From Thermococcus alcaliphilus (GTDB lineage: Archaea > Methanobacteriota_B > Thermococci > Thermococcales > Thermococcaceae), in NCBI RefSeq assembly GCF_024054535.1, contig NZ_JAMXLV010000022.1:62001-126000 (forward strand): a DNA stretch of 64,000 bases. Direction: 5' to 3'. The notes below the pieces were generated by a model. That model worked only from the letters and a program-made list of their open reading frames with translations, was not told the DNA's origin and did not search any database. Position 1 is the first letter of the stretch, and every line of letters starts with the position of its first letter. Below, in pieces: positions 1 through 64,000 of this stretch. The position numbers and the translations under genes are program-made.

Positions 1-2421
1 TACGAGCTTTCTTCTGTTTTCAAGTGTATCGGGCATTGTGGTCCTCATATAAACTTCATAACCATACCCTCTTATTCTAGAACGCAAAGCAGGATGCATC
101 TTATCAACTGTATCTAGGTTTCCTGCAGCAACCAAAATGAAATCACATGGCACTGGCTCTGTTCTCACCATGGCACCACTCGAAAGTTCGCTCTGTCCCG
201 TTATGGGCATTTTCTTCTCCTGCATGGCAGTTAGCAAGCTCTGCTGCATTTTCAAACTAAGAGTAGCTATCTCGTCTATGAAGAGCACACCTTTATGTGC
301 CCTGTGGATCATTCCGGGCTCAACTCTTTCGTGAGCTGGAGTGCCGAGACCTCCAGAGTTCTTAACAAATAGACCATTGGCAAGTAGATTTCCTGTCTCT
401 GTAGTTACGTTGTAAGTAACCTCTACTTCCTCCCAGCTTTCGATGAAGTGCTTTCTCTGTCCCCTTTTAATCTTTTCAAAACGCTCCTTAAGCTCTCCAA
501 ACCTTTCGGCAAGGCTTGATTCTGGGACAGCCGCTAGGTATTTCTCAACTTCTCTAAGGAACTTTTCTCTCTTTGCTGGAGAAAGGCTTATCGGAATGAA
601 CTCAAGGAAGTTGAGTACATTGTCTACGGACTGGGACAATATAAGCCTCACCTTGTGTTTACCTCTCGCTTCATCCACTCTGACTTTCGCTTTAATCCCA
701 AAGAAGCCTAGGTACCACACTAGTTCCTCAAAGAATGGGAGCTTCTTTTCAAGCTCATCGGTAAGCTGGGCTATTTCAAGACTTCCATTGAATTTTATGC
801 CGTCTTTGTAACGAGCAAACCTCGGTACACTACCATCGCCGCTATAGAAACCATCCATGAAGGAGAGGAAGATCGATGGCTTAAGCTTGATCCACCACGG
901 AAGCTCAAACTTGACTTTGGTCTTATTGCCAGCCGGTGCACCAAGTGCAACAAAGAACCTTATAATTTTTCTGTCCCATGTTCTAAAAAGAATGCTCTTC
1001 CCTCTGCTCTCGCGGTTCTCTTTAATCTCGTAATCGAAATCTCCAAAGAGCTCGCCAAGTGTTTTCACAAAAAGCTCAATGGCTTCCTTTTCGCTTGAAA
1101 CAAAGCTCAGAGTATTGAGGTTTTTATCAATGCTTCCATCGCTAAAGAGAGCACCCAAAATCCTTGCTATCTTTTCGAGTCTGCTGTCTTCACTGTTTAA
1201 TGGAAGTAAGTTGAGCTTTTCAAGCTCCTCTATCATTTTGAGTGAGTTTGGCTTTGCTCCCTGAGTCCACCAGCGAAGTGTACTCTCCTTGATACCAAGC
1301 TCCTTTGCAGCTTTCTTGTAACCATTACCAGTTTTTTCGTGATACTCTTTCCAGCGGAGGTAGGCTTTGAGTTTTTCTTCCTCATTATAGGTTTTAGCAA
1401 CATCAAACTTGTCGAGGACTGTAATGGGTACCCTTATTATTTCGTCATCCTTGGTTATCTCTCCAGCTTCTTTAAGACCTCTTGCCGTGTACACTTTGTG
1501 TTCAGGTGTTAATGCAAGCCAGTAATCCTTTTCAAGGTTTACTATTTTTCTAAGCTTTTGCTTTCCTTCCCTTCTATTGACATAGAGAAGCTTTACAAAT
1601 CCATCCTTTGCGAGTATTTTTACGTCCTCTCCCTGGAGATCCTTATAAACCACCCTAATCTTTCCGTCCATTCCTTCTCCAGAGGGCTCTTTGAGGGCAC
1701 TATCAACGAACTCCCTAAGTTTGAACACTCTTTTCTCTTTGCCTTTTTCAATTACAATGCTTTCTTCGCCGCTAAAACATTGGAACGGGTCATGTCTAAC
1801 GTCTCCAAGCAGAGCTCCAGCATGAGCTCCGGTTGCGTCAACAAATGGGGCTTTTCTTCTTCCACAGTTATCAACTAGGAGCTTCGGCACCAAAGCTTGA
1901 TTTCTAAGCCTCATGTTCGATATTGCCATCAGTGAGACAATGAGCACGAAGACTCCAAAGAGCAAAGTTTGGGCTGAGCGGTCCATAAGAACTGCAAGCA
2001 TGACTACAAAAAGCACAAAAAGCAGCAGGTATGACTTTATGTTTTCTTGCTCCTTTGCCTTTTGTCTATAACGCTCTACTATTTGTCTGCCTTGACATGC
2101 TGGTACGGTCTTTATTTTAGGCATATTTTCGTCTTCTGGGTTTGGAAAGACTAGAATATCCTCAAGATTTTCAGTTGGAAGAAGTTCCGCCATGGCCTGG
2201 CCTAACATGGATTTACCTGTACCTGGTTCGCCTATCAACAGTACGTGTCTTTTTTGCTTTGCTGCAGTTTTTATCACTTCAACAGCATGATCTTGACCGA
2301 TGACCTGATCTATCAACTTTTCAGGAACTTTAATTTCCTCAGTAGTTTGAAAATCCATCCCTAATTCAAGTTCTTCACCATATGAGCGCTCTTTCTCAAT
2401 GTTATTAATCTCCTCGCTCAA
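1..2421 (-). CDS. lonB: Archaeal LonB membrane ATP-dependent protease, intein-containing, 3' end beyond window
   Basis: Membrane-anchored AAA+ protease that degrades misfolded and regulatory proteins at the inner face of the membrane. I translated it from a TTG at 2421 behind a GAGGTGAGG ribosome binding site. Walker A (GEPGTGKS) is at about residues 64-71. Two hydrophobic segments at about 130-168 are the archaeal LonB membrane anchor inserted in the AAA+ module. The extein runs to GDVRHDPFQ (residue 214), is broken by a 474-residue intein, and resumes with [15 protein letters not shown] and Walker B ([11 protein letters not shown]). The Ser-Lys protease domain lies beyond position 1 and is not visible. 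A TATA-like TTTATAAG lies about 40 bp upstream of the start. The gene is divergent from the DUF2666-like gene. Confidence 0.93.
358..1779 (-). other. Intein with LAGLIDADG homing endonuclease domain inside LonB
   Basis: In-frame intein of 474 residues in the AAA+ domain of LonB. It starts with Cys (CFSGEESIV) directly after extein ...HDPFQ and ends ...NGLFVKN before extein Ser (SGGLG). Two dodecapeptide (DOD) endonuclease motifs are visible: [11 protein letters not shown] (near 1129-1163) and [12 protein letters not shown] (near 838-870), so the endonuclease acidic residues look intact. The C-terminal splicing block has [13 protein letters not shown], where the usual penultimate His is Lys; the terminal Asn and the +1 Ser nucleophile are present. 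From memory, an intein of about this length and site is known in a Pyrococcus Lon. A helix-turn-helix-like stretch ([17 protein letters not shown]) lies between the splicing and endonuclease parts. Confidence 0.92.
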
Positions 2422-2459
2422 AATACCTCACCTCTCTCAAATTACGGTTGCTTGAGTGA

Positions 2460-2469
2460 GCTTATAAAC
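2460..2469 (-). promoter_or_regulatory. TATA box of lonB
   Basis: The minus strand reads GTTTATAAGC about 40 bp upstream of the TTG start, giving a leader of roughly 13-15 nt that contains the GAGGTGAGG ribosome binding site. Confidence 0.5.
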
Positions 2470-2542
2470 TTTTTTTAAAGAAGATCGACAAGTTTAGAAA
2501 AGCTAAAATAATAGGAATCCAAAAAGATAAGGGGTGATGAAA

Positions 2543-3334
2543 ATGAAAATTGAAGATCACATAGCTTTCACGGCAAACCACAAGAACTGGAAGGTCGGGG
2601 ATAAGCTGCTAGCAATGGAAAAACACGAGATAGCCCACTTCCTTGCAAGTGTCTCAAACACTGTCACTCTGAAGATTCCCGAATATCTAACAGAGGTCAT
2701 GAACGTTGCTGGAATAATGAGCCTAGCGGAGGAAATAGGAAAGAAAGAAGTCTGGGAAGCCTTAAAAACTTTAAAATCTCCAGGGACATCAAGAAAACTT
2801 AATCCGATGATATTCGAAGAGGACAAAAAGCTCAAAAAACTCCTTCTGGATGCCGCGAAAGCGTTGCTAGCAAGGGAAGCGCTCTCAAAGAAGTTCCCCG
2901 TCAGCTACCCGGAAGAGCCCATAAGGGAGCTTAGAACCACGCTCATGTATAATGAGGATCACATAAACTTCACCGCCAAGCATGGAAGCTGGATAGTCGT
3001 GAAAAGGCTTATAATAGACGATAAAACTCCAATGGCGGATGTTGCAAGGATCTTGGCAAGCATAAATGAAACAACTGTCGCAAAGATTCCCGTGTATGCC
3101 GAGATAGATTTGAAAGGAATAGAACAATGGTTTGGAGACATCAAAAAGGCTAAAAGTGAGAGTGAGATAAAAACACTCGTAGATAAGCTCCTCCACATCC
3201 CGATAGAGCATTATGCACCAAAAGAATTCGCAGAACATGCAAAAATCTATGCCCTAAGAACTGCCCTGCAGAAGATGGGGCTTTCAATTGACATCCCCTC
3301 AAAGTCCCTTGAAAAGTACCTCGAAAAGAGTTGA
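2543..3334 (+). CDS. DUF2666-like archaeal protein with internal duplication
   Basis: Soluble protein of 263 residues with no known function. It consists of two related halves: DHIAFTANHKNW at about residue 4 and DHINFTAKHGSW at about residue 136 open similar blocks that both continue through a conserved xFLASVS/ILASIN and KIP segment. This layout matches my memory of the archaeal family DUF2666, assigned from recall only. No signal peptide or membrane segment is present. The start at 2543 is preferred because GGTGAT lies 4 nt before it; GTG at 2534 and ATG at 2537 overlap that site. It is divergent from lonB and followed by a candidate box C/D RNA. Confidence 0.75.
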   Translation: MKIEDHIAFTANHKNWKVGDKLLAMEKHEIAHFLASVSNTVTLKIPEYLTEVMNVAGIMSLAEEIGKKEVWEALKTLKSPGTSRKLNPMIFEEDKKLKKLLLDAAKALLAREALSKKFPVSYPEEPIRELRTTLMYNEDHINFTAKHGSWIVVKRLIIDDKTPMADVARILASINETTVAKIPVYAEIDLKGIEQWFGDIKKAKSESEIKTLVDKLLHIPIEHYAPKEFAEHAKIYALRTALQKMGLSIDIPSKSLEKYLEKS

Positions 3335-3342
3335 AAAAATAG

Positions 3343-3403
3343 AGGATGATGAGGCCGAGGACACCCGAGGGAAACGATGAGGACTCTTCGCTTCGCTGAT
3401 TCT
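3343..3403 (+). ncRNA. Candidate box C/D sRNA between DUF2666-like gene and ridA
   Basis: The layout fits an archaeal 2'-O-methylation guide RNA: C box ATGATGA (3346-3352), 12-nt guide, D' box CCGA (3365-3368), 5-nt spacer, C' box ACGATGA (3374-3380), 15-nt guide, D box CTGA (3396-3399). Short flanking AGAG/CTCT complementarity could close the terminal stem. The D' and C' boxes are variants and the second guide is slightly long, so certainty is moderate. Guide targets were not searched. Confidence 0.6.
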
Positions 3404-3464
3404 CTCTTCTTTTTCCGAAAAGTTTTTAATAACGATTGTATAATAAAATTTGGAGGTGACGGGA

Positions 3465-3860
3465 ATGGTGAAGAGGAGTGTAATTTATACTGAAAATGCC
3501 CCAAAACCAATAGGGCCCTACAGCCAGGCAATTCTAGTCGAAAACCCCGACAAGATACTCTTCATCTCAGGACAGATTCCTATAGATCCAGAAACGGGAG
3601 AACTTGTTAAAGGCGACATAAAGGAGCAGGCAAGACAGGCAATAGAGAACTTAATAGCAATCCTAGAAGCTGCGGGAGCAACGGTAGATGATGTGGTAAA
3701 GGTTAACGTATACTTAGAGGACATAAAAGACTTCGAAGAGTTCAACAAGGTATATGAAGAATACTTTGGGCACTCAAAACCAGCTAGGGCAGTAGTAGAA
3801 GCAGGAAAACTGCCAAAGGGAGTCAAGGTAGAGATAGAAGCAATAGCAATCTTTGAGTGA
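3465..3860 (+). CDS. ridA: RidA family reactive intermediate (enamine/imine) deaminase
   Basis: Cytosolic trimeric hydrolase that releases ammonia from enamine/imine intermediates made by PLP enzymes. The 131-residue length is typical. Family signatures seen: [12 protein letters not shown] near the N-terminus, [33 protein letters not shown], and the C-terminal [25 protein letters not shown], which contains the substrate-binding Arg and final Glu. ATG 3465 follows GGAGGTGACGGGA; an in-frame TTG at 3450 lies before that site and is unlikely. A TATA-like TTTTTAATAAC lies near 3423. A T-rich stretch after the stop (3884-3899) probably ends transcription. Confidence 0.93.
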
Positions 3861-3901
3861 TTCGTTAGCTTTTTATCTTTCCGTATCCTAGTTTTTTTTT
3901 G

Positions 3902-4249
3902 ATGCCTATGTACAAAGGGCTTACCATAATATTCGGTTTTCTCTTTATTGGAGAAATCCTGAGCGAAGTATTTAATCTCCCAATCCCTGGGAACGTTATC
4001 GGGATGATTCTGCTGACTTTTGCGCTCTTATTTAACGTTATAAAGCTGGAAGACGTTGAAAGGGAGGCAGAGTTCTTCATAAGAAATATGAGTGTGATGT
4101 TCATCCCGCCGGGAGTTGGAGTTATCTCCTACTGGGGACTTATAAAAAGTCAAGCAGTTCCAATTTTTGGAGCTTTGATCATAAGCTTTGCCCTAACATT
4201 GATTTTAACAGCTAAGTTCGTTGAACTTTTAAGAGGTGGGGAGAGATGA
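3902..4249 (+). CDS. lrgA: LrgA/CidA family membrane protein
   Basis: Small integral membrane protein of the CidA/LrgA holin-like family, partner of LrgB. Four hydrophobic segments are visible. Family features include the N-terminal FGFLFIGEILSEVFNLPIPGN and the later MFIPPGVGVISYWGLI. It overlaps lrgB by 4 bp, so the two are translationally coupled. In bacteria and plants this pair is linked to murein hydrolase control or glycolate/pyruvate export; the role in archaea, which lack murein, is open. The start is uncertain between ATG 3902 and ATG 3908 because no clear ribosome binding site precedes either. Confidence 0.85.
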   Translation: MPMYKGLTIIFGFLFIGEILSEVFNLPIPGNVIGMILLTFALLFNVIKLEDVEREAEFFIRNMSVMFIPPGVGVISYWGLIKSQAVPIFGALIISFALTLILTAKFVELLRGGER

Positions 4250-4920
4250 ACGCCCTTGGAATTTTTTTAACGATTGCAGTTTTTTACCTCTTTTCAAAGC
4301 TTTATGAAAAGAAAAGAGCCTTTTATTTAAATCCCGTTATGCTTTCCATAATTGCAATAGCATCGATTTTACACCTGACTGGGATTAGCTACGAGACCTA
4401 TATGGAGAGTGCCAAGATTTTAAGCTTCTTTCTAGGCCCAGCGGTGGTGAGCTTGGCAATCCCTCTCTATAAGCAGAGAGAAATAATAAAGGAGTACTCA
4501 AAGCAAATATTTGCAGGAATAGTATTTGGCGGGACATTAGCAATCCTAAGCGCATTTTATGCTGCAAAGCTTTTAGGAGGAAGTGAGAGCGTTCTTCTAA
4601 GCATCGCTCCCAAGAGCATTACAACGGCAATAGCTATTGGAGTTAGCGAGAAGATAGGGGGCATACCAGCCTTAACAGCAGTTCTTGTCATACTAACGGG
4701 AATATTTGGGAACGCCATCGGAATCGAGATGCTAAACGCTTTCAAAATAAAAGATAGAGTAGCTAGGGGGCTTGCTATGGGAGTTACTTCCCATGGACTA
4801 GGAACTGCAAGAATAATACTAGACGATGAACTTTCAGGAGCAGTCAGCGGACTTGCAATGGCACTAAACGGCGTTTTTACTTCCTTAATCCTTCCCTATC
4901 TCCTCAAGCTCCTCCAGTAA
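4246..4920 (+). CDS. lrgB: LrgB/CidB family membrane protein
   Basis: Integral membrane protein (224 residues, about 6-7 hydrophobic segments) of the LrgB family. Hallmarks: FFLGPAVVSLAIPLYKQ near residue 62, LLSIAPKSITTAIAIGVSEKIGG in the middle, and GVTSHGLGTARIILDD near the C-terminus. The start overlaps lrgA (ATGA). Its 3' end overlaps the antisense tfx gene by about 36 bp, a convergent arrangement that leaves no room for separate terminators. Confidence 0.9.
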   Translation: MNALGIFLTIAVFYLFSKLYEKKRAFYLNPVMLSIIAIASILHLTGISYETYMESAKILSFFLGPAVVSLAIPLYKQREIIKEYSKQIFAGIVFGGTLAILSAFYAAKLLGGSESVLLSIAPKSITTAIAIGVSEKIGGIPALTAVLVILTGIFGNAIGIEMLNAFKIKDRVARGLAMGVTSHGLGTARIILDDELSGAVSGLAMALNGVFTSLILPYLLKLLQ

Positions 4921-5319
4921 ATGCTCACTCACTTTGAGCCTATCTTGAGTATCCAAAAATAGAACAAAGTCCTTTTTTGCTATTCTATCCTCTATTGGGG
5001 CATTGTCAACAAGGAAGGCTATGATTTCCGCGGTTGTGTATGGGACTTTTATCCCGACCTCGTCGGCTTTCTCAAAAAGCTTGTCCGGAACCCTAAATAT
5101 GTCTTCCCCTTTTTTGACCTCAATGGCAACTTTGGAGTTTATCTGTTCCCAAAGTAGAAGAGTATTTTTGGCTTTTTCAATTTTTTCCAATGCACGTTTT
5201 TCGAGAATGCTTATGTTTGCTCTGCTCGTGCCCAAAATTTCGGCTATTTCGCTTTGTTTTAACCCTTTAGCTCTCAAACGCAGTATTCTGATCTGCTGTT
5301 CTGTAAGGAAGGTCTTCAT
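4885..5319 (-). CDS. tfx: Tfx family DNA-binding transcriptional regulator
   Basis: Archaeal regulator of 144 residues. Residues 1-60 form a helix-turn-helix (LTEQQIRILRLRAKGLKQSE, then IAEILGTSRANISILEKRA), typical of Tfx. The C-terminal part matches the Tfx C-terminal domain (VPYTTAEIIAFLVDNAPIED). Tfx of Methanothermobacter was described as binding downstream of the fmd promoter, but the target here is unknown. The start at 5319 has GGTG 6 nt upstream; an in-frame ATG at 5331 is also possible as a leaderless start. The 3' end overlaps lrgB, and it is close to the divergent lrgAB unit, so regulation of lrgAB is a fair guess. Confidence 0.85.
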   Translation of the reverse strand: MKTFLTEQQIRILRLRAKGLKQSEIAEILGTSRANISILEKRALEKIEKAKNTLLLWEQINSKVAIEVKKGEDIFRVPDKLFEKADEVGIKVPYTTAEIIAFLVDNAPIEDRIAKKDFVLFLDTQDRLKVSEHLLEELEEIGKD

Positions 5320-5367
5320 TTTAAACACCATAGTTTAACTTGATTTCAAAGGTTAAAAGATTTTTGA

Positions 5368-6399
5368 TCACCTCCTTGCCAAAACAAGCTCTACCTTAAG
5401 GTCGTCTCCTTCAGCCTTCACATCGACCCAGAAATAGCTATAATCCCCCAAATCCGCCAGAATTTCAGGGGTATCTTTTAAGTTAGAGTAAATATAGTCC
5501 ACAAACTGCTCGTGGAACTCCGGATTATAATACATAGCAAAATTTGGAAAAGTCATTAACCACCTTTTTCCAGAGGAATATCCGATAGGTTTTCCAGATT
5601 TAAGGTTTTCGTCTTTTTTTAGATCTGGAAACTCACTTTCTATTCTCTCCATAATCCCAAATGCCAGCCTGTTGGCATCAAAGTTCGTGAAACTGTAGTC
5701 CTCTCCTAGGAAGTCCGATGGATAGAGAACCCTAATTTTCTCAACCTGTGCTCTATCGCCCCATAGAACTCGATAAAGAGTGGCATTTGAGATCGTCTTT
5801 CCTTCAACCTTCTTCCAGTGAAGGTAGTAACTCCCCAAGTCCATGACAGGAGGTTTCTGATCTAGAACGAAGAACTTTCCATTAATCTTTACTAAAGCCG
5901 CTGCATGGCCTGTTTCGCTGTTTTCGAAATTTATTTCAAGGGCGTAAGCTTCAGTGTAGTTCATTGCAAATAACAAGGCAAGCGTTAAAACTGTATAATC
6001 CGTACATATTCCCCTTCCAAGATTCACAGTTTCTGAAGGACTTTGGATCTTTGATCCTCCGCTTATCTCCACCTTTCCCGTTGGATAAGTGGTTATCTTT
6101 GCAGGTGGGAGGGCTGCTTTTTCAGAATCATATTTTATGTTCCTTTCCTCCCACTCGAGGATTTTCCACACATCCTCTCTTATCTCTCCCTCCTTTAGTT
6201 CATCTGCAATTGGAAGAAGGGCTTCTATTTCTTCTGGGGTTATTGTGCACTCTATGGCAGAGTCCAAGAAGTAATAATCAGCATCCTCACATGCCTCGGT
6301 AGGAGTATTATTGACGGTAGGGGATACCCGGGGGTAAAAGATACACCCGCTAATCATGGAGAGGAAAACTAGAACTATCGCAATTATCTTTGAGCCCAT
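5368..6399 (-). CDS. Lipoprotein with transglutaminase-like cysteine protease fold
   Basis: Secreted lipoprotein: MGSKIIAIVLVFLSMISGC gives a signal peptide ending in a lipobox Cys. The central region has the transglutaminase-like triad in order, Cys in GRGICTDYTVLTLAL, His in SETGHAAALVKI and Asp in GKFFVLDQKPP. The substrate is unknown; archaeal members may be proteases or surface-processing enzymes. I chose ATG 6399, preceded by GGAGAGGGTG; the frame is open to 6489 but those 30 residues lack signal character and overlap the divergent gene start. Confidence 0.8.
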   Translation of the reverse strand: MGSKIIAIVLVFLSMISGCIFYPRVSPTVNNTPTEACEDADYYFLDSAIECTITPEEIEALLPIADELKEGEIREDVWKILEWEERNIKYDSEKAALPPAKITTYPTGKVEISGGSKIQSPSETVNLGRGICTDYTVLTLALLFAMNYTEAYALEINFENSETGHAAALVKINGKFFVLDQKPPVMDLGSYYLHWKKVEGKTISNATLYRVLWGDRAQVEKIRVLYPSDFLGEDYSFTNFDANRLAFGIMERIESEFPDLKKDENLKSGKPIGYSSGKRWLMTFPNFAMYYNPEFHEQFVDYIYSNLKDTPEILADLGDYSYFWVDVKAEGDDLKVELVLARR

Positions 6400-6488
6400 G
6401 ATGATAAATGGCACCCTCTCCTTATACATCTTCCGCTTAGAGAAAAATTGAATAAAAGAGAAAGAGAAGGTACTTAAGGGGGAAGCCA

Positions 6489-6674
6489 ATGGGAGAGTTG
6501 GAAAATAAAATCGCTGAGCTGCAGAAGAGAATAGAATTTATCGAGGAAAGGTTAGAAGCTTTAGATATCCTTGAGGGACGCATAAACTATATTGAACAGA
6601 GCTTAAAAGAAATTCTGCAGGACGTGGAGCTTTTGAGAATTGAACTTCAGAATATCAAGCAAAACCGCGCATAG
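6489..6674 (+). CDS. Short coiled-coil protein
   Basis: Protein of 61 residues, nearly all heptad-like (LENKIAELQKRIEFIEERLE, then ILEGRINYIEQSLKEIL), so a coiled coil is very likely. No known function. A GGGGGAA ribosome binding site lies 5 nt before the ATG. It ends 9 bp before the 3' end of the opposed tRNA-Tyr. Confidence 0.65.
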   Translation: MGELENKIAELQKRIEFIEERLEALDILEGRINYIEQSLKEILQDVELLRIELQNIKQNRA

Positions 6675-6682
6675 AATTTTGG

Positions 6683-6760
6683 TGGTCCCGCGGCCCGGAT
6701 TTGAACCGGGGACCTGCGGATCTACAGTCCGCCGCCACTCCCAGGCTAGGCTACCGCGGG
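6683..6760 (-). tRNA. tRNA-Tyr (GUA)
   Basis: The minus strand gives a full cloverleaf with acceptor CCCGCGG/CCGCGGG, discriminator A and encoded CCA. The anticodon loop is CTGTAGA (GUA), closed by a GCGGA/TCCGC stem, with T-arm CCGGTTCAAATCCGG. First pair C1-G72 is the archaeal tRNA-Tyr identity element. A TATA box (TTTATAAA, 6803-6810) lies upstream. Confidence 0.97.
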
Positions 6761-6819
6761 ACCCTACAGCCCAGCCCTCAATCACTACTCATCTTGAAGT
6801 GGTTTATAAATCTTTCTGT

Positions 6820-6880
6820 GATGCTCAGACAACCGAGCGTTAATCACCAATCATCCAGTGCCGGTTTCATCATTGCATAA
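6820..6880 (-). ncRNA. Candidate box C/D sRNA between tRNA-Tyr and marC
   Basis: The minus strand reads C box ATGATGA (6873-6867), 12-nt guide, D' box ATGA, 3-nt spacer, C' box GTGATTA, 12-nt guide ACGCTCGGTTGT, D box CTGA (6828-6825). Flanks ATGC and GCAT can form the terminal stem. The 12/3/12 spacing is that of Thermococcales C/D guide RNAs; the D' and C' boxes are degenerate. The gene sits directly upstream of tRNA-Tyr on the same strand and in antisense to the marC promoter region. Confidence 0.65.
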
Positions 6881-6918
6881 CTTTATAAACAGCATCTCTT
6901 GAAAACCTTTCGAGGCAT

Positions 6919-7533
6919 ATGATGGCTGAAGTTCTCAGCTCCGCATTGCTTATGATAATCATGATAGACCCGAGCGATAAAATACTTCTGGTTAGCTTAC
7001 TTAGGGAAGATTTCCACATAGAGGACATAAAACAGCTCATAGTGAGAGCCAATCTAATAGGATTCCTTCTCCTAATTCTATTTGCCTTGGCAGGGAAGAT
7101 AATACTCCAGGATATATTTCACATTGACCTGAATGCTTTAAGAGTTGCAGGAGGCTTTGTGCTTTTCAAAATAGGTCTTGAGGCATTAGAAGGCGGTGGA
7201 ATGGTAACCCTCAAGAAAGAAAAGAACATCCTCGCCCTAGCGGCAGTTCCGGTTGCTACGCCTTTAATAGCAGGTCCAGCGGCAATCACAACTGCAATAA
7301 CGCTAACGGCAGAGTACGGCATAGAAGTTTCTGCTTTGGCTATTATAATAGCCATATTAACCACAGCTCTCATAATGCTGATTACCCTCTACGCGGTCGA
7401 AAATATAAGCAAAACAACGCTCGGTGTGTTTATCAGGATAATTGGTCTCTTTACAATGGCCATTGGAGCTCAAATGATGGTGGAAGGTGTCGGAGGAATA
7501 TTTCTAAAGCTCATGGCATCAACAACTTTTTAA
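6919..7533 (+). CDS. MarC family integral membrane protein
   Basis: Membrane protein of 204 residues with six hydrophobic segments and the MarC/NAAT features: [15 protein letters not shown] near the N-terminus and [20 protein letters not shown] at about 109-128 (cf. family P-L-x-x-GPG/A). Bacterial relatives were called multiple antibiotic resistance proteins, and a Thermococcus relative has been reported as a neutral amino acid transporter (recalled, not checked). ATG 6919 and ATG 6922 are both possible. A TATA-like CTTTATAAAC is at 6880-6889. Confidence 0.88.
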
Positions 7534-7566
7534 CTTCCTCTTTATTTCAATTGGTAGGTGAGAGAT

Positions 7567-8871
7567 ATGAATAGAATCCAGCGCGTTAAAGGGACGAGAG
7601 ACTTGCTTCCAGAGGATATGGCAAAAAGAAGGTACGTATTTGAGAAAATAAGGGAAGTTTTTGAAGCTTATGGGTTTAAAGAGATACTCACGCCAACTTT
7701 CGAGTACACAAAGCTCTTTGAATTAAGGAGTGGAGAAGAAGTTGTTGAGCAGTTATACGCCTTTGAAGACAAAGGTGGTAGGAATATTTCCCTCAGGCCG
7801 GATTTAACTTCAAGCGTTGCGAGGCTCTTCGTTAATTCTTTCCAAACTGCGCCAAAACCGATAAGATGGTACTACATAGCAAACATGTTCCGTTATGAGG
7901 AACCGCAGAGCGGAAGGTTAAGGGAGTTCTGGCAAGCTGGGGTCGAGCTCATTGGATCCCCGAACATAGAGGCAGATGCTGAGGTTATCGCCCTTCTCAT
8001 AGAGAGCTATCTCAACACTGGCTTGAGGGAATTCACGGTTAACATAGGGGATAGAGTCCTTTTGGATGAATTTGCAAAGATGCTTGGCGTGAAAGATGAT
8101 ATTGGGCTTATGAGGCTGATAGATAAAAAAGACAAGATGAGCAGAGAGGACTTCATAAAGAGCCTAAAAGAGTTTGGGCTCAGTGAAGAAGATATAGGGA
8201 AGGTCTTCGCTCTGATAGAACTGAAGGGCAAGCCCGATGATGTTTTACCAAAAGCGTATGAGCTTTTTGAAAGTGAGATCGCAGTAGAAGAACTGAAGAA
8301 GATCGAAGAGCTCTTTGAACTGTTAAAAGCCTATGGTGTTGAGGATTATGCGTTGATAGACTTTGGGATAGCCAGGGGGTTTGACTACTACACCAGCATA
8401 GTCTTTGAGGCAATAGCCCCCAATGATCTTGGTATAGGATCGATAGGTGGTGGGGGAAGGTATGACAACTTAATTGAGGTTTTTGGAGGAAAGCCAACCC
8501 CAGCAACGGGCTTTGCAATCGGAATAGAGAGGTTAATACCAATCTTGGAGAGCAAAGGACTTTTACCAGAGTTTAAAGTCGGAAGCGATGTCTTTGTTGC
8601 GTACATAGGAAAGGAAATTGAGATAAAGAAAAAGGCTATAGAAGTAACCCAGATGCTGAGAAGGGCAAAGATAAGGGCAGAGTACGATATCCAGGGAAGA
8701 AAGCTCAGTAAGGCACTTGACTACGCCAACAGCATAGGGGCAAAAGTTGTGATAATCCTCGGAAAGAGAGATCTAGCCGAAGGAAAAGTTACAATAAGGG
8801 ACATGGAAAGCGGAGAGCAGAGAACAGTCCCTATAGAGAATACCGTAGAAGAAGTGAAAAAGATGTTGTGA
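7567..8871 (+). CDS. hisS: Histidyl-tRNA synthetase
   Basis: Class II aminoacyl-tRNA synthetase of 434 residues that charges tRNA-His. Visible: N-terminal RVKGTRDLLPEDM, motif 2 RYEEPQSGRLREFWQAGVEL, histidine motifs GIARGFDYYTSIVFE and GGGGRYDNLIEVFGG, motif 3 GFAIGIERL, and a C-terminal anticodon-binding domain from about residue 340 (VFVAYIGKE). ATG 7567 is chosen because TAGGTGAGA lies just upstream; GTG 7558 overlaps that site. The stop codon overlaps the C box of a C/D sRNA. Confidence 0.97.
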   Translation: MNRIQRVKGTRDLLPEDMAKRRYVFEKIREVFEAYGFKEILTPTFEYTKLFELRSGEEVVEQLYAFEDKGGRNISLRPDLTSSVARLFVNSFQTAPKPIRWYYIANMFRYEEPQSGRLREFWQAGVELIGSPNIEADAEVIALLIESYLNTGLREFTVNIGDRVLLDEFAKMLGVKDDIGLMRLIDKKDKMSREDFIKSLKEFGLSEEDIGKVFALIELKGKPDDVLPKAYELFESEIAVEELKKIEELFELLKAYGVEDYALIDFGIARGFDYYTSIVFEAIAPNDLGIGSIGGGGRYDNLIEVFGGKPTPATGFAIGIERLIPILESKGLLPEFKVGSDVFVAYIGKEIEIKKKAIEVTQMLRRAKIRAEYDIQGRKLSKALDYANSIGAKVVIILGKRDLAEGKVTIRDMESGEQRTVPIENTVEEVKKML

Positions 8872-8919
8872 TGAGCAAACCCGTCGCTGAAGGGTGATGA
8901 AAGGATCGACTAGCTGACC
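8866..8919 (+). ncRNA. Box C/D sRNA overlapping the hisS stop codon
   Basis: All four boxes are near consensus: C GTGATGA (8868-8874), 12-nt guide GCAAACCCGTCG, D' CTGA (8887-8890), 3-nt spacer, C' GTGATGA (8894-8900), 13-nt guide AAGGATCGACTAG, D CTGA (8914-8917). The C box shares bases with the hisS stop (TGA 8869-8871), so the RNA is either processed from the hisS 3' end or has a promoter inside hisS. Each guide should direct 2'-O-methylation opposite the fifth base before D or D'; targets were not searched. Confidence 0.88.
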
Positions 8920-9026
8920 CTTTTCCTTACTTCAAATTTGTTTTTCTTTCTCTCAAGGCGCCATTTTTCTATTGCTCTAACAAAGGGACATTTTGCTTTC
9001 CATTGATTAAAGAGTTTCCTCAGCAT
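8910..9026 (-). CDS. Small basic protein (38 residues)
   Basis: Very short frame encoding a Lys/Arg-rich peptide that begins MLRKLFNQWKAKCPFVRAIE and ends KFEVRKRVS. It is supported by a GGTGAT ribosome binding site 5 nt before the ATG and a TATA-like CTTTTAAACC (minus strand, about 9056-9067) placed about 38 bp upstream. It begins just after the padR gene and its last codons are antisense to the D box and second guide of the C/D sRNA. No family recognised; the basic composition would suit RNA or ribosome binding, but that is a guess. Confidence 0.5.
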   Translation of the reverse strand: MLRKLFNQWKAKCPFVRAIEKWRLERKKNKFEVRKRVS

Positions 9027-9072
9027 TTTGAATCACCAACAAAAGTTCCTGAAAGGGGGTTTAAAAGAGATT

Positions 9073-9435
9073 TTATGAAACAAAATTCAAAAATCTTTTT
9101 TCGAGCACCTCTCTCATCAGTTCGATTTCTTTTCTCAGCTCTTCAAGAACCTCTTTTCCCGTTTGAGTTATCTCGTAATACTTTCTTGCCCTTCCTCCGA
9201 CTTCCATCCATTCCCCTCGTATAAGCTTATACTTCTCAAGGGTTTTGAGAATTCCATAGAGAGTGCTCTCGCCCGGCACAAACTTTCCATCGCTTAGGTC
9301 TTCAAGGGCTTTTCTCAAGGCATAACCGTGAGTTTTCTCGTTTTTTAAGAGAGAAAGCACCAAATAAGCATATATTCCAGTTCTGATTTCCTTCCTGAAT
9401 TTTTCTAATGCTTTCTTCTTTGGATCACCAAACAA
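9073..9435 (-). CDS. PadR family transcriptional regulator
   Basis: Winged-helix regulator of 120 residues. Characteristic PadR segment: YLVLSLLKNEKTHGYALRKA (about 24-43), ESTLYGILKTLEKYKLI (about 56-72) and GRARKYYEITQTGKEVLEEL (about 80-99), followed by a C-terminal dimerisation helix. The TTG start follows GGGAGGAAGATAGGA and overlaps the 3' end of the upstream membrane-protease gene by 11 bp, so the two are co-transcribed. It very likely controls its own operon through the palindrome at 10536-10556. Confidence 0.88.
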   Translation of the reverse strand: MFGDPKKKALEKFRKEIRTGIYAYLVLSLLKNEKTHGYALRKALEDLSDGKFVPGESTLYGILKTLEKYKLIRGEWMEVGGRARKYYEITQTGKEVLEELRKEIELMREVLEKRFLNFVS

Positions 9436-10525
9436 TCCTATCTTCCTCCCTCTCCTCCTTCACTTTCGGCAAACCATAACGGAGCAGGAAAAGTGAAACT
9501 GCTAAGAGGAGCACATAAGTTATAGCCAAAACTACTGTGGAGGGGCGGAATTGATAATATGCAGCAAAGGTGTCTATTATGCCATGGATAACACTCAAAC
9601 TCAGTAGGGCTTTCTTCCCAAAGCCGTTCTTGTATGCGTAAGCCAAAACCACAGTTGTTCCGGCATGGAAAAGAGTAGCCAAGTAGCGTTCAAGCATGGA
9701 AACAAGAGCTGTTGTAAGCTTCGGAGTAATTCCGCCCAGTGTAGCGAGCTGGATAGCCTGTAAAGCGGGAACTAATATTGCTTCACCAAGCCCAAAGCCA
9801 ATGCCGATGAAAAGGGCTTCATTAAGATACTTCCCCTTCGAAAGCCCATATTTCAAACTCTCCTGGAAAAATCCAGCAACAAATCCAAGCCATATTGAGG
9901 CAAAAACTACAAAGACAGTCCCTTTAGCAGCTATCTCTGAGTTCGACCTTATGCCCACTGCCAAAAATGGAGCATTCTGGATTAGGGGTTGAATACCAAG
10001 GGTTATTGCAACCAGTATGATGCCTAAAATTATCTCTGCAACACCTATCCTCCTAAACCCCAATAGATAGAATGTAAATAAAGCCAAAAAGCCTCCCAGA
10101 ACTGGGAAGAATAATGCAACCCCCAAAGGAATACCAGTCTCCTTTGAGTTTACCGCATCAATCCATATGCCGGAAAGCAGGTATTCGCCATTTACCTCCC
10201 TAAAGACCAGCCTCAAGGTAACATTTGCCTTCTCAAATTCAAAGTTATAGTAGCCGAGAATAAAGCCCGAAGTTTTGCCTTCTTTAACAAAGCTGTAGCT
10301 CCTAGGCTCCCCGTATTTTGAGATTAGATCATCCCTAAATGCTCTGAACTTTTCCTCATTAAAAGCGACTTTCATTGCATCATCGAGGTAAGGCTGCAAA
10401 ATAGAGTAGTCACCACTTTTTAATGCTTCAAAAGTTGCCTCTGCGGCTTTATCGTAAGGTCTCTCTGCTGAGATAAGAGAAGTACCAACAATCAGGAATA
10501 CCAAGAGTACTATTATTTTTTTCAT
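9425..10525 (-). CDS. YhfC-like intramembrane protease with N-terminal DUF3887-like domain
   Basis: Signal peptide (about 1-22), then an extracytoplasmic domain of about 110 residues resembling DUF3887 (YLDDAMKVAFNEEKFRAFRD), then about eight membrane segments. The membrane part has features of the YhfC glutamic-type family: FFQESLKYG, GFGLGEAILVP, LFHAGTTVVLAY and VIHGIIDTFAAY supply Glu and His residues inside membrane helices. Family assignment is from motif recall. ATG 10525 (MKKIIVLLVFL) is preferred because GGTGAT lies 4 nt upstream; ATG 10537 would lie in the operator. Bicistronic with padR. Confidence 0.75.
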   Translation of the reverse strand: MKKIIVLLVFLIVGTSLISAERPYDKAAEATFEALKSGDYSILQPYLDDAMKVAFNEEKFRAFRDDLISKYGEPRSYSFVKEGKTSGFILGYYNFEFEKANVTLRLVFREVNGEYLLSGIWIDAVNSKETGIPLGVALFFPVLGGFLALFTFYLLGFRRIGVAEIILGIILVAITLGIQPLIQNAPFLAVGIRSNSEIAAKGTVFVVFASIWLGFVAGFFQESLKYGLSKGKYLNEALFIGIGFGLGEAILVPALQAIQLATLGGITPKLTTALVSMLERYLATLFHAGTTVVLAYAYKNGFGKKALLSLSVIHGIIDTFAAYYQFRPSTVVLAITYVLLLAVSLFLLRYGLPKVKEEREEDRIVW

Positions 10526-10535
10526 TTTCATCACC

Positions 10536-10556
10536 ATACCTCGAAGTTCGAGGTAT
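10536..10556. promoter_or_regulatory. Palindromic operator of the YhfC-like/PadR operon
   Basis: A perfect inverted repeat, ATACCTCGAA and TTCGAGGTAT, is separated by one base. It lies just downstream of a minus-strand TATA (TTTTAAAGA, about 10574-10582) and directly before the operon start, where bound PadR would block transcription. It could also affect divergent dph2. Confidence 0.75.
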
Positions 10557-10609
10557 TGTTAGAGCCAAATCTTTAAAAGAATTTCGTTTTTGAATGGAAT
10601 GGTGACCAC

Positions 10610-11647
10610 ATGTACGAACTTCACGAGCGAGAAGTTTTGGAAAAGCTGAGAGAATTGGATGCAAAGAAGGTTTTAATACAAACTCCAGAAGGCCTCAAGA
10701 GAGAGGCACAGTTTTTAGCAGAGTTTCTTGAAGAAAATGGAATAGAGAGCTTAATAAGTGGAGATATAAATTATGGTGCCTGTGATCCAGCCGATAGAGA
10801 GGCAAAGATGCTTGGATGTGATGCACTAATTCATCTCGGGCATTCATACATGGTGCTTAATCTCGAAGTCCCCACAATCTTCATTCCCGCTTTTGCAAAA
10901 GTAGATGTAATCAAAGCATTGTCCAAAAACATGTCCGAGATAAGAAAGCTCGGAAAAAGAATAGCCTTGGTTACAACAGTTCAACACATAAAGGACTTAA
11001 ACAAAGCAAAGGAATTTCTTGAAAATGAGGGATTTGAGGTAAGAATTGGCAGGGGAGATGGAAGGGTCTCCTTCCCAGGCCAGGTTTTGGGGTGTAATTT
11101 CTCCGCGGCAAAAGTAGAGGCAGAGGGCATTCTTTTTATTGGAGCTGGCTACTTTCACCCCATTGGCGTTGCTTTAGCCACAAAAAAGCCAACCCTTGCA
11201 ATAAACCCATACAGCGGCGATGCGATATGGATGGATAAAGAGGCAGAGAGGTGGATAAGAAAACGCTGGGCGCAGATAGCTAAAGCCTACGATGCAGAGA
11301 AGTTTGGAGTAATAACAAGCACCAAGAAAGGCCAACTAAGACTTGGGGAAGCCAGAAGAATTGTAAAACTTCTAAAAGAGCATGGAAAAAAGGCTCAGCT
11401 GATAGTTATGAACCATATAAGCTACCAAGCTTTGGAAGGATTTGACTTTGATGCATATGTAGTTGTGGCATGTCCTAGAGTGCCTATAGACGATGTTGAG
11501 AATTGGAGAAAGCCAGTGCTTACCCCGAGAGAGCTTGAGATTCTGCTCGGACTGAGAGAAGATTACGAGTTCGATGAAATCATAGGAGGAAAAAGAGAGC
11601 GGGATGAACCTATGGGGATAAGCCTCAAGCTTCCAAAGTCTTTATAA
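10610..11647 (+). CDS. dph2: Diphthamide biosynthesis enzyme Dph2 (archaeal)
   Basis: Non-canonical radical SAM enzyme that transfers the 3-amino-3-carboxypropyl group of SAM to a histidine of elongation factor 2, the first step of diphthamide formation. The 345-residue length is normal. Three cluster Cys residues are present in YGACDPAD (C59), LGCNFSAAK (about 163) and VVACPRVPIDD (about 287), enough for a homodimeric enzyme. Other family segments: TPEGLKREA, IHLGHSYM, GAGYFHPIGVALAT, NPYSGDAIWMDKEAERWI. Confidence 0.95.
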   Translation: MYELHEREVLEKLRELDAKKVLIQTPEGLKREAQFLAEFLEENGIESLISGDINYGACDPADREAKMLGCDALIHLGHSYMVLNLEVPTIFIPAFAKVDVIKALSKNMSEIRKLGKRIALVTTVQHIKDLNKAKEFLENEGFEVRIGRGDGRVSFPGQVLGCNFSAAKVEAEGILFIGAGYFHPIGVALATKKPTLAINPYSGDAIWMDKEAERWIRKRWAQIAKAYDAEKFGVITSTKKGQLRLGEARRIVKLLKEHGKKAQLIVMNHISYQALEGFDFDAYVVVACPRVPIDDVENWRKPVLTPRELEILLGLREDYEFDEIIGGKRERDEPMGISLKLPKSL

Positions 11648-11669
11648 GTCCCATTCCCAATTTTCTCTC

Positions 11670-12044
11670 ATGCAACTTGTGGATATCATCATCTATCCCA
11701 TCTTTGTAGTTCTTTACTACCTCTTCCTGAAAACGGCATTAGAGGTTTTTACATACAAAGAGCTGAAAAGCTATTCGATCTTGGCAATATCCATTGTGGG
11801 AGTTGGAGTTTCCATGGGATTAGATCTTTTTCTCGGGGTTTTAGTGCTTTTTACAGTTTTAAAGTTGCTGAAGCTGAATTTGAGAGAGGCCCTCGTTGTA
11901 ACGTTTGCGGCAGAGTTTGGGTTCTTTCTAGGGGTAGTCGTGGTAATGTTTATATTAACCACAGCGGGGACAATTTTTGGAATAGAAGGCCTTGAGTTCA
12001 ACATGACGTGGGAAGAACTCTTCCACTATATTGCAAGCTCATAG
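11670..12044 (+). CDS. Small membrane protein, unknown function
   Basis: Protein of 124 residues with three or four hydrophobic segments and few charges. No family recognised. The TATA-like TCTTTATAAG (11637-11646) ends 23 bp before the ATG and no ribosome binding site is seen, so the message is probably leaderless. Its TAG is followed 9 bp later by the methyltransferase start. Confidence 0.65.
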   Translation: MQLVDIIIYPIFVVLYYLFLKTALEVFTYKELKSYSILAISIVGVGVSMGLDLFLGVLVLFTVLKLLKLNLREALVVTFAAEFGFFLGVVVVMFILTTAGTIFGIEGLEFNMTWEELFHYIASS

Positions 12045-12052
12045 GTGGTAGA

Positions 12053-12661
12053 ATGAAGAAAAAGCACCTCGCAATTATCCTATCAAATTTGAGAGGTTTT
12101 GAAGAGCCCAAACCCGAGCTTGAACAGTATAAAACTCCCGGCAACGTTGCTGCGGAGCTTTTGTGGTTAGCCCACTCCCTCGGCGAGATTGAAGGGAAGG
12201 TCATTGCAGATTTAGGGGCTGGGACTGGAGTACTAAGCATTGGAGCAAGCTTGATGGGAGCAAAAAAGGTTTATGCAGTCGAAAAGGATAAAAAAGCCCT
12301 GAAGATAGCGATGAAAAATGCGAGAGCACTAAATATCAACAACATAGAGTTTGTTGAAGCATCGGTAGAAGACTTCAACGTTAAAGTTGATACCGTGATA
12401 ATGAACCCTCCTTTCGGTAGCCAAAACCCAAAAGCGGACAGACCTTTTCTCCTAAAGGCCTTTGAAATCAGTGATGTGGTTTACTCCATTCACCTCTCCA
12501 AAGAAGAAGTCAGGAAGTTTATTGGAGCTTTTGTCAAAGACAACGGCTTCAAAATTACCCACCGCTTAACCCTCACTTTTGAAATCCCAGCCCAGTTTTT
12601 CTTCCATCGAAAAAGGCTTGAGAGGATTTTGGTAGACATATACAGATTTGAGAGGGATTAA
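12053..12661 (+). CDS. METTL5-type N6-adenine RNA methyltransferase
   Basis: SAM-dependent methyltransferase of 202 residues. SAM motif IADLGAGTGVLSIGASLMGA (about 49-68) and catalytic NPPFGSQ (about 118-124), the Asn-Pro-Pro-Phe signature of N6-adenine methylation, are both clear. The N-terminal LEQYKTPGNVAAELL and C-terminal IPAQFFFHRKRLERILVDIYRF fit METTL5-like enzymes that modify a small-subunit rRNA adenosine. ATG 12053 is preceded by AGGTGGTAGA; the upstream frame overlaps the preceding gene. The next methyltransferase starts 1 nt after the stop. Confidence 0.85.
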   Translation: MKKKHLAIILSNLRGFEEPKPELEQYKTPGNVAAELLWLAHSLGEIEGKVIADLGAGTGVLSIGASLMGAKKVYAVEKDKKALKIAMKNARALNINNIEFVEASVEDFNVKVDTVIMNPPFGSQNPKADRPFLLKAFEISDVVYSIHLSKEEVRKFIGAFVKDNGFKITHRLTLTFEIPAQFFFHRKRLERILVDIYRFERD

Positions 12662-12662
12662 C

Positions 12663-13991
12663 ATGGGAAAGCTAAAGCTAAGTGACAGACAGCTCTACGC
12701 CTTGGTAGAGGCTCTTAAGCTCGGAGAAGAAGTAAAGCCCAGCCAACAGGCAAAGAGGAAAGCCTTTGCAAAGTACAAAATAGAGGGCTGGGAAAACTCA
12801 AAGCTCACCGGCATTTTCTACTCTATTCAGAGGCGCCTCGGCTTGATAGACGAGATCATTGAAGAACTCGTAGGTGTTTCTCCTCTCATCCTTGATCCCT
12901 GGTTAAGGGCCACTTTAAGGATAGCCATTGAGATTGCAGTGTTTAGAAACCCAAATGAGAAAACCATCCAGCATCTCAAAGGCTTGGCTAAGTTCCTCTC
13001 GAAAAGAACTCACCCATACGTGGGCTATTACTACTACGAACTTTTCCCAAAGGTCATCAATTATATTCCAAAGCTCGACACCGAGGAAAAAAGACTCAAG
13101 TGGGAGTATCTCTTCCCGGAGTGGTTCATAGCGAGGATGAAAGCGTTGCTTGAAGAGGAAGCTGAAGAACTCCTAAAGGCGCTAAACGAAACTCTTCCGA
13201 CGAGCATAAGGGTAAACCGCCTCAAGGGGAGCGTTGAAGAGGTGGAAAGCTACCTGAAAAAGAAGGGCGTCCGCTTCGAGAGGAGCAATAGAGTCGAGAC
13301 CGTAATCAGAATCCTCGACCCCTTCAATCCCGAATGGTTCTTCAATAAGGGTTATGCCATAGCGCAGGAGGAAGCTTCCGCTGTTGCCTCCCTCGTTCTT
13401 TCTCCAAAGCCAGGAGAAACTGTTGTTGATTTAGCAGCAGCTCCCGGAGGAAAGACGAGCCACATGGCAGAGCTGATGGAGAACAAAGGTAAAATCTATG
13501 CTTTTGATGTTGATAAGACAAGGATAGAGCGCATGAAGGAAGTCCTGAGGAGGACGGGGGTTGAGATTGCCGAAGTCATCAAAGTGGACGGGAGAAAGGC
13601 ACCAGAACTTCTCGGTGAGGAAATTGCCGATAAAGTAATGCTTGATGCCCCATGCACCAGCGATGGGACAATAGCGAAAAACCCCGAGCTCAGGTGGCGC
13701 CTCCGGGAGAAGAACATCCCCAAGGTGGTAACCCTTCAGAAGGAGCTCATAGAGAGTGCCTGGAAGCTTTTAAAACCTGGAGGGAGGCTACTCTACTCTA
13801 CCTGCTCAATGCTACCAGAGGAGAACGAAGAAGTGATTAAGTGGTTCCTTGGGAGGCATCCAGATGCTAAACTTGTGCCTTTAAACAGCCCCTACGACCC
13901 AGGCTTTTTGGAGGGAACGATGAGGGCCTGGCCCCACAGGCACAAGACCATTGGTTTCTTCTACGCACTGATAGAAAAGAAAAGGAGTTAA
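12663..13991 (+). CDS. RNA (cytosine-5) methyltransferase, NOL1/NOP2/Sun family with NusB-like domain
   Basis: m5C methyltransferase of 442 residues. An N-terminal all-helical NusB/RsmB-like RNA-binding domain (about 1-150) precedes the Rossmann domain. SAM motif VVDLAAAPGGKTSHMAEL; the two catalytic Cys lie in DAPCTSDGTIAKNPELRW (motif IV) and STCSMLPEENEEVIKWF (motif VI). Substrate could be rRNA or tRNA. Together with the upstream METTL5-like gene it forms an RNA-modification pair, 1 nt apart. It overlaps the convergent mscS by 4 bp. Confidence 0.92.
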   Translation: MGKLKLSDRQLYALVEALKLGEEVKPSQQAKRKAFAKYKIEGWENSKLTGIFYSIQRRLGLIDEIIEELVGVSPLILDPWLRATLRIAIEIAVFRNPNEKTIQHLKGLAKFLSKRTHPYVGYYYYELFPKVINYIPKLDTEEKRLKWEYLFPEWFIARMKALLEEEAEELLKALNETLPTSIRVNRLKGSVEEVESYLKKKGVRFERSNRVETVIRILDPFNPEWFFNKGYAIAQEEASAVASLVLSPKPGETVVDLAAAPGGKTSHMAELMENKGKIYAFDVDKTRIERMKEVLRRTGVEIAEVIKVDGRKAPELLGEEIADKVMLDAPCTSDGTIAKNPELRWRLREKNIPKVVTLQKELIESAWKLLKPGGRLLYSTCSMLPEENEEVIKWFLGRHPDAKLVPLNSPYDPGFLEGTMRAWPHRHKTIGFFYALIEKKRS

Positions 13992-15082
13992 GAGCTCTCT
14001 CCTTTTGAGTTCTCCTCTATCTTCACCCTCAGTTCCTCTGCGAACCAGTTTACCCTCTGCGGGAACGGTATCTCTATTCCGGCTTCGTCGAGAGCCTTTT
14101 TAACTTTCTGAACTATCTCTATCCTAACGTCGAACCATTTCTCGCTCGGTGCCCATGCCCTTACCGCTATATTGACGCTGCTGTCCCCGAGGTTGTCAAC
14201 GAAAACCATCGGCTCAGGCTCCGCCAAAACGTAGGGCATCTCGTCAAGGGTCTTCTTTATCACATCTATCGCTTTCTGAGCATCTTCCTTGTAGGCTATG
14301 CCAACCACTATGTCAACTCTCCTCGCTGGATACTTCTGGAGGTTCTTTATCTCACTGTTGAAGAGCTTCTCGTTTGGAATCCTCACGAGGAGACCGTCCC
14401 ACGTCCTTATTCTGGTGGAGAGTATCCTGATGTCGTGGACAACGCCGGAATAGCCAGCAACCTCAACGGGGTCACCTATCTTGAGGGGCTTGTCAAAGTA
14501 CATGAATATGCCAGAGATGAAGTTGGCCACGACCGTTTGGGAGGCAAAACCGAGAACGATACCCGTTATCCCAGCCGCTGCTAGTAGAGTGGTCAGCCTA
14601 CCAGTGAAACCAGCAATATTGAGGGCGAGGAAGAAAGCAAGGGTGACTATAATATAATAGAAGAGCTTCGCCTTGACTTGAACCTCTGGGAGCTTCTGCT
14701 TTGAAGAACGGATTATCATGTAGTCCTTTGACTTCTTGGCAAGGAGGTAAGAGAAGTAGAAGACCAGAAACGCAGTGAGAAGATTGCTTATGCTGGTCCC
14801 TGCAATTTCAAGGGATAGCACCCCAAGAGCATCAAAAGTGTAAACGAGAGCTATAACCACTATTAAATTGTGAAGCGTTGATGCAGTGTCCTCATTGATT
14901 ATCCACACGTACTTGGTACTCCTAGAGAGGTTAAGGAGATACCTCCTAAGAACCTTTGCTAGTATAAGGCCTGTTACAAGAATTAGAGCTGCTTTTACAA
15001 CCGCACCTAGAGTTAGGGTGAGGAAGAGCTTCTGCCCAAGAACCCCCTGCTCCCAGAAGGAAGTTGAATTTGTTATGTTCAT
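13988..15082 (-). CDS. mscS: MscS family mechanosensitive channel
   Basis: Small-conductance mechanosensitive channel (364 residues). Four hydrophobic segments occur in the first 170 residues; the pore helix and Gly/Ala-rich TM3 (TTLLAAAGITGIVLGFASQT) is followed by FISGIFMYFDKPLKIGDPVE, the hallmark start of the cytoplasmic beta domain, and a C-terminal VNWFAEELRVK tail. ATG 15082 follows GAGGTGGTGAGA. It starts 2 nt after the DUF432 gene, so the pair is an operon for osmotic protection. Confidence 0.93.
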   Translation of the reverse strand: MNITNSTSFWEQGVLGQKLFLTLTLGAVVKAALILVTGLILAKVLRRYLLNLSRSTKYVWIINEDTASTLHNLIVVIALVYTFDALGVLSLEIAGTSISNLLTAFLVFYFSYLLAKKSKDYMIIRSSKQKLPEVQVKAKLFYYIIVTLAFFLALNIAGFTGRLTTLLAAAGITGIVLGFASQTVVANFISGIFMYFDKPLKIGDPVEVAGYSGVVHDIRILSTRIRTWDGLLVRIPNEKLFNSEIKNLQKYPARRVDIVVGIAYKEDAQKAIDVIKKTLDEMPYVLAEPEPMVFVDNLGDSSVNIAVRAWAPSEKWFDVRIEIVQKVKKALDEAGIEIPFPQRVNWFAEELRVKIEENSKGESS

Positions 15083-15084
15083 TC

Positions 15085-15726
15085 TCACCACCTCATCAAG
15101 AAGTTAGGCAGGGACAGACCTTCCCCAACGGCACTCAAACCTTCTTTGGGCGGTTTTCCTGTGTTGTTGACCTCGGGATTGTGGTTTTTGATTGTAACGA
15201 CTAGGAGGGGATAGTAAGCCTTTGTGCTCTCGTAGTACATGGACGTTCCCCTTATTGGGATCACGACCCTCTCAAGGGATTTCCACTCGGGTGATGGGTT
15301 GGAAACTATAAGCTTTGCCACCCCTATCGACTCCGGCTCCTCCGTGTAAAAGAAACTGACGTGATAACGGCAGATTACACCCGCCTCCAACGTGCCGTAG
15401 AGGGCGTACTTCTCTTTTCCGACTATGAAGTGGTCTATGCTCAAATCGCCAACTTTGACATCTATTTCCACGGGAGCCTCGACGAATCCGGTTATTGAGT
15501 CTTGAGGAGGTATTACAACAGGCTCTTTGAACTTCACCATAAGAAGTCTCACACCATAACCTATGGCTGGAGAAGGGAGAACCTTAAGCTTCTCTCTGCT
15601 GTTTTTGATGAGCTTCTCTACATTCTCCCGCCTGTACCTGATTATGCCTCCTTTCTCTTCAAGAAGGTGAATCTTTTTGTCAGCAATCTTTATGAACTGG
15701 GTCTTCAGCTCGTGCTCTCCGAACAT
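15085..15726 (-). CDS. DUF432 family protein
   Basis: Soluble, beta-rich archaeal protein of 213 residues (GFVEAPVEIDVKVGDLSIDH, then EKYALYGTLEAGVICRYH) that I place in DUF432 from sequence and its usual position before mscS. Function unknown; likely works with the channel. No ribosome binding site precedes ATG 15726, but TTTATATC lies about 25 bp upstream, so a leaderless start is likely. The frame is open to 15780, which would overlap the preceding gene. Confidence 0.75.
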   Translation of the reverse strand: MFGEHELKTQFIKIADKKIHLLEEKGGIIRYRRENVEKLIKNSREKLKVLPSPAIGYGVRLLMVKFKEPVVIPPQDSITGFVEAPVEIDVKVGDLSIDHFIVGKEKYALYGTLEAGVICRYHVSFFYTEEPESIGVAKLIVSNPSPEWKSLERVVIPIRGTSMYYESTKAYYPLLVVTIKNHNPEVNNTGKPPKEGLSAVGEGLSLPNFLMRW

Positions 15727-15766
15727 GGAAGAAAATAGGGAAAAGAAGATATAAACCTTACTTTGT

Positions 15767-16861
15767 TTAAACCTTCTCAAAGGCTATGTCTTCAATTTTC
15801 ACGTGAGTGAAAACATTTGTACCGCTCTGTTCAATGAATACGCCCTTCGTTTCAATCGGCACGGGAAGAGCTACTGTAAGAATAGCCTCACCCTGCCCTT
15901 GTACATTACCGAAAGTGTACGTCCATTTAACATTTGATACTTTAAAGTCCTTTCCTCCAAGGCTAATTGTCCCATCTGGGTTAATCTCATAGTTATATTG
16001 CCATCCCGCAATTCCCCAAGAACCCTGCTTCGGCTTGTAGAGGTCTTCTCCTTGAACTGCCTCCCATATCCCAAAGGTATAGAAGCCGTACCAGCTTGTG
16101 TATATGTTCTCCACATCCGGAATGTTGGAAAGCATGTTTATATCCCCTTCCTGATATGCCATTGTGCTCATGTCCCCAACTGCCGCAGGACTGTAGAAGA
16201 GGAATTTTTGATCCCCGTAGGTTATGGAGATACCAACAACGTTTCCACTTCCCGCATACACTGCACCATAGAGAGTGAAGAAGTCAAGTGATGGGAACAG
16301 GAAGAATGTATCCGTCTCCTCTGTTCTCTCTGTGACCCAGACGGTATATTCGAGGGTTGAATTCATGTTCTCTCCTTTAACGGGCGTTATCTTTCCGTAG
16401 TATTCATAAACCTCAAACTCTCCCAAATCAACCTTTTCCTGCTTTCCGCTCTCCATGTCTATCTTCTTTCCGTAGACATGAATTTTTGTGTTCCCTCTTC
16501 TCTTTTCTACTTCATACTCATAGACTGGAGCTCCTTCTTCTGTCCTAACTCTCAGATAATACTTGATGTAGGTGATAAGGTATTTGTCACCATCTATCTC
16601 CACAGGATGGTAAGCATCCCATGGTTCCTCCCATGTTGCCGCTGTGCTCTCTGTCTCACTATAGCTCTCTGTTTCGCTCTCACTTTCTGTGTAGCTTTCA
16701 GTGGATGATAAGCTCTGACTCTCGCTATAGCTTTCTATTGCACTGCTGGCTTTCTCCTTAAGTGTCTCTGTAAGCTTTTCTCCTCCACCGATGCATCCGC
16801 TTATGCTTACAAAAACTAAAAACGCCAAGAAAACTGCAAATATTAACTTAGATTTTCTCAT
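15767..16861 (-). CDS. Surface lipoprotein with Ser/Glu-rich stalk
   Basis: Lipoprotein of 364 residues. Signal peptide plus lipobox ISGCIGG at about 20-26, then a low-complexity stalk of about 35 residues built on SESE/TESY units (about 42-78), then a globular beta-rich domain (PVEIDGDKYLITYIKYYLRV onward). No known family recognised. The stalk probably keeps the domain away from the S-layer and may be O-glycosylated. A GGAGTTGATGG site precedes the ATG. It is separated from the next lipoprotein gene upstream by about 70 bp. Confidence 0.72.
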   Translation of the reverse strand: MRKSKLIFAVFLAFLVFVSISGCIGGGEKLTETLKEKASSAIESYSESQSLSSTESYTESESETESYSETESTAATWEEPWDAYHPVEIDGDKYLITYIKYYLRVRTEEGAPVYEYEVEKRRGNTKIHVYGKKIDMESGKQEKVDLGEFEVYEYYGKITPVKGENMNSTLEYTVWVTERTEETDTFFLFPSLDFFTLYGAVYAGSGNVVGISITYGDQKFLFYSPAAVGDMSTMAYQEGDINMLSNIPDVENIYTSWYGFYTFGIWEAVQGEDLYKPKQGSWGIAGWQYNYEINPDGTISLGGKDFKVSNVKWTYTFGNVQGQGEAILTVALPVPIETKGVFIEQSGTNVFTHVKIEDIAFEKV

Positions 16862-16929
16862 ATCCCATCAACTCCTTTCAGCATTATACAAGCGTAGTAA
16901 ATACTTACGAAATATTCAAACATTAATAT

Positions 16930-18042
16930 TCACCCCTTCACATAAAGCCAGTATCTCCCGTTACCATCGGAAACAAGCATAACCTTCCCATCGTCACTCA
17001 GCTTTACGATGCCGGCTTCGGGAGCTTTAACGCTAAAGACCTTGTGGAAATCTTTGAGAGAGTAGCAGCGTAGGGTGTCGTCGTCCAGCATGACCACGAA
17101 GTTCTCGTTGGCGAACTCGGGGAAGCCGGGAAGGGTTCTTACCTCTGTGAGGTTCCACGTGAGGACGGAGGTGTCCTCTAGGGGCTCGTGCCTGAAGAGG
17201 TACTTTCCGGTCGGAAGAAGCGTCCAGCGGAGGAGGGTCGTCATTTTGAAGGTGTAACCCTCTTTTTCAGCGAGGAGCGTTCCATTGAGGTCGTAAATCT
17301 TGAGATACTCGCCTTCGCTAGCGATGAGCTTATCCCTGTAGACTATGACGTTGCTCGTGTTGAGGCTCAAAATCCTCGAGCCCTCCTTGAAGATAAATGC
17401 ATTGTCTCCCCTCGTGAGAACTACCACCCCAGTGTCAGAAACCCCTGTTAAGGCGTAATCGTTTCCCTTCAGCTCCATCTTAGCCCCATCGCAGTAGAGC
17501 TCCTGCCTCCCGGCATCCGGTGTGACGAGGTAGCAGAGGTGGTTTCCGCTTGGGGAGCGGGATATCTGGTCGGGCATGCTCCCGGCCCAGCCGTGCCTTT
17601 CCTCCCCAACTTTTCCACTCCAGGAGTACTTCCTGATTCCGACGAAATCCTCGTATGAAGCCAATACGTAGGCAACACCGTCTTTGATAGCCACTCCAGA
17701 AATTGTTGGGTGGACGTTATCTTCTTCCCACACTTTGAAAGCCGTGCTTTCCCCGTTTGATTTCACAAGGTAAAGGATTCCTCTGTTCCAGTCGATTACT
17801 GCTGCAAGGCTTCCATCTGGGCTGAGATCCATAAACGATACTCCTCCACTCTCCACGTGCCAGACAAGACTCATGTTCCATACTTTAGAGGTTAGAGGAG
17901 TGGTTATTATAGAGGAAGACATTATGGAAGATGTTGTAGTTGTTGAGGATAAACTCTGAGGTATCGACTCTTTTACACATCCACTGACCAAAACAAAGCT
18001 TACCAACAGGAGCCCTATTAACAAAGCCATAACTTTTTTCAT
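16930..18042 (-). CDS. Surface lipoprotein with beta-propeller-like repeats
   Basis: Lipoprotein of 370 residues: signal peptide with lipobox VSGCVKE (Cys 22), a Ser/Thr linker (about 30-52), then WD/YVTN-like repeats with recurring phrases (FMDLSPDGSLAAVID, ISRSPSGNHLCYLV, KLSDDGKVMLVSDGNGRYW). A beta-propeller fold is likely; ligand unknown. The coding region is clearly more GC-rich than its neighbours. GGAGGGGCAACA precedes the ATG. Confidence 0.72.
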   Translation of the reverse strand: MKKVMALLIGLLLVSFVLVSGCVKESIPQSLSSTTTTSSIMSSSIITTPLTSKVWNMSLVWHVESGGVSFMDLSPDGSLAAVIDWNRGILYLVKSNGESTAFKVWEEDNVHPTISGVAIKDGVAYVLASYEDFVGIRKYSWSGKVGEERHGWAGSMPDQISRSPSGNHLCYLVTPDAGRQELYCDGAKMELKGNDYALTGVSDTGVVVLTRGDNAFIFKEGSRILSLNTSNVIVYRDKLIASEGEYLKIYDLNGTLLAEKEGYTFKMTTLLRWTLLPTGKYLFRHEPLEDTSVLTWNLTEVRTLPGFPEFANENFVVMLDDDTLRCYSLKDFHKVFSVKAPEAGIVKLSDDGKVMLVSDGNGRYWLYVKG

Positions 18043-18175
18043 TGTTGCCCCTCCAAACCCGCAAAGAAAAGAAAGCGGGTATGTAGAGATTATTATAATA
18101 AAGTTAAGTAAACCACGTATAAATAGTTTTCTAACACTTTAAACGAAATTGCAACATTCGAAAAATATCTAAAAG

Positions 18176-18844
18176 CTAAAACCCTAATAGTTTCGGATTT
18201 TTTAAAATCTCAACGAAGTATAAGTACTTCAATCTTCTCTTCTCGGCTATCATTTGGGGCAAATCCACTACAAAGGGAACTTTTTCGATTATACCTATAT
18301 CTGAACTGGCTACAACCTCAAAAGCTTTCAAATCATGGTCCGGGGCCTTAGATAACTTGACCTTTCCAGAGACACCATATTTATTTAAAAGCTCTCTGGT
18401 GAACTCAGCAACCTTACCGCTTTTACTCACTGGCGCGTCATACAAAAACCAAACTTCCTTTAAGTCCAGCGTTTTTAAAAAGTCAATTAGAAGACTCAAC
18501 GTTTGCAAAGTTCTTGGGCTTATCTTATACCCTCCTTGAAGTTTAAGATCCCTCAAAAGTCCATCCTCGCATAAAATGGCTTTTCCCTCAAGGAGAGATT
18601 CAAGGGTTATCAACACGTTGAAGCCATCAATCCCAAGGATTTTTCCCTTCAAGTGTCCCGGCTGGAGAAGCTTGGCTTTTCTTTCTTCAATTTCCCTATC
18701 CGAAAAGACGCATCTGAATAAAAAGTGTCTCTCTTTCTGGGAAAGCCGGTAGTGGTTAGCAACAAACTCAAGGGCATACTTCTTTCTGTAACCCCTGTTC
18801 AGGAGGTATTTCAAATCCTCATAAGCTAAAAGGAGAGAAGACAT
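18176..18844 (-). CDS. DUF434/DUF5616 family protein
   Basis: Soluble protein of 222 residues. The N-terminal helical part (about 1-60; NRGYRKKYALEFVANHYRLS) matches DUF434, and the rest (ILGIDGFNVLITLESLL, VWFLYDAPVSKSG, ASSDIGIIEK) has the acidic pattern of a PIN-like nuclease fold called DUF5616. Activity is not established. The start overlaps the stop of the HD gene (TGATG), showing tight coupling. Confidence 0.8.
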   Translation of the reverse strand: MSSLLLAYEDLKYLLNRGYRKKYALEFVANHYRLSQKERHFLFRCVFSDREIEERKAKLLQPGHLKGKILGIDGFNVLITLESLLEGKAILCEDGLLRDLKLQGGYKISPRTLQTLSLLIDFLKTLDLKEVWFLYDAPVSKSGKVAEFTRELLNKYGVSGKVKLSKAPDHDLKAFEVVASSDIGIIEKVPFVVDLPQMIAEKRRLKYLYFVEILKNPKLLGF

Positions 18845-19614
18845 CAAACCACCTTTTCCAAGGTCTCTTCTCCTGCGTGTATCCTAATTTTAACTTTCCC
18901 GCTCAAGAGGGAGCTCTTAACTTTCTTTGTGAGTATCTCGTCAACTTGAAAAATTCCGGCAAGGTGCTTCATCCACACCTCTACAAGGATAGGGGTGTCT
19001 TCGTCGCCTTCCTTTATTTCAACTTTGTCAATGGCTAGGGCCGAAACGGCGTGGATGTCAACCTTATCTTTTTTATATGCAAGCCTGCTTCTCCCTTCTT
19101 CCATATCACAGCCATCAGCTATCGTTACGCAACTTCCTTCAATAGTAGTACAGGGAACAGCCTCGTCATGAGTGTAAATAGCGTTTAGGGTTAACGCCTT
19201 CAAAAGTAGCCAATCTTTTTTCTCAAACTTTTTGGCAAGCTCATCTATTATGGGCTCGGCAAGAAGAACGCTGAACTGGTAGTGGTTGTCCCTGTGAATC
19301 ATATTTCCGATATCATGGAAGAGAGCTCCAAAAGAGACTATGAACTTGCTCCAATCAAAAGGCTTTCCTAGCTTTTCAGCTGTTGTTTCAATTCCAAATT
19401 TTTTAAGGATTTTCAGAACTTCAAGGGCTCGCCTTGTGGTCAAAAGAACGTGTATCGCACCGTGGTCGTTGAACTGATAAACGTTAAGAACTATGTAGTT
19501 CGTTGTGTCGAAATAGTACTTATACTTCCGGTAAGTGTCCTCGTAGAGGGCGTAAAGTTCATCATTTTCCAAAAGTTCTTTTATTTCACTCAAAAGTTGC
19601 TCTTCAGCATACAT
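18844..19614 (-). CDS. HD domain metal-dependent phosphohydrolase
   Basis: Phosphohydrolase of 256 residues with the HD signature: His in NDHGAIHVLLTTRRALEV, the His-Asp pair in GALFHDIGNMIHRDNHYQFS, further His in THDEAVP, and Asp in IADGCDMEEGRSR. Archaeal members of this subtype are unstudied; a nucleotide or phosphodiester substrate is likely. First gene of a two-gene unit with DUF434. GGGAGGTGG precedes the ATG and a TATA-like CTTTAAATTC lies further upstream, next to the integrase relic. Confidence 0.85.
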   Translation of the reverse strand: MYAEEQLLSEIKELLENDELYALYEDTYRKYKYYFDTTNYIVLNVYQFNDHGAIHVLLTTRRALEVLKILKKFGIETTAEKLGKPFDWSKFIVSFGALFHDIGNMIHRDNHYQFSVLLAEPIIDELAKKFEKKDWLLLKALTLNAIYTHDEAVPCTTIEGSCVTIADGCDMEEGRSRLAYKKDKVDIHAVSALAIDKVEIKEGDEDTPILVEVWMKHLAGIFQVDEILTKKVKSSLLSGKVKIRIHAGEETLEKVV

Positions 19615-19663
19615 TTTTCCACCTCCCGATATAGAAGGGGCTTGTTGAATTTAAAGGTTTTTA

Positions 19664-19695
19664 AAAAGAGGAGTTGGGGTCTGGAGCCCGTTTAA
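19664..19695 (+). pseudogene. Relic of an older integrase N-terminal gene outside attL
   Basis: AAAAGAGGAGTTGGGG followed by TCTGGAGCC matches the end of the present intN (39445-39469) except for one missing G. From GTC TGG AGC onward the reading frame still encodes VWSPFNGSPAG, a variant of VWSLGFGSPAG in the living copy. Because this lies on the chromosomal side of attL, it is best read as what remains of an earlier related element in the same tRNA. Confidence 0.6.
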
Positions 19696-19739
19696 TGGTA
19701 GCCCCGCGGGGATTCGAACCCCGGTCGCGGGATCCAGAG
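19696..19739. repeat. attL: 44-bp copy of the tRNA-Gln 3' part
   Basis: Starts TGGTAGCCCCGCGGGG and ends GGATCCAGAG; covers CCA, acceptor 3' strand, T arm, variable region and the anticodon arm up to the anticodon loop on the minus strand. The 5' half of the tRNA is absent here, so this copy is not a functional tRNA. The identical partner is 39477-39520. Confidence 0.95.
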
Positions 19740-20695
19740 CCCCCCTCAACAACCTCTCCAACCTCAATTTCGAGAAAAAAGGCACGAACACCCTCCCCGA
19801 ATACGTACAGGTGACCAGACCCCACTACATGCTAAGCCAAGAACACGTGAAATTACTCTTCCTGTCTCTCGAAAGCAAGGGAATAACAAAAGACTTCCTT
19901 TCAAGAATCAGATTGATCACCAAACAATTCCTAAACAGCCTGGAAAAACATGAAAACTACTACATAGTGACAGCCGACAACCTTCTCGCCCACCTAAACA
20001 AAATAAAAGAAACTTACAGCCACGAATACTACCGAAAACACGTGGTTTACATCAAAAAGCTTCTGAGAATCGCCAATATCCCCCTAGCCGAACTCATAGG
20101 AACTAAAAAACGACCAAACCCAGACAAAACCATAGTGACAATTCAAGACATAAAAGAATTCCTTCAAACTCTCAAAAAACTCCACGAACAAGGGAGATTA
20201 CTCGAAGAATCCTATGATCGACTGATGATGGCAACAATTGTATGTGCAGTTACAGGAATGAGAGTCTCAGAGTTCACCCGAATCAAAGTCAAAAACATAA
20301 ACCTTGAGGAAAGAAGTATCCACCTACCTTCAAACATAACAAAAACACATCAAGAAAGAACCACGTTTTTCACAGAAGAAGCCAGAGACGTTTTAAAAAA
20401 GTTCATAAAAAGCTACGACCTCAAAGAAGAAGACAACCTAGCAACCATTCCCCAACTCCAACGACCCTTCAAACAAAAGAAAGAGCTCAAAACCCTAAAA
20501 CTAAGACTAAAACATATGAGGAAATTCTTCTCACAAGAATGGGACAGGAGAAACGGAAACACAACAGTTAAAAAACTTCTTATGGGACATTCCCTTCTGA
20601 ACGATATTAACACCCTCCACTACTCCCACCACACCAAGGAAGACCTAAAAAACATTTATGAAAAAATTATGGGGGACATCAAATTCCTCTCCTAA
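19697..20695 (+). CDS. SSV-type integrase, C-terminal catalytic half (split by integration)
   Basis: Tyrosine recombinase catalytic part. Reading frame is open through attL (GSPAGIRTPVAGSR) into APLNNLSNLNFEKKG and the core. Catalytic set: Arg in VTGMRVSEFTRI, Lys region NITKTHQERTTFF, KHMRKFFSQEWDRR, then MGHSLLNDINTLHYS with the candidate Tyr nucleophile. Joined with 39295-39520 it makes about 393 residues. In the integrated state it lacks its start; GTG 19811 is the first plausible internal start. The coding strand is unusually C/A-rich. Excision needs intact integrase from another source or a free copy. Confidence 0.9.
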   Translation, partial: GSPAGIRTPVAGSRAPLNNLSNLNFEKKGTNTLPEYVQVTRPHYMLSQEHVKLLFLSLESKGITKDFLSRIRLITKQFLNSLEKHENYYIVTADNLLAHLNKIKETYSHEYYRKHVVYIKKLLRIANIPLAELIGTKKRPNPDKTIVTIQDIKEFLQTLKKLHEQGRLLEESYDRLMMATIVCAVTGMRVSEFTRIKVKNINLEERSIHLPSNITKTHQERTTFFTEEARDVLKKFIKSYDLKEEDNLATIPQLQRPFKQKKELKTLKLRLKHMRKFFSQEWDRRNGNTTVKKLLMGHSLLNDINTLHYSHHTKEDLKNIYEKIMGDIKFLS

Positions 20696-20733
20696 ACCCT
20701 CTTTTTCTTTTCCCTCAGGACTTTACTACAAGA

Positions 20734-22026
20734 CTAGTTAACCCAATCAAAATTAAAAAATGGGGATCCCCCATAAGGGAACCCCCCATCTTTACGGTAT
20801 CTCGCTCCAATGAATCCTCTGTCACGAGAAGAATTTGAGCCTTTCGTTGACTCATTATCCATACCACAGAGACGCCTCTGTTCCTTTGTGAGAACCTGGA
20901 CGTCTGCATAAATCTCATCATAAACCTCCTTAAGTTCTTTTTCAGATTTGTTGGCATAGTGGAGGCTGTGGACGTCACTTAGTGAATGCCCCATGATCTG
21001 CCTTTTGACGATCTCATAAACACCCAAACCCAATCCTCTCTTGCTCCCTCTTTTTTTCATTACCCTACGATCCCACTCTTCAGCAAAGAACTTTCTCAGA
21101 TATGCAATTTCAAAATTCTCACTGCACTCGCTCAACTTGAATTTCAGCCTATCCCTGTAGTTGTTCATGATCCTATTGACAAAAATCGTCGAAATGTCTT
21201 TTTTACCCTGGCTGATAAAGAGATACCCACCATTTGCTTGAATACGTTCATCATACTTTTTGATGAAATACTTTAAGAATGCTTGAGCCTCTTTAGTCAA
21301 GAAACTGACCTCATACCCCTCTGTTACTCTTAAGAGTCTGCCCTCCTTGGTTTCATTCACTGGAAACTTGACTATGCCGTTTTCAAGGTCAATCCAATCA
21401 ACTTTTATTCTCGCTACTTCCTCTTTCCTCCGTCCCGTCGAAACCATCAAGAGCAAGAAAGCAAGCATCCTCTCGTATTTCCATGTTGAAAGCTTCCTCT
21501 TACGGTGAAGGTCTTCCACTTCCTTAAACAGCCTCCTAACGTCCTCAATAGTTACAATTTTCTTTGTTACCCTTCTTTCAAAGATTAAACTTCTTTTTAA
21601 CTGTCTTAGCTCCCTATCGAAAAGAGAATCGAACTCATTGATGCCCAGAGCTCTCAAAAATTTTTTCACGTACCTTAATCGCTTGATCATGGAACTGGTG
21701 GAATATCCAGCCTTCTTTAGTGCAACGATGTACTTTTGTACTTTCTCCGAGCTAACCTGGTAAGCTCCAGACCTTGGAATGCCAGGACTAGTCCCCTTTT
21801 TGGGGAACTTTCCACTTTCAAGAAACATCAAAAACTCGTACAACCATTTTTTAACCTTTCTGAAAGTGTCTTCAGACACGTCAACCTCGTGGTAATCCTT
21901 CAGGAATCGCTCGACGTCGCTCTTCTCAATCACGTGTACCTCTCCCGAAAGATAGGAATCACGAGCTTTCCCCTTCACGATTACCCCCCCATCATACCTA
22001 TTGGCAAAGTTACCCGAGCCCCTCAT
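20734..22026 (-). CDS. Second tyrosine recombinase/integrase (complete)
   Basis: About 430 residues. SAM-like N-terminal DNA-binding region (about 100-170: VSSEKVQKYIVALKKAGYST), then a catalytic domain with Arg in VSTGRRKEEVARIKVDW, AYLRKFFAEEWDRRV and RQIMGHSLSDVHSLHYAN (Tyr). It is clearly related to the split integrase (same RKFFxxEWDRR and GHSLxDxxxLHY blocks) but is not interrupted and has a C-terminal extension of about 50 residues rich in Gly/Ser/Arg. ATG 22026 is preferred: TATTTAAACC lies about 35-40 bp upstream. Convergent with intC, gap 38 bp. Confidence 0.88.
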   Translation of the reverse strand: MRGSGNFANRYDGGVIVKGKARDSYLSGEVHVIEKSDVERFLKDYHEVDVSEDTFRKVKKWLYEFLMFLESGKFPKKGTSPGIPRSGAYQVSSEKVQKYIVALKKAGYSTSSMIKRLRYVKKFLRALGINEFDSLFDRELRQLKRSLIFERRVTKKIVTIEDVRRLFKEVEDLHRKRKLSTWKYERMLAFLLLMVSTGRRKEEVARIKVDWIDLENGIVKFPVNETKEGRLLRVTEGYEVSFLTKEAQAFLKYFIKKYDERIQANGGYLFISQGKKDISTIFVNRIMNNYRDRLKFKLSECSENFEIAYLRKFFAEEWDRRVMKKRGSKRGLGLGVYEIVKRQIMGHSLSDVHSLHYANKSEKELKEVYDEIYADVQVLTKEQRRLCGMDNESTKGSNSSRDRGFIGARYRKDGGFPYGGSPFFNFDWVN

Positions 22027-22137
22027 GGAGGTCGGGCTATTGATGTATTTTATTTTGGGGTTTAAATACTTGGTGCTGGTTAAGGGCTGATTTTTCAATA
22101 AACAGCAAACACTCATCAATCGAAAAAATGTGCGAAA

Positions 22138-23352
22138 TTAAACCAGTGGGAAAGCAAAAAGCAGTGGAATCCTTTCGGAGAACCCACTGAGTATCCTACC
22201 CTCAAAGAACGGCTCTTCGCTGATCACATAATAAACAGCCCTGTCCCCAAACATCTCAACAGCCCTATCAAGATACTCCTCATCAAACAAAATCACCAAA
22301 GTATCCCTACCCTCCTCAAGCGAGATGTTCCCCGTGAACGAAAGCTCACTCCTAGTCTTCAGCAACAATTCAATAGTCCGCTTGAAAACCCTAACATAAT
22401 CCACACTCCTCTCCACCCACACGTCGTACACACCATCAGAGACGAAAGTTATCCTCCCAGTGTTCCCAGCTGCAATGGTGGCGGTAACGGCGGCAATTTC
22501 ATCCCGATAAAACCTGAAATCAACGGGGAGACTGAGATGCTTCTTCCCCTCAGGAGTATTGAAGATAACAACATTCCAATCCTTTTTCTCTGGGTCGTTT
22601 GCTATCTTCTTGAGCAAGTGGTTAAGCCCCCATGCTAACCCTCCAAGAACTGGAGCGGCTTTTCTTCTGTCGAATTCGCCCTTTCCAGCCCTCTTTGCTA
22701 TTGCCGAGAAGTGGAGTGCGAGGGTCATTGGTGGGATGTCAAGGTTTTCGACGATTACTGGATCGGCGAAGAATACTGAGAGGGCCTCAAGAGTGCTCTT
22801 GTACTTGATGTCGTTCAAGTGGGTGAGCACGTGCATGAGTAGGGGCTTGTATTGGTATGTTCTTATTAGCATGTATGCAGTGTTGTCTGGGTCGTTGTCG
22901 TTTAGGAGTATTTGGTTGGCTAGGGTTACTCCCAAGTGTTTTTCGAGGTATTCTTCAACTTCGCTTGGGGCTGAGTAGTATGAGTAAAGTTCGGTTTTTG
23001 TGCGGGGCATTTCTTTGATTAGTTTTTTGAGTGTTGGGATGTATTGGTTTGGTTCTTCTTTGTGGATTTTGTGGTGGATTTCGATGAAGTTTATCACGTC
23101 TCCTAAGTGCATGATTGTGTTTGGTGCGAGTTTTTTGAATTCTTCTGGGGTTGGTTTTGTTGCGGCTAGTGCTGTTAGTGCGAAGATTCTTGAGAGGTGT
23201 TTTTGCCTTATTATTCTCAAGAATTCTGCTTTTTCTTCGAGCGATATTGGCCCGAAGGCTCTTTTGATTTCTTCGATGTACTCTTCAGTGTATTTCTTTT
23301 TGAATGAGAGCATGTCTTGCAGATAAACTTGACAAAAATTTTCCATCCTCAC
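22138..23352 (-). CDS. Unknown element protein, 404 residues, two-composition gene
   Basis: No family recognised. N-terminal half is helical and charged (SLEEKAEFLRIIRQKHLSRI); later parts contain GGLAWGLNHLLKKIANDPEK and a beta-rich C-terminal region (DTLVILFDEEYLDRAVEMFG). No membrane segments. GTG 23352 (GGGGGGT 6 nt upstream) or ATG 23346 could be the start. The coding strand is C/A-rich in the first 740 bp and G/T-rich in the last 450 bp, the switch falling near 22,600. Confidence 0.65.
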   Translation of the reverse strand: MRMENFCQVYLQDMLSFKKKYTEEYIEEIKRAFGPISLEEKAEFLRIIRQKHLSRIFALTALAATKPTPEEFKKLAPNTIMHLGDVINFIEIHHKIHKEEPNQYIPTLKKLIKEMPRTKTELYSYYSAPSEVEEYLEKHLGVTLANQILLNDNDPDNTAYMLIRTYQYKPLLMHVLTHLNDIKYKSTLEALSVFFADPVIVENLDIPPMTLALHFSAIAKRAGKGEFDRRKAAPVLGGLAWGLNHLLKKIANDPEKKDWNVVIFNTPEGKKHLSLPVDFRFYRDEIAAVTATIAAGNTGRITFVSDGVYDVWVERSVDYVRVFKRTIELLLKTRSELSFTGNISLEEGRDTLVILFDEEYLDRAVEMFGDRAVYYVISEEPFFEGRILSGFSERIPLLFAFPLV

Positions 23353-23475
23353 CGATTACCCCCCTTAACCCATCTTTAATCTTTGTGTTAATTTGGAAGC
23401 TTAAATTATTTTAATCTTTTGGATGACTCCCTCTGATCTTGAAGATAGGAGTCCACTAATGGGTTCCTTATCGAA

Positions 23476-23523
23476 GTCTCAAAAACCAAAACCTTTTTAT
23501 TAAGTTGTTTGGAAATTTGAGAC
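23476..23523. promoter_or_regulatory. Inverted repeat flanking the promoter of the wHTH/nucleotidyltransferase pair
   Basis: GTCTCAAA (23476-23483) and TTTGAGAC (23516-23523) are perfect inverted half-sites, 40 bp centre to centre. A TATA-like TTTTTATTAAG (about 23493-23503) lies between them, and the second half-site abuts the ATG. No ribosome binding site, so leaderless translation with autoregulation by the wHTH protein is likely. Confidence 0.6.
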
Positions 23524-24450
23524 ATGACGCTTACAAAAGGTGAGGTTAAAGTCTTAACACACATTAAGGGTGGGAAGACACTAAAAGAACTTTCAAATGA
23601 GTTGGGATTATCAAAGGGGTATCTTTCCACAATACTACACTCCCTTGAAAGGAAGGGCCTTGTAGTATTTGAAGGGAAAAAGCCTCTCATCATAAAGCCT
23701 GCCGAAAATAAGGTAATGATCATATTTCGGCTTGTTCAAAAGTCATTTTCTTATCTTCCTCTTGATGAATTGCTCTCTGGGGGGAATCTTAAAGTTCTCT
23801 CAGCTCTTAAGGTTGAAACCCCCCAGCCATTATGGTTACTTCTTTTGAGGGCAAATGTAAGCAGAGCAACACTTTATCGGGCATTGAAAGAACTCAGGGA
23901 GAGACTTATTGTAGGAAAACGAGAAGAAGGTTACTTCTTAGTGGAGCGTTTTGCCCCACTTAAAACCTTTGCTGACGAGTACTTTTATCTTCAGAACTCG
24001 ATGAAGGCAATGGAATTCGATCCAAATGCGACTCTCGTATGGAGTGGTGTTGAAGAGATGATTTTGGCGACAACAACCTTTAAAGGGAAGAGTGTTGATG
24101 GCTTTCAACTTACGGGTTTAGCACGTTTTTCGGATTATGGCATCCCTCTGATTTCCTCGGGAATTTACCATTACTATTGGCCAGCTGAAGAGTTAAGTCT
24201 TGAGGATGTTGTCGTCCACACTCTTGTGAGTCTTTATGGCGCAAGAGAGCTACTTTATGTAATTGTTCTTCTTAAAACCCACCCTTTTGATAAGAAAAAA
24301 CTCCAAATGCTCGCTACCAAGTTTGAAGTGATAAACACTCTCAATGATATTCTCGAATATCTCGCTGGAAAAAAGAAAGCATATCCATTCCCCTCGGAAG
24401 AGGAAGTGAAAGAGTTGTGTAATCAATATTTTGGAGGGTGTGAAGAATGA
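23524..24450 (+). CDS. Winged-helix regulator, AbiEi-like putative antitoxin
   Basis: Protein of 308 residues with two winged-helix regions: residues 1-60 (LKELSNELGLSKGYLSTILH) and about 85-140 (LWLLLLRANVSRATLYRALK), followed by an alpha/beta region (VWSGVEEMILATTTFKGKSV). A DNA-binding protein overlapping a nucleotidyltransferase by 4 bp is the arrangement of AbiE-type toxin-antitoxin systems, where AbiEi represses the operon and neutralises AbiEii. Family membership is inferred from context and architecture, not from a close match. Confidence 0.7.
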   Translation: MTLTKGEVKVLTHIKGGKTLKELSNELGLSKGYLSTILHSLERKGLVVFEGKKPLIIKPAENKVMIIFRLVQKSFSYLPLDELLSGGNLKVLSALKVETPQPLWLLLLRANVSRATLYRALKELRERLIVGKREEGYFLVERFAPLKTFADEYFYLQNSMKAMEFDPNATLVWSGVEEMILATTTFKGKSVDGFQLTGLARFSDYGIPLISSGIYHYYWPAEELSLEDVVVHTLVSLYGARELLYVIVLLKTHPFDKKKLQMLATKFEVINTLNDILEYLAGKKKAYPFPSEEEVKELCNQYFGGCEE

Positions 24451-25172
24451 TAACAAGGGAAAGACTGGTTGAAGAGTTTCGTGCACTTGACGAAAAAGCA
24501 ATGCTTATGGGCTCTGATGTGGTAAGATTGTACTTAATTGGTGGTGGCAATCTTGCCTTGAGAGGTCTTAAAGAAGCAACTGCAGATATTGATGTAGTAG
24601 TTGAGAATCTTAACTTGCTGAAAAAGTTTGAGAGCATTCTTACTAATCCTTCTCCTCAATTAAAAACAAGTAGGGGTTTAATTATTTATGTGAAAGTTGC
24701 AGAGCATGAGTATGAGAAAAAACTAGGAGCTTATTCGGTTTACAGGAAGCTTGATCCTCAGATGGAAGATTTTAATCTTGATGTTTTTGTTAAAAGAGTT
24801 ATGAGAGGAATAATTCTGACTGAAAGTATGAAGAAACGGTCAATAATTCCAAAAGAGTTCCAGGATTTAAATAAAATCCGAGTTTACTTGATTTCTCTTG
24901 AAGATCTCTTTTTGTTTAAGGGAGTAACATCAATTGGCCGTTCGAAAGACGTTGATGATCTCATAAGATTGATTGAGGTGGGTGTGGATTTTAATGTTAT
25001 TCTCGAAGAACTAAACATTCAAAAGGATTTAATTGGTAAGGAAAGGTTTGAATTGCTTGTTAATCTTTTAATGGAGAAAATGGTCAGTATTAGGGAGATT
25101 CTTGGTGTAAGAGGATTGAGGAGTTCGGGATTGGAGAAGTTTATTATTTCTCTTGAAGAACTTATGAGGTAA
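24447..25172 (+). CDS. Nucleotidyltransferase-fold protein, AbiEii-like putative toxin
   Basis: Protein of 241 residues. The N-terminal segment LIGGGNLALRGLKEATADID carries the nucleotidyltransferase-beta hallmark (GG-N8-10-DxD, here ADIDVVV); a third acidic position may be in DFNLDVFVKRV. SLEDLFLFKGVTSIGRSKDV and DDLIRLIE resemble the conserved KxxA/RxKDxxD motif of DUF1814/DUF6036 and AbiEii proteins. Likely transfers nucleotides to RNA or protein if active. ATGA overlap with the upstream regulator. Confidence 0.75.
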   Translation: MITRERLVEEFRALDEKAMLMGSDVVRLYLIGGGNLALRGLKEATADIDVVVENLNLLKKFESILTNPSPQLKTSRGLIIYVKVAEHEYEKKLGAYSVYRKLDPQMEDFNLDVFVKRVMRGIILTESMKKRSIIPKEFQDLNKIRVYLISLEDLFLFKGVTSIGRSKDVDDLIRLIEVGVDFNVILEELNIQKDLIGKERFELLVNLLMEKMVSIREILGVRGLRSSGLEKFIISLEELMR

Positions 25173-25447
25173 TGGAGCCTATTAGGGATTAATGTTTTGA
25201 GTTTGGAAAGTTTGCAACAGGATTTTCGTTAATTTGTTTCTCTTATGTAAACTTACCCACACACCACCCACTTAAAAAATTAAATTATCCAGTTTACTAA
25301 ACTCCCCAGCTACCTCCCACAAGAAAAAAGTCCAGAATACCCAGAAAATTCCAAAATCCCATAAGACACCATTAAAAGACATAAATTCAAAAGAAAAGCC
25401 AAAATTTCACTAAATATGGAATAAGAGTCATTTTTATTTTGAGATTG
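25173..25447. other. Gene-free interval, C/A-rich
   Basis: No credible coding frame, RNA gene or terminator hairpin. The plus strand from about 25247 to 25420 is strongly C/A-rich, similar in composition to the intC coding strand, which may mark a decayed gene. Confidence 0.4.
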
Positions 25448-25485
25448 ATAAACCAAAGAGTTTATTAATAAACCAAATAATTTAC
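25448..25485. promoter_or_regulatory. Tandem 18-bp operator-like repeats
   Basis: ATAAACCAAAGAGTTTAT (25448-25465) and ATAAACCAAATAATTTAC (25468-25485) are direct copies spaced 20 bp start to start, each itself an imperfect inverted repeat (TAAAC/GTTTA type). They cover the presumptive TATA region just upstream of the HTH gene at 25500, so autoregulation is likely. Confidence 0.6.
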
Positions 25486-25499
25486 TATCGGGTGAAAGC

Positions 25500-25820
25500 A
25501 TGCCAAATGCAATTGAAGAGTTAACCTTATTCTTTGCCGAAGTGAGTGGAAAACTAAACACTCCAAAAAAGAGAAAGATAGCGCAGCATTTACTTGAAGA
25601 GCTTAAACAGCGTGGTGGAAGGGCAAATCCTTGGCAAATGAGCAATGAAATTATCCCAATGATAGTCAAGTTGGAGGAAACAAGTAAAATGCATGTTTAC
25701 AACGTCCTAGGGGAACTCATCGAACTGGGCCTAATTGCCAAAACTCGCTATGGCTACATACTCTCTCCTACCTTTCGAAAGAAAGTTTATCGCCTTTACA
25801 AGCTCCTCGGTGAAATTTAA
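25500..25820 (+). CDS. Small winged-helix transcriptional regulator
   Basis: Protein of 106 residues with a winged-helix pattern: KKRKIAQHLLEELKQRGGRA, KLEETSKMHVYNVLGELIEL, GLIAKTRYGYILSPTFRKKV. Family not certain (MarR/ArsR-like size). GGGTGAAAGC precedes the ATG. Preceded by two operator-like repeats. Confidence 0.7.
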   Translation: MPNAIEELTLFFAEVSGKLNTPKKRKIAQHLLEELKQRGGRANPWQMSNEIIPMIVKLEETSKMHVYNVLGELIELGLIAKTRYGYILSPTFRKKVYRLYKLLGEI

Positions 25821-25863
25821 CTGAGTTGATATCTTCAGTAGCCCAGAAGCCACTAAAGAAACC

Positions 25864-27846
25864 TCAGCGTGAAATCCTGAAGGTGACTGTGTACAGGAAC
25901 AACGACATCAACAGCAGGCCGAGAAATGATTCAACAGCCACTAATATTTGCGGGACATGACTAATCAAGTTTGGCTGAATGTTGGCGTATCCTAGGCTTG
26001 TGAAGGTGATAACACTATGGTAAAAATAATCAATCCAATCTGCTGGGACTGGTTTCCCATTAACAAGTTTAACAATTCCATTAGTACTCTTAAACAAAAA
26101 TGCAAACAACGTTATCGTGATTAAAGAAGCTATTAACGGCCTTTCAACCTTAATCCCGTATCCCGTAAGCGTTTTCATCAAAAACCAATCGTAAAGGACA
26201 GCGCGGATCTTGCTTCCCCATCCTTTTGTGAGCCTGAGTTTTCTCCTAACTTCATTCCTGCGATAGTGCATCTGAAGAGCCTCTTCGAACTTCCCCTGCT
26301 TAATGTAAAAGTAGTAAAGCTTGTTGTAAACTTCGTAAGAAGCCTCATAAAGTTTCTGAAGGTTTTCGGGAGTGTTTTCATAAAGAATATCCTTCCCCTC
26401 TTTAATGAGAGAGATGACTTTCAAATCTTCAATATCGGCTGAAGATCCTTTTTCTTTCTTGAAATTTTTGATGAAATAATTCAAAGCATTCTTCAATCGC
26501 CTTGTGTATTTTTTCTTTTCAAGCAGATGTCTATCGGGGTTCATAATGAAGCCCTCATATGGGTCAAAAATAGCAACTTTTTCTCCATTGGTAACATAAT
26601 AAAAGAGTCCTCTTTCTGTGAGTTCGTTTGCTAGTTTCTCATTTACATCCTGAAGTTTTTCCAAACTGATGACTTTTTTCATTTTTACAAACTCTGCAAC
26701 TATCTCATTAATCTCCATAAAGGTATCTTTGTTGAAGAGGACAGCATCTCTTAAGGTGGGCGTTTGATCAACATAGGAATTGTGAAGATTAGTGTATTCA
26801 AGGCTTGCCCTGGTAAAGTTTGTGGCTGGGCTAACTAACACAGCATGAAGGTTAGCATATTCAAGACGTGTGTCTTCAAGATTAGCATATTCAAGACGTG
26901 CTCCCTCAAGATCGGCATGTTCAAGATGTGCAGATTTAAGATTAGCATTTTCGAGGTGAGCCATATTAAGATCAGCACGCTCAAGACTTGCGTTGGGAAG
27001 AATAGCATTTTTAAGACTTGCCTTGATAAGGTTGGCATTTTTAAGATTTGCCCACCAAAGATTAGCATGTTCGAGGTTGGCGCTATTGAGATTAGCATTT
27101 TCAAGATTTGAACCTCCAAGATCGGCATTTTTAAGATTTGCCTTGCGAAAATCAGCATGCTTAAGATCCGCAACACGAAGATCGGCATTTTCAAGATTTG
27201 CTTCAGTAAGATTAGCATTTTTAAAACTGGTCTCCGTAAGATTAGCATGTTCAAGGTGAGCCCAACTAAGATTAGCACCATCAAGCTCTGCACCACTAAG
27301 ATTAGTATTTTCAAGATGTGCAGATTTAAGATTAGCATTTTCAAGATTTGCTTCAGTAAGATTAGCATGCTTAAGATGAGCCCAACTAAGATTAGCATGT
27401 TCAAGGTAAGCTTCTTCAAGATCGGCATCGTTAAGATCTGCCACACGAAAATCAGCATATTCAAGATCTGCACCATTAAGAATAGCATGTTCGAGGATTG
27501 CCTTGAGAAAAGTAGCATTTTTAAGATTTGCCCAGCTAAGATCCGCATTTTCAAGATTTGAACCTTCAAGATCAGCATTTTTAAGATTTGCCTCAGTAAG
27601 ATCGGCATTTTTAAGATTTGCCATAACAAGATAAGCGCGTTCAAGGTGAACTTCTTCAAGATCAGCCTCCTTAAGGTAAATCCCCATAATCCGATAGTTT
27701 TTTAGCTCTTTTATTTGTTCTTCACTTGGTGTTTTTCCATCTTCTGGTTTGTGCCAGTAACAGTACTCTTCTCCAGGCAGAGCTTCAAGGGGGCATTCCC
27801 ATTCCTCGCCATTTTCAAGCTTCATCTTAAACTTGCACTTTGACAT
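25864..27846 (-). CDS. Pentapeptide-repeat protein fused to a two-TM ion channel
   Basis: Protein of about 660 residues. N-terminal zinc-binding-like segment (CPLEALPGEEYCYWH), then roughly 300 residues of pentapeptide repeats A(N/D)LxX forming a right-handed beta-helix, a helical region, and a C-terminal pore module: RPLIASLITITLFAFLF, a P-loop SVITFTSLGYANIQPN that replaces the potassium filter TxGYG by TSLGYA, and a second membrane helix. Probably a cation channel with a cytoplasmic beta-helix; ion selectivity is uncertain. ATG 27846 is chosen because GGTGGGGATGAA precedes it. The repeats also create a highly repetitive DNA tract. Confidence 0.85.
   Translation of the reverse strand: MSKCKFKMKLENGEEWECPLEALPGEEYCYWHKPEDGKTPSEEQIKELKNYRIMGIYLKEADLEEVHLERAYLVMANLKNADLTEANLKNADLEGSNLENADLSWANLKNATFLKAILEHAILNGADLEYADFRVADLNDADLEEAYLEHANLSWAHLKHANLTEANLENANLKSAHLENTNLSGAELDGANLSWAHLEHANLTETSFKNANLTEANLENADLRVADLKHADFRKANLKNADLGGSNLENANLNSANLEHANLWWANLKNANLIKASLKNAILPNASLERADLNMAHLENANLKSAHLEHADLEGARLEYANLEDTRLEYANLHAVLVSPATNFTRASLEYTNLHNSYVDQTPTLRDAVLFNKDTFMEINEIVAEFVKMKKVISLEKLQDVNEKLANELTERGLFYYVTNGEKVAIFDPYEGFIMNPDRHLLEKKKYTRRLKNALNYFIKNFKKEKGSSADIEDLKVISLIKEGKDILYENTPENLQKLYEASYEVYNKLYYFYIKQGKFEEALQMHYRRNEVRRKLRLTKGWGSKIRAVLYDWFLMKTLTGYGIKVERPLIASLITITLFAFLFKSTNGIVKLVNGKPVPADWIDYFYHSVITFTSLGYANIQPNLISHVPQILVAVESFLGLLLMSLFLYTVTFRISR
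26840..27660 (-). repeat. Coding tandem repeat (15-bp unit) of the pentapeptide domain
   Basis: The plus strand shows variants of AAGATTAGCATTTTC every 15 or 30 bp, interleaved with TTTGC/TGTGC codons. The periodicity follows the five-residue protein repeat and nucleotide identity between distant copies is high, which suggests recent expansion or gene conversion. Confidence 0.8.
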
Positions 27847-27970
27847 TTCATCCCCACCATTGGGTAAGCCACAACTTATCAAAAATTGGTTATTCATGAT
27901 TTTAACCTTTTTGTGATTAAGCATAATGCTTTTGACTAATAGCAGTTTAACCTACTTATGGGAGGCACTT

Positions 27971-28871
27971 ATGAGTTGCAAAGCTAACAGAGAGGAAATT
28001 GAAAAGATAGCTTCAGAAGCTGTTGCCCATTATGTGGAAGAATACAAAAAGTCTCAGTTTATCGTAACTCCTGATTTTAGGGACATTCACATTGAAGAGA
28101 TGATAACTCCGCTTGAAAAGTATTCGATTGTTCCGTCCGATTAGGGGTGGTTCAGTCCCTCCCCAGTGGGTTCTTTATTCAAAACTTGCAAATTGTGGGG
28201 AGTATGCGAAAGTTTTTGTTTATCTTATGAATAAAAAAGGAATCCCCTCAAGAGTTGTAGCAACGCTGGGAGGAGATCACGCTTGGGCAGAATATTACGT
28301 TGGAAAACACAAAATAATTTTTGACCCAAGCAATCCTAATAACCCAGTAATAACGGATACAAAATCATTTGGTCGAAATAGGAATTTTTCCTACGTAATA
28401 GCCTATGAGATCCCCACTTCAAGCTCGGCCTATGTCTTCTTTAATTCTCGAAGCTGGGATGATGTTTCAGGTGAGTACATAAATCGAGGCGAATTAGTTG
28501 TTCAAGTGTTACACAAGGGGACACCTGTTGTAAATGCTAATGTTGAAATCCAGAGTACATATTTGATGGAAAACTTCCCAGAGAGGTACAAAAACCCAAT
28601 ACACGTTTTAAATAAAACGACCACAAAAAATGGGTCTGTACTATTTGAATTAGGCCCAGCAAAATACAAAATTGTGGCTGAGAAATGCTTCATTTTTCTT
28701 TGCTGGAAAGGCGAAGCGATAAAAAATGTTTCATCAGACTCAAGGACCTATGTAACAGTTGAACTGAAAATTGATTATGTAAGAACACTATTCAACGCAC
28801 TACTTGTATTGTTTGGTGTGGCAATTTTAGCAAAGCTACTCCACAAAAGATATTTGGATAAACATCCATAA
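27971..28871 (+). pseudogene. Transglutaminase-like membrane protein, frameshifted
   Basis: Two overlapping frames encode one protein. Frame one from ATG 27971 (GGGAGGCACTT upstream) gives MSCKANREEIEKIASEAV... and stops at 28144. The second, +1 relative, gives RGGSVPPQWVLYSKLANCGE..., with the transglutaminase triad Cys (LANCGEYAKVFVYL), His (GGDHAWAEYY) and Asp (IIFDPSNPNN), and a C-terminal membrane anchor (NALLVLFGVAILAKLL). The shift lies between 28113 and 28144. It may be a true mutation, a sequencing error or, less likely, programmed frameshifting. A gene on the element that has decayed would fit. Confidence 0.7.
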
Positions 28872-28889
28872 TGAAAAAGGTGAACCCGC

Positions 28890-29321
28890 ATGACGTACTG
28901 GCTCTGCATAACAAATAGGGATAACTGGAAAGTTATTAAGGAGAAGAACGTTTGGGGAGTTCCAAAGAGGCACAAGAATACTATTGCAAAGGTTAAGCCT
29001 GGCGATAAGCTTGTAATTTATGTGAAGCAGGAGAGGAAAGATAAGCAAATCCTCGAGCCTAAGATCGTTGGAATTTTTGAAGTCGTAAGTGAGCCCTATG
29101 AGGATTCAACGAGAATTTTCAAAAGCCCTCCTCACTTAAACGAGACTTATCCCTTGAGGGTCAAAATCAAGCCGATGAAACTTGGCGAGGTTGAGTTCAA
29201 GCCATTAATTCCAAAACTAAAGTTCATCACAAACAAGAAGAAGTGGAGCGGGCACTTAATGGGAAAAGCAATGAGGGAAATTCCAGAAGAAGATTACAAG
29301 CTCATTGAAAACATGTTGTGA
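28890..29321 (+). CDS. EVE domain protein (UPF0310)
   Basis: Protein of 143 residues. N-terminal [20 protein letters not shown], central [12 protein letters not shown], and C-terminal [20 protein letters not shown] are those of EVE/UPF0310 proteins, a PUA-related fold that binds modified bases in DNA or RNA. EVE domains are common in restriction and defence contexts, which fits a mobile element. The start is preceded by GGTGAACCCGC. Confidence 0.85.
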
Positions 29322-29380
29322 TGGAAATAAGTAATTCATAAATTAATAATAAATGGGCACGATCTTTCTTGTGTCTGTCA

Positions 29381-29837
29381 CTGTCCCATATGTCCCATTC
29401 ACATAAATAACACAAAATGACGTACATAATAACAAAAAACATAACACCATAAACACCCACGCAATACGCACAAACGTACATCAAAACCATAACAAAAAGT
29501 ACTGTCCCACCCATACCTTATGCTCAAAATGATACAACACAACGTTACCAACCAAGCATAAAACCACACTACTTTGACAAAACTATTACAGGACAGTGTA
29601 ACAACATCCCGCTGTCCCACAATAAAAATAAAACAATACATTACAAATTTCCCCCTTATTTATGCAGCCACGCCCCTTTCATTAAAAGTTTTGTAACTTT
29701 CTGTTTTACAGTCGAGGCAAAGTCTGCTGGGACAGACGGGACAGATGGGACAGCAGTAAAAATCAACACAAAAATTTTTTCGGGACAGGGGTAGGGGCCC
29801 TGCTCTGTCCCAACTGTCCCAACCGTCCCACTGTCCC
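29381..29837. repeat. GGGACAG/CTGTCCC iteron array, candidate replication origin
   Basis: Ten exact copies of CTGTCCC or its complement begin at 29381, 29502, 29612, 29729, 29738, 29747, 29782, 29805, 29814 and 29831, plus one-mismatch copies at 29390, 29590 and 29823. Within clusters the spacing is 9 bp (one 8). Three GGGACAG copies (29729-29753) face four CTGTCCC copies (29805-29837) across an AT-rich stretch. No credible gene covers 29322-30304. Position beside MCM supports an origin. Confidence 0.7.
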
Positions 29838-29954
29838 AAAACCCATTAATGCGAAGTTTATGTATGTCAAGTGCCCTCTCAGTTCATAATGGGAAGTAAG
29901 TGTTGGGGGTAGGGATCAAAACTCGTTCAAAATTGTTGTTGGTGACAATTCCCC

Positions 29955-30023
29955 TTTTGTCCGCATGTGAGGTTTGTGAGTGAAAGATTGTGATTTTCTC
30001 ACAAATGTTTTTTGCGGACAAAT
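29955..30023. repeat. Long imperfect inverted repeat upstream of MCM
   Basis: Outer arms TTTGTCCGCA (29956-29965) and TGCGGACAAA (30013-30022) are perfect; inner arms TTTGTGAG (29973-29980) and CTCACAAA (29998-30005) are perfect; the 7-nt middles do not pair and the loop is 17 nt. It could extrude as a cruciform, fold in RNA, or bind an initiator. It lies 115 bp after the iteron cluster. Confidence 0.65.
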
Positions 30024-30304
30024 AGCGTATTGTAATTAATTTAATTTGAACGGAGAGGGAGTTTTTCTTGGAACTACCAAAAACGATGGAAACCTTCGAG
30101 GGATTATTCAGTTGGGTGGGCTTTTCTTGAACAAAAATGGCTCATCAATCGTGTTATTAGTTATCAGATAAGTATTAAAGCTCAACTGCCAGAAAAAGGT
30201 TCAGAGAAAGCTTTTTCATAAGGGAAAGTTTAGGAATAATATGTTAGTGTAATTAGTGTAAGGGATCGAGAGAATAAACATAGGAGGATTAAACCTCATG
30301 AGAA

Positions 30305-30490
30305 ATGACCAAAAAAAACCAGAAATTAAAGATTCTTTCAAATCCTTCTCTTAACAACACTGGAATTAAACAGATACTAAAAAGCATCACAAAAAATGGA
30401 ATCAAAAATCTGGTTAATTTTGTGCTTGATATCTCGAGTAGGACAGCAGAAAGTGAAAGCTCAATAAGCAAGCATGAGAGTTATTATTAA
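30305..30490 (+). CDS. Possible small basic protein
   Basis: Frame of 61 residues, Lys/Asn/Ser-rich (ILSNPSLNNTGIKQILKSIT). AGGAGG lies at 30281-30286, which is 18 nt before this ATG and 11 nt before an out-of-frame ATG at 30298 that opens only an 18-codon frame. No family recognised. Weakly supported. Confidence 0.3.
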   Translation: MTKKNQKLKILSNPSLNNTGIKQILKSITKNGIKNLVNFVLDISSRTAESESSISKHESYY

Positions 30491-30534
30491 ACTCTTGTTG
30501 ATTTTTGTCGTTCATTCAATTAATTATCATGATT

Positions 30535-30572
30535 GTTGCAATTTCGTGCAACTAATTTTATTCTTATGCAAC
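30535..30572. promoter_or_regulatory. TGCAAC half-sites upstream of MCM
   Basis: GTTGCA (30535-30540) and TGCAAC (30547-30552) form a 6-bp inverted repeat with a 6-bp spacer; a third TGCAAC begins 20 bp later at 30567. The sites sit 27-64 bp before the MCM start and could be an operator or part of the origin. Confidence 0.5.
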
Positions 30573-30598
30573 TGACCAGTATGCATGGGGGGTACAAC

Positions 30599-33172
30599 AT
30601 GACACTCGTGAAATTCAACTCAAAAAAAGGAGAAACGGATGTAATGAATGGGGGGATACCCCCTACTGAGTACGGTGCAAATTTTCACCCAGTGCACCAT
30701 AAGCTGGTTATTGAAAATGAAGATAGGAGAAGTTCACCAAACCAAAAGGTGCAGAATGGTGCAGAGTTTTTGGAAATTGTGCAGGAATATGAAGACTTTA
30801 AAAGAGTCATTGATAAACTGTATTCAGGACTTCCTCTGAAGAAGAAGTATGAGGTCCTACCGATAATAGCTCTCTTGCTCACTGATCAACCTCTTACTAA
30901 GGAAGAAGTGAAGTCAAGGATTTCAGATTTGATCATTGACTTTCAGTTACCATACCACGAAGGGACAATCAGAAACTCATTGTCAATTCTTTCAAGAAAA
31001 GAAATGAGCAATTTTATCCGAGAAATTAACGAGCTTGGGATCAAAAGATATGAGTTAATTCCCAAAGTCAAGAATTATTTGATCAGACTCCTTATGAATA
31101 AGAGTAACGAACAGCAACCAAGCGATGGAAACTTACTCACACTTGCTGAAGAATTCTTTAAGAGAGTAGTTAATGAGGATGGACATAAGGGTTACGTTGA
31201 ACAACTGAAAGAGAATATTGTAATTAAGGGCAAGAAAGAGTTGATTATTGATTATGAAGACCTGGTATCATATGCCCCAGAACTTGCTGAAAAACTCATC
31301 GATACCCCAGAGAACATTTTAAGCGTACTAAAAGAAGGATTAAAAGTTGTTTTTGATGAAGAGCTCCCAGGGGTTAAATTTCCAGATGTTGAAGTGAGAG
31401 TCAGAAACTTGATTAAAACCCTAAAACCAGCGGAAATTGACTTTAAAAAGTTTAATGAGAAGTTTATCCAAGTTAAGGGCATTGTTGGGATGATATCACA
31501 GCCCGAACCGTTTATCACAAAGGCAAAGTTCGTTTGTAGGAAATGTGGTTATGAGATGATAGTTCCTCAAAAATATCACTACGATTACTTATTAAAACCC
31601 GAAGAATGCTTGGCGTGTAGCTCGAAAGACATCATGCTCGATAAAGCTGAATCGGACTATGAAAACTTCCAAATATTGAGAGTTCAAGACCCTCCAGATG
31701 AACTTAAACCTGGAGAATCTCCAAAATTCTTGGAGGTGATTTTAACTGGGGACTTAATTGATAGCACAACCCCTGGTGACCAGATTCTCGTTACTGGAGT
31801 TTTAAAAATGATACAGCACAAAAACGAACGAGATCAAAAACAAAAACCAGTTTTAATAGCAAATTACATTGAGTCCTTCAGAAAAAATATTGAAGAAATC
31901 GAGCTTTCAAAAGAAGATGTTGAAAGGATTGTCAAGGAAGCTAAGAGAGAGGATTTTGTGGAGAGATTAATTGATAGCATTGCACCTGAGTTAGTTGGAG
32001 AACAAATGAGGATGGTCAAAAAGGGAATACTGCTGTCCCTACTTGGGAGCAGTCCCTTGAGGATAAAAGGCAAAGTGAAGAGGAGCAATATTCATATTCT
32101 TATCATTGGAGATCCAGGTCTTGGGAAAAGTGAACTGCTTAACCGTATTGCTGAAATTGCCCCGAGAGCTGTTGTTGCAAGTGCAGAGGGGGTCTCAAAG
32201 GCGGGATTTACTGCTGCAGTTGTTTATGATGAGCTAGCCAGACGATGGGTTGTTGAAGCTGGTGTAATGGTTCTTGCTGATGGGGGCTATGCTCTGCTGG
32301 ATGAGCTTGAGAAGATGAACGATGAAGATAGGAGCGCTATTCATAGGGCCATGGAACAAGGAGTTGTCGAGATCCACAAGGCAGGTGTTAATGCCACTTT
32401 GAGGGCAAATGCCACTGTTATTGCGGTTGCGAATCCTCAATATGGTGTCTGGAACTTTAACAAGCCTTTAATTGAGCAGATTCCATTACCACCTACACTT
32501 TTGGACCGTTTCGATTTGATATTCCCCCTAATAACAATCACTGAGGTTAAAGAGAGGGAAAAATTGTTGAAGGAGATTTATGGATCAATGATAGGTCAAA
32601 ATAACCAAGAGAGTAACTATTATGATGCTGAGTTTATCAGAAAATTCATTGTTTATGCGAGAAAAACCGTGAACCCTGTTTTGAGTGAAGAAACGTTCAA
32701 AAAACTATTGGAGTATGATAAAACTCTGTTTAAGAGGCTTAAAAAGGTGGGTGGTAGTTTAAAGCTCCCGATAAGTTTCCGACAGTTCGAATCTCTCATT
32801 AGGCTGAGTTTAGCTCATGCGAGACTGAACTTAAGGGAGAAAACTACTGAGGAGGATGCTAAAGCGGCAATTGAACTTTATGAATGGTGTTTCAGGAGAC
32901 TAGTACCAGAAGAAGAGCTTGATGTGCTTGTCATCACACATGGGAAGAGTACAGAGATGTTGGCCTTGGAGAATAAAGTAATGGAGCTGGTGAAGCTTCT
33001 CGACACTGGAGAAGGAGTTCGAGAAGACGAGGTAGTTGAGGAGATTGTGAGAGAAACTTCTGAATTCTCGAAGAGGGAAATCAAGGATGTCTTTGACAGA
33101 TTGCATAGTGAGGGGAAGCTAAGCTTTTTGGGATTTAGGGGCAGTGTACGGTGGTGGAAAGCGAGAGAATAA
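30599..33172 (+). CDS. mcm: Divergent MCM replicative helicase of the element
   Basis: MCM-family AAA+ helicase of 857 residues from ATG 30599, 5 nt after GGGGGGT. N-terminal region has a helical/winged-helix-like extension absent from ordinary MCM (about 70-170), then the OB region with zinc ribbon CRKCGYEM...CLACSS. AAA+ motifs: Walker A GDPGLGKSELLNRIAEIAPR, Walker B GGYALLDELEKM, sensor region VIAVANPQYG, arginine finger LLDRFDLIF. The C-terminus ends in a winged helix (EFSKREIKDVFDRLHSEGKL). Expected to unwind the element's own DNA; the adjacent iterons support a self-replicating module. Confidence 0.95.
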   Translation: MTLVKFNSKKGETDVMNGGIPPTEYGANFHPVHHKLVIENEDRRSSPNQKVQNGAEFLEIVQEYEDFKRVIDKLYSGLPLKKKYEVLPIIALLLTDQPLTKEEVKSRISDLIIDFQLPYHEGTIRNSLSILSRKEMSNFIREINELGIKRYELIPKVKNYLIRLLMNKSNEQQPSDGNLLTLAEEFFKRVVNEDGHKGYVEQLKENIVIKGKKELIIDYEDLVSYAPELAEKLIDTPENILSVLKEGLKVVFDEELPGVKFPDVEVRVRNLIKTLKPAEIDFKKFNEKFIQVKGIVGMISQPEPFITKAKFVCRKCGYEMIVPQKYHYDYLLKPEECLACSSKDIMLDKAESDYENFQILRVQDPPDELKPGESPKFLEVILTGDLIDSTTPGDQILVTGVLKMIQHKNERDQKQKPVLIANYIESFRKNIEEIELSKEDVERIVKEAKREDFVERLIDSIAPELVGEQMRMVKKGILLSLLGSSPLRIKGKVKRSNIHILIIGDPGLGKSELLNRIAEIAPRAVVASAEGVSKAGFTAAVVYDELARRWVVEAGVMVLADGGYALLDELEKMNDEDRSAIHRAMEQGVVEIHKAGVNATLRANATVIAVANPQYGVWNFNKPLIEQIPLPPTLLDRFDLIFPLITITEVKEREKLLKEIYGSMIGQNNQESNYYDAEFIRKFIVYARKTVNPVLSEETFKKLLEYDKTLFKRLKKVGGSLKLPISFRQFESLIRLSLAHARLNLREKTTEEDAKAAIELYEWCFRRLVPEEELDVLVITHGKSTEMLALENKVMELVKLLDTGEGVREDEVVEEIVRETSEFSKREIKDVFDRLHSEGKLSFLGFRGSVRWWKARE

Positions 33173-33349
33173 CACCTATTCCTCTTTAAAGGTTCCATTT
33201 TATTCCGTAACGAGCCAGTAACTTGAATAGTGTACTTAAAATGGCTTTCTCTGGAAGAGGGGAATTGAGACTGAACTGTAAACCAAGAACTTCCAGGGCT
33301 TCTTTTTGCTGCGAAAAATTAATCAAATTAAGAAAGCTAACTTGGAGAT

Positions 33350-33775
33350 ATGAAGTTGATTAACAAAAAAGAGATCCCAGCTGATTTAGCAATAAAAGAA
33401 GTCATTAACGACTTATTGAAGGTCTTTCTTATGAATCCCTACATAAAACGACCTCACATTTTGGTAAGAGGAAGAGAAAAGCTATTTATTCTTGACAGGA
33501 CTTGGTATGTTCTCCAAGAGGTCGTCGAAATTCTTGCCAACAAACGGATCCAAATTAAAGAATATTATGGGGAAGTTAATGAAATTCCAGGGTTGAACGA
33601 TAAATATGAGAGTTTTAAGGTTTCTGGAAACGAAGCGAGAAAATTCAGTCAAAGAGAACTCGAAAAGCTATTTAAAGAGTGTTTAAAATCCAACGGAGCC
33701 ATAATTAGCTTAAAAACTGAAGAGCAAGAGGCCATTATCTTCATTCCCATTCGAAAAGACTTGGAATGGATTTAA
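33350..33775 (+). CDS. Unknown element protein, 141 residues
   Basis: Basic soluble protein without recognised domain. N-terminal half contains YIKRPHILVRGREKLFILDR; C-terminal half ends in SLKTEEQEAIIFIPIRKDLE. CTTGGAGAT lies just before the ATG. The 177 bp between it and mcm holds no gene; a CCTTTAAAGG palindrome is at 33183-33192. Confidence 0.6.
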   Translation: MKLINKKEIPADLAIKEVINDLLKVFLMNPYIKRPHILVRGREKLFILDRTWYVLQEVVEILANKRIQIKEYYGEVNEIPGLNDKYESFKVSGNEARKFSQRELEKLFKECLKSNGAIISLKTEEQEAIIFIPIRKDLEWI

Positions 33776-33807
33776 ATTTAATTCGCAAGATTAAATATTA
33801 TCATACA

Positions 33808-33841
33808 AGCCACAACATAATGCCCGTGTGGCTCTTTTTTT
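33808..33841 (+). terminator. Hairpin plus T-run
   Basis: AGCCACA (33808-33814) and TGTGGCT (33827-33833) form a 7-bp stem with a 12-nt loop, followed by CTTTTTTTT. It would end transcription from the 33350 gene and lies just before the next ribosome binding site. Confidence 0.6.
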
Positions 33842-33869
33842 AACAACTTGGAGGAGGTGATAGGAGCTT

Positions 33870-34370
33870 TTGGAAGACCTTCTTAAAGATAAAGGAGTTT
33901 TGCTCTTTGCAAGCGACCCAAAAGCCTTCGAAACAGTGCTAAAGTATGCAAGAAGCGCAGAAGAGGAAGTGCTGAACCTCAAAAGACTGCTCGGCTTTGC
34001 TTTCAAGGAGGAGCTTGAGAAAATTCCCGAAAAAGCCGTTAAAGTCCTTGCAAAGCAGGGCGCCCACATAAGGCAGGTTTACGCCCTCGAAATGGGCGAA
34101 AACTACTTGGTTGAGACTTTCAAAGACGTCACGGAGCTCACAATTGTAGTTGGACTAAAAAGAGACGCGGACGTTGCAGACCTCATGAACACACTCCCAA
34201 TAAGAGTGCTGAAGTTGATCGGCTATGGTATCGAAAGGATCGAGAAAACCGATAATGAAATTGAAATTGTATGCAGGAAGGGCAGGATAGTCTTAAGCGG
34301 TGGAATAATGCTCCACGGCTGGATCAAAGGATTTGAAGGGTTCATCTTCTGGTCCGAAAAGTTCGAGTGA
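33870..34370 (+). CDS. Unknown element protein, 166 residues
   Basis: TTG start behind GGAGGAGGTGATAGGA. Helical N-terminal part (ALKYARSAEEEVLNLKRLLG-like region, residues about 20-45), central beta-rich part (ENYLVETFKDVTELTIVVGL) and a C-terminal LHGWIKGFEGFIFWSEKFE. No family recognised. A T-rich tract follows the stop (34376-34396), a likely terminator. Confidence 0.6.
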   Translation: MEDLLKDKGVLLFASDPKAFETVLKYARSAEEEVLNLKRLLGFAFKEELEKIPEKAVKVLAKQGAHIRQVYALEMGENYLVETFKDVTELTIVVGLKRDADVADLMNTLPIRVLKLIGYGIERIEKTDNEIEIVCRKGRIVLSGGIMLHGWIKGFEGFIFWSEKFE

Positions 34371-34398
34371 CTCTCTTTTTCTTTTTTTATTTTTTAGC

Positions 34399-34420
34399 AA
34401 TGCGTTCAAAATCACGCATT
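34399..34420. promoter_or_regulatory. AATGCGT/ACGCATT inverted repeat before the DUF835 gene
   Basis: Perfect 7-bp arms with an 8-bp spacer, about 35 bp before the probable ATG and just upstream of a TATA-like AAAATTTAAAAAA. Candidate operator. Confidence 0.5.
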
Positions 34421-34453
34421 CAAGGAGAAAATTTAAAAAAAGCCAGTAGTAAC

Positions 34454-35542
34454 ATGAAATGGGGAAATAAAGTGGAAGCAAATTTCATTCAAATCACATT
34501 AATATCACTTTCAATCCTATTATCCCTCACACTCACGGGTATTCTTCTTCATGCTTACTTTAAAAAAGCAAAAAACCGAGTGCTTCTCTTTTTATCGGCT
34601 GGAATCCTCATGCACGCAGTCACGTCAGCGGCTTACTACATGAGAGAACTCTGGCTGGGAATCCTCTCATACGCACTCTTCACAACCCTAATCCTCCACG
34701 CAACCGCAGAATACTTGAAAACAAAAGGCAAAACACCTTCCTGCGAACTTTTTGCCTTAATAATTCCCCTCTTTGCAATTTACTTCATCATCTTCACCCG
34801 AATGTTCCCAAACGACAATTATTTACTCTCTCACGCGGTCTTCGGCTTCTTCGGCTTCATACTCCTCGCAATAAGCGTAAACTTCATGAAATTAAGGGAG
34901 ATTGACAAACACCACGCCTACCTCGGCATTGGTGCAGCGGGCATGGGAGGTTTGATGATAATCCACCCACTCCTCTTCCTCCCAAGCTTCCAAAAACCCG
35001 CAATTTTTGTTTCTTGGTCAATCACATACGCTGCTTTTGGAATTCTTCTCGTATCTTCCATTTTTAATCTCGTCCTCACCAAACACTTCCTCCTCCCCGA
35101 AAACTCGCTACCAGTTATTGAGCTTAAACGCCAAATCCAGTTAATCACTCCCCCACAATACGAGACAATAAAAGAAAACCTCAAAGATTTCCCAGTTCTC
35201 GCATTTGTGCGGAGCTTGGATGTTCCCGAGAAGTGGATTGCTCATTATGTGAGCACGACTCCTGCGGAGGGAAGCATTCCTCCAACTAACCTTGCCTACA
35301 TGGCGCAATTAGCAAGCGATTATTTCCGAAGCCTTCAAGAAAAGGGGAGTGGTGGTGGTGTGGTCCTCATTGATTGTCCCGAGTACTTGGCAATTTACAA
35401 TGGTTTTGAGGCTCTTGTGAAGTTCCTCGCATCGCTAAGAGACATGGCATTAATTTATGGTGGAAACCTGCTCGTGGTTGTGGAAGAGAATGCTTTCGAA
35501 CCCCAACAAGCCAAAGTATTAAAGAGAGTCCTGGGAACCTAA
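34454..35542 (+). CDS. DUF835 protein with seven-helix membrane domain
   Basis: Protein of 362 residues. Residues about 10-225 contain seven hydrophobic helices; the C-terminal ~130 residues are the DUF835 domain (VLIDCPEYLAIYNGFEALVK, then FLASLRDMALIYGGNLLVVV), a KaiC-like or nucleoside-binding fold common in Thermococcales. Probably a membrane sensor; signal unknown. ATG 34454 lies about 25 bp after a TATA-like AATTTAAAAAAAG and has no ribosome binding site, so leaderless. Coding-strand composition switches from C/A-rich to G/T-rich near 35,200, exactly at the domain boundary. Confidence 0.8.
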   Translation: MKWGNKVEANFIQITLISLSILLSLTLTGILLHAYFKKAKNRVLLFLSAGILMHAVTSAAYYMRELWLGILSYALFTTLILHATAEYLKTKGKTPSCELFALIIPLFAIYFIIFTRMFPNDNYLLSHAVFGFFGFILLAISVNFMKLREIDKHHAYLGIGAAGMGGLMIIHPLLFLPSFQKPAIFVSWSITYAAFGILLVSSIFNLVLTKHFLLPENSLPVIELKRQIQLITPPQYETIKENLKDFPVLAFVRSLDVPEKWIAHYVSTTPAEGSIPPTNLAYMAQLASDYFRSLQEKGSGGGVVLIDCPEYLAIYNGFEALVKFLASLRDMALIYGGNLLVVVEENAFEPQQAKVLKRVLGT

Positions 35543-35552
35543 AAATGCAAAC

Positions 35553-36188
35553 TCACAGGATTATTTCTTTTCCCGTCAGCTCGTTGTTGATGGATTTCAC
35601 AACTGCTAGCCTAATCTTGCCTTCCGTTCTTTTCACTCGGAATACTGTGGTTGCAAGCTCTTCGAGGAACGGCAGGGGATTGAATTCGGGTCCCTCCAAA
35701 ATGTCCTTATTTACAAAGTGAAACGCGATCCTTCTTTTGTCTCCCAGGTGAGAAAGAACTGCATTTATCGAGATTAGCAGATCCCTTTTTGAGTCTGTGA
35801 GGAATAATGTTTTTTCAAACCCTAAAACTGGGTTTACAACTTTCCCCTGCTCAAAAAAAGAATTGGCAACTTTTGCATACTCTCTTTCTTGAATCAAAGG
35901 CTCCTTCAGGGGGACTCTCCCTACAACATTTCCCACATTCCTCACTCCACCCAATTTGATGACTAAAACATTGTTCAAAATCTCGGTGTCAATGCCTCCA
36001 AGCTCCATGTGCTGAGCGTAAATGTAAAGCGTGTCCAGAACATCATCAATGAGCACGGGGTAGTTCTTCTCCCCAGCCCAACTTACAATGGCAGCTAACA
36101 GGTTTACAGGGGTGGTAAGGGAGTTATGCTCAATGAGCGCTGTCTCGCCAAACTTTAACTTATCAAGCAATGAGGCTAATGTCTCCAC
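35553..36188 (-). CDS. DUF257 family protein
   Basis: Soluble protein of about 211 residues, Thermococcales family DUF257 (ASLLDKLKFGETALIEHNSL, VLIDDVLDTLYIYAQHMELG, GFEKTLFLTDSKRDLLISIN). Its fold resembles RecA/KaiC-type ATPases without a clear Walker A. GTG 36188 is chosen because GGTGAT lies 4 nt upstream; ATG 36194 overlaps that site. The frame is open to 36368 but that part lies across a TATA-like AAATATTTG and is unlikely to be translated. DUF835 and DUF257 genes converge here. Confidence 0.8.
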   Translation of the reverse strand: METLASLLDKLKFGETALIEHNSLTTPVNLLAAIVSWAGEKNYPVLIDDVLDTLYIYAQHMELGGIDTEILNNVLVIKLGGVRNVGNVVGRVPLKEPLIQEREYAKVANSFFEQGKVVNPVLGFEKTLFLTDSKRDLLISINAVLSHLGDKRRIAFHFVNKDILEGPEFNPLPFLEELATTVFRVKRTEGKIRLAVVKSINNELTGKEIIL

Positions 36189-36423
36189 TGCCATCACCTT
36201 ATTTACAAGACATAGTTTAAACAAATATTTAAGATTTTTGTTCATAATCCTGATAAAACTCTCAAAAATTAGTATTCCATCATAGCTTTTGTTTTTTGGA
36301 CATTTTCTTAGTGGGAGTTGCTTTAATTCTTCTGAAAGCTTGTCCTTCATAGTGAGACTGAAGTCCAACTTTCAGCTATCTTTAATATGTAAGAATGTTT
36401 GATATTGTTGATGGGTGGTACTC

Positions 36424-36771
36424 GTGAAGTTGGATGACTATTACCTAATTTACGACGTCCGCGGGGATGCCCAAAAATCCAGGGAGTACATAAAAGTTAG
36501 GGTTTACAGTACAGAGGAATTAAAGAGATTGGTCAAAAGAAGGAAGATGGAGAGCGTACAGGATTATTACGGGGCACAGCTTATTGTTTTCCGCTTAACC
36601 CAGCTTCTTGCAAACAAAAAACGCTGTGGTGATGCAATGTTTCTGGTCAATGCGAACTATTGTAGGGAGGTCGGAGTGTTCACAAATGGAAGGAACTTTA
36701 TCGTGGCAGTTCCAATTTTTGAGGGGAGGGAGGTTAAAAAGACTCTCATACAGCTTTTGGAGTTTGTTTAA
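36424..36771 (+). CDS. Unknown protein next to Argonaute, 115 residues
   Basis: Basic protein without recognised family (LDDYYLIYDVRGDAQKSREY, VKRRKMESVQDYYGAQLIVF). GTG 36424 follows GGGTGGTACTC; GTG 36415 is also in frame. It converges with and overlaps the argonaute gene by 4 bp, and is divergent from DUF257, so it is not obviously co-transcribed with either. Confidence 0.6.
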   Translation: MKLDDYYLIYDVRGDAQKSREYIKVRVYSTEELKRLVKRRKMESVQDYYGAQLIVFRLTQLLANKKRCGDAMFLVNANYCREVGVFTNGRNFIVAVPIFEGREVKKTLIQLLEFV

Positions 36772-39140
36772 GTGACAAAAAATAACGCATTTTCAATGGC
36801 CACCCGACTAATCTCGAATTTCCTTACGAAGTTTGAACATTTATGAGCAAAGTGAGCTGGGGCAGGAAGAGATATCACGGCATCCAAGTATGTGGTGTAA
36901 TTAAGTCTTTGCAAATAAATCAAATAATGGAGAAGATTCCTAGGAAGAGTCTCAGGACCTTTGATGTAACCGTCCTTTGAGTAGTAATATCCTCTCACTG
37001 TGTATGGCCTTGCGTAAGATGTACCTTTTTGAGTATTCATTCCTTTATGACCTAAGACGACATACTGGGTAAGATTGCCAGAAGGTAGGGAGGTGTAACT
37101 AGGGAGAAACTTTTTATGTTTCCATATTCGTATTCCTGTATCCTTTATTATTTCAACCCCATTAAGTGTTACACCTGATTTTCCAAATTCCTCAAATATC
37201 CCTGATTCGAGGATTGTTGAGAGATCTTCTCTCTCAGAAATAGTAAAGAACCCATCTCTTGCCAGAAGAATACCAATTTCTTCAGAATTCCTATTTTTTA
37301 GTTCTTTTTTGACCTGAGGAGCACTAAATAACTCTTGAAAGACTTCAAATAGGTTTACAGTTTCTTTATTGTTTGTGTTTTGAGAAATCGCAAATCCTCC
37401 TTTGGGAATGCCATTCGGAGTCATTAATACCACACTAGCAGCTACTCCTCTTTGGGTTGCTTCATACTGCCTTGTTACATCAATGCCCAAAATAAGGTCA
37501 TACTTTGGAGATATTACTTCAGGATTTAAGGAATACATGTAAACTCCTAGCTTTGGTGCAGTTTGAAGAAGAGCTGAATAGCTCTTGTAATTATCATCCA
37601 ACCCACTTTCGTTTATTCCTTGAATTGCAACTCTTAAGTTAGGCTTTTTAAGGAGATACGACCTCATTTTATGAAATTTTACAATGTTTTTATCTTTAGG
37701 TAAGAGTGTTAAAAGCAAAAATGTATCACTTTGATCCTTCTTCATACTTTCAAAATCTTCAATAATTTTTTCTGAATACTTATCAAGAGCCGAAGTTGTC
37801 TGTAGTTCCTTCCATACTCCTTTTTCCAAGGGCCTGTCAACTATTTCAGCACCATTTGTGAATGCTTTTCCATAAACACCCTCCTTCAAGCTCAAAACAC
37901 GTTTGTAAAATATTGATCGTTTGAGTTTTCTTTCCAAATGCTCGGGGTAATAAATGAGAATCTTTAAACTTCCTTTGTGATTTACAAAAGGAATAAGATC
38001 TTCCCTAAATGTCCCTTTAGTTAAAAGCAATCCTCTTACACCCCAGCCAAATATGGGGCCTTTTTCTGTTTGTGCCATAAGGATATTTTTGATCTCTGGC
38101 AGTCTCATCACATGAGGAGACGTGCTTTTGAACTTCAAGACAAATTCTGCTTTTTTCACAGCATTAGCGTAATTTTTCACAACATCTTCTTCTTGTTTAT
38201 TAAATAAAATTGACTCAAGTTTCGGGTCAATTATTAATTCGCTATTTAATTCGGTAAAAATAAACAAATCTTGCAAGTATGAAGAAAATCTTGCTTGGTA
38301 TTTACTGAAACTACTTCTGGAATACTTGCTTTTTGGCACTGCTAGTATCACATACTTTGCGTCCAAGGGGCTTTTAGCAGGATTTAAAGATTTTATTGAT
38401 TCCTCAATTCTTAAATAGGCATTTCTTTCTTTGATTCTGGTGGAATTTTTCAGTTGGAGTAAGAAGTCATAAGCTTCTTTGTCTTTTAAGATTTTAACAA
38501 TGTATGAAAAAACGTTATTGCTCTTAATTTTAGGGCTTTTTATTTTTATTTCCTCTTCATTTTGAACATGCTCTTCAATCAGCGCCATAACTTGGTCAAG
38601 GCTTTTTTCTGGTAGTTCCCATAATTTTAGTGTTTCAGTTTCTGAAGAATATTTAATGGCAACATAAACAGTTTTTTCATTAAATCCAACAACTTTTATT
38701 TGTGGAGTTTTTATTCTTCTTATTCGCACTCCAATATCAGGATTTTCAAGAAAACCCTGTATTTTAGCAGAGTCCACGTAAACTTTGAGCTTCTTTCCAA
38801 GTATTTTCTTCACATAAGCAGACATTAGCGAGATGGCAGTTTTTTGAGGATATTTCGATATTTTAACAGGCAAAAGTGACATTGGTTGAAAATCCTTAAT
38901 CCTTGCTAAAAAGTTTAGCTTATCATAAAAGAAATAATAGTAGTACTCTCCATCTGAATACTTTATCAGGAGCTTTTTGTTCAATTCGTCTTTTAATTCT
39001 TCAGGAAGATGTTCATAAGCTTCTTTTTTGCTTGAATATGGATAAACTTCAAGTTGTAGGATTTCATGGCTTATGTCTTCGGGAAGCTCCAATACATTCC
39101 ATCCGTCCCATCGAAACCAGAAATTTGTATCCATCTTCAT
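36768..39140 (-). CDS. Prokaryotic Argonaute with intact catalytic tetrad
   Basis: Long pAgo of 790 residues. PIWI catalytic residues by alignment of motifs: Asp554 (DLILGIDVTRQ), Glu593 (NNKETVN), Asp629 (LLARDGFF) and His763 (LPAPAHFAHKCSNF), a complete DEDH set, so target cleavage is expected. N, PAZ-like and MID regions are long enough to be present; MID shows KMRSYLLKKPNLRVAIQGI. The C-terminus ends in aliphatic/aromatic residues (ENALFFVT), which insert near the 5' phosphate of the guide in other Argonautes. It resembles P. furiosus Ago at the C-terminus but is otherwise divergent. Single gene; it lies about 150 bp from intN. A+T-rich. Confidence 0.93.
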   Translation of the reverse strand: MKMDTNFWFRWDGWNVLELPEDISHEILQLEVYPYSSKKEAYEHLPEELKDELNKKLLIKYSDGEYYYYFFYDKLNFLARIKDFQPMSLLPVKISKYPQKTAISLMSAYVKKILGKKLKVYVDSAKIQGFLENPDIGVRIRRIKTPQIKVVGFNEKTVYVAIKYSSETETLKLWELPEKSLDQVMALIEEHVQNEEEIKIKSPKIKSNNVFSYIVKILKDKEAYDFLLQLKNSTRIKERNAYLRIEESIKSLNPAKSPLDAKYVILAVPKSKYSRSSFSKYQARFSSYLQDLFIFTELNSELIIDPKLESILFNKQEEDVVKNYANAVKKAEFVLKFKSTSPHVMRLPEIKNILMAQTEKGPIFGWGVRGLLLTKGTFREDLIPFVNHKGSLKILIYYPEHLERKLKRSIFYKRVLSLKEGVYGKAFTNGAEIVDRPLEKGVWKELQTTSALDKYSEKIIEDFESMKKDQSDTFLLLTLLPKDKNIVKFHKMRSYLLKKPNLRVAIQGINESGLDDNYKSYSALLQTAPKLGVYMYSLNPEVISPKYDLILGIDVTRQYEATQRGVAASVVLMTPNGIPKGGFAISQNTNNKETVNLFEVFQELFSAPQVKKELKNRNSEEIGILLARDGFFTISEREDLSTILESGIFEEFGKSGVTLNGVEIIKDTGIRIWKHKKFLPSYTSLPSGNLTQYVVLGHKGMNTQKGTSYARPYTVRGYYYSKDGYIKGPETLPRNLLHYLIYLQRLNYTTYLDAVISLPAPAHFAHKCSNFVRKFEISRVAIENALFFVT

Positions 39141-39294
39141 CTCGTTGCCCTCATTTAATTCCTGGTAAAGGAGAAGTACTTAAGTTTTTTCTTTCGTTAA
39201 TTACTGGAATACTACTATTTCGTTAATGATTATTCATAAGTTTTTTCAGAAATTATTTAAGTTTCCAGAATGAATTACGATGTGAGGTGCTTCG

Positions 39295-39520
39295 ATGAGT
39301 CGGGACGTGAATACGTATTTGAATACGTATTCTGTACACAGAAGAACATTGAAGCGGAAAGTAACTCTTTCTGTTCGTGCCGATTTGGTGGAAATGGCGA
39401 AGGAGAAGGGTATTAACATGTCCAAACTGCTTGAAGAGGCGTTAAAAGAGGAGTTGGGGGTCTGGAGCCTTGGATTTGGTAGCCCCGCGGGGATTCGAAC
39501 CCCGGTCGCGGGATCCAGAG
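39295..39520 (+). CDS. SSV-type integrase, N-terminal half (split by integration)
   Basis: MSRDVNTYLNTYSVHRRTLK followed by a ribbon-helix-helix-like segment (KVTLSVRADLVEMAKEKGIN, MSKLLEEALKEEL), then VWSLGFGSPAGIRTPVAGSR encoded by the att site itself. After 39520 the frame runs into the 5' part of the antisense tRNA and has no integrase content. GAGGTGCTTCG precedes the ATG and TTATTTAAG lies about 40 bp upstream. A direct repeat TTTCGTTAAT occurs twice upstream (near 39192 and 39219). Confidence 0.88.
39477..39520. repeat. attR: 44-bp repeat inside the complete tRNA-Gln
   Basis: Identical to 19696-19739. It forms the 3' part of the functional tRNA-Gln, so integration rebuilt the tRNA with element-derived sequence downstream of it. 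Confidence 0.95.
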
Positions 39521-39552
39521 TCCCGCATGCTTGGCCGCTACACCACGGGGCT
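39477..39552 (-). tRNA. tRNA-Gln (CUG)
   Basis: Complete cloverleaf on the minus strand: acceptor AGCCCCG/CGGGGCT, discriminator A, encoded CCA; anticodon loop CTCTGGA (CUG) on stem CGGGA/TCCCG; T arm CGGGGTTCGAATCCCCG. TATA box ATTTATAAAT (minus strand, near 39580-39589). Integration target of the element. Confidence 0.96.
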
Positions 39553-39626
39553 ACGCCCGATGTTAAATTAAGCAGGGTATTTATAAATCTTACCCACTTA
39601 ATAACTTTTCAGAACCATTTTATTGC

Positions 39627-39678
39627 CATTTACATGTAAATTTTTCATAGAAATGTTTTTATTTTTGCCATTTAAGTG
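39627..39678 (+). promoter_or_regulatory. Purine-type two-site motif upstream of fdhA
   Basis: CAT-TTAC-ATG (39627-39636) and CAT-TTAA-GTG (39669-39678), 42 bp centre to centre, the same layout and spacing as at the purine promoters. The TATA box between the sites is less clear than at the others. Confidence 0.6.
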
Positions 39679-39693
39679 TACATAGGTGATAAA

Positions 39694-41703
39694 GTGAAAG
39701 TCGTATGTCCTTATTGCGGTTTTGGATGCAAGCTCATCATCGACCCTCAGACATTAACAGTTAGGCCCTACAAGGGAGAACCAAACAAAGGAAGAATATG
39801 CCCCAAAGGTCTCTACGCTATGGAATTCGCCCTCTCAAAGGATAGGATCAAAAAGCCTCTGAAACGAGAAAAAAATACCTTAAAGCCTATAACTTGGGGG
39901 CAAGCGATCGATGAAATCTCTCATAAACTCCTTGAGATAAGAGAGTTCTATGGCCCCGATGCTGTTGCTTTCATAGCTTCCTCAAAGACTAGCAACGAAG
40001 AAAACTATCTTCTACAAAAAATAGCGAGGCTCTTTGGAACCAATAACATAGACAACTGTGCCAGGCTTTGCCATGAAGCCAGTGTTCATGCACTTAAAAT
40101 GACACTCGGAACAGGAACCCAAACAAACCCATATGAAGACTTGGAAAAATTTGGGGTCATAGTTATCTGGGGTTACAATCCTGCAGAGACACATCCGGTA
40201 GTTTTGGACTACATAAAGAATGCTAAGAAAAAAGGTGCAAGGATAATTGTCATCGATGTTCGTGAGACCCTCACAATGCGTTTTGCGGATTACAAACTTA
40301 TAATAAAGCCTGGAACCGATGTAGTCCTTGCCAATTCTATTATGCACGTTATAATTAAAGAAGAGCTCTACAACGAAGATTTCATCAAAAAAAGAACAAC
40401 AGGATTTTCAGAGATTAGAATGGCCACTATGAAATACACCCCCGAATACGCAGAAAGAGTTACTGGAATTCCTGCCTCCCTTATACGAGAAGTTGCAAGA
40501 GAGTTTGCCCTAGCAGGCAGTGGAGCAATTATGTGGGGGATGGGGGTAACACAACATGTCTCTGGGGTCGAAAACGTTCTAGCAATAGTAGACCTTGCCC
40601 TCCTCTTAGGCTACATAGGTGAGAGAGGGGGCTTATATCCAATGCGAGGGCAGAACAACGTTCAAGGAGCAGCATATATGGGGGCTCTTAGCGAGTTCTT
40701 GCCCGGTTATATTCCACTCGATGATGAAAAGTTCAGAAAAAGGGTTGCTTCTCTTTGGGGCGTCAACGACCTTCCAACAGAAAGAGGGTTATACCTTACG
40801 GAACTCTGGGATGCAATTGAACGGGGAGATTTAATGGCTCTTTACATTGTTGGAGAGAACCCAGCCGTTAGTGAAGCCAACTTCGCTCGGGTTAGGAAGG
40901 CCCTTAAAAAGCTAGACTTATTAGTTGTGCAGGATTTGTTTATGACACAAACAGCCCGTTATGCTCATTATCTCCTCCCTGCCTCGAGTTTCTGTGAAAA
41001 GGAAGGCTCGTATATGAACAGTGAACGTAGAATTCAATGGAGTGAAAAAGTCATGGAACCCTTGGGAGACTCCAAACCAGATTGGGAGATATTCACAATG
41101 CTTGGAAAAGCTTTGGGCTTGCCTGGGTTCAACTATTCCTCTGTAGAGGAAATAACAGAAGAATATTTTCGTTTGTTTCCTGAACTTGAGGAAAGAGATA
41201 TAAAAGAACTTAAAGAGAGCGATGGAATATTCCTCCCAAAGAAAAGACTTCACACATGGGAATTCGCAATGCCCGATGGGAAAGCCCGATTCGTTGCTGT
41301 GGAACGGATTTTTCCATGGGAAAATACCAACAACGATTATCCCTTTGCTCTAACAACAATTAGGCTCGTAAATAACTACAACACTGGGGAGATAGCACTG
41401 AGAAGTCCTTCGCTGGTCAAACTTATGGGAGAACCAAAAGCCGTGATAAGCGAGAATGACGCAAGAAGACTGAGAATAAAGGCAGGTGATCTAATAGAAA
41501 TTGCAACAAGACGTGGGAAAATTAGAATAAAGGCTGAAATTGGAAAAATTAGGGAAGGAGTTATAGCAATTCCCTTTCACTTTAAAGCAAATAAAATCAC
41601 CAACAGTGCTCTTAACAAAGCAGGAACACCGGAATTTAAATTTTCAGCTGCAAGAATAAGAAAACTTAAAACCGAAAGGCCCACTCAGGATAATTACCCG
41701 TAA
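39694..41703 (+). CDS. fdhA: Formate dehydrogenase alpha subunit-like molybdopterin oxidoreductase
   Basis: Mo/W-bis-MGD oxidoreductase of 669 residues. N-terminal [4Fe-4S] motif CPYCGFGCK...CPKG (about 4-45), the metal-ligating Cys in [16 protein letters not shown] where other enzymes have selenocysteine, [35 protein letters not shown], and the C-terminal domain [14 protein letters not shown]...IPFHF. Catalyses reversible formate/CO2 conversion with an unknown electron partner; no beta subunit or hydrogenase is adjacent. GTG 39694 follows GGTGATAAA. It heads the purine cluster and shares its promoter motif. Convergent overlap of 38 bp with purF. Confidence 0.85.
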
Positions 41704-42997
41704 GGCATGCTAGGCAGAGATCTCTTTTTCCTACAGCTTTTTTTAGACCCTCAACAGTAAGATAAGACAAACTATCCGCCCCAATTACTTTTCTAACCTT
41801 CTCTATGCCCCCAAAAGCTGCTATCAACTCATGTCTGGTTGGAATGTCTATTCCCATATAGCAAGGATGTTTTATTGGAGGGGAGGCTATTCTTACATGC
41901 ACTTCTTTTGCACCGGCATTTCGTAACATCGCTACTATCCTTTTCATCGTAGTACCCCTCACTATGGAATCATCTACAAGAACAACACACTTTCCATCAA
42001 TGATATCTCTAACAGGAGAAAGTTTGAGCTTTACTTTTAACTCCCTGTAGAATTGACCAGGCATTATAAAGGTCCTCCCAATATAACGGTTCTTTATTAA
42101 ACCTTCAGCATATGGAATCCCGCTCACCTGGGAAAAGCCTAATGCAGCTGCTCTTCCGGAATCTGGCACTGGAATGACAACGTCAGCACTTGCAGGACTC
42201 TCACGTGCAAGTTCCTGCCCCATCTTAACCCTTGCTTTATAAACACTCACTCCATCAAGAACACTATCTGGCCTCGCAAAGTAGATGTACTCAAAAACAC
42301 AATGATAATGGCTCTCATTAACTAAAACTTTACTCTCAACACCTTCAGAAATCAAAAACACCTCCCCAGGCTTTACATCCCTAATTTCATCTACAAAAAG
42401 CCTCAACGCAGAATCTTCAGAAGCAAAATAGTGACCATCCCCTATGCCATAGCTGAGGGGTCTAAAGCCAAGGGGATCTCTGGCAACCAGTATCTTTCCA
42501 TCAAAAAGAAAAGCTACAGAGTAGGCCCCTTTAACCTCATTAAAAACTGCTTTCATGGCTTCGAATTCGTCACCAGTTTCCTTCAGGTGCCAGAGAAAAG
42601 ATATTCCTAAAAGCTCCGAATCAACAGAATGTCTAAACTTTACTCCCCTCTTTTCATATTCCCCCTTCAAAGGTATGAAATTTGTGAGAGTCCCATTGTG
42701 TGCCACAGCGATTTCTTTTCCACAACAAAAAGTTTGTAAGGGTTGAGTCTCATTAAGAGAACCTGATGTTGAGTAGCGAACATGAGCTATGGCCATGTTT
42801 GACCTAAGCCTCGCAAGCTCACTGCCCCGAAAAACCTCTGAAACTAATCCTCTACCAGATAGGGTTCTTATTTTATGTTTCCATATACTTATTCCAGCAC
42901 TTTCTTGCCCCCTATGCTGAAGAGCCATGAGAGCATAATACGCTTTTCTAGAAGCGTTCTCTGCCTTGGCTGCAAAGATTCCGCATTTTTCTCTCAT
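41666..42997 (-). CDS. purF: Amidophosphoribosyltransferase (step 1 of purine synthesis)
   Basis: Makes phosphoribosylamine from PRPP and glutamine. Class II glutaminase domain first: the nucleophile Cys5 follows a short propeptide MREK, so cleavage is needed. [12 protein letters not shown] and HVRYSTSG follow. PRTase domain has the PRPP loop [17 protein letters not shown]. Cys residues in [24 protein letters not shown] and LCLACL match the four ligands of the Bacillus-type [4Fe-4S] enzyme. Divergent from purC with a shared motif region. Confidence 0.97.
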
Positions 42998-43097
42998 AAC
43001 CTTCCCCCGCGAATCCTTGACTTTTAAATGTTAATTAATCACAAATACTTCAACGTAACTTACCATTCTTAACTTAAAAACTTTGCCCAGATATTAA

Positions 43098-43149
43098 CAT
43101 AAAAATGACAAAATAAAACTTAAATATTCTAAAATTTCACATAAATATG
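43098..43149. promoter_or_regulatory. Purine motif pair at purC/purF
   Basis: CAT-AAAA-ATG (43098-43107) and CAT-AAAT-ATG (43140-43149), 42 bp apart; TATA-like AACTTAAATATT between them for purC. The first site also lies upstream of a TTTTTAAGTT element for divergent purF. Confidence 0.7.
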
Positions 43150-43158
43150 GTGATACAA

Positions 43159-43848
43159 ATGGAAGTTTATGAAGGAAAAGCGAAGAAAATGATCCCCATG
43201 GATGATGGAAAGATGATAATGGAGTTCAAGGACGATGCTACAGCTTTTAATGGAGAAAAAAAGGCACAATTCAAGGGCAAAGGATGGCTTAACGCTCAAA
43301 TAAGTGCTCTCCTTTTCAAGATCTTGGAAGAGAAGGGCATTAAAAGTCATTTCATAGGTGTTGCCGGCGACAACAGGCTTATCGTAGAAAAGCTTCAAAT
43401 GTTTCCCGTTGAAGTTGTTGTTAGGAATGTAGTTGCTGGGAGTTTGAAAAAGAGAATCCCCCTAGGAGAGGGCTCCGAACTTCCAGAGCCAATAATAGAA
43501 TTCTACCACAAAAACGATGCCCTTGGAGATCCAATGATAAACTATTATCACGCAAAAATTCTCGGTATAGATGAAAAAGAAATTAAAGAGATGGAAAAGA
43601 TAGCACTCAAAGTTAACGAGATCTTACAAGAATATTTCAAAGAAAAAGGAATTTTACTTGTCGACTTCAAGCTCGAATTTGGTAAAAACGAGAAAGGCGA
43701 GATAATCCTTGGAGATGAGATAAGCCCAGATACCTGCCGCTTCTGGGATGCAAAGACAAAAGAAAGTTTGGACAAAGATGTGTTCCGTTTTAACAAAGGA
43801 GATTTGATTTCAGCTTATGAGGAAATTTATAAGCGTCTCACATCTTGA
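43159..43848 (+). CDS. purC: SAICAR synthetase
   Basis: Joins aspartate to CAIR using ATP. 229 residues, full length. Motifs: YEGKAKKMI, EFKDDATAFNGEKKAQFKGK, LQMFPVEVVVRNVVAGSLKK, LVDFKLEFGKNEKGEIILGD, EISPDTCRFWD. ATG 43159 follows GGTGATACAA; ATG 43147 lies inside the promoter motif. Confidence 0.97.
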   Translation: MEVYEGKAKKMIPMDDGKMIMEFKDDATAFNGEKKAQFKGKGWLNAQISALLFKILEEKGIKSHFIGVAGDNRLIVEKLQMFPVEVVVRNVVAGSLKKRIPLGEGSELPEPIIEFYHKNDALGDPMINYYHAKILGIDEKEIKEMEKIALKVNEILQEYFKEKGILLVDFKLEFGKNEKGEIILGDEISPDTCRFWDAKTKESLDKDVFRFNKGDLISAYEEIYKRLTS

Positions 43849-43929
43849 AGTTTTCTCTGCCTACTTTTTATTTTAGCTTTACAGACAAAAGAAGAGCTTA
43901 TTCTCCAATATAATAAAAAGAAAAAGCAC

Positions 43930-44493
43930 TCAAGTGGAGTCCCGATAAATCTCTTGAGTGTCAGAATCACCATAGATTTCTTGCGGCGCGACGCCCCAGA
44001 AATATTCAAATGAAAATCCTGGATGTGCATCTATATCGATTCCTACAACTTTGTATGCTGCCCATACAAGTTCGGAGCAATAGTAACTGGGTCCATAAAC
44101 CTGCTTAGTCCAAAGCGCAAAATCATATGGCTTCCCAAGTTGAGCGAGAGCAAATCTAACAGCTCCCCTTTTTTGAGTTTCTGAGGCTGAAACTCTTAGT
44201 ATCGCCACATCGTCGTACCTTGCCATGTAATCTGAGAGCTTTGTTATTCTCACTCCCGTGAACCACGCCTCAACAACAAACCACTCTCCATTCTTTTCAT
44301 AGGCCACCATAGCATTGTGAGTCCAATATCCGGGAATTAAAGGGTCACTGTCTGGGCTATGGCCAATGAGCACATCCCCAATCTCTATATCAGCGGGCAT
44401 TGGATGCTCGTAACTCCCATTCCCTCCAAATGCAAAAGCTGAGCCAGACATAGCAATAAAAACAAATAACACAAAAATAATCTGCACTTTCAT
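43930..44493 (-). CDS. Secreted permuted papain-like (YiiX/NlpC-P60 type) hydrolase
   Basis: Signal peptide (about 1-22, ending SGSAFAF) then a domain of about 160 residues with the permuted papain order: His in GYWTHNAMVAYEKNGEWFVV and Cys in GPSYYCSELVWAAYKVVG. This is the YaeF/YiiX type, whose members act on amide or ester bonds of lipids or peptides. Substrate unknown. ATG 44493 follows GAGGGGGTATGAAC. Stands alone between purC and purM with no purine motif. Confidence 0.75.
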   Translation of the reverse strand: MKVQIIFVLFVFIAMSGSAFAFGGNGSYEHPMPADIEIGDVLIGHSPDSDPLIPGYWTHNAMVAYEKNGEWFVVEAWFTGVRITKLSDYMARYDDVAILRVSASETQKRGAVRFALAQLGKPYDFALWTKQVYGPSYYCSELVWAAYKVVGIDIDAHPGFSFEYFWGVAPQEIYGDSDTQEIYRDST

Positions 44494-44632
44494 GTTCATA
44501 CCCCCTCAAATTATGACATTAAATCTTTGACTTTAAACAATAAAAAGCTTTGTATTATCTAGAAAAACATTGGGAAATATCAACAATTCTTAAAAATTTG
44601 TTATAAATTGTAAACTAAATAAGAAACTGAAA

Positions 44633-45637
44633 TTAAAGCCCCACCCCATAATTCTCTACGACAATTCCTGGCCTTTCTGTCACAACTCCCAAGTCAAAGC
44701 TCTCAAAGTACTTGTTTAGGATATCCAATGCTGTATCCCTCTCCGATTGAGGAACGACCACTACCACACCTATTCCCATGTTAAAAACTCTAAACATCTC
44801 ATCTAACGGAACCCCATTGTCATAAATTAGCCTGAAAATTCCGCTAATTGGAGGCATCTTTAGAGAAAACCCATAAGTTGTAAGGCGCTTGAGGTTCAGC
44901 AGTCCCCCTCCAGTAATGTGAGCCAATCCATGAACCTCTACTTTTTTGAGGAGGTCGAGGATTGGTTTAACATAGATCCTCGTAGGTTCAAGTAAATGTT
45001 CCCAAAGCTTTTTGCCCTCAAATTCATATTCAAGCCCATATTTGGGAATCAAGAGCTTTCTTGCAAGAGTTAAACCATTAGAATGGATCCCTGAGCTCGA
45101 GATCCCTATAACTGCATCTCCAGGCTGTATCTCCTTTCCAGTTATCACCGTATTCTTTTCAACAACTCCAATGGCCGTTCCAGCAAGGTCAAAGCCATTC
45201 ACAAGCTCTGGTAAGACTGCAGTTTCGCCACCAACTATAGCTATCCCCGACTGTTTTGCTCCCTCATAGAGGCCTTTTGCTATCTCCTGAAAAATTTCCT
45301 CATTTGGTTCCTTAACTGCAAGATAGTCCACCAAAGCCACTGGCTCTGCTCCAACACATATCAAATCATTCACATTCATCGCTACCATGTCGATTCCAAT
45401 GGTATCATATTTCCCAACTGCCTCTGCAACTAAGGTTTTAGTTCCAACTCCATCCGTTGTCATCGCAAGGTAAAAGTCTCCAAAGTCCATCAACGCAGCA
45501 TAATGGCCTATATTCCCTTTAGGTTCCCCCATTTTTCCCTTCCTAAACTCAAAAGTTGCTTTTGCAAGGGAAATGATTCCTTTTAAGGCTTTTTGAGTCT
45601 TTTCATCGTCAACACCAGCTTGCGCATAAGTCAACAT
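44633..45637 (-). CDS. purM: Phosphoribosylformylglycinamidine cyclo-ligase (AIR synthetase)
   Basis: Closes the imidazole ring of FGAM to AIR with ATP. 334 residues; [76 protein letters not shown] and [13 protein letters not shown] are the family motifs. ATG 45637 follows CGGTGATAATC. Divergent from purT; the CAT-N4-ATG site at 45683-45692 lies just upstream of its TATA (CTTTTAAAG). Confidence 0.96.
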
Positions 45638-45682
45638 GATTATCACCGGAAGGTGTTCGAGAGAAGGCTTTAAAAGTTTTAT

Positions 45683-45735
45683 CATTTTTATGTTCAAAAA
45701 CTCTTAAATATCCCCAAAGTTTTAACATACAAACG
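45683..45735. promoter_or_regulatory. Purine motif pair at purT/purM
   Basis: CAT-TTTT-ATG (45683-45692) and CAT-ACAA-ACG (45726-45735), 43 bp apart; TATA-like CTCTTAAATATC lies between for purT. The first site also faces purM. Confidence 0.65.
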
Positions 45736-45757
45736 TCAATAAATTTAGGTGATACCC

Positions 45758-47047
45758 ATGATAAGCATTAGAGATGAAATTGGAACTCCCCTAACTGATT
45801 CTGCTGTTAAAATTCTCCTTCTTGGGAGTGGCGAACTTGGAAAAGAGATAACCATAGAGGCCCAGAGATTAGGGGTCGAAGTAATCGCAGTCGATAGATA
45901 TCCAAATGCCCCTGCCATGCAAGTTGCCCATAAAAGCTACGTGGGCAATATGAAAGATAAGGACTTCCTCTGGAGCATTGTGGAAAGAGAAAAACCTGAC
46001 GCAATAGTACCAGAAATTGAGGCCATAAACCTCGATGCACTCTTTGAGATCGAAAAAGAAGGTTATTTTGTAGTACCAAATGCTAAAGCTACCTGGATAG
46101 CCATGCATAGAGAAAGAACTCGTGAGACCCTTGCAAAAGAAGCAAAGGTCCCAACATCTCGTTACGCATATGCAACAACCCTGGATGAGCTCTATGATGC
46201 CTGTGAAAAGATAGGCTACCCCTGTCACACTAAGGCCATAATGAGCTCCAGTGGAAAGGGTTCTTACTTCGTTAAAGGGCCTGAAGATGTTCCTAAAGCG
46301 TGGGAAGTGGCGAAGAAAAAGGCAAGGGGAAGTGCTGATAAGATAATCGTTGAGGAGCATATAGACTTTGATGTTGAGATTACCGAATTAGCGGTTAGGC
46401 ACTTCGATGAGAATGGAAAAATTGTAACAACCTTCCCAAAGCCTGTTGGCCATTACCAAATTGAAGGGGATTACCACTCAAGCTGGCAGCCTGCAGAGAT
46501 AAGTGAAAAGGCCGAGCGCGAGGTGTATAGAATAGCCAAACGCATAACCGACGCCCTCGGAGGTCTTGGAATATTTGGTGTCGAGATGTTTGTTAAAGGA
46601 GACAAAGTATGGGCCAACGAAGTTTCTCCAAGACCCCACGACACCGGAATGGTAACCATGGCTTCCCATCCAACTGGTTTTTCTGAATTTGGACTCCACG
46701 TTAGAGCTGTGTTGGGCCTTCCAATTCCGGCCATTGAAGAAAATGGCACCAGAAAGTTCCCGATTTTAACTTCTGCAGCAACTCACGTAATCCTTTCAAA
46801 TCAAGAAGGCTATGCCCCAAAGTTTAGGAACATCTTCAAAGGCCTAAACGTACCAAATACAACAATAAGACTCTTCGGGAAGCCTGAAGCATACAAAGGA
46901 AGACGTCTTGGTGTTGCATTAGCATGGGATAAAGACGTTCAAGTTGCTAAGAGGAAAGCGGAAAGGGTTGCCCATATGATTGAGCTGAGAACAAGAAGCG
47001 GTGAATGGCAGAGTCAGGATTATGAAAAAAGAAAACATCTGCTTTAA
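45758..47047 (+). CDS. purT: Formate-dependent phosphoribosylglycinamide formyltransferase
   Basis: ATP-grasp enzyme that makes FGAR from GAR, formate and ATP, replacing folate-dependent PurN. 429 residues. LLGSGELGKEITIEAQRLGV, SSSGKGSYFVKGPEDV, EVSPRPHDTGMVTMAS are family motifs. ATG 45758 follows GGTGATACCC. Its formate requirement links it to PurP and possibly to the upstream FdhA-like protein. Confidence 0.97.
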   Translation: MISIRDEIGTPLTDSAVKILLLGSGELGKEITIEAQRLGVEVIAVDRYPNAPAMQVAHKSYVGNMKDKDFLWSIVEREKPDAIVPEIEAINLDALFEIEKEGYFVVPNAKATWIAMHRERTRETLAKEAKVPTSRYAYATTLDELYDACEKIGYPCHTKAIMSSSGKGSYFVKGPEDVPKAWEVAKKKARGSADKIIVEEHIDFDVEITELAVRHFDENGKIVTTFPKPVGHYQIEGDYHSSWQPAEISEKAEREVYRIAKRITDALGGLGIFGVEMFVKGDKVWANEVSPRPHDTGMVTMASHPTGFSEFGLHVRAVLGLPIPAIEENGTRKFPILTSAATHVILSNQEGYAPKFRNIFKGLNVPNTTIRLFGKPEAYKGRRLGVALAWDKDVQVAKRKAERVAHMIELRTRSGEWQSQDYEKRKHLL

Positions 47048-47086
47048 TTTCCCCATTTAGTTCTTAATTTTTTGAATAGGGAAACA

Positions 47087-47518
47087 TCAAGTTCTCATAC
47101 TCTCCCTGTATTTTTCAAGCTTTTCTCTGAGCTTCTCGTCCTTTAATGCTAGGATCTGCACGGCCAGTAATGCCGCATTTTTTCCATTGTCGATTCCAAC
47201 TGAGGCAACTGGAACACCAGGAGGCATTTGAGCAATACTCAAGAGGGCATCCAATCCACCAAGCTTTGCAGAAACGGGAACTCCTATAACTGGTTTGGTT
47301 GTATGGGCCGCTATAACTCCTGGCAGAGCAGCACTTAAGCCAGCTATGGCAATGAAAACCTCATAGTCTTTCTTTGCAAGCTCCTCAACTTTTTTAGGGT
47401 TCCTGTGAGCTGAAGCCACTTCAACATCGTAACTAACTCCAAACTCATCAAACACCTTAGTGACTTTTTCCGCTATGTGTGAATCACTTTTGCTACCCAT
47501 TACAACGAGTACCTTCAT
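47087..47518 (-). CDS. purE: N5-CAIR mutase / AIR carboxylase catalytic subunit
   Basis: Forms CAIR. 143 residues: [68 protein letters not shown]. No purK is nearby, so it may act directly on AIR and CO2 or purK lies elsewhere. ATG 47518 is preferred over 47521 from the GGTGAT spacing. Divergent from purD. Confidence 0.95.
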
Positions 47519-47562
47519 CATATCACCACATTTTTCTCCGGCTTTCCCTTTATAAGTTTTGT

Positions 47563-47614
47563 CATTTAAATGTTAAAATAAAACTTAAAAATACTAAATT
47601 TTAACAAATTCATG
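47563..47614. promoter_or_regulatory. Purine motif pair at purD/purE
   Basis: CAT-TTAA-ATG (47563-47572) and CAA-ATTC-ATG (47605-47614), 42 bp apart; TATA-like AACTTAAAAATAC between them for purD, and CTTATAAAG on the other side for purE. Confidence 0.7.
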
Positions 47615-47623
47615 GTGAAGATC

Positions 47624-48919
47624 ATGCGTGTTTTACTCGTTGGTGCTGGAGGAAGGGAAAGTGCAATTGCCGAGGCTCTTTCAAAGGATGCAGAACTGTA
47701 TGTTGTTGCAAAACACAAGAATCCCGGAGTTATGAAACTAGCAAAGGATTATGGGCTTGCAAAAGAGACTGACGTTCAAAAAGTCCTTGAGTTTGCTTTG
47801 AAGTGGAGTGTTGATCTGGCTTTTATTGGACCAGAAGCACCTTTGGAGAGAGGAATTGTCGATGTCTTGGAAGAAAATGGAATTCCAGCAGTTGGGCCAA
47901 CAAAAGAAGCTGCTCAACTCGAAACGAATAAGGCCTTTGCGAGACAAATAATGGAAAGATATAAAGTTCCCGGAAGAAAACTCTTCAGGGTTTTTGATGA
48001 CATAGCTGAGATGAAAGCATGGATTGATGAGTTTGGAAAGCCAGTGGTTGTTAAACCCCTTGGACTCACCGGTGGTAAAGGAGTCAAAGTCGTCGGATAC
48101 CAATTGAAGGACAACAAAGAGGCAAAAGAGTACGCAAAGGCTCTCATAGAAAAAGACGGAAAGGTTCTCATAGAGGAGCGCACAGATGGTGTTGAATTCA
48201 CATTCCAGGTTTTTACTGATGGAAAGAAAGTTATTCCAATGCCTCTGGCCCAGGATTACCCCCATGCTTATGAAGGCGATGTAGGCCCAATAACTGGCGG
48301 CATGGGTTCTTATTCCTGCGAAAACCATCTTCTACCCTTTATCCCAAAGGATGACTACGAGAAAGCCCTTGAAACGCTTAAAGCCACAATCGATGCTATG
48401 AGAAAAAATGGAACACCATACAAAGGCATTCTCTACGGCCAGTTCATGCTTGCAAACGATGAGCCGAAGATAATAGAGTTCAATGCCCGCTTTGGTGATC
48501 CAGAGGCCATGAATGTTCTACCAATTTTGAAAACTTCCCTTGTGGAGATCGGGGAGGGAATTATTGATGGTAACTTAAAGAAAGCTGAATTCGAGCAAAA
48601 AGCAACAGTTGTGAAGTATGTTGCCCCCAAAGGATATCCCACTAATCCAATAAAAGGAGTTAAGCTTCAAATCAACGAGGATAAAATCAGAGAAGAGGGG
48701 GCTAAAGTTTACTATGCATCAATTGATGAGAACTTCACAATGCTCGGCTCAAGGGCTCTGGCCATTGTGGGAGTAGCTGATTCTTTAGAGGAAGCTGAAA
48801 AGATAGCTTCTCATGGGATAAAGCACGTTAATGGAGATATCTTCTACCGCAGAGATGTAGGAACTAAGGAAAGTATTGCAAAAAGAATCGAGATTATGAA
48901 AACAATTAGAGGTGAATGA
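47624..48919 (+). CDS. purD: Phosphoribosylamine-glycine ligase
   Basis: ATP-grasp enzyme joining glycine to phosphoribosylamine (GAR synthesis). 431 residues: VLLVGAGGRESAIAEAL, IGPEAPLERGIVDVLEENGI, VVKPLGLTGGKGVKVVG, HAYEGDVGPITGGMGSYSCE, FNARFGDPEAMNVLPIL. ATG 47624 follows GGTGAAGATC; ATG 47612 lies in the promoter motif. First gene of purD-purP-purS-purQ. Confidence 0.97.
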   Translation: MRVLLVGAGGRESAIAEALSKDAELYVVAKHKNPGVMKLAKDYGLAKETDVQKVLEFALKWSVDLAFIGPEAPLERGIVDVLEENGIPAVGPTKEAAQLETNKAFARQIMERYKVPGRKLFRVFDDIAEMKAWIDEFGKPVVVKPLGLTGGKGVKVVGYQLKDNKEAKEYAKALIEKDGKVLIEERTDGVEFTFQVFTDGKKVIPMPLAQDYPHAYEGDVGPITGGMGSYSCENHLLPFIPKDDYEKALETLKATIDAMRKNGTPYKGILYGQFMLANDEPKIIEFNARFGDPEAMNVLPILKTSLVEIGEGIIDGNLKKAEFEQKATVVKYVAPKGYPTNPIKGVKLQINEDKIREEGAKVYYASIDENFTMLGSRALAIVGVADSLEEAEKIASHGIKHVNGDIFYRRDVGTKESIAKRIEIMKTIRGE

Positions 48920-48920
48920 A

Positions 48921-50063
48921 ATGATAGAAAGAGAGCAGATTCTGGAGGTTTTAAAAAACTATGATAAAGAGGGAATAATTATCGGGGCAATCGGAAGTCA
49001 CTCCGCATTGGATATAGCAGATGGCGCCAAAGCAGAAGGGTTTAAAACGGTTATAGTCTCTCAAAGGGGAAGGCACAGGACATATGCTGAGTATTTTAAG
49101 CAAAAAACAACAAAAGATGGCCTCACAAAAGGCTTTATTGATGAGGTAATTGTGTTGGAAAAGTTCGGTAAAATTATCGATATCCAAGAGGAACTGAGAA
49201 AGAGGAATGTTATCTTTGTCCCCAACCGTTCATTTGTGGTTTATACAGGAATTGATAGGGTGGAGAATGAGTTCCTGGTACCTCTCTTTGGAAGCAGAAA
49301 CTTATTAAGGAGCGAAGAGAGAAGTGAAGAGAAGAGCTACTACTGGCTCTTAGAGAAAGCTGGCTTACCCTATCCTGAGCCCGTCAAACCAGAGGAGATT
49401 GACGACGTTGGTCTCGTGATAGTCAAACTCCCTCACGCAAAGAAGAGACTTGAAAGGGGATTTTTCACCGCCGCAAGCTACAAAGAATTTAGAGAAAAAG
49501 CCGAGAAGCTCATGAAGCTTGGCGTAATTACCGAGGAAGATCTAACCAAAGCAAGGATTGAGCGTTACATCATTGGCCCAGTCTTCAACTTTGACTTCTT
49601 CTACTCCCCAATTGATGAGGAAATTGAGCTCCTTGGAATAGACTGGCGCTTTGAGACAAGTTTGGACGGACATGTTAGATTACCTGCCCCTCAGCAGATG
49701 ACCTTACCCGAGCATCAGTTTGAACCAGAGTACACCGTCTGCGGTCATGCATCCTCAACACTAAGGGAGAGCCTCCTTGAGAAGGTCTTCGACATGGCCG
49801 AGCGCTATGTGGAAGGCGCAAAGAAATACTATCCACCCGGTGTTATTGGGCCTTTCACACTTCAAACGGCTGTTGATAAAGACCTCAACTTCTACATCTA
49901 CGATGTCGCCCCAAGAACCGGTGGTGGAACAAACATCCACATGGCGATGGGCCATCCATATGGAAACGCTCTCTGGAGAAAGGAGATGAGTACCGGAAGA
50001 AGAATTGCGCTTGAAATTAAGAGGGCTATTGAGCTGGACGAGCTTGAGAAGGTTGTTACTTGA
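48921..50063 (+). CDS. purP: PurP family ATP-grasp enzyme (formate-dependent FAICAR synthetase), copy 1
   Basis: Formylates AICAR with formate and ATP in archaea. 380 residues: GAIGSHSALDIADGAKAEGF, VIVKLPHAKKRLERGFFTA, PVFNFDFFYSPIDEEIELLG, VAPRTGGGTNIHMAMGHPYG. Starts 1 nt after purD with AGAGGTGAATGAA before the ATG. A second paralogue is at 54199; the two may differ in substrate, since Thermococcales carry several purP copies of which not all need be FAICAR synthetases. Confidence 0.9.
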   Translation: MIEREQILEVLKNYDKEGIIIGAIGSHSALDIADGAKAEGFKTVIVSQRGRHRTYAEYFKQKTTKDGLTKGFIDEVIVLEKFGKIIDIQEELRKRNVIFVPNRSFVVYTGIDRVENEFLVPLFGSRNLLRSEERSEEKSYYWLLEKAGLPYPEPVKPEEIDDVGLVIVKLPHAKKRLERGFFTAASYKEFREKAEKLMKLGVITEEDLTKARIERYIIGPVFNFDFFYSPIDEEIELLGIDWRFETSLDGHVRLPAPQQMTLPEHQFEPEYTVCGHASSTLRESLLEKVFDMAERYVEGAKKYYPPGVIGPFTLQTAVDKDLNFYIYDVAPRTGGGTNIHMAMGHPYGNALWRKEMSTGRRIALEIKRAIELDELEKVVT

Positions 50064-50073
50064 GGTGATGCTC

Positions 50074-50319
50074 ATGAAATGGAAAGCTAAGGTTGTAATC
50101 CGCTTAAAAGAAGGGCTTAACGATCCCGAAGGGAGAGTCATTGGAAAGGCGCTCAAAAACTTAGGCTATAAAGTTGAAGAGCTGAAGGTTCCAAAATATT
50201 TCGAGCTCATTTTTGAAAGCGAAACTCCAGAGAAAGATGTCGAGGAGATGTGCAAACGCCTGCTCGCAAACCCAGTTATCCACACTTACGAGTACCAAAT
50301 CGAGCCTTTAGGTGAGTGA
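50074..50319 (+). CDS. purS: FGAM synthetase small subunit
   Basis: Bridging subunit of the PurL-PurQ-PurS complex. 81 residues: [60 protein letters not shown] 50074 follows GAGGTGATGCTC. 10 bp after purP; purQ starts 1 nt after its stop. Confidence 0.95.
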
Positions 50320-50320
50320 A

Positions 50321-50992
50321 ATGCCAAAGTTCGCTGTCATAGTATTCCCAGGGACAAACTGCGATTTTGAAACCCTTGAAGCAATTAAAAAAGCTGGTGG
50401 AAAAGCGGAGAGAGTCTGGTATAAGCAAAGCCTCAAAGACTTTGATGGCGTTGTTTTGCCCGGTGGATTCAGCTATGCCGACTACCTAAGGGCCGGAGCA
50501 ATAAGTGCAAGGGCAGAGGTAATGGAGGAAATTAAGGCCCTTGCCAATGAAGGCAAACCCGTTTTAGGCATTTGCAACGGCTTTCAAATCTTAACGGAGT
50601 CAGCTCTTCTGCCGGGAGCATTGAGACCAAATAAGATTCCAAGCTTCCTATGCAAGTGGGTTTACCTTAAAGTGAGCGACACCCAAACGGCTTTTACCCA
50701 ATTCTACAAAGAGGGAGAGGTCATTAGAATGCCAATAGCACATGCTGAAGGGAATTACTACTCCGAGAGCTTAGATAGCATAAGGATAACCTTCCAGTAC
50801 AGCGACGAGAAAGGAGAGATAACGGAAGATGCAAACCCCAACGGCTCTCTCTTGAACATAGCGGGAATAAGCAACGAGAAGGGCAACGTTCTCGGCATGA
50901 TGCCCCACCCGGAGAGAGCGAGCGACAAATGGCTGGGAAGCGAGGACGGGTTGAGGATCTTCAAGAGCATGGTGGAATATGCTAAGAGGTGA
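50321..50992 (+). CDS. purQ: FGAM synthetase glutaminase subunit
   Basis: Class I glutamine amidotransferase that feeds ammonia to PurL. 223 residues: [37 protein letters not shown], nucleophile Cys in [14 protein letters not shown], His/Glu in [14 protein letters not shown] 50321 follows GGTGAGTGAA. Confidence 0.97.
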
Positions 50993-51121
50993 TCTTTAGG
51001 ACTGAGTCCCTAAAACGCCTAAATTTTCCTTTACCTTCCTATTCCTAAGTCCTCGAGCGTGAGCATTTTTACAGCCTTTGTACTTTATGCAATTTTGTAC
51101 ACATAAGATAAATCTTTTTAA

Positions 51122-51136
51122 ATTTGTCCGACAAAT
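51122..51136. promoter_or_regulatory. Palindromic operator of the RHH/MazF pair
   Basis: ATTTGTC-C-GACAAAT, perfect 7-bp arms around one base, immediately after a TATA-like TTTTTAAATTTG and 20 bp before the antitoxin start. Typical for RHH autoregulation. Confidence 0.7.
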
Positions 51137-51155
51137 AGATAAAATGGTGAGACAA

Positions 51156-51437
51156 ATGGCTACAACGGTTAAGGTATCTGCAAGAATACCTCCCGCTCTT
51201 GCAAAAGAAATGGAAAAACTTATTGAAGCCGGAATTTATTCTAACAAAAGTGAGATCATCAAAGATGCACTCAGAGAATTCCTCCTGAAAAAGAAGTATC
51301 TCCAAGCCGATGAAAGGGAATACATCAGAAACATGCTAAAAGCTATGGAGCCAATTCTTGCAGAAGACTGGGAGAGCGAGGCTGATGCACAGTGGGACGA
51401 ATACGGAGGAATTGACTATGAACCAGATAAAGCCTAA
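51156..51437 (+). CDS. Ribbon-helix-helix antitoxin
   Basis: 93 residues. N-terminal RHH DNA-binding motif (TTVKVSARIPPALAKEMEKL, IEAGIYSNKSEIIKDALREF) followed by an acidic tail (EDWESEADAQWDEYGGIDYE) suited to wrap the toxin. ATG 51156 follows GGTGAGACAA; ATG 51144 overlaps that site. Overlaps the toxin by 20 bp. Confidence 0.85.
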   Translation: MATTVKVSARIPPALAKEMEKLIEAGIYSNKSEIIKDALREFLLKKKYLQADEREYIRNMLKAMEPILAEDWESEADAQWDEYGGIDYEPDKA

Positions 51438-51798
51438 AGGAAACCTTCAACAGTGGGAAATAATCCTTCTCGAGTTTCCATTCACAAATCTTCGCAAAAA
51501 GAAGCTACGACCGGTTTTGATAGTCTCCAATAATGTTCTTAACAAAATCAGCAACAGCATTATAACTGTTCAAATAACCTCAAACCTATCAAGTGGTTTT
51601 AAAGAGTACAACGTTTTGCTCTCTGATTCCGACGTTAATAGATATGCAGGAACTCAACCACTTTACCAAAGCGTGATAAAGCCTTATGTAGTTTTCACCA
51701 TTGAAAAGCAAATGGTTAAAAAGAGACTCGGCATATTAAAACCCCATAAAATTAAGGAAGTTAAAGAAAGCATGAAAAAAGTTTTCTCAATCTCCTGA
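51418..51798 (+). CDS. MazF/PemK-type toxin (endoribonuclease)
   Basis: 126 residues. QQWEIILLEFPFTNLRKKKL, RPVLIVSNNVLN and later VIKPYVVFTIEKQMVKKRLG are PemK/MazF-like: the conserved RPVLI strand and the LxxP/Ixx end are present. Expected to cleave mRNA. The pair sits between purQ and purL, interrupting the FGAM synthetase genes. Confidence 0.85.
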   Translation: MNQIKPKGNLQQWEIILLEFPFTNLRKKKLRPVLIVSNNVLNKISNSIITVQITSNLSSGFKEYNVLLSDSDVNRYAGTQPLYQSVIKPYVVFTIEKQMVKKRLGILKPHKIKEVKESMKKVFSIS

Positions 51799-51895
51799 TA
51801 ATTTAATCCCTACTTCATTTGATGTCTTAGTAGGCTTTTTCTTTTTTCTGTGATATCATCCTTTAAATCAGAAAATTCTCGCAAAGAGTTTTTAA

Positions 51896-51947
51896 CATTT
51901 TTATGTATAGATAAACCTTAAAAACTCCAAATTTTTACATTTTTCTG
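51896..51947 (+). promoter_or_regulatory. Purine motif pair at purL
   Basis: CAT-TTTT-ATG (51896-51905) and CAT-TTTT-CTG (51938-51947), 42 bp apart, with TATA-like CCTTAAAAACTC between them. Confidence 0.75.
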
Positions 51948-51967
51948 GTAATAAAGGAGGTGTCAAG

Positions 51968-54055
51968 ATGTTTCCTCACGAAGAAAAGATCATCCGTGAA
52001 AGGCTCGGTAGAGAGCCTAATGAAGTTGAAAAATCCATGCTTGAGGTAATGTGGAGCGAGCATGCATCATACAAATCAAGCAGAAAGTGGCTCAAACTTT
52101 TACCCACGAGGAACGAGCACGTTATTTTAGGCCCGGGGGAAGATGCAGGCGTTGTAAAATTTGATGAAAATACAGCCATAGTTGTTGGAATAGAAAGTCA
52201 CAACCATCCAAGCGCTGTTGAGCCCTATGGTGGAGCAGCCACAGGTGTTGGAGGGATTGTTAGGGATATACTCTGTATGGGAGCAAGACCTATAGCTCTG
52301 CTCGATCCCATACGCTTTGGGCCCCTAGAGAAGGAGCGCAACAAGTACCTTTTTGAGTACGTAGTTAAGGGAATAGCTGATTATGGCAATAGAATAGGCG
52401 TTCCTACTGTTGGTGGCGAGACAGAGTTTGATGAAAGCCTTGACAGCTACACACTTGTCAACGTTGCTTGTATTGGTTTAATGAGACCCGAAGAGCTTGT
52501 GCACAGCTATGTGGAGGAGAGCGGCCTTTTGCTTGTTTTGGTTGGTAACAAAACAGGAAGGGATGGAATCCACGGCGTAACATTTGCGAGCGAAGAGCTG
52601 AGTGAGAATGCAGAAGAGGAAGATCGCTCCGCAGTGCAGATTCCCGATCCATTTACAGAGAAGCTTTTGATTGAGGCAACGCTTGAAGCCCTTGCAACCG
52701 GAAAAGTCAAGGCCCTTAAAGACCTTGGTGGTGGCGGTCTAACATGCGCCTCCTCGGAGATGGCCGGAAAGAAAGGGTTTGGTGCGATAATCTACGCGGA
52801 TAGAGTGCCCCAAAGAGAGCCAAATATGAACCCAATGGAAGTCATGATTTCCGAGAGCCAGGAAAGAATGCTCTTCGCCGTTAGGAAAGAAGATCTGGAA
52901 GAGATAACAAAGATTTTTGAGAAGTATGAGCTTGAGTGGACTGTTGTTGGTGAGATCATAGAAGAGCCTAGGTATATCGTCTACTGGAATGGTGAAAAGG
53001 TCGCCGACCTGCCCATAGACCTCCTCACGGAAGTGCCAACGATAGAGTGGGAGGCAAAGCCCTACAACATTGAGAGAGACGTTGAGACGCCGGAAATAGG
53101 GCTCGAAGAGGCTTTCCTTAAAGTGCTCTCAAGCCCCAATATAGTAAGCAAGGAGTGGATATGGCAACAGTATGATCATGAGGTTCAAGGAAGGACGGTT
53201 CTAAAGCCCGGAAAGGACGCAGCGGTGCTAAAAATAAACAACGAATACGGCTTGGCTTTTGTTAGCGATGGAAACCCGTCTCACAGCTACCTGAACCCAT
53301 ATCACGGAGCTATGGGTGCTGTTGCCGAAGTCGTTAGGAACTTAGCTAGTGTAGGGGCAAGACCTTTGGCCTTGGTTGACAACCTGAACTTTGCCTCTCC
53401 TGAAAGACCTGAGGTTTACTGGGGCTTCATAGAAACCATTAAAGGGCTCGTCGATGCAGCAAGGGCCTTTGGTTTAGCATATGTGAGTGGGAACGTGAGT
53501 TTTTACAATGAGGTGGGCAATAAGCCTATAAAACCGACCCCCGTGGTTGCCGGATTGGGAAAAGTAAGGCTCGAAAACATTACAACAATGGATTTCAAAG
53601 ATGAGGGAGACCTTATAGCTATTGTTGGGGTTACGAAGAAAGAGCTTGGAGGGAGCAAGCTCTACAGAGTTTTAAACATTGAAGGCGGGTTTGCGCCAAG
53701 AGTAAACCTTGAGCGAGAAAAAAGAAATGTAGAGGGGATTTTAAAAGCAATAGAGCTTGGAATAGTAAAGGCTGTTCACGACGTTAGCAAGGGTGGAATA
53801 GCTGTAGCACTTGCTGAGATGGCCTTAAGTGGGAACATTGGATTCGAGGTTGACATAAGTAAGGTTCCAGTCGAAGAAAAACTCAATCCCGTGGATGTTA
53901 TGTTCTCGGAGAGCCATAGTCGATTTATAATAAGCTTTGAAGAAAAAGACCTCGAAAAGGTCAACACCCTCTTCGATGAATTTGCAGTAATTGGAAGGGT
54001 TGGAGGAAAGAGGCTTGTCTTCAGATGCGGAGAAGAACACATCTCTATGATTTAG
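51968..54055 (+). CDS. purL: FGAM synthetase large subunit
   Basis: Catalytic subunit converting FGAR to FGAM with ATP and PurQ-derived ammonia. 695 residues, small PurL type. MLEVMWSEHASYKSSRKW, GIESHNHPSAVEPYGGAATG, VGGETEFDESL, LKDLGGGGLTCASSEMAGKK, SDGNPSHSYLNPYHGAMGAV and DVSKGGIAVALAEMAL are the duplicated AIRS-like motifs. AAGGAGGTGTCAAG precedes the ATG. Its own promoter explains its separation from purSQ. Confidence 0.97.
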   Translation: MFPHEEKIIRERLGREPNEVEKSMLEVMWSEHASYKSSRKWLKLLPTRNEHVILGPGEDAGVVKFDENTAIVVGIESHNHPSAVEPYGGAATGVGGIVRDILCMGARPIALLDPIRFGPLEKERNKYLFEYVVKGIADYGNRIGVPTVGGETEFDESLDSYTLVNVACIGLMRPEELVHSYVEESGLLLVLVGNKTGRDGIHGVTFASEELSENAEEEDRSAVQIPDPFTEKLLIEATLEALATGKVKALKDLGGGGLTCASSEMAGKKGFGAIIYADRVPQREPNMNPMEVMISESQERMLFAVRKEDLEEITKIFEKYELEWTVVGEIIEEPRYIVYWNGEKVADLPIDLLTEVPTIEWEAKPYNIERDVETPEIGLEEAFLKVLSSPNIVSKEWIWQQYDHEVQGRTVLKPGKDAAVLKINNEYGLAFVSDGNPSHSYLNPYHGAMGAVAEVVRNLASVGARPLALVDNLNFASPERPEVYWGFIETIKGLVDAARAFGLAYVSGNVSFYNEVGNKPIKPTPVVAGLGKVRLENITTMDFKDEGDLIAIVGVTKKELGGSKLYRVLNIEGGFAPRVNLEREKRNVEGILKAIELGIVKAVHDVSKGGIAVALAEMALSGNIGFEVDISKVPVEEKLNPVDVMFSESHSRFIISFEEKDLEKVNTLFDEFAVIGRVGGKRLVFRCGEEHISMI

Positions 54056-54138
54056 AAAAAGTCAGAGAGCTTTATAACTCACTTCCAAAGTTGCTGGGAG
54101 AATGAGTTCATGAAAAATTAACAACTCCTAATTTTTAA

Positions 54139-55200
<1,062 letters not shown>

Positions 55201-55353
55201 CTCTGATATCTCAGAACAAGTTTATCGCAAAATATAGAATTTATAAAGGGAAGGATTGCTCATTTTATTCCCACTCCAATTTTAACAAAAATTTGATCAT
55301 TCATAGGGTTTCGAGCATAAATTTTGGCATAGTAAACTTTAAAAGACCCATAG

Positions 55354-56841
<1,488 letters not shown>

Positions 56842-56847
56842 TTTTTA

Positions 56848-56900
56848 CATTTTTATGTTCAAAATAGCAAAATTTTTAAATCAAATTTTACAATTTTATG
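56848..56900 (+). promoter_or_regulatory. Purine motif pair at guaA subunit B
   Basis: CAT-TTTT-ATG (56848-56857) and CAA-TTTT-ATG (56891-56900), 43 bp apart; TATA-like AATTTTTAAATC lies between. Confidence 0.7.
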
Positions 56901-56915
56901 TCGAAGGTGACGCTC

Positions 56916-57839
56916 ATGTGGGAAAAGTTTATTGAAGAGAAAGTTAACGAAATTAGAGAGACCGTTGGAGATGGAAAGGCAATAATAGCACTAAGCGGAG
57001 GCGTAGACAGCTCAACAGCGGCAATATTAGCCTATAAGGCCATTGGTGATAGGCTCTATGCGGTCTTCGTGAACACTGGATTTCTGAGAAAGGGAGAACC
57101 AGAGTTCGTTATAAAAACTTTCAGAGATGAGTTCGGCCTGAACTTGATCTATGTAGATGCCCAAGAGAGGTTTTTTGAGGCACTTAAAGGTGTAACCGAT
57201 CCAGAGAAAAAGAGAAAAATCATAGGAAAAACGTTCATAGATGTCTTTGAGGAAGTGGCAAGGAAAATCAACGCGGATTTCTTAATTCAGGGCACTATAG
57301 CCCCAGACTGGATCGAAAGCCAAGGGAAGATAAAGAGCCACCACAATGTTGGCGGCTTGCCTGAGAGATTGAACCTCAAGCTCATAGAGCCCCTAAGGGA
57401 TCTCTACAAAGACGAGGTGAGAGAGGTTGCAAGAGAACTCGGTTTGCCGGAGAAGATATACAAGCGCATGCCATTTCCGGGTCCAGGATTAGCCGTGAGG
57501 GTTATTGGTGAAGTGACACCGGAGAAAATAGCCATAGTAAGGGAAGCTAATGCAATAGTGGAGGAAGAGATTGAAAAAGCTGGTCTAAAGCCATGGCAAG
57601 CGTTTGCCGTGCTCCTTGGGGTCAAAACGGTTGGTGTGCAGGGAGATATAAGGGCATACAAAGAAACAATAGCCGTCAGAGTTGTCGAGAGCCTAGACGG
57701 CATGACAGCAAATGCAATGGACGTTCCCTTTAAGGTGCTCCAGAGGATAGCTTTCAGGATAACGAGCGAAATTCCCCAAGTAGGAAGGGTTCTCTACGAC
57801 ATAACTAACAAACCTCCAGCTACAATTGAGTTTGAGTGA
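56916..57839 (+). CDS. guaAB: GMP synthetase ATP-pyrophosphatase subunit
   Basis: Adenylates XMP and accepts ammonia to give GMP; the archaeal enzyme is split into two subunits. 307 residues: PP-loop [56 protein letters not shown]-terminal [15 protein letters not shown] 56916 follows AAGGTGACGCTC; ATG 56898 lies within the second promoter motif. Confidence 0.96.
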
Positions 57840-57886
57840 TAACGTTTATTTAATTTTTCAACTAAATTTTCAATGGTGTATGAGGA

Positions 57887-58201
57887 ATGAGCATTCAGCT
57901 CCTCTTAAAAGAACTAAGAGAAAAAGTTCATTCCATATTGGGGGATAAGCTTAAAGAAGTCATCCTTTATGGTTCTTATGCCAGAGGGGATTATTCCACC
58001 GAAAGCGATGTAGATGTTCTGTTAATTGTAAAGGAAAGACTGAGTCTTGAAGAATACGAGAAAATTATGGAAGTTATAGCAGAGCTAAGTCTCAAATATG
58101 AGAAGGTTATATCCATAATAGACTACCCAGAGAACATTTTTATGACTTCTGATTCGCCATTTTTGCAAAATGTGAAAAAGGAGGGAATCAAGATTGAATA
58201 A
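57887..58201 (+). CDS. Minimal nucleotidyltransferase (MNT) domain protein
   Basis: 104 residues with GSYARGDYSTESDVDVLLIV, the GSxxRG...DVD signature of MNT proteins. Such proteins usually pair with a HEPN toxin, where MNT acts as antitoxin by adding AMP to the toxin. No HEPN gene is adjacent here; the gene lies between the two GMP synthetase subunits and reads in the same direction, so it may simply be a stranded antitoxin. Confidence 0.85.
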   Translation: MSIQLLLKELREKVHSILGDKLKEVILYGSYARGDYSTESDVDVLLIVKERLSLEEYEKIMEVIAELSLKYEKVISIIDYPENIFMTSDSPFLQNVKKEGIKIE

Positions 58202-58224
58202 GTTTGAAGCTTGGAGGGAGATAA

Positions 58225-58791
58225 ATGATCATCATAATGGATAATCACGGGCAGTACGTGCACAGGATTTGGAGAACCCTACGCTACCTCGGCGTTGAGG
58301 CGAAAATAATCCCAAACACAACGCCGCTTGAAGAGATAAAGGCAATGAAGCCCAAGGGAATTATCTTCTCAGGTGGGCCAGATTTGGAAAGAACTGGAAA
58401 TTGTGAAGCTGTCTTAGAGAACTACGAAGACTTCAACGTGCCTATAGTTGGAATATGTTTGGGACATCAGCTCATAGCAAAGCACTTTGGCGGCAAAGTT
58501 GGTAGGGGAGAAAAAGCAGAATACAGCCTCGTTGAGGTCGAGATAATCAAGGAGAACGATATCTTCAAGGGACTCCCAAAGAGGCTTAAAGTTTGGGAAA
58601 GCCACATGGATGAGGTGAAAGAGCTTCCAGAAGAGTTTGAGCTCCTAGCTAAGAGTGAATTTTGCCCTGTTGAAGCAATGAAGCACAAAGAACTTCCAAT
58701 TTATGGGGTTCAGTTTCATCCGGAGGTTGCACACACAGAGATGGGAAGTGAGATTTACAGAAACTTTGCCAGGCTCTGTGGGGAGCTTTAA
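58225..58791 (+). CDS. guaAA: GMP synthetase glutamine amidotransferase subunit
   Basis: 188 residues, class I glutaminase. [34 protein letters not shown], nucleophile Cys in [32 protein letters not shown], His/Glu in [26 protein letters not shown] precedes the ATG. Separated from its partner subunit by the MNT gene. Confidence 0.96.
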
Positions 58792-58937
58792 CTATGCAGT
58801 AACTTGATTAGAAAGCTTAGATAGTAGTTTGTTGCTTATTTTTGCCATCTCTTTTATGATTAATTATCATCAGTAAAAACAAAACTTTTTTAAATTTCTT
58901 TATTTTTACTATATAAAAACGTAAAAGAGGGAGAAAC

Positions 58938-59225
58938 ATGGGGCATACCCTTTACTATCACATAAGGCTCAAGGAACCTGAAAAAGCCGCAAGGTTCATT
59001 GAAAGAGTATGCAAAGGACTTAGGTGGGATTTTGATACCAGAGAAGGAGAAATAATTGTGTTCCCTCCAGAAGAAAAAGTAGAGCCTCTTGTGATTAAAG
59101 ATGGAAAGGGATTTGCGAAAACTTACAAAGAAGAACCCTACACAACGATTTATTTACTGCTACTGTTCTCACTCTCGGCCTTTGGCTCCGTTGATATTTC
59201 TGATGATGAGGACTTTGTTTTGTGA
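58938..59225 (+). CDS. Small conserved-looking protein, unknown function
   Basis: 95 residues: MGHTLYYHIRLKEPEKAARF, FPPEEKVEPLVIKDGKGFAK, YTTIYLLLLFSLSAFGSVDI. AGAGGGAGAAAC precedes the ATG and a TATA-like TATATAAAAAC lies about 25 bp upstream. It overlaps the 3' end of the opposed membrane-protein gene by 76 bp. No family recognised. Confidence 0.65.
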   Translation: MGHTLYYHIRLKEPEKAARFIERVCKGLRWDFDTREGEIIVFPPEEKVEPLVIKDGKGFAKTYKEEPYTTIYLLLLFSLSAFGSVDISDDEDFVL

Positions 59226-59935
59226 ACCTCCAAGACCCTTTTTGGGATAGAGCTCCTGAATATCCTCTCCTCCACGAGGACTTTCACTATATCGCCTACT
59301 TCAACATCTTCCGCGCTTTCGACCCAGTACTTACCGGGCTTAACGTTGGCCCTTATGTCGTCGTGGACATCTATCCTTACAAGCTCGCCTTTGACTTCTT
59401 CTACAACCCCATAAGTCCAGTCTCTGGTGAACCTTGATTTATAGAGGTATCTAAACCCCAGCACAGCTATAAAGATAATCACCAGGTAGGCATAAAAATA
59501 GTAGACGTTCTTTGCGAGCTTTCTCACCAGGAGATATCCAAGAAAGGACAAAAAGCCGATTACCGTTAGTCCGTAATAAAAGAACCTGTATGGCTCAACT
59601 TCAATAAAGAATTCTCGATTTTTTAAAATGGTGTATCTCAGATAAGCGAAGTAGACAACAAAAAGCAGAGAAAGGTAAAGTTCATTTCCAAAGAGGACTA
59701 GGAGGAGAGATAATAGAAGATAGACAATAAAGGAAAGCTGAATGCTCAAGCTTAAGAGCTCATGAACCGTGAGTTCCCTCTTTATTAGCTTTCTGAGGAG
59801 TTTGAACTTGGGTGGGGTTTTTGATGGAGTGGGTTTGATTATTTCATTTAGGGTTCTTTTTGCCCACTTTGCTGATTTCACGGCAAAGGATTCAGCTGTT
59901 TCACCCACTTTGTAGAGGATTTCATCAAGGCTCAT
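59150..59935 (-). CDS. DUF2101-like membrane protein
   Basis: 261 residues with five hydrophobic segments between about 65 and 170, then a cytoplasmic beta domain (YGVVEEVKGELVRIDVHDDI, DVEVGDIVKVLVEERIF) and a Ser/Glu-rich tail. Assigned to DUF2101 from memory of Thermococcales proteins. ATG 59935 follows GAGGTGAAAATC and lies 10 bp after the upstream gene, so it is the last gene of the envelope operon. Confidence 0.7.
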   Translation of the reverse strand: MSLDEILYKVGETAESFAVKSAKWAKRTLNEIIKPTPSKTPPKFKLLRKLIKRELTVHELLSLSIQLSFIVYLLLSLLLVLFGNELYLSLLFVVYFAYLRYTILKNREFFIEVEPYRFFYYGLTVIGFLSFLGYLLVRKLAKNVYYFYAYLVIIFIAVLGFRYLYKSRFTRDWTYGVVEEVKGELVRIDVHDDIRANVKPGKYWVESAEDVEVGDIVKVLVEERIFRSSIPKRVLEVHKTKSSSSEISTEPKAESENSSSK

Positions 59936-59945
59936 GATTTTCACC

Positions 59946-62450
59946 TCAACTACATGGATAGTTCACAAGCAGGTCACATGATGCCTCTTTGCCTAATATT
60001 GAAAGTGCTGTCTGATTGTCAAGGAAGAAGGGAATGAAAGACAAATCGACAGGAGGATTGAAAATGAAGTAGGGAGTGTCAAGTGTTCCATATGAAACCC
60101 CCCACATTCTGTAGCCATTCGTCTCATTCCCACTCCCAAAGTAATATTGAAGGAAATAGTAGTCAGCACTGCTCTGACCTTCTTTTAACGGTCTAGCCGT
60201 TAGGCCTGAAGTAAAGAGCGTATAGAGCTTGCTGTCAAAGGAATCGTGTGGAATCATGAAACTCACCAAACCAATTGGATAATGTTTATCTTCATAACTT
60301 ATTCCAAGCTCATCTTGGGTTTTATTTGCCAGCTCTTCGTATTTTTCATGGTTGTCATAGCTTCCTTCAAGTCTCTCAAATATAGACCATCCGTCGTATA
60401 TTCCAAAGTACCTCTGCTCCAAGAGGCAGTCGAGGAAAGGTTGGAGATCATAGGCTTTTGCGAGTATTTGAGAAGTTACTGCTGGGGGAGTGTAAGATTC
60501 AACATCACTTGAACTCAAGGATATCCCACTAAAGTTTGTGGAATCTTCAAGGGAGTCTCCATTTGTGTCTGGATATTTACGGATGAAGATGAAGTCATAG
60601 TATGTATCTCTACTGGGACTATCGCTATCAGTAACCAAATAGAGATAGTTTAATGGTTGAATAAATGTTCTTGAATACGTATCATCAGTATTCACTCTAT
60701 AATCTGTCTCGTCTTTAAACTCTGCATCTGCAACAGTAGAACTTAATGGGACTATTATCGCCTCATAAATGTGATATGTGGTAACATCACTCCTCCCATC
60801 TACATCAGTCTCAAAACTCCACCAAGGTCTGTGGACTGCTAATCCATTCCCTCCCTGATAATCATCGGTAAACAACAACATGTAACCATCACTGTCTGTT
60901 ATTCCCACTCCACTGTCCCAATCCCCATTTTTTTGTCCCTTCATCCTGAACCTTACACTGAAAGATCCACTATATCCAATTGAGTTTATAGTCCTAACAG
61001 CCTCTATACTGTCTCCTCCGTTTATTCTGAGCTCTCCATTGCTCTCGGTAGGACTTTGCTCTACCTGGATCCATTTATCATTCCAAGTTCCATCTTCAAA
61101 ATCATCAAAGAATATAAACAGGCCATCTTCATAGTTGTATCCTTTAACCGGAGTTCCAGATCCAAAGTAAAGCGAATAAGTTTTTGATTGACCAGCGTTT
61201 ATGGAATCTTTGATCCATATTAATGCTTCCTGGTTTGATGTATCCCAGTATTCAACCCAAAAAGGTATTCTGTTCCCATTTTCGTCGTAAAGATCTATAG
61301 CCACTTTGACCCGGTATATATCACTATTGCCGTCAGTTTGAGTGTTAGTAAATAGCTGTGTTAAAACACTGGAAGATAAACCCTTTATACTTGAGATTAA
61401 TATAGGTATCTGATAGTTTGTTAAGTCAACCCCAACTTCGTTTGTTACAGTTATATTCAGCCTGTATTGAAGAGAAGTATTTTTCCAATCTCCTGTATTG
61501 GATTTTCCAAACACTAAAACCCCCGCATCGCTCTCATTGAATACATTCACCGGGGAGAGCGAGATTCCCCCTATAGTAGTGTTCACAATTATCGGGACGT
61601 TTGTTCCATTAAGAGAGCCATTTAAAAGCACGTAAGCAAGGGCACCATCTCCGGGATAAAAGTCGCCGAAGTAAATGTAATCTTTACTAACGCTTCTAGA
61701 GAATTCCCCAAGTACGTAAGGGTCATCACTGCTGCCATTTCCTTCGAGTACCTTTATTGGCTTTCCTATCAGCTCAGGATATGGGTAAAGGCAAGCCCTA
61801 ATAGATCTCGAATATCTTCCTCCCGTCATTGGAGGGAATAGTGGATCCTCGAGGTTTCTAATGTCTATAAACGCATAAGTGTAGTTGCCGCTCTTTGGAA
61901 TAGAGCCGTCGTAAACTATCTTGCCGTTAAAATCCCTCACCGTTATGTTAGGAATCTTTGCCTTTACGAAAATGGTGAAGGAATCAAGAACACCAACAGT
62001 AATGCTCATGTTGCTTAATATCTCCTCGTCGCTCTGCTCTATCAAAAATCCCTGCTCAAGGAGATAGTCTCTTGTTAAAGCAAGCCACCTTTCAATGGTC
62101 TGGTTTTGCATAATCTTCTCCAAATTCTCATAGCCAGAAAGTTCCTCACTGGTTCCAAATAGAATTAAATCTTTCAAGGTTTCGTTAGCCGTTTTCTGTT
62201 TTATAAATTCTCCAGTGACTGTAACGTAGTCTATGACAGCTATTAATGCTCGTTTTCCAGAAATCTCAAGTGCCCTTTGAAAGTCAGAGTCAAAGTAAGC
62301 AACTCCCCTGAAGCTCCTCTCTACAAGAACCCTCTCGTTCTGTGCCTGAAATATTTGAGAGGAAACATCCTCATAAGTCGCCAAAAGAAGTAGCATAGGG
62401 ATGAGAAGAACTAAAACAGCAGAATTTAAAATAAAACCTCTCCTCTTCAT
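59946..62450 (-). CDS. Large envelope protein with pilin-like leader and DUF2341 domain
   Basis: 834 residues. MKRRGFILNSAVLVLLIPML is a class III (type IV pilin-like) leader with a long hydrophobic helix. Mid-part (about 330-450) resembles DUF2341: LTNYQIPILISSIKG, YRVKVAIDLYDENGNRIPFW, SINAGQSKTYSLYFGSGTPV. Many Asn-X-Ser/Thr sites suggest heavy N-glycosylation. Probably a pilus-tip or surface adhesin-like protein. GGAGGGAGGACTG precedes the ATG, and TGATG overlaps the upstream stop. Confidence 0.8.
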   Translation of the reverse strand: MKRRGFILNSAVLVLLIPMLLLLATYEDVSSQIFQAQNERVLVERSFRGVAYFDSDFQRALEISGKRALIAVIDYVTVTGEFIKQKTANETLKDLILFGTSEELSGYENLEKIMQNQTIERWLALTRDYLLEQGFLIEQSDEEILSNMSITVGVLDSFTIFVKAKIPNITVRDFNGKIVYDGSIPKSGNYTYAFIDIRNLEDPLFPPMTGGRYSRSIRACLYPYPELIGKPIKVLEGNGSSDDPYVLGEFSRSVSKDYIYFGDFYPGDGALAYVLLNGSLNGTNVPIIVNTTIGGISLSPVNVFNESDAGVLVFGKSNTGDWKNTSLQYRLNITVTNEVGVDLTNYQIPILISSIKGLSSSVLTQLFTNTQTDGNSDIYRVKVAIDLYDENGNRIPFWVEYWDTSNQEALIWIKDSINAGQSKTYSLYFGSGTPVKGYNYEDGLFIFFDDFEDGTWNDKWIQVEQSPTESNGELRINGGDSIEAVRTINSIGYSGSFSVRFRMKGQKNGDWDSGVGITDSDGYMLLFTDDYQGGNGLAVHRPWWSFETDVDGRSDVTTYHIYEAIIVPLSSTVADAEFKDETDYRVNTDDTYSRTFIQPLNYLYLVTDSDSPSRDTYYDFIFIRKYPDTNGDSLEDSTNFSGISLSSSDVESYTPPAVTSQILAKAYDLQPFLDCLLEQRYFGIYDGWSIFERLEGSYDNHEKYEELANKTQDELGISYEDKHYPIGLVSFMIPHDSFDSKLYTLFTSGLTARPLKEGQSSADYYFLQYYFGSGNETNGYRMWGVSYGTLDTPYFIFNPPVDLSFIPFFLDNQTALSILGKEASCDLLVNYPCS

Positions 62451-64000
62451 CAGTCCTCCCTCCATACTCTCAGGGTAATTTGTACAGGCTCAAAAAGTCC
62501 CGGAATTTCTCCCATATCAACAAAAGAAATCCTAACCTCTTCTGAAAGATCAACATCTATCGGATTATTCTGAGAGCCGTCAAAGGGTGTCTTTCTCCAT
62601 TCTCCTGGATTTGAGTCTCCTCTATAGTTGAGTTTATCGAAGAGTCTTAGAATTGCATCATCTACAGCGTAGCCTCCCCCTATATCAGGGTTGAGGTCGT
62701 CAATTGATATAGACTTGTATGGAGGATCTCCAACAAGTATATTCTTCTCCACAATTCCGGAAGAACCGTTGTAGTAGTAGGTCAAATTGTAGCCCTTATA
62801 AGTTGGGTAACCCTGGAGAAGGAAGGGGAAGACCTCTCCATAACCGGCATATCCTTGAATGAAGTATTTTATAATACCTCTCGTTTTACCTTCTCTAAAT
62901 CCGTAATCAGAAGTATAACTTTGGGCAATAAACGTATTCAAGCTTCCAGGAACCATCATGGTTTCATTAAGCCTAGTATAAGCTATCCTGAAAAGGTATT
63001 TATCGATAGATCCATTGTAGATTGTGTAGCCGTTTTCAGTAAACTCCATAGTACCAATTGCATAAAAATTAAAGTTTATCCCAACCCATAAATCAGAATA
63101 CCAGGGATCCGCATATGGTGGAAACGTATAACTTACCTGCATTTGAGAACATCTGTAGATACTACATGAAGAATAAACTACATCGTTGTAATCAATATAA
63201 ATTGAAAGGGGAATAGAGTATAGGGTTATGAGGATTCTCGGGACGTAATCAATCTTTATCCACGAGTTTGGATACCCATAGAGCTTTCTCCGCCTTTCCC
63301 CCCCATAGTCTCGTCCTCCATACTCAAAAGTCAGTCCATCATCAGACAGGCGGGAGTCTAAGGCCAATATAAACGTGAAAGATGTTTTACTGAGATTGAC
63401 ATAGTCCATGCCCGCTTTAGTCTGAAGGGCATTTTTTATTTCATCATTTGTTATATCGATCTCATCCACCCCGTTTTCATTAACATCTTTCTCCAAAAGC
63501 TCCACAGTATTCGCTCCAAAAGAATAATACAGCTTTACTTTATCAACACCCTCTGTCTTCAAGTGAATGTTTATGTTTCTTATTTCGCCGGGCACAAAGA
63601 GGGTGTTGAAATAAGTTATTCCAGTGTAATCACTTTCCAAGTCATATAGCTTCACCAAGCCTGGATCTTCGACTGCAAGGGATGAACTTTGATATTTTAA
63701 ATGAAGCGTTGTGCCACTACCAACTCCAAGCTCGTATCCACAAGGACCATTGCTATATACAATCTTTAACGGAGTGGATCCTGGGTTGATATAATCACTT
63801 ATATCTATTAACTCATCACTAGACGAAGTTACAAAGGTGTTGTTTAGATACACATCCATATCTTGGGTTGTTCTTTTTACAAACCTCCCATCCGCAATTA
63901 TGGATTTGGCATCTTCTGGTATAGTTATATTGGTCATGAGAGTGAATGTGTTGTAATGATAATAAGAACATGCTGCTGCTAGTGCTCTGTGGATTCCAAT
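62450..64000 (-). CDS. Envelope protein of pilin-like operon, 5' end beyond window
   Basis: The frame is open to the right edge; the codons before an internal ATG at 63937 continue in frame (IGIHRALAAACSYYHYNTFT), so the true start lies outside. At least 516 residues, beta-rich, with many aromatic residues and N-glycosylation sites (NETMMVPGS, YYNGSSG), ending in DLSEEVRISFVDMGEIPG and VQITLRVWRED. No family recognised. Translationally coupled to the downstream DUF2341 protein. Confidence 0.75.
   Translation of the reverse strand: MGIHRALAAACSYYHYNTFTLMTNITIPEDAKSIIADGRFVKRTTQDMDVYLNNTFVTSSSDELIDISDYINPGSTPLKIVYSNGPCGYELGVGSGTTLHLKYQSSSLAVEDPGLVKLYDLESDYTGITYFNTLFVPGEIRNINIHLKTEGVDKVKLYYSFGANTVELLEKDVNENGVDEIDITNDEIKNALQTKAGMDYVNLSKTSFTFILALDSRLSDDGLTFEYGGRDYGGERRRKLYGYPNSWIKIDYVPRILITLYSIPLSIYIDYNDVVYSSCSIYRCSQMQVSYTFPPYADPWYSDLWVGINFNFYAIGTMEFTENGYTIYNGSIDKYLFRIAYTRLNETMMVPGSLNTFIAQSYTSDYGFREGKTRGIIKYFIQGYAGYGEVFPFLLQGYPTYKGYNLTYYYNGSSGIVEKNILVGDPPYKSISIDDLNPDIGGGYAVDDAILRLFDKLNYRGDSNPGEWRKTPFDGSQNNPIDVDLSEEVRISFVDMGEIPGLFEPVQITLRVWRED

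Follow-up and report, generated by a model that had tools for sequence, protein, structure and literature searches.

The window, a 64,000-nucleotide stretch of Thermococcus alcaliphilus DNA, contains an integrated element of 19.8 kb that is bounded by a 48-bp direct repeat of tRNA-Gln, with copies 98% identical (Table 1). The Argonaute (Ago) gene is located near the tRNA end of the element, where the first-pass annotation had placed a long pAgo in a tRNA-borne element. Argonautes cleave nucleic acids that pair with a short guide. The assignment is sound: the open reading frame is intact (790 amino acids, no internal stop), its product matches Pfam Piwi at residues 477–774 (E 4e-8, above the gathering cut-off), and the gene lies between the att repeats. 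The protein also matches the PADLOC pAgo/PprPIWI models (E 7e-23) and is encoded by the sole PIWI gene of the host genome (G000; 1.89 Mb, 25 contigs). The gene starts 154 bp from int(N), close to the 150 bp or so first estimated, and its neighbours are, as described earlier, a small open reading frame (118 amino acids) and a DUF257 gene.

Table 1. Features of the element in the window
Feature	Position	Strand	Remarks
attL, 48-bp copy of the tRNA-Gln 3′ part	19696..19743	.	
int(C), catalytic part of the split tyrosine integrase	19744..20695	+	annotated ORF 19811-20695
Second, unsplit tyrosine recombinase	20734..22119	-	homologue adjoins Ago in G086, 37% identity
404-aa protein	22138..23352	-	common to G081 and G076
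Nucleotidyltransferase (DUF6036)	24447..25172	+	possible toxin-antitoxin member with TrmB-like gene 23524-24450
EVE-domain protein	28890..29321	+	the two other family elements have near-identical copies
MCM helicase, probable element replication protein	30533..33172	+	
141-aa protein	33350..33775	+	G086 has a homologue next to the second recombinase
DUF257 protein	35553..36368	-	
118-aa protein	36415..36771	+	overlaps Ago by 4 bp in convergent orientation; G086 and G089 elements have family members
Argonaute gene, 790 aa	36768..39140	-	MID-PIWI residues ~460-789; tetrad D554/E593/D629/H766
int(N), N-terminal part of the split integrase, CcdA-like N-terminal segment	39295..39524	+	
attR, 48-bp repeat within tRNA-Gln	39477..39524	.	
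tRNA-Gln (anticodon CTG), integration target, kept intact	39477..39552	-	

Alignment with PfAgo (Pyrococcus furiosus, PDB 8jpx/1u04) pairs its catalytic residues D558, E596, D628 and H745 with D554, E593, D629 and H766 of the window protein, and these four positions are invariant in all seven aligned Thermococcales Agos. The two aspartates and the glutamate had been named correctly in the first-pass annotation. The histidine it had chosen, H763, pairs with H742 of PfAgo and is not conserved in the homologue from genome G086; the correct residue is H766. Taken with the Piwi match, the alignment gives a PIWI domain with a DEDX tetrad, as in long-A pAgos. The pocket for the 5′ end of the guide in the MID domain is recognised by a YKQTNK-type motif, with Y/H/R, K/R/Y, Q and K at the positions concerned (PMC6299218). 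R493, Q507 and K530 of the window protein keep the basic pattern of this 5′-phosphate pocket, while the first position of the motif is F489; PfAgo and the T. thioreducens-type protein also have phenylalanine here.

The length of the protein fits the presence of N and PAZ domains. The N-terminal half gave no Pfam domain at E<1, and neither N nor PAZ was recognised. A single-sequence AlphaFold model had a pLDDT of 33, and a single-sequence search of solved structures gave no match. A profile built from three homologues matched only PfAgo among solved structures (profile residues ~467–778, E 3e-24). Profile–profile comparison with the other four Thermococcales Agos aligned residues ~460–789 only, with no match between the N-terminal ~460 residues and the N-PAZ part of those proteins, which bears out the original impression of a PfAgo-like C-terminus joined to a divergent N-terminal part. 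The N-terminal halves of the window protein and of the Ago of genome G050 do align with each other.

PIWI genes are found in 7 of 94 Thermococcales genomes, and this search was the sole source of homologues. Three of the genomes (G000, G050 and G086) carry the clade of the window protein, which is 42% identical to the G050 protein over the whole length and 25% identical to that of G086. In a MID-PIWI tree the three group together (support 100/99) on a long branch (1.5 changes per site), apart from the PfAgo/MjAgo/T. thioreducens-type proteins and from the G018/G026 pair; the tree comprises nine sequences, with long-B, short and eukaryotic Argonautes left out. PfAgo (1u04/8jpx) and the T. thioreducens-type Ago (8jsi) resemble the window protein in their DEDH tetrad, similar length, archaeal order and profile-level MID-PIWI homology. 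They differ in belonging outside its clade, in sharing only 24–28% identity over MID-PIWI, and in having no detectable homology to its N-terminal ~460 residues. The window Ago clusters apart from PfAgo and is not alignable with it along the full length, so it is not a PfAgo orthologue. Pattern scans of genome and viral contigs in public collections, and tblastn against plasmids and phages, revealed no close homologue. As judged from these comparisons, the window Ago is a member of a deeply divergent clade, so far confined to Thermococcales.

The two parts of the integrase, joined at the repeat, form one tyrosine integrase in frame. The att site thus lies inside the integrase gene, which is split on integration and has its frame restored on circularisation, as in SSV-type elements. 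A 516-bp query made of the joined flanks is found uninterrupted in six congeners (G077, 96%; G080, 89%; G084, G079, G078 and G083, 75–77%), and the site in these genomes is therefore empty. As expected for an SSV-type insertion, relatives lack both the window element and a second element in G086 at the corresponding tRNA gene. The gene was not found at the same place in relatives without the att repeats. The possibility that the Ago is a chromosomal host gene that happens to lie beside a tRNA was considered and is ruled out by the empty sites and by its position inside the repeats. At the same site, the fragmented assembly of genome G081 shows 3 kb from the left end of an element that is 97% identical; no Ago was found in this assembly, which is 79% complete. 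The start of int(N) (39295–39476) is CcdA-like (antitoxin-type, probably ribbon-helix-helix) and unlike the int(N) of G086.

The element further encodes a DUF835 protein and several genes of unknown function; no recognised defence system besides Ago was seen in it. A gene at 25864–27924 encodes a pentapeptide-repeat protein with a C-terminal ion-channel domain, and within the gene (26825–27705) a 30-bp DNA repeat that codes for the repeats recurs about 25 times; its relatives fall in PHROGs families of unknown function. DNA matches to the EVE gene (about 70–90% identity) occur in most Thermococcales genomes, sometimes in several copies. The gene, present in all three elements of the family, is apparently mobile in its own right.

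The second Ago-bearing element, in G086, is 34 kb long and lies between a 47-bp tRNA-Gln fragment (1628239–1628285) and the tRNA (1662257–1662332). Its int(N) and int(C) likewise join in frame, and its joined flanks are uninterrupted, marking an empty site, in G092 (96%), G091 (90%) and G087 (84%). The Ago homologue is 3.5 kb from the tRNA, near int(N), and adjoins the homologue of the second recombinase of the window element. The two elements have in common the integrase (46%), the EVE protein (91%), the second recombinase and two small-protein families. Carriage by a mobile element, as claimed in the first-pass annotation, is thus strongly supported by the att repeats, the in-frame split integrase, the empty sites in relatives and this related element with a homologous Ago.

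The G086 element also carries defence genes, namely an HMA-like set (helicase, methylase, ATPase) and AbiEi/AbiEii. It further contains a NurA-HerA-Mre11-Rad50 set (L014:6956-14255 = G086:C1:1646956-1654255); the genes of this DNA end-processing set were named by sequence recognition, with a search for Mre11 alone. Six congeners lack the element's Mre11 at E<1e-60, and the other Mre11-like protein of the host, encoded elsewhere in G086, is 34% identical to it. Both observations leave the idea of a host core operon unsupported. The first-pass statement that no helicase or nuclease partner adjoins the Ago is right for the immediate neighbours in the window but does not extend to the G086 element, in which this set lies a few genes away.

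A sibling element is present at the same tRNA-Gln in G089 (repeat of 47 bp, 98%). It resembles the G086 element in its integrase (96%), a wHTH-AAA gene (65%) and a 108-aa gene (87%), and also has AbiE, EVE and the second recombinase. It contains no Ago; the gap between second recombinase and int(N) is only ~190 bp. The integrase at its left end (L111:6046-7320 = G089:C3:358546-359820) is one intact open reading frame whose N-terminal part resembles the int(N) of the window, and the tRNA end has a further int(N), which may indicate tandem or chimeric integration. The second recombinase is broken into two overlapping open reading frames (L112:5705-6962 = G089:C3:378205-379462) and may be dead.

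In G050, the Ago adjoins a type I restriction-modification operon and a wHTH-AAA gene that is 50–53% identical to those of the G086 and G089 elements. This ATPase family (L013:13959-15086, L082:7449-8534), Ago-linked in G050 and integrase-linked in the other two, is possibly the replication initiator of these elements. We do not count the G050 locus as a proven element: the contig ends 199 bp past the AAA gene, there is no tRNA on it, and a related integrase is absent from the genome.

Comparison of related elements for presence or absence of the gene, as proposed initially, therefore finds a homologue in the G086 element and none in the G089 sibling, and for this reason we regard the Ago as optional cargo. 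Element DNA makes up ~1–2% of each genome, and under random placement both Agos would lie inside elements with a probability of ~2e-4; a chance association is unlikely. From gene content, the Ago is a recurrent, optional cargo among defence genes in this tRNA-Gln element family, with a clade membership of three and a neighbour association that rests on few cases.

The mode of integration is that of the SSV-type ('suicidal') elements of Thermococcales, pTN3/TKV4 and the pT26-2 family, in which insertion into a tRNA gene splits an integrase with att inside the gene and some members of which encode an MCM helicase (PMC6972569, PMC8371274). The window element shares all three features with them. 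Unlike them it carries an Argonaute, and its target, tRNA-Gln, is not in the pT26-2 table. By description, it has no obvious resemblance to the seven core genes of pT26-2, a set with transmembrane proteins and a transfer ATPase (PMC6972569). PF16795 marks the integrases of the pTN3-like, pT26-2-like and SSV families (PMC8371274). Window int(C) matches PF00589, with PF16795 not listed at E<0.01, which suggests a suicidal-integrase mode outside those named families. No match to int(C), the second recombinase or the 404-aa protein was found in the plasmid collection. The PfAgo-like genes of G071/G072 and the G018/G026 group lie, on inspection, among ordinary chromosomal genes, with no integrase in the listed open reading frames. 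With AbiE, HMA or restriction-modification genes around it on integrative elements, the Ago resembles the 'guns for hire' class of mobile defence genes, from which it differs in being a predicted catalytic long Argonaute borne by an archaeal element with a suicidal integrase. The papers searched describe neither the clade nor an Argonaute carried by elements of this sort. Nucleases of the PfAgo type and defence genes borne by mobile elements are both familiar; new here are the way they are combined, the reappearance of that combination in a second element, and an unrelated N-terminal half.

Our preferred reading, to which we give a probability of roughly 0.6, is that the gene encodes a full-length, catalytically equipped divergent pAgo that would serve as element-borne defence cargo, cutting competing DNA under the direction of guides for both element and host. 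The protein would be made continuously from the integrated state, its MID pocket would bind short guides, and it would cut matching DNA of multicopy invaders such as plasmids, viruses and rival elements. The host would thereby keep itself and the element. PfAgo, TtAgo and others have been reported to cut multicopy foreign DNA, with plasmids among the targets of PfAgo and its relatives (PMC6279821, PMC6299218). Retention of the tetrad despite the long branch of the clade favours a guide-directed nuclease. Among the roles suggested in the first-pass annotation, the best fit is competition between elements or defence, given the AbiE, HMA or type I restriction-modification genes present at the Ago-bearing loci; nothing singles out control of the element's own copy number or decatenation. 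Control of sibling elements is a possibility, and decatenation is less likely.

The main rival to general defence is a homology-directed exclusion of siblings, in which an Ago guided by the element's own DNA would cut homologous copies as they enter or replicate. Copy number would stay low, and a related element could not bring in an intact integrase able to excise the resident. The integrated element has a split integrase only, and elements of this kind are believed to excise with the help of a related, intact integrase supplied by a different element (PMC8371274); the idea is attractive because a sibling could provide this rescue. Related integrases occur in 16 of the 94 genomes, and both Ago genes are close to the integrase. 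The G089 sibling, however, manages without Ago, which makes the gene dispensable for element maintenance, and we consider this explanation unlikely, if worth keeping in mind.

The same distribution bears on whether the gene does anything for its carrier. An Ago of this clade accompanies the related integrase in only two of 16 genomes, and the gene is AT-rich (35% GC against 42–45% in the flanks), which suggests separate acquisition. Both would suit a passenger picked up with other accessory genes, of no benefit to the element and bound to be lost. Such a passenger would hardly be expected to keep an intact frame and an invariant tetrad across a very divergent clade, nor to appear twice in one element family near the same end when element DNA is so small a part of the genomes; we find it improbable.

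By analogy with TtAgo, for which a decatenation precedent in Thermus thermophilus is cited in PMC10269773, the protein might instead resolve linked chromosomes or element copies and so complete replication. The MCM helicase encoded by the element points to an element that probably replicates. The clade is rare and patchy (3/94 genomes), though, and the Ago is absent from the G089 element; a role of this kind seems very improbable.

A bolder proposal, which we hold doubtful, is that split-integrase elements have co-opted this Ago lineage for warfare between elements: homology-directed cutting of incoming siblings would block the excising integrase, guides in G086 might come from the element's own NurA-HerA-Mre11-Rad50 end-processing set, and it is to this role that the unrelated N-terminal half would be adapted.

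Discussion of archaeal Argonautes usually casts them as weapons of the host against mobile DNA. In the present case two related integrative elements each contain a member of one clade, a sibling that shares the insertion site has no Ago, and the site is empty in close relatives, so that whether a pAgo serves the cell or the element becomes directly testable. The hosts are near to Thermococcus species that are genetically tractable. With an N-terminal half that lacks recognisable homology, the protein is a candidate heat-stable nuclease in which guides may be handled by a different architecture.
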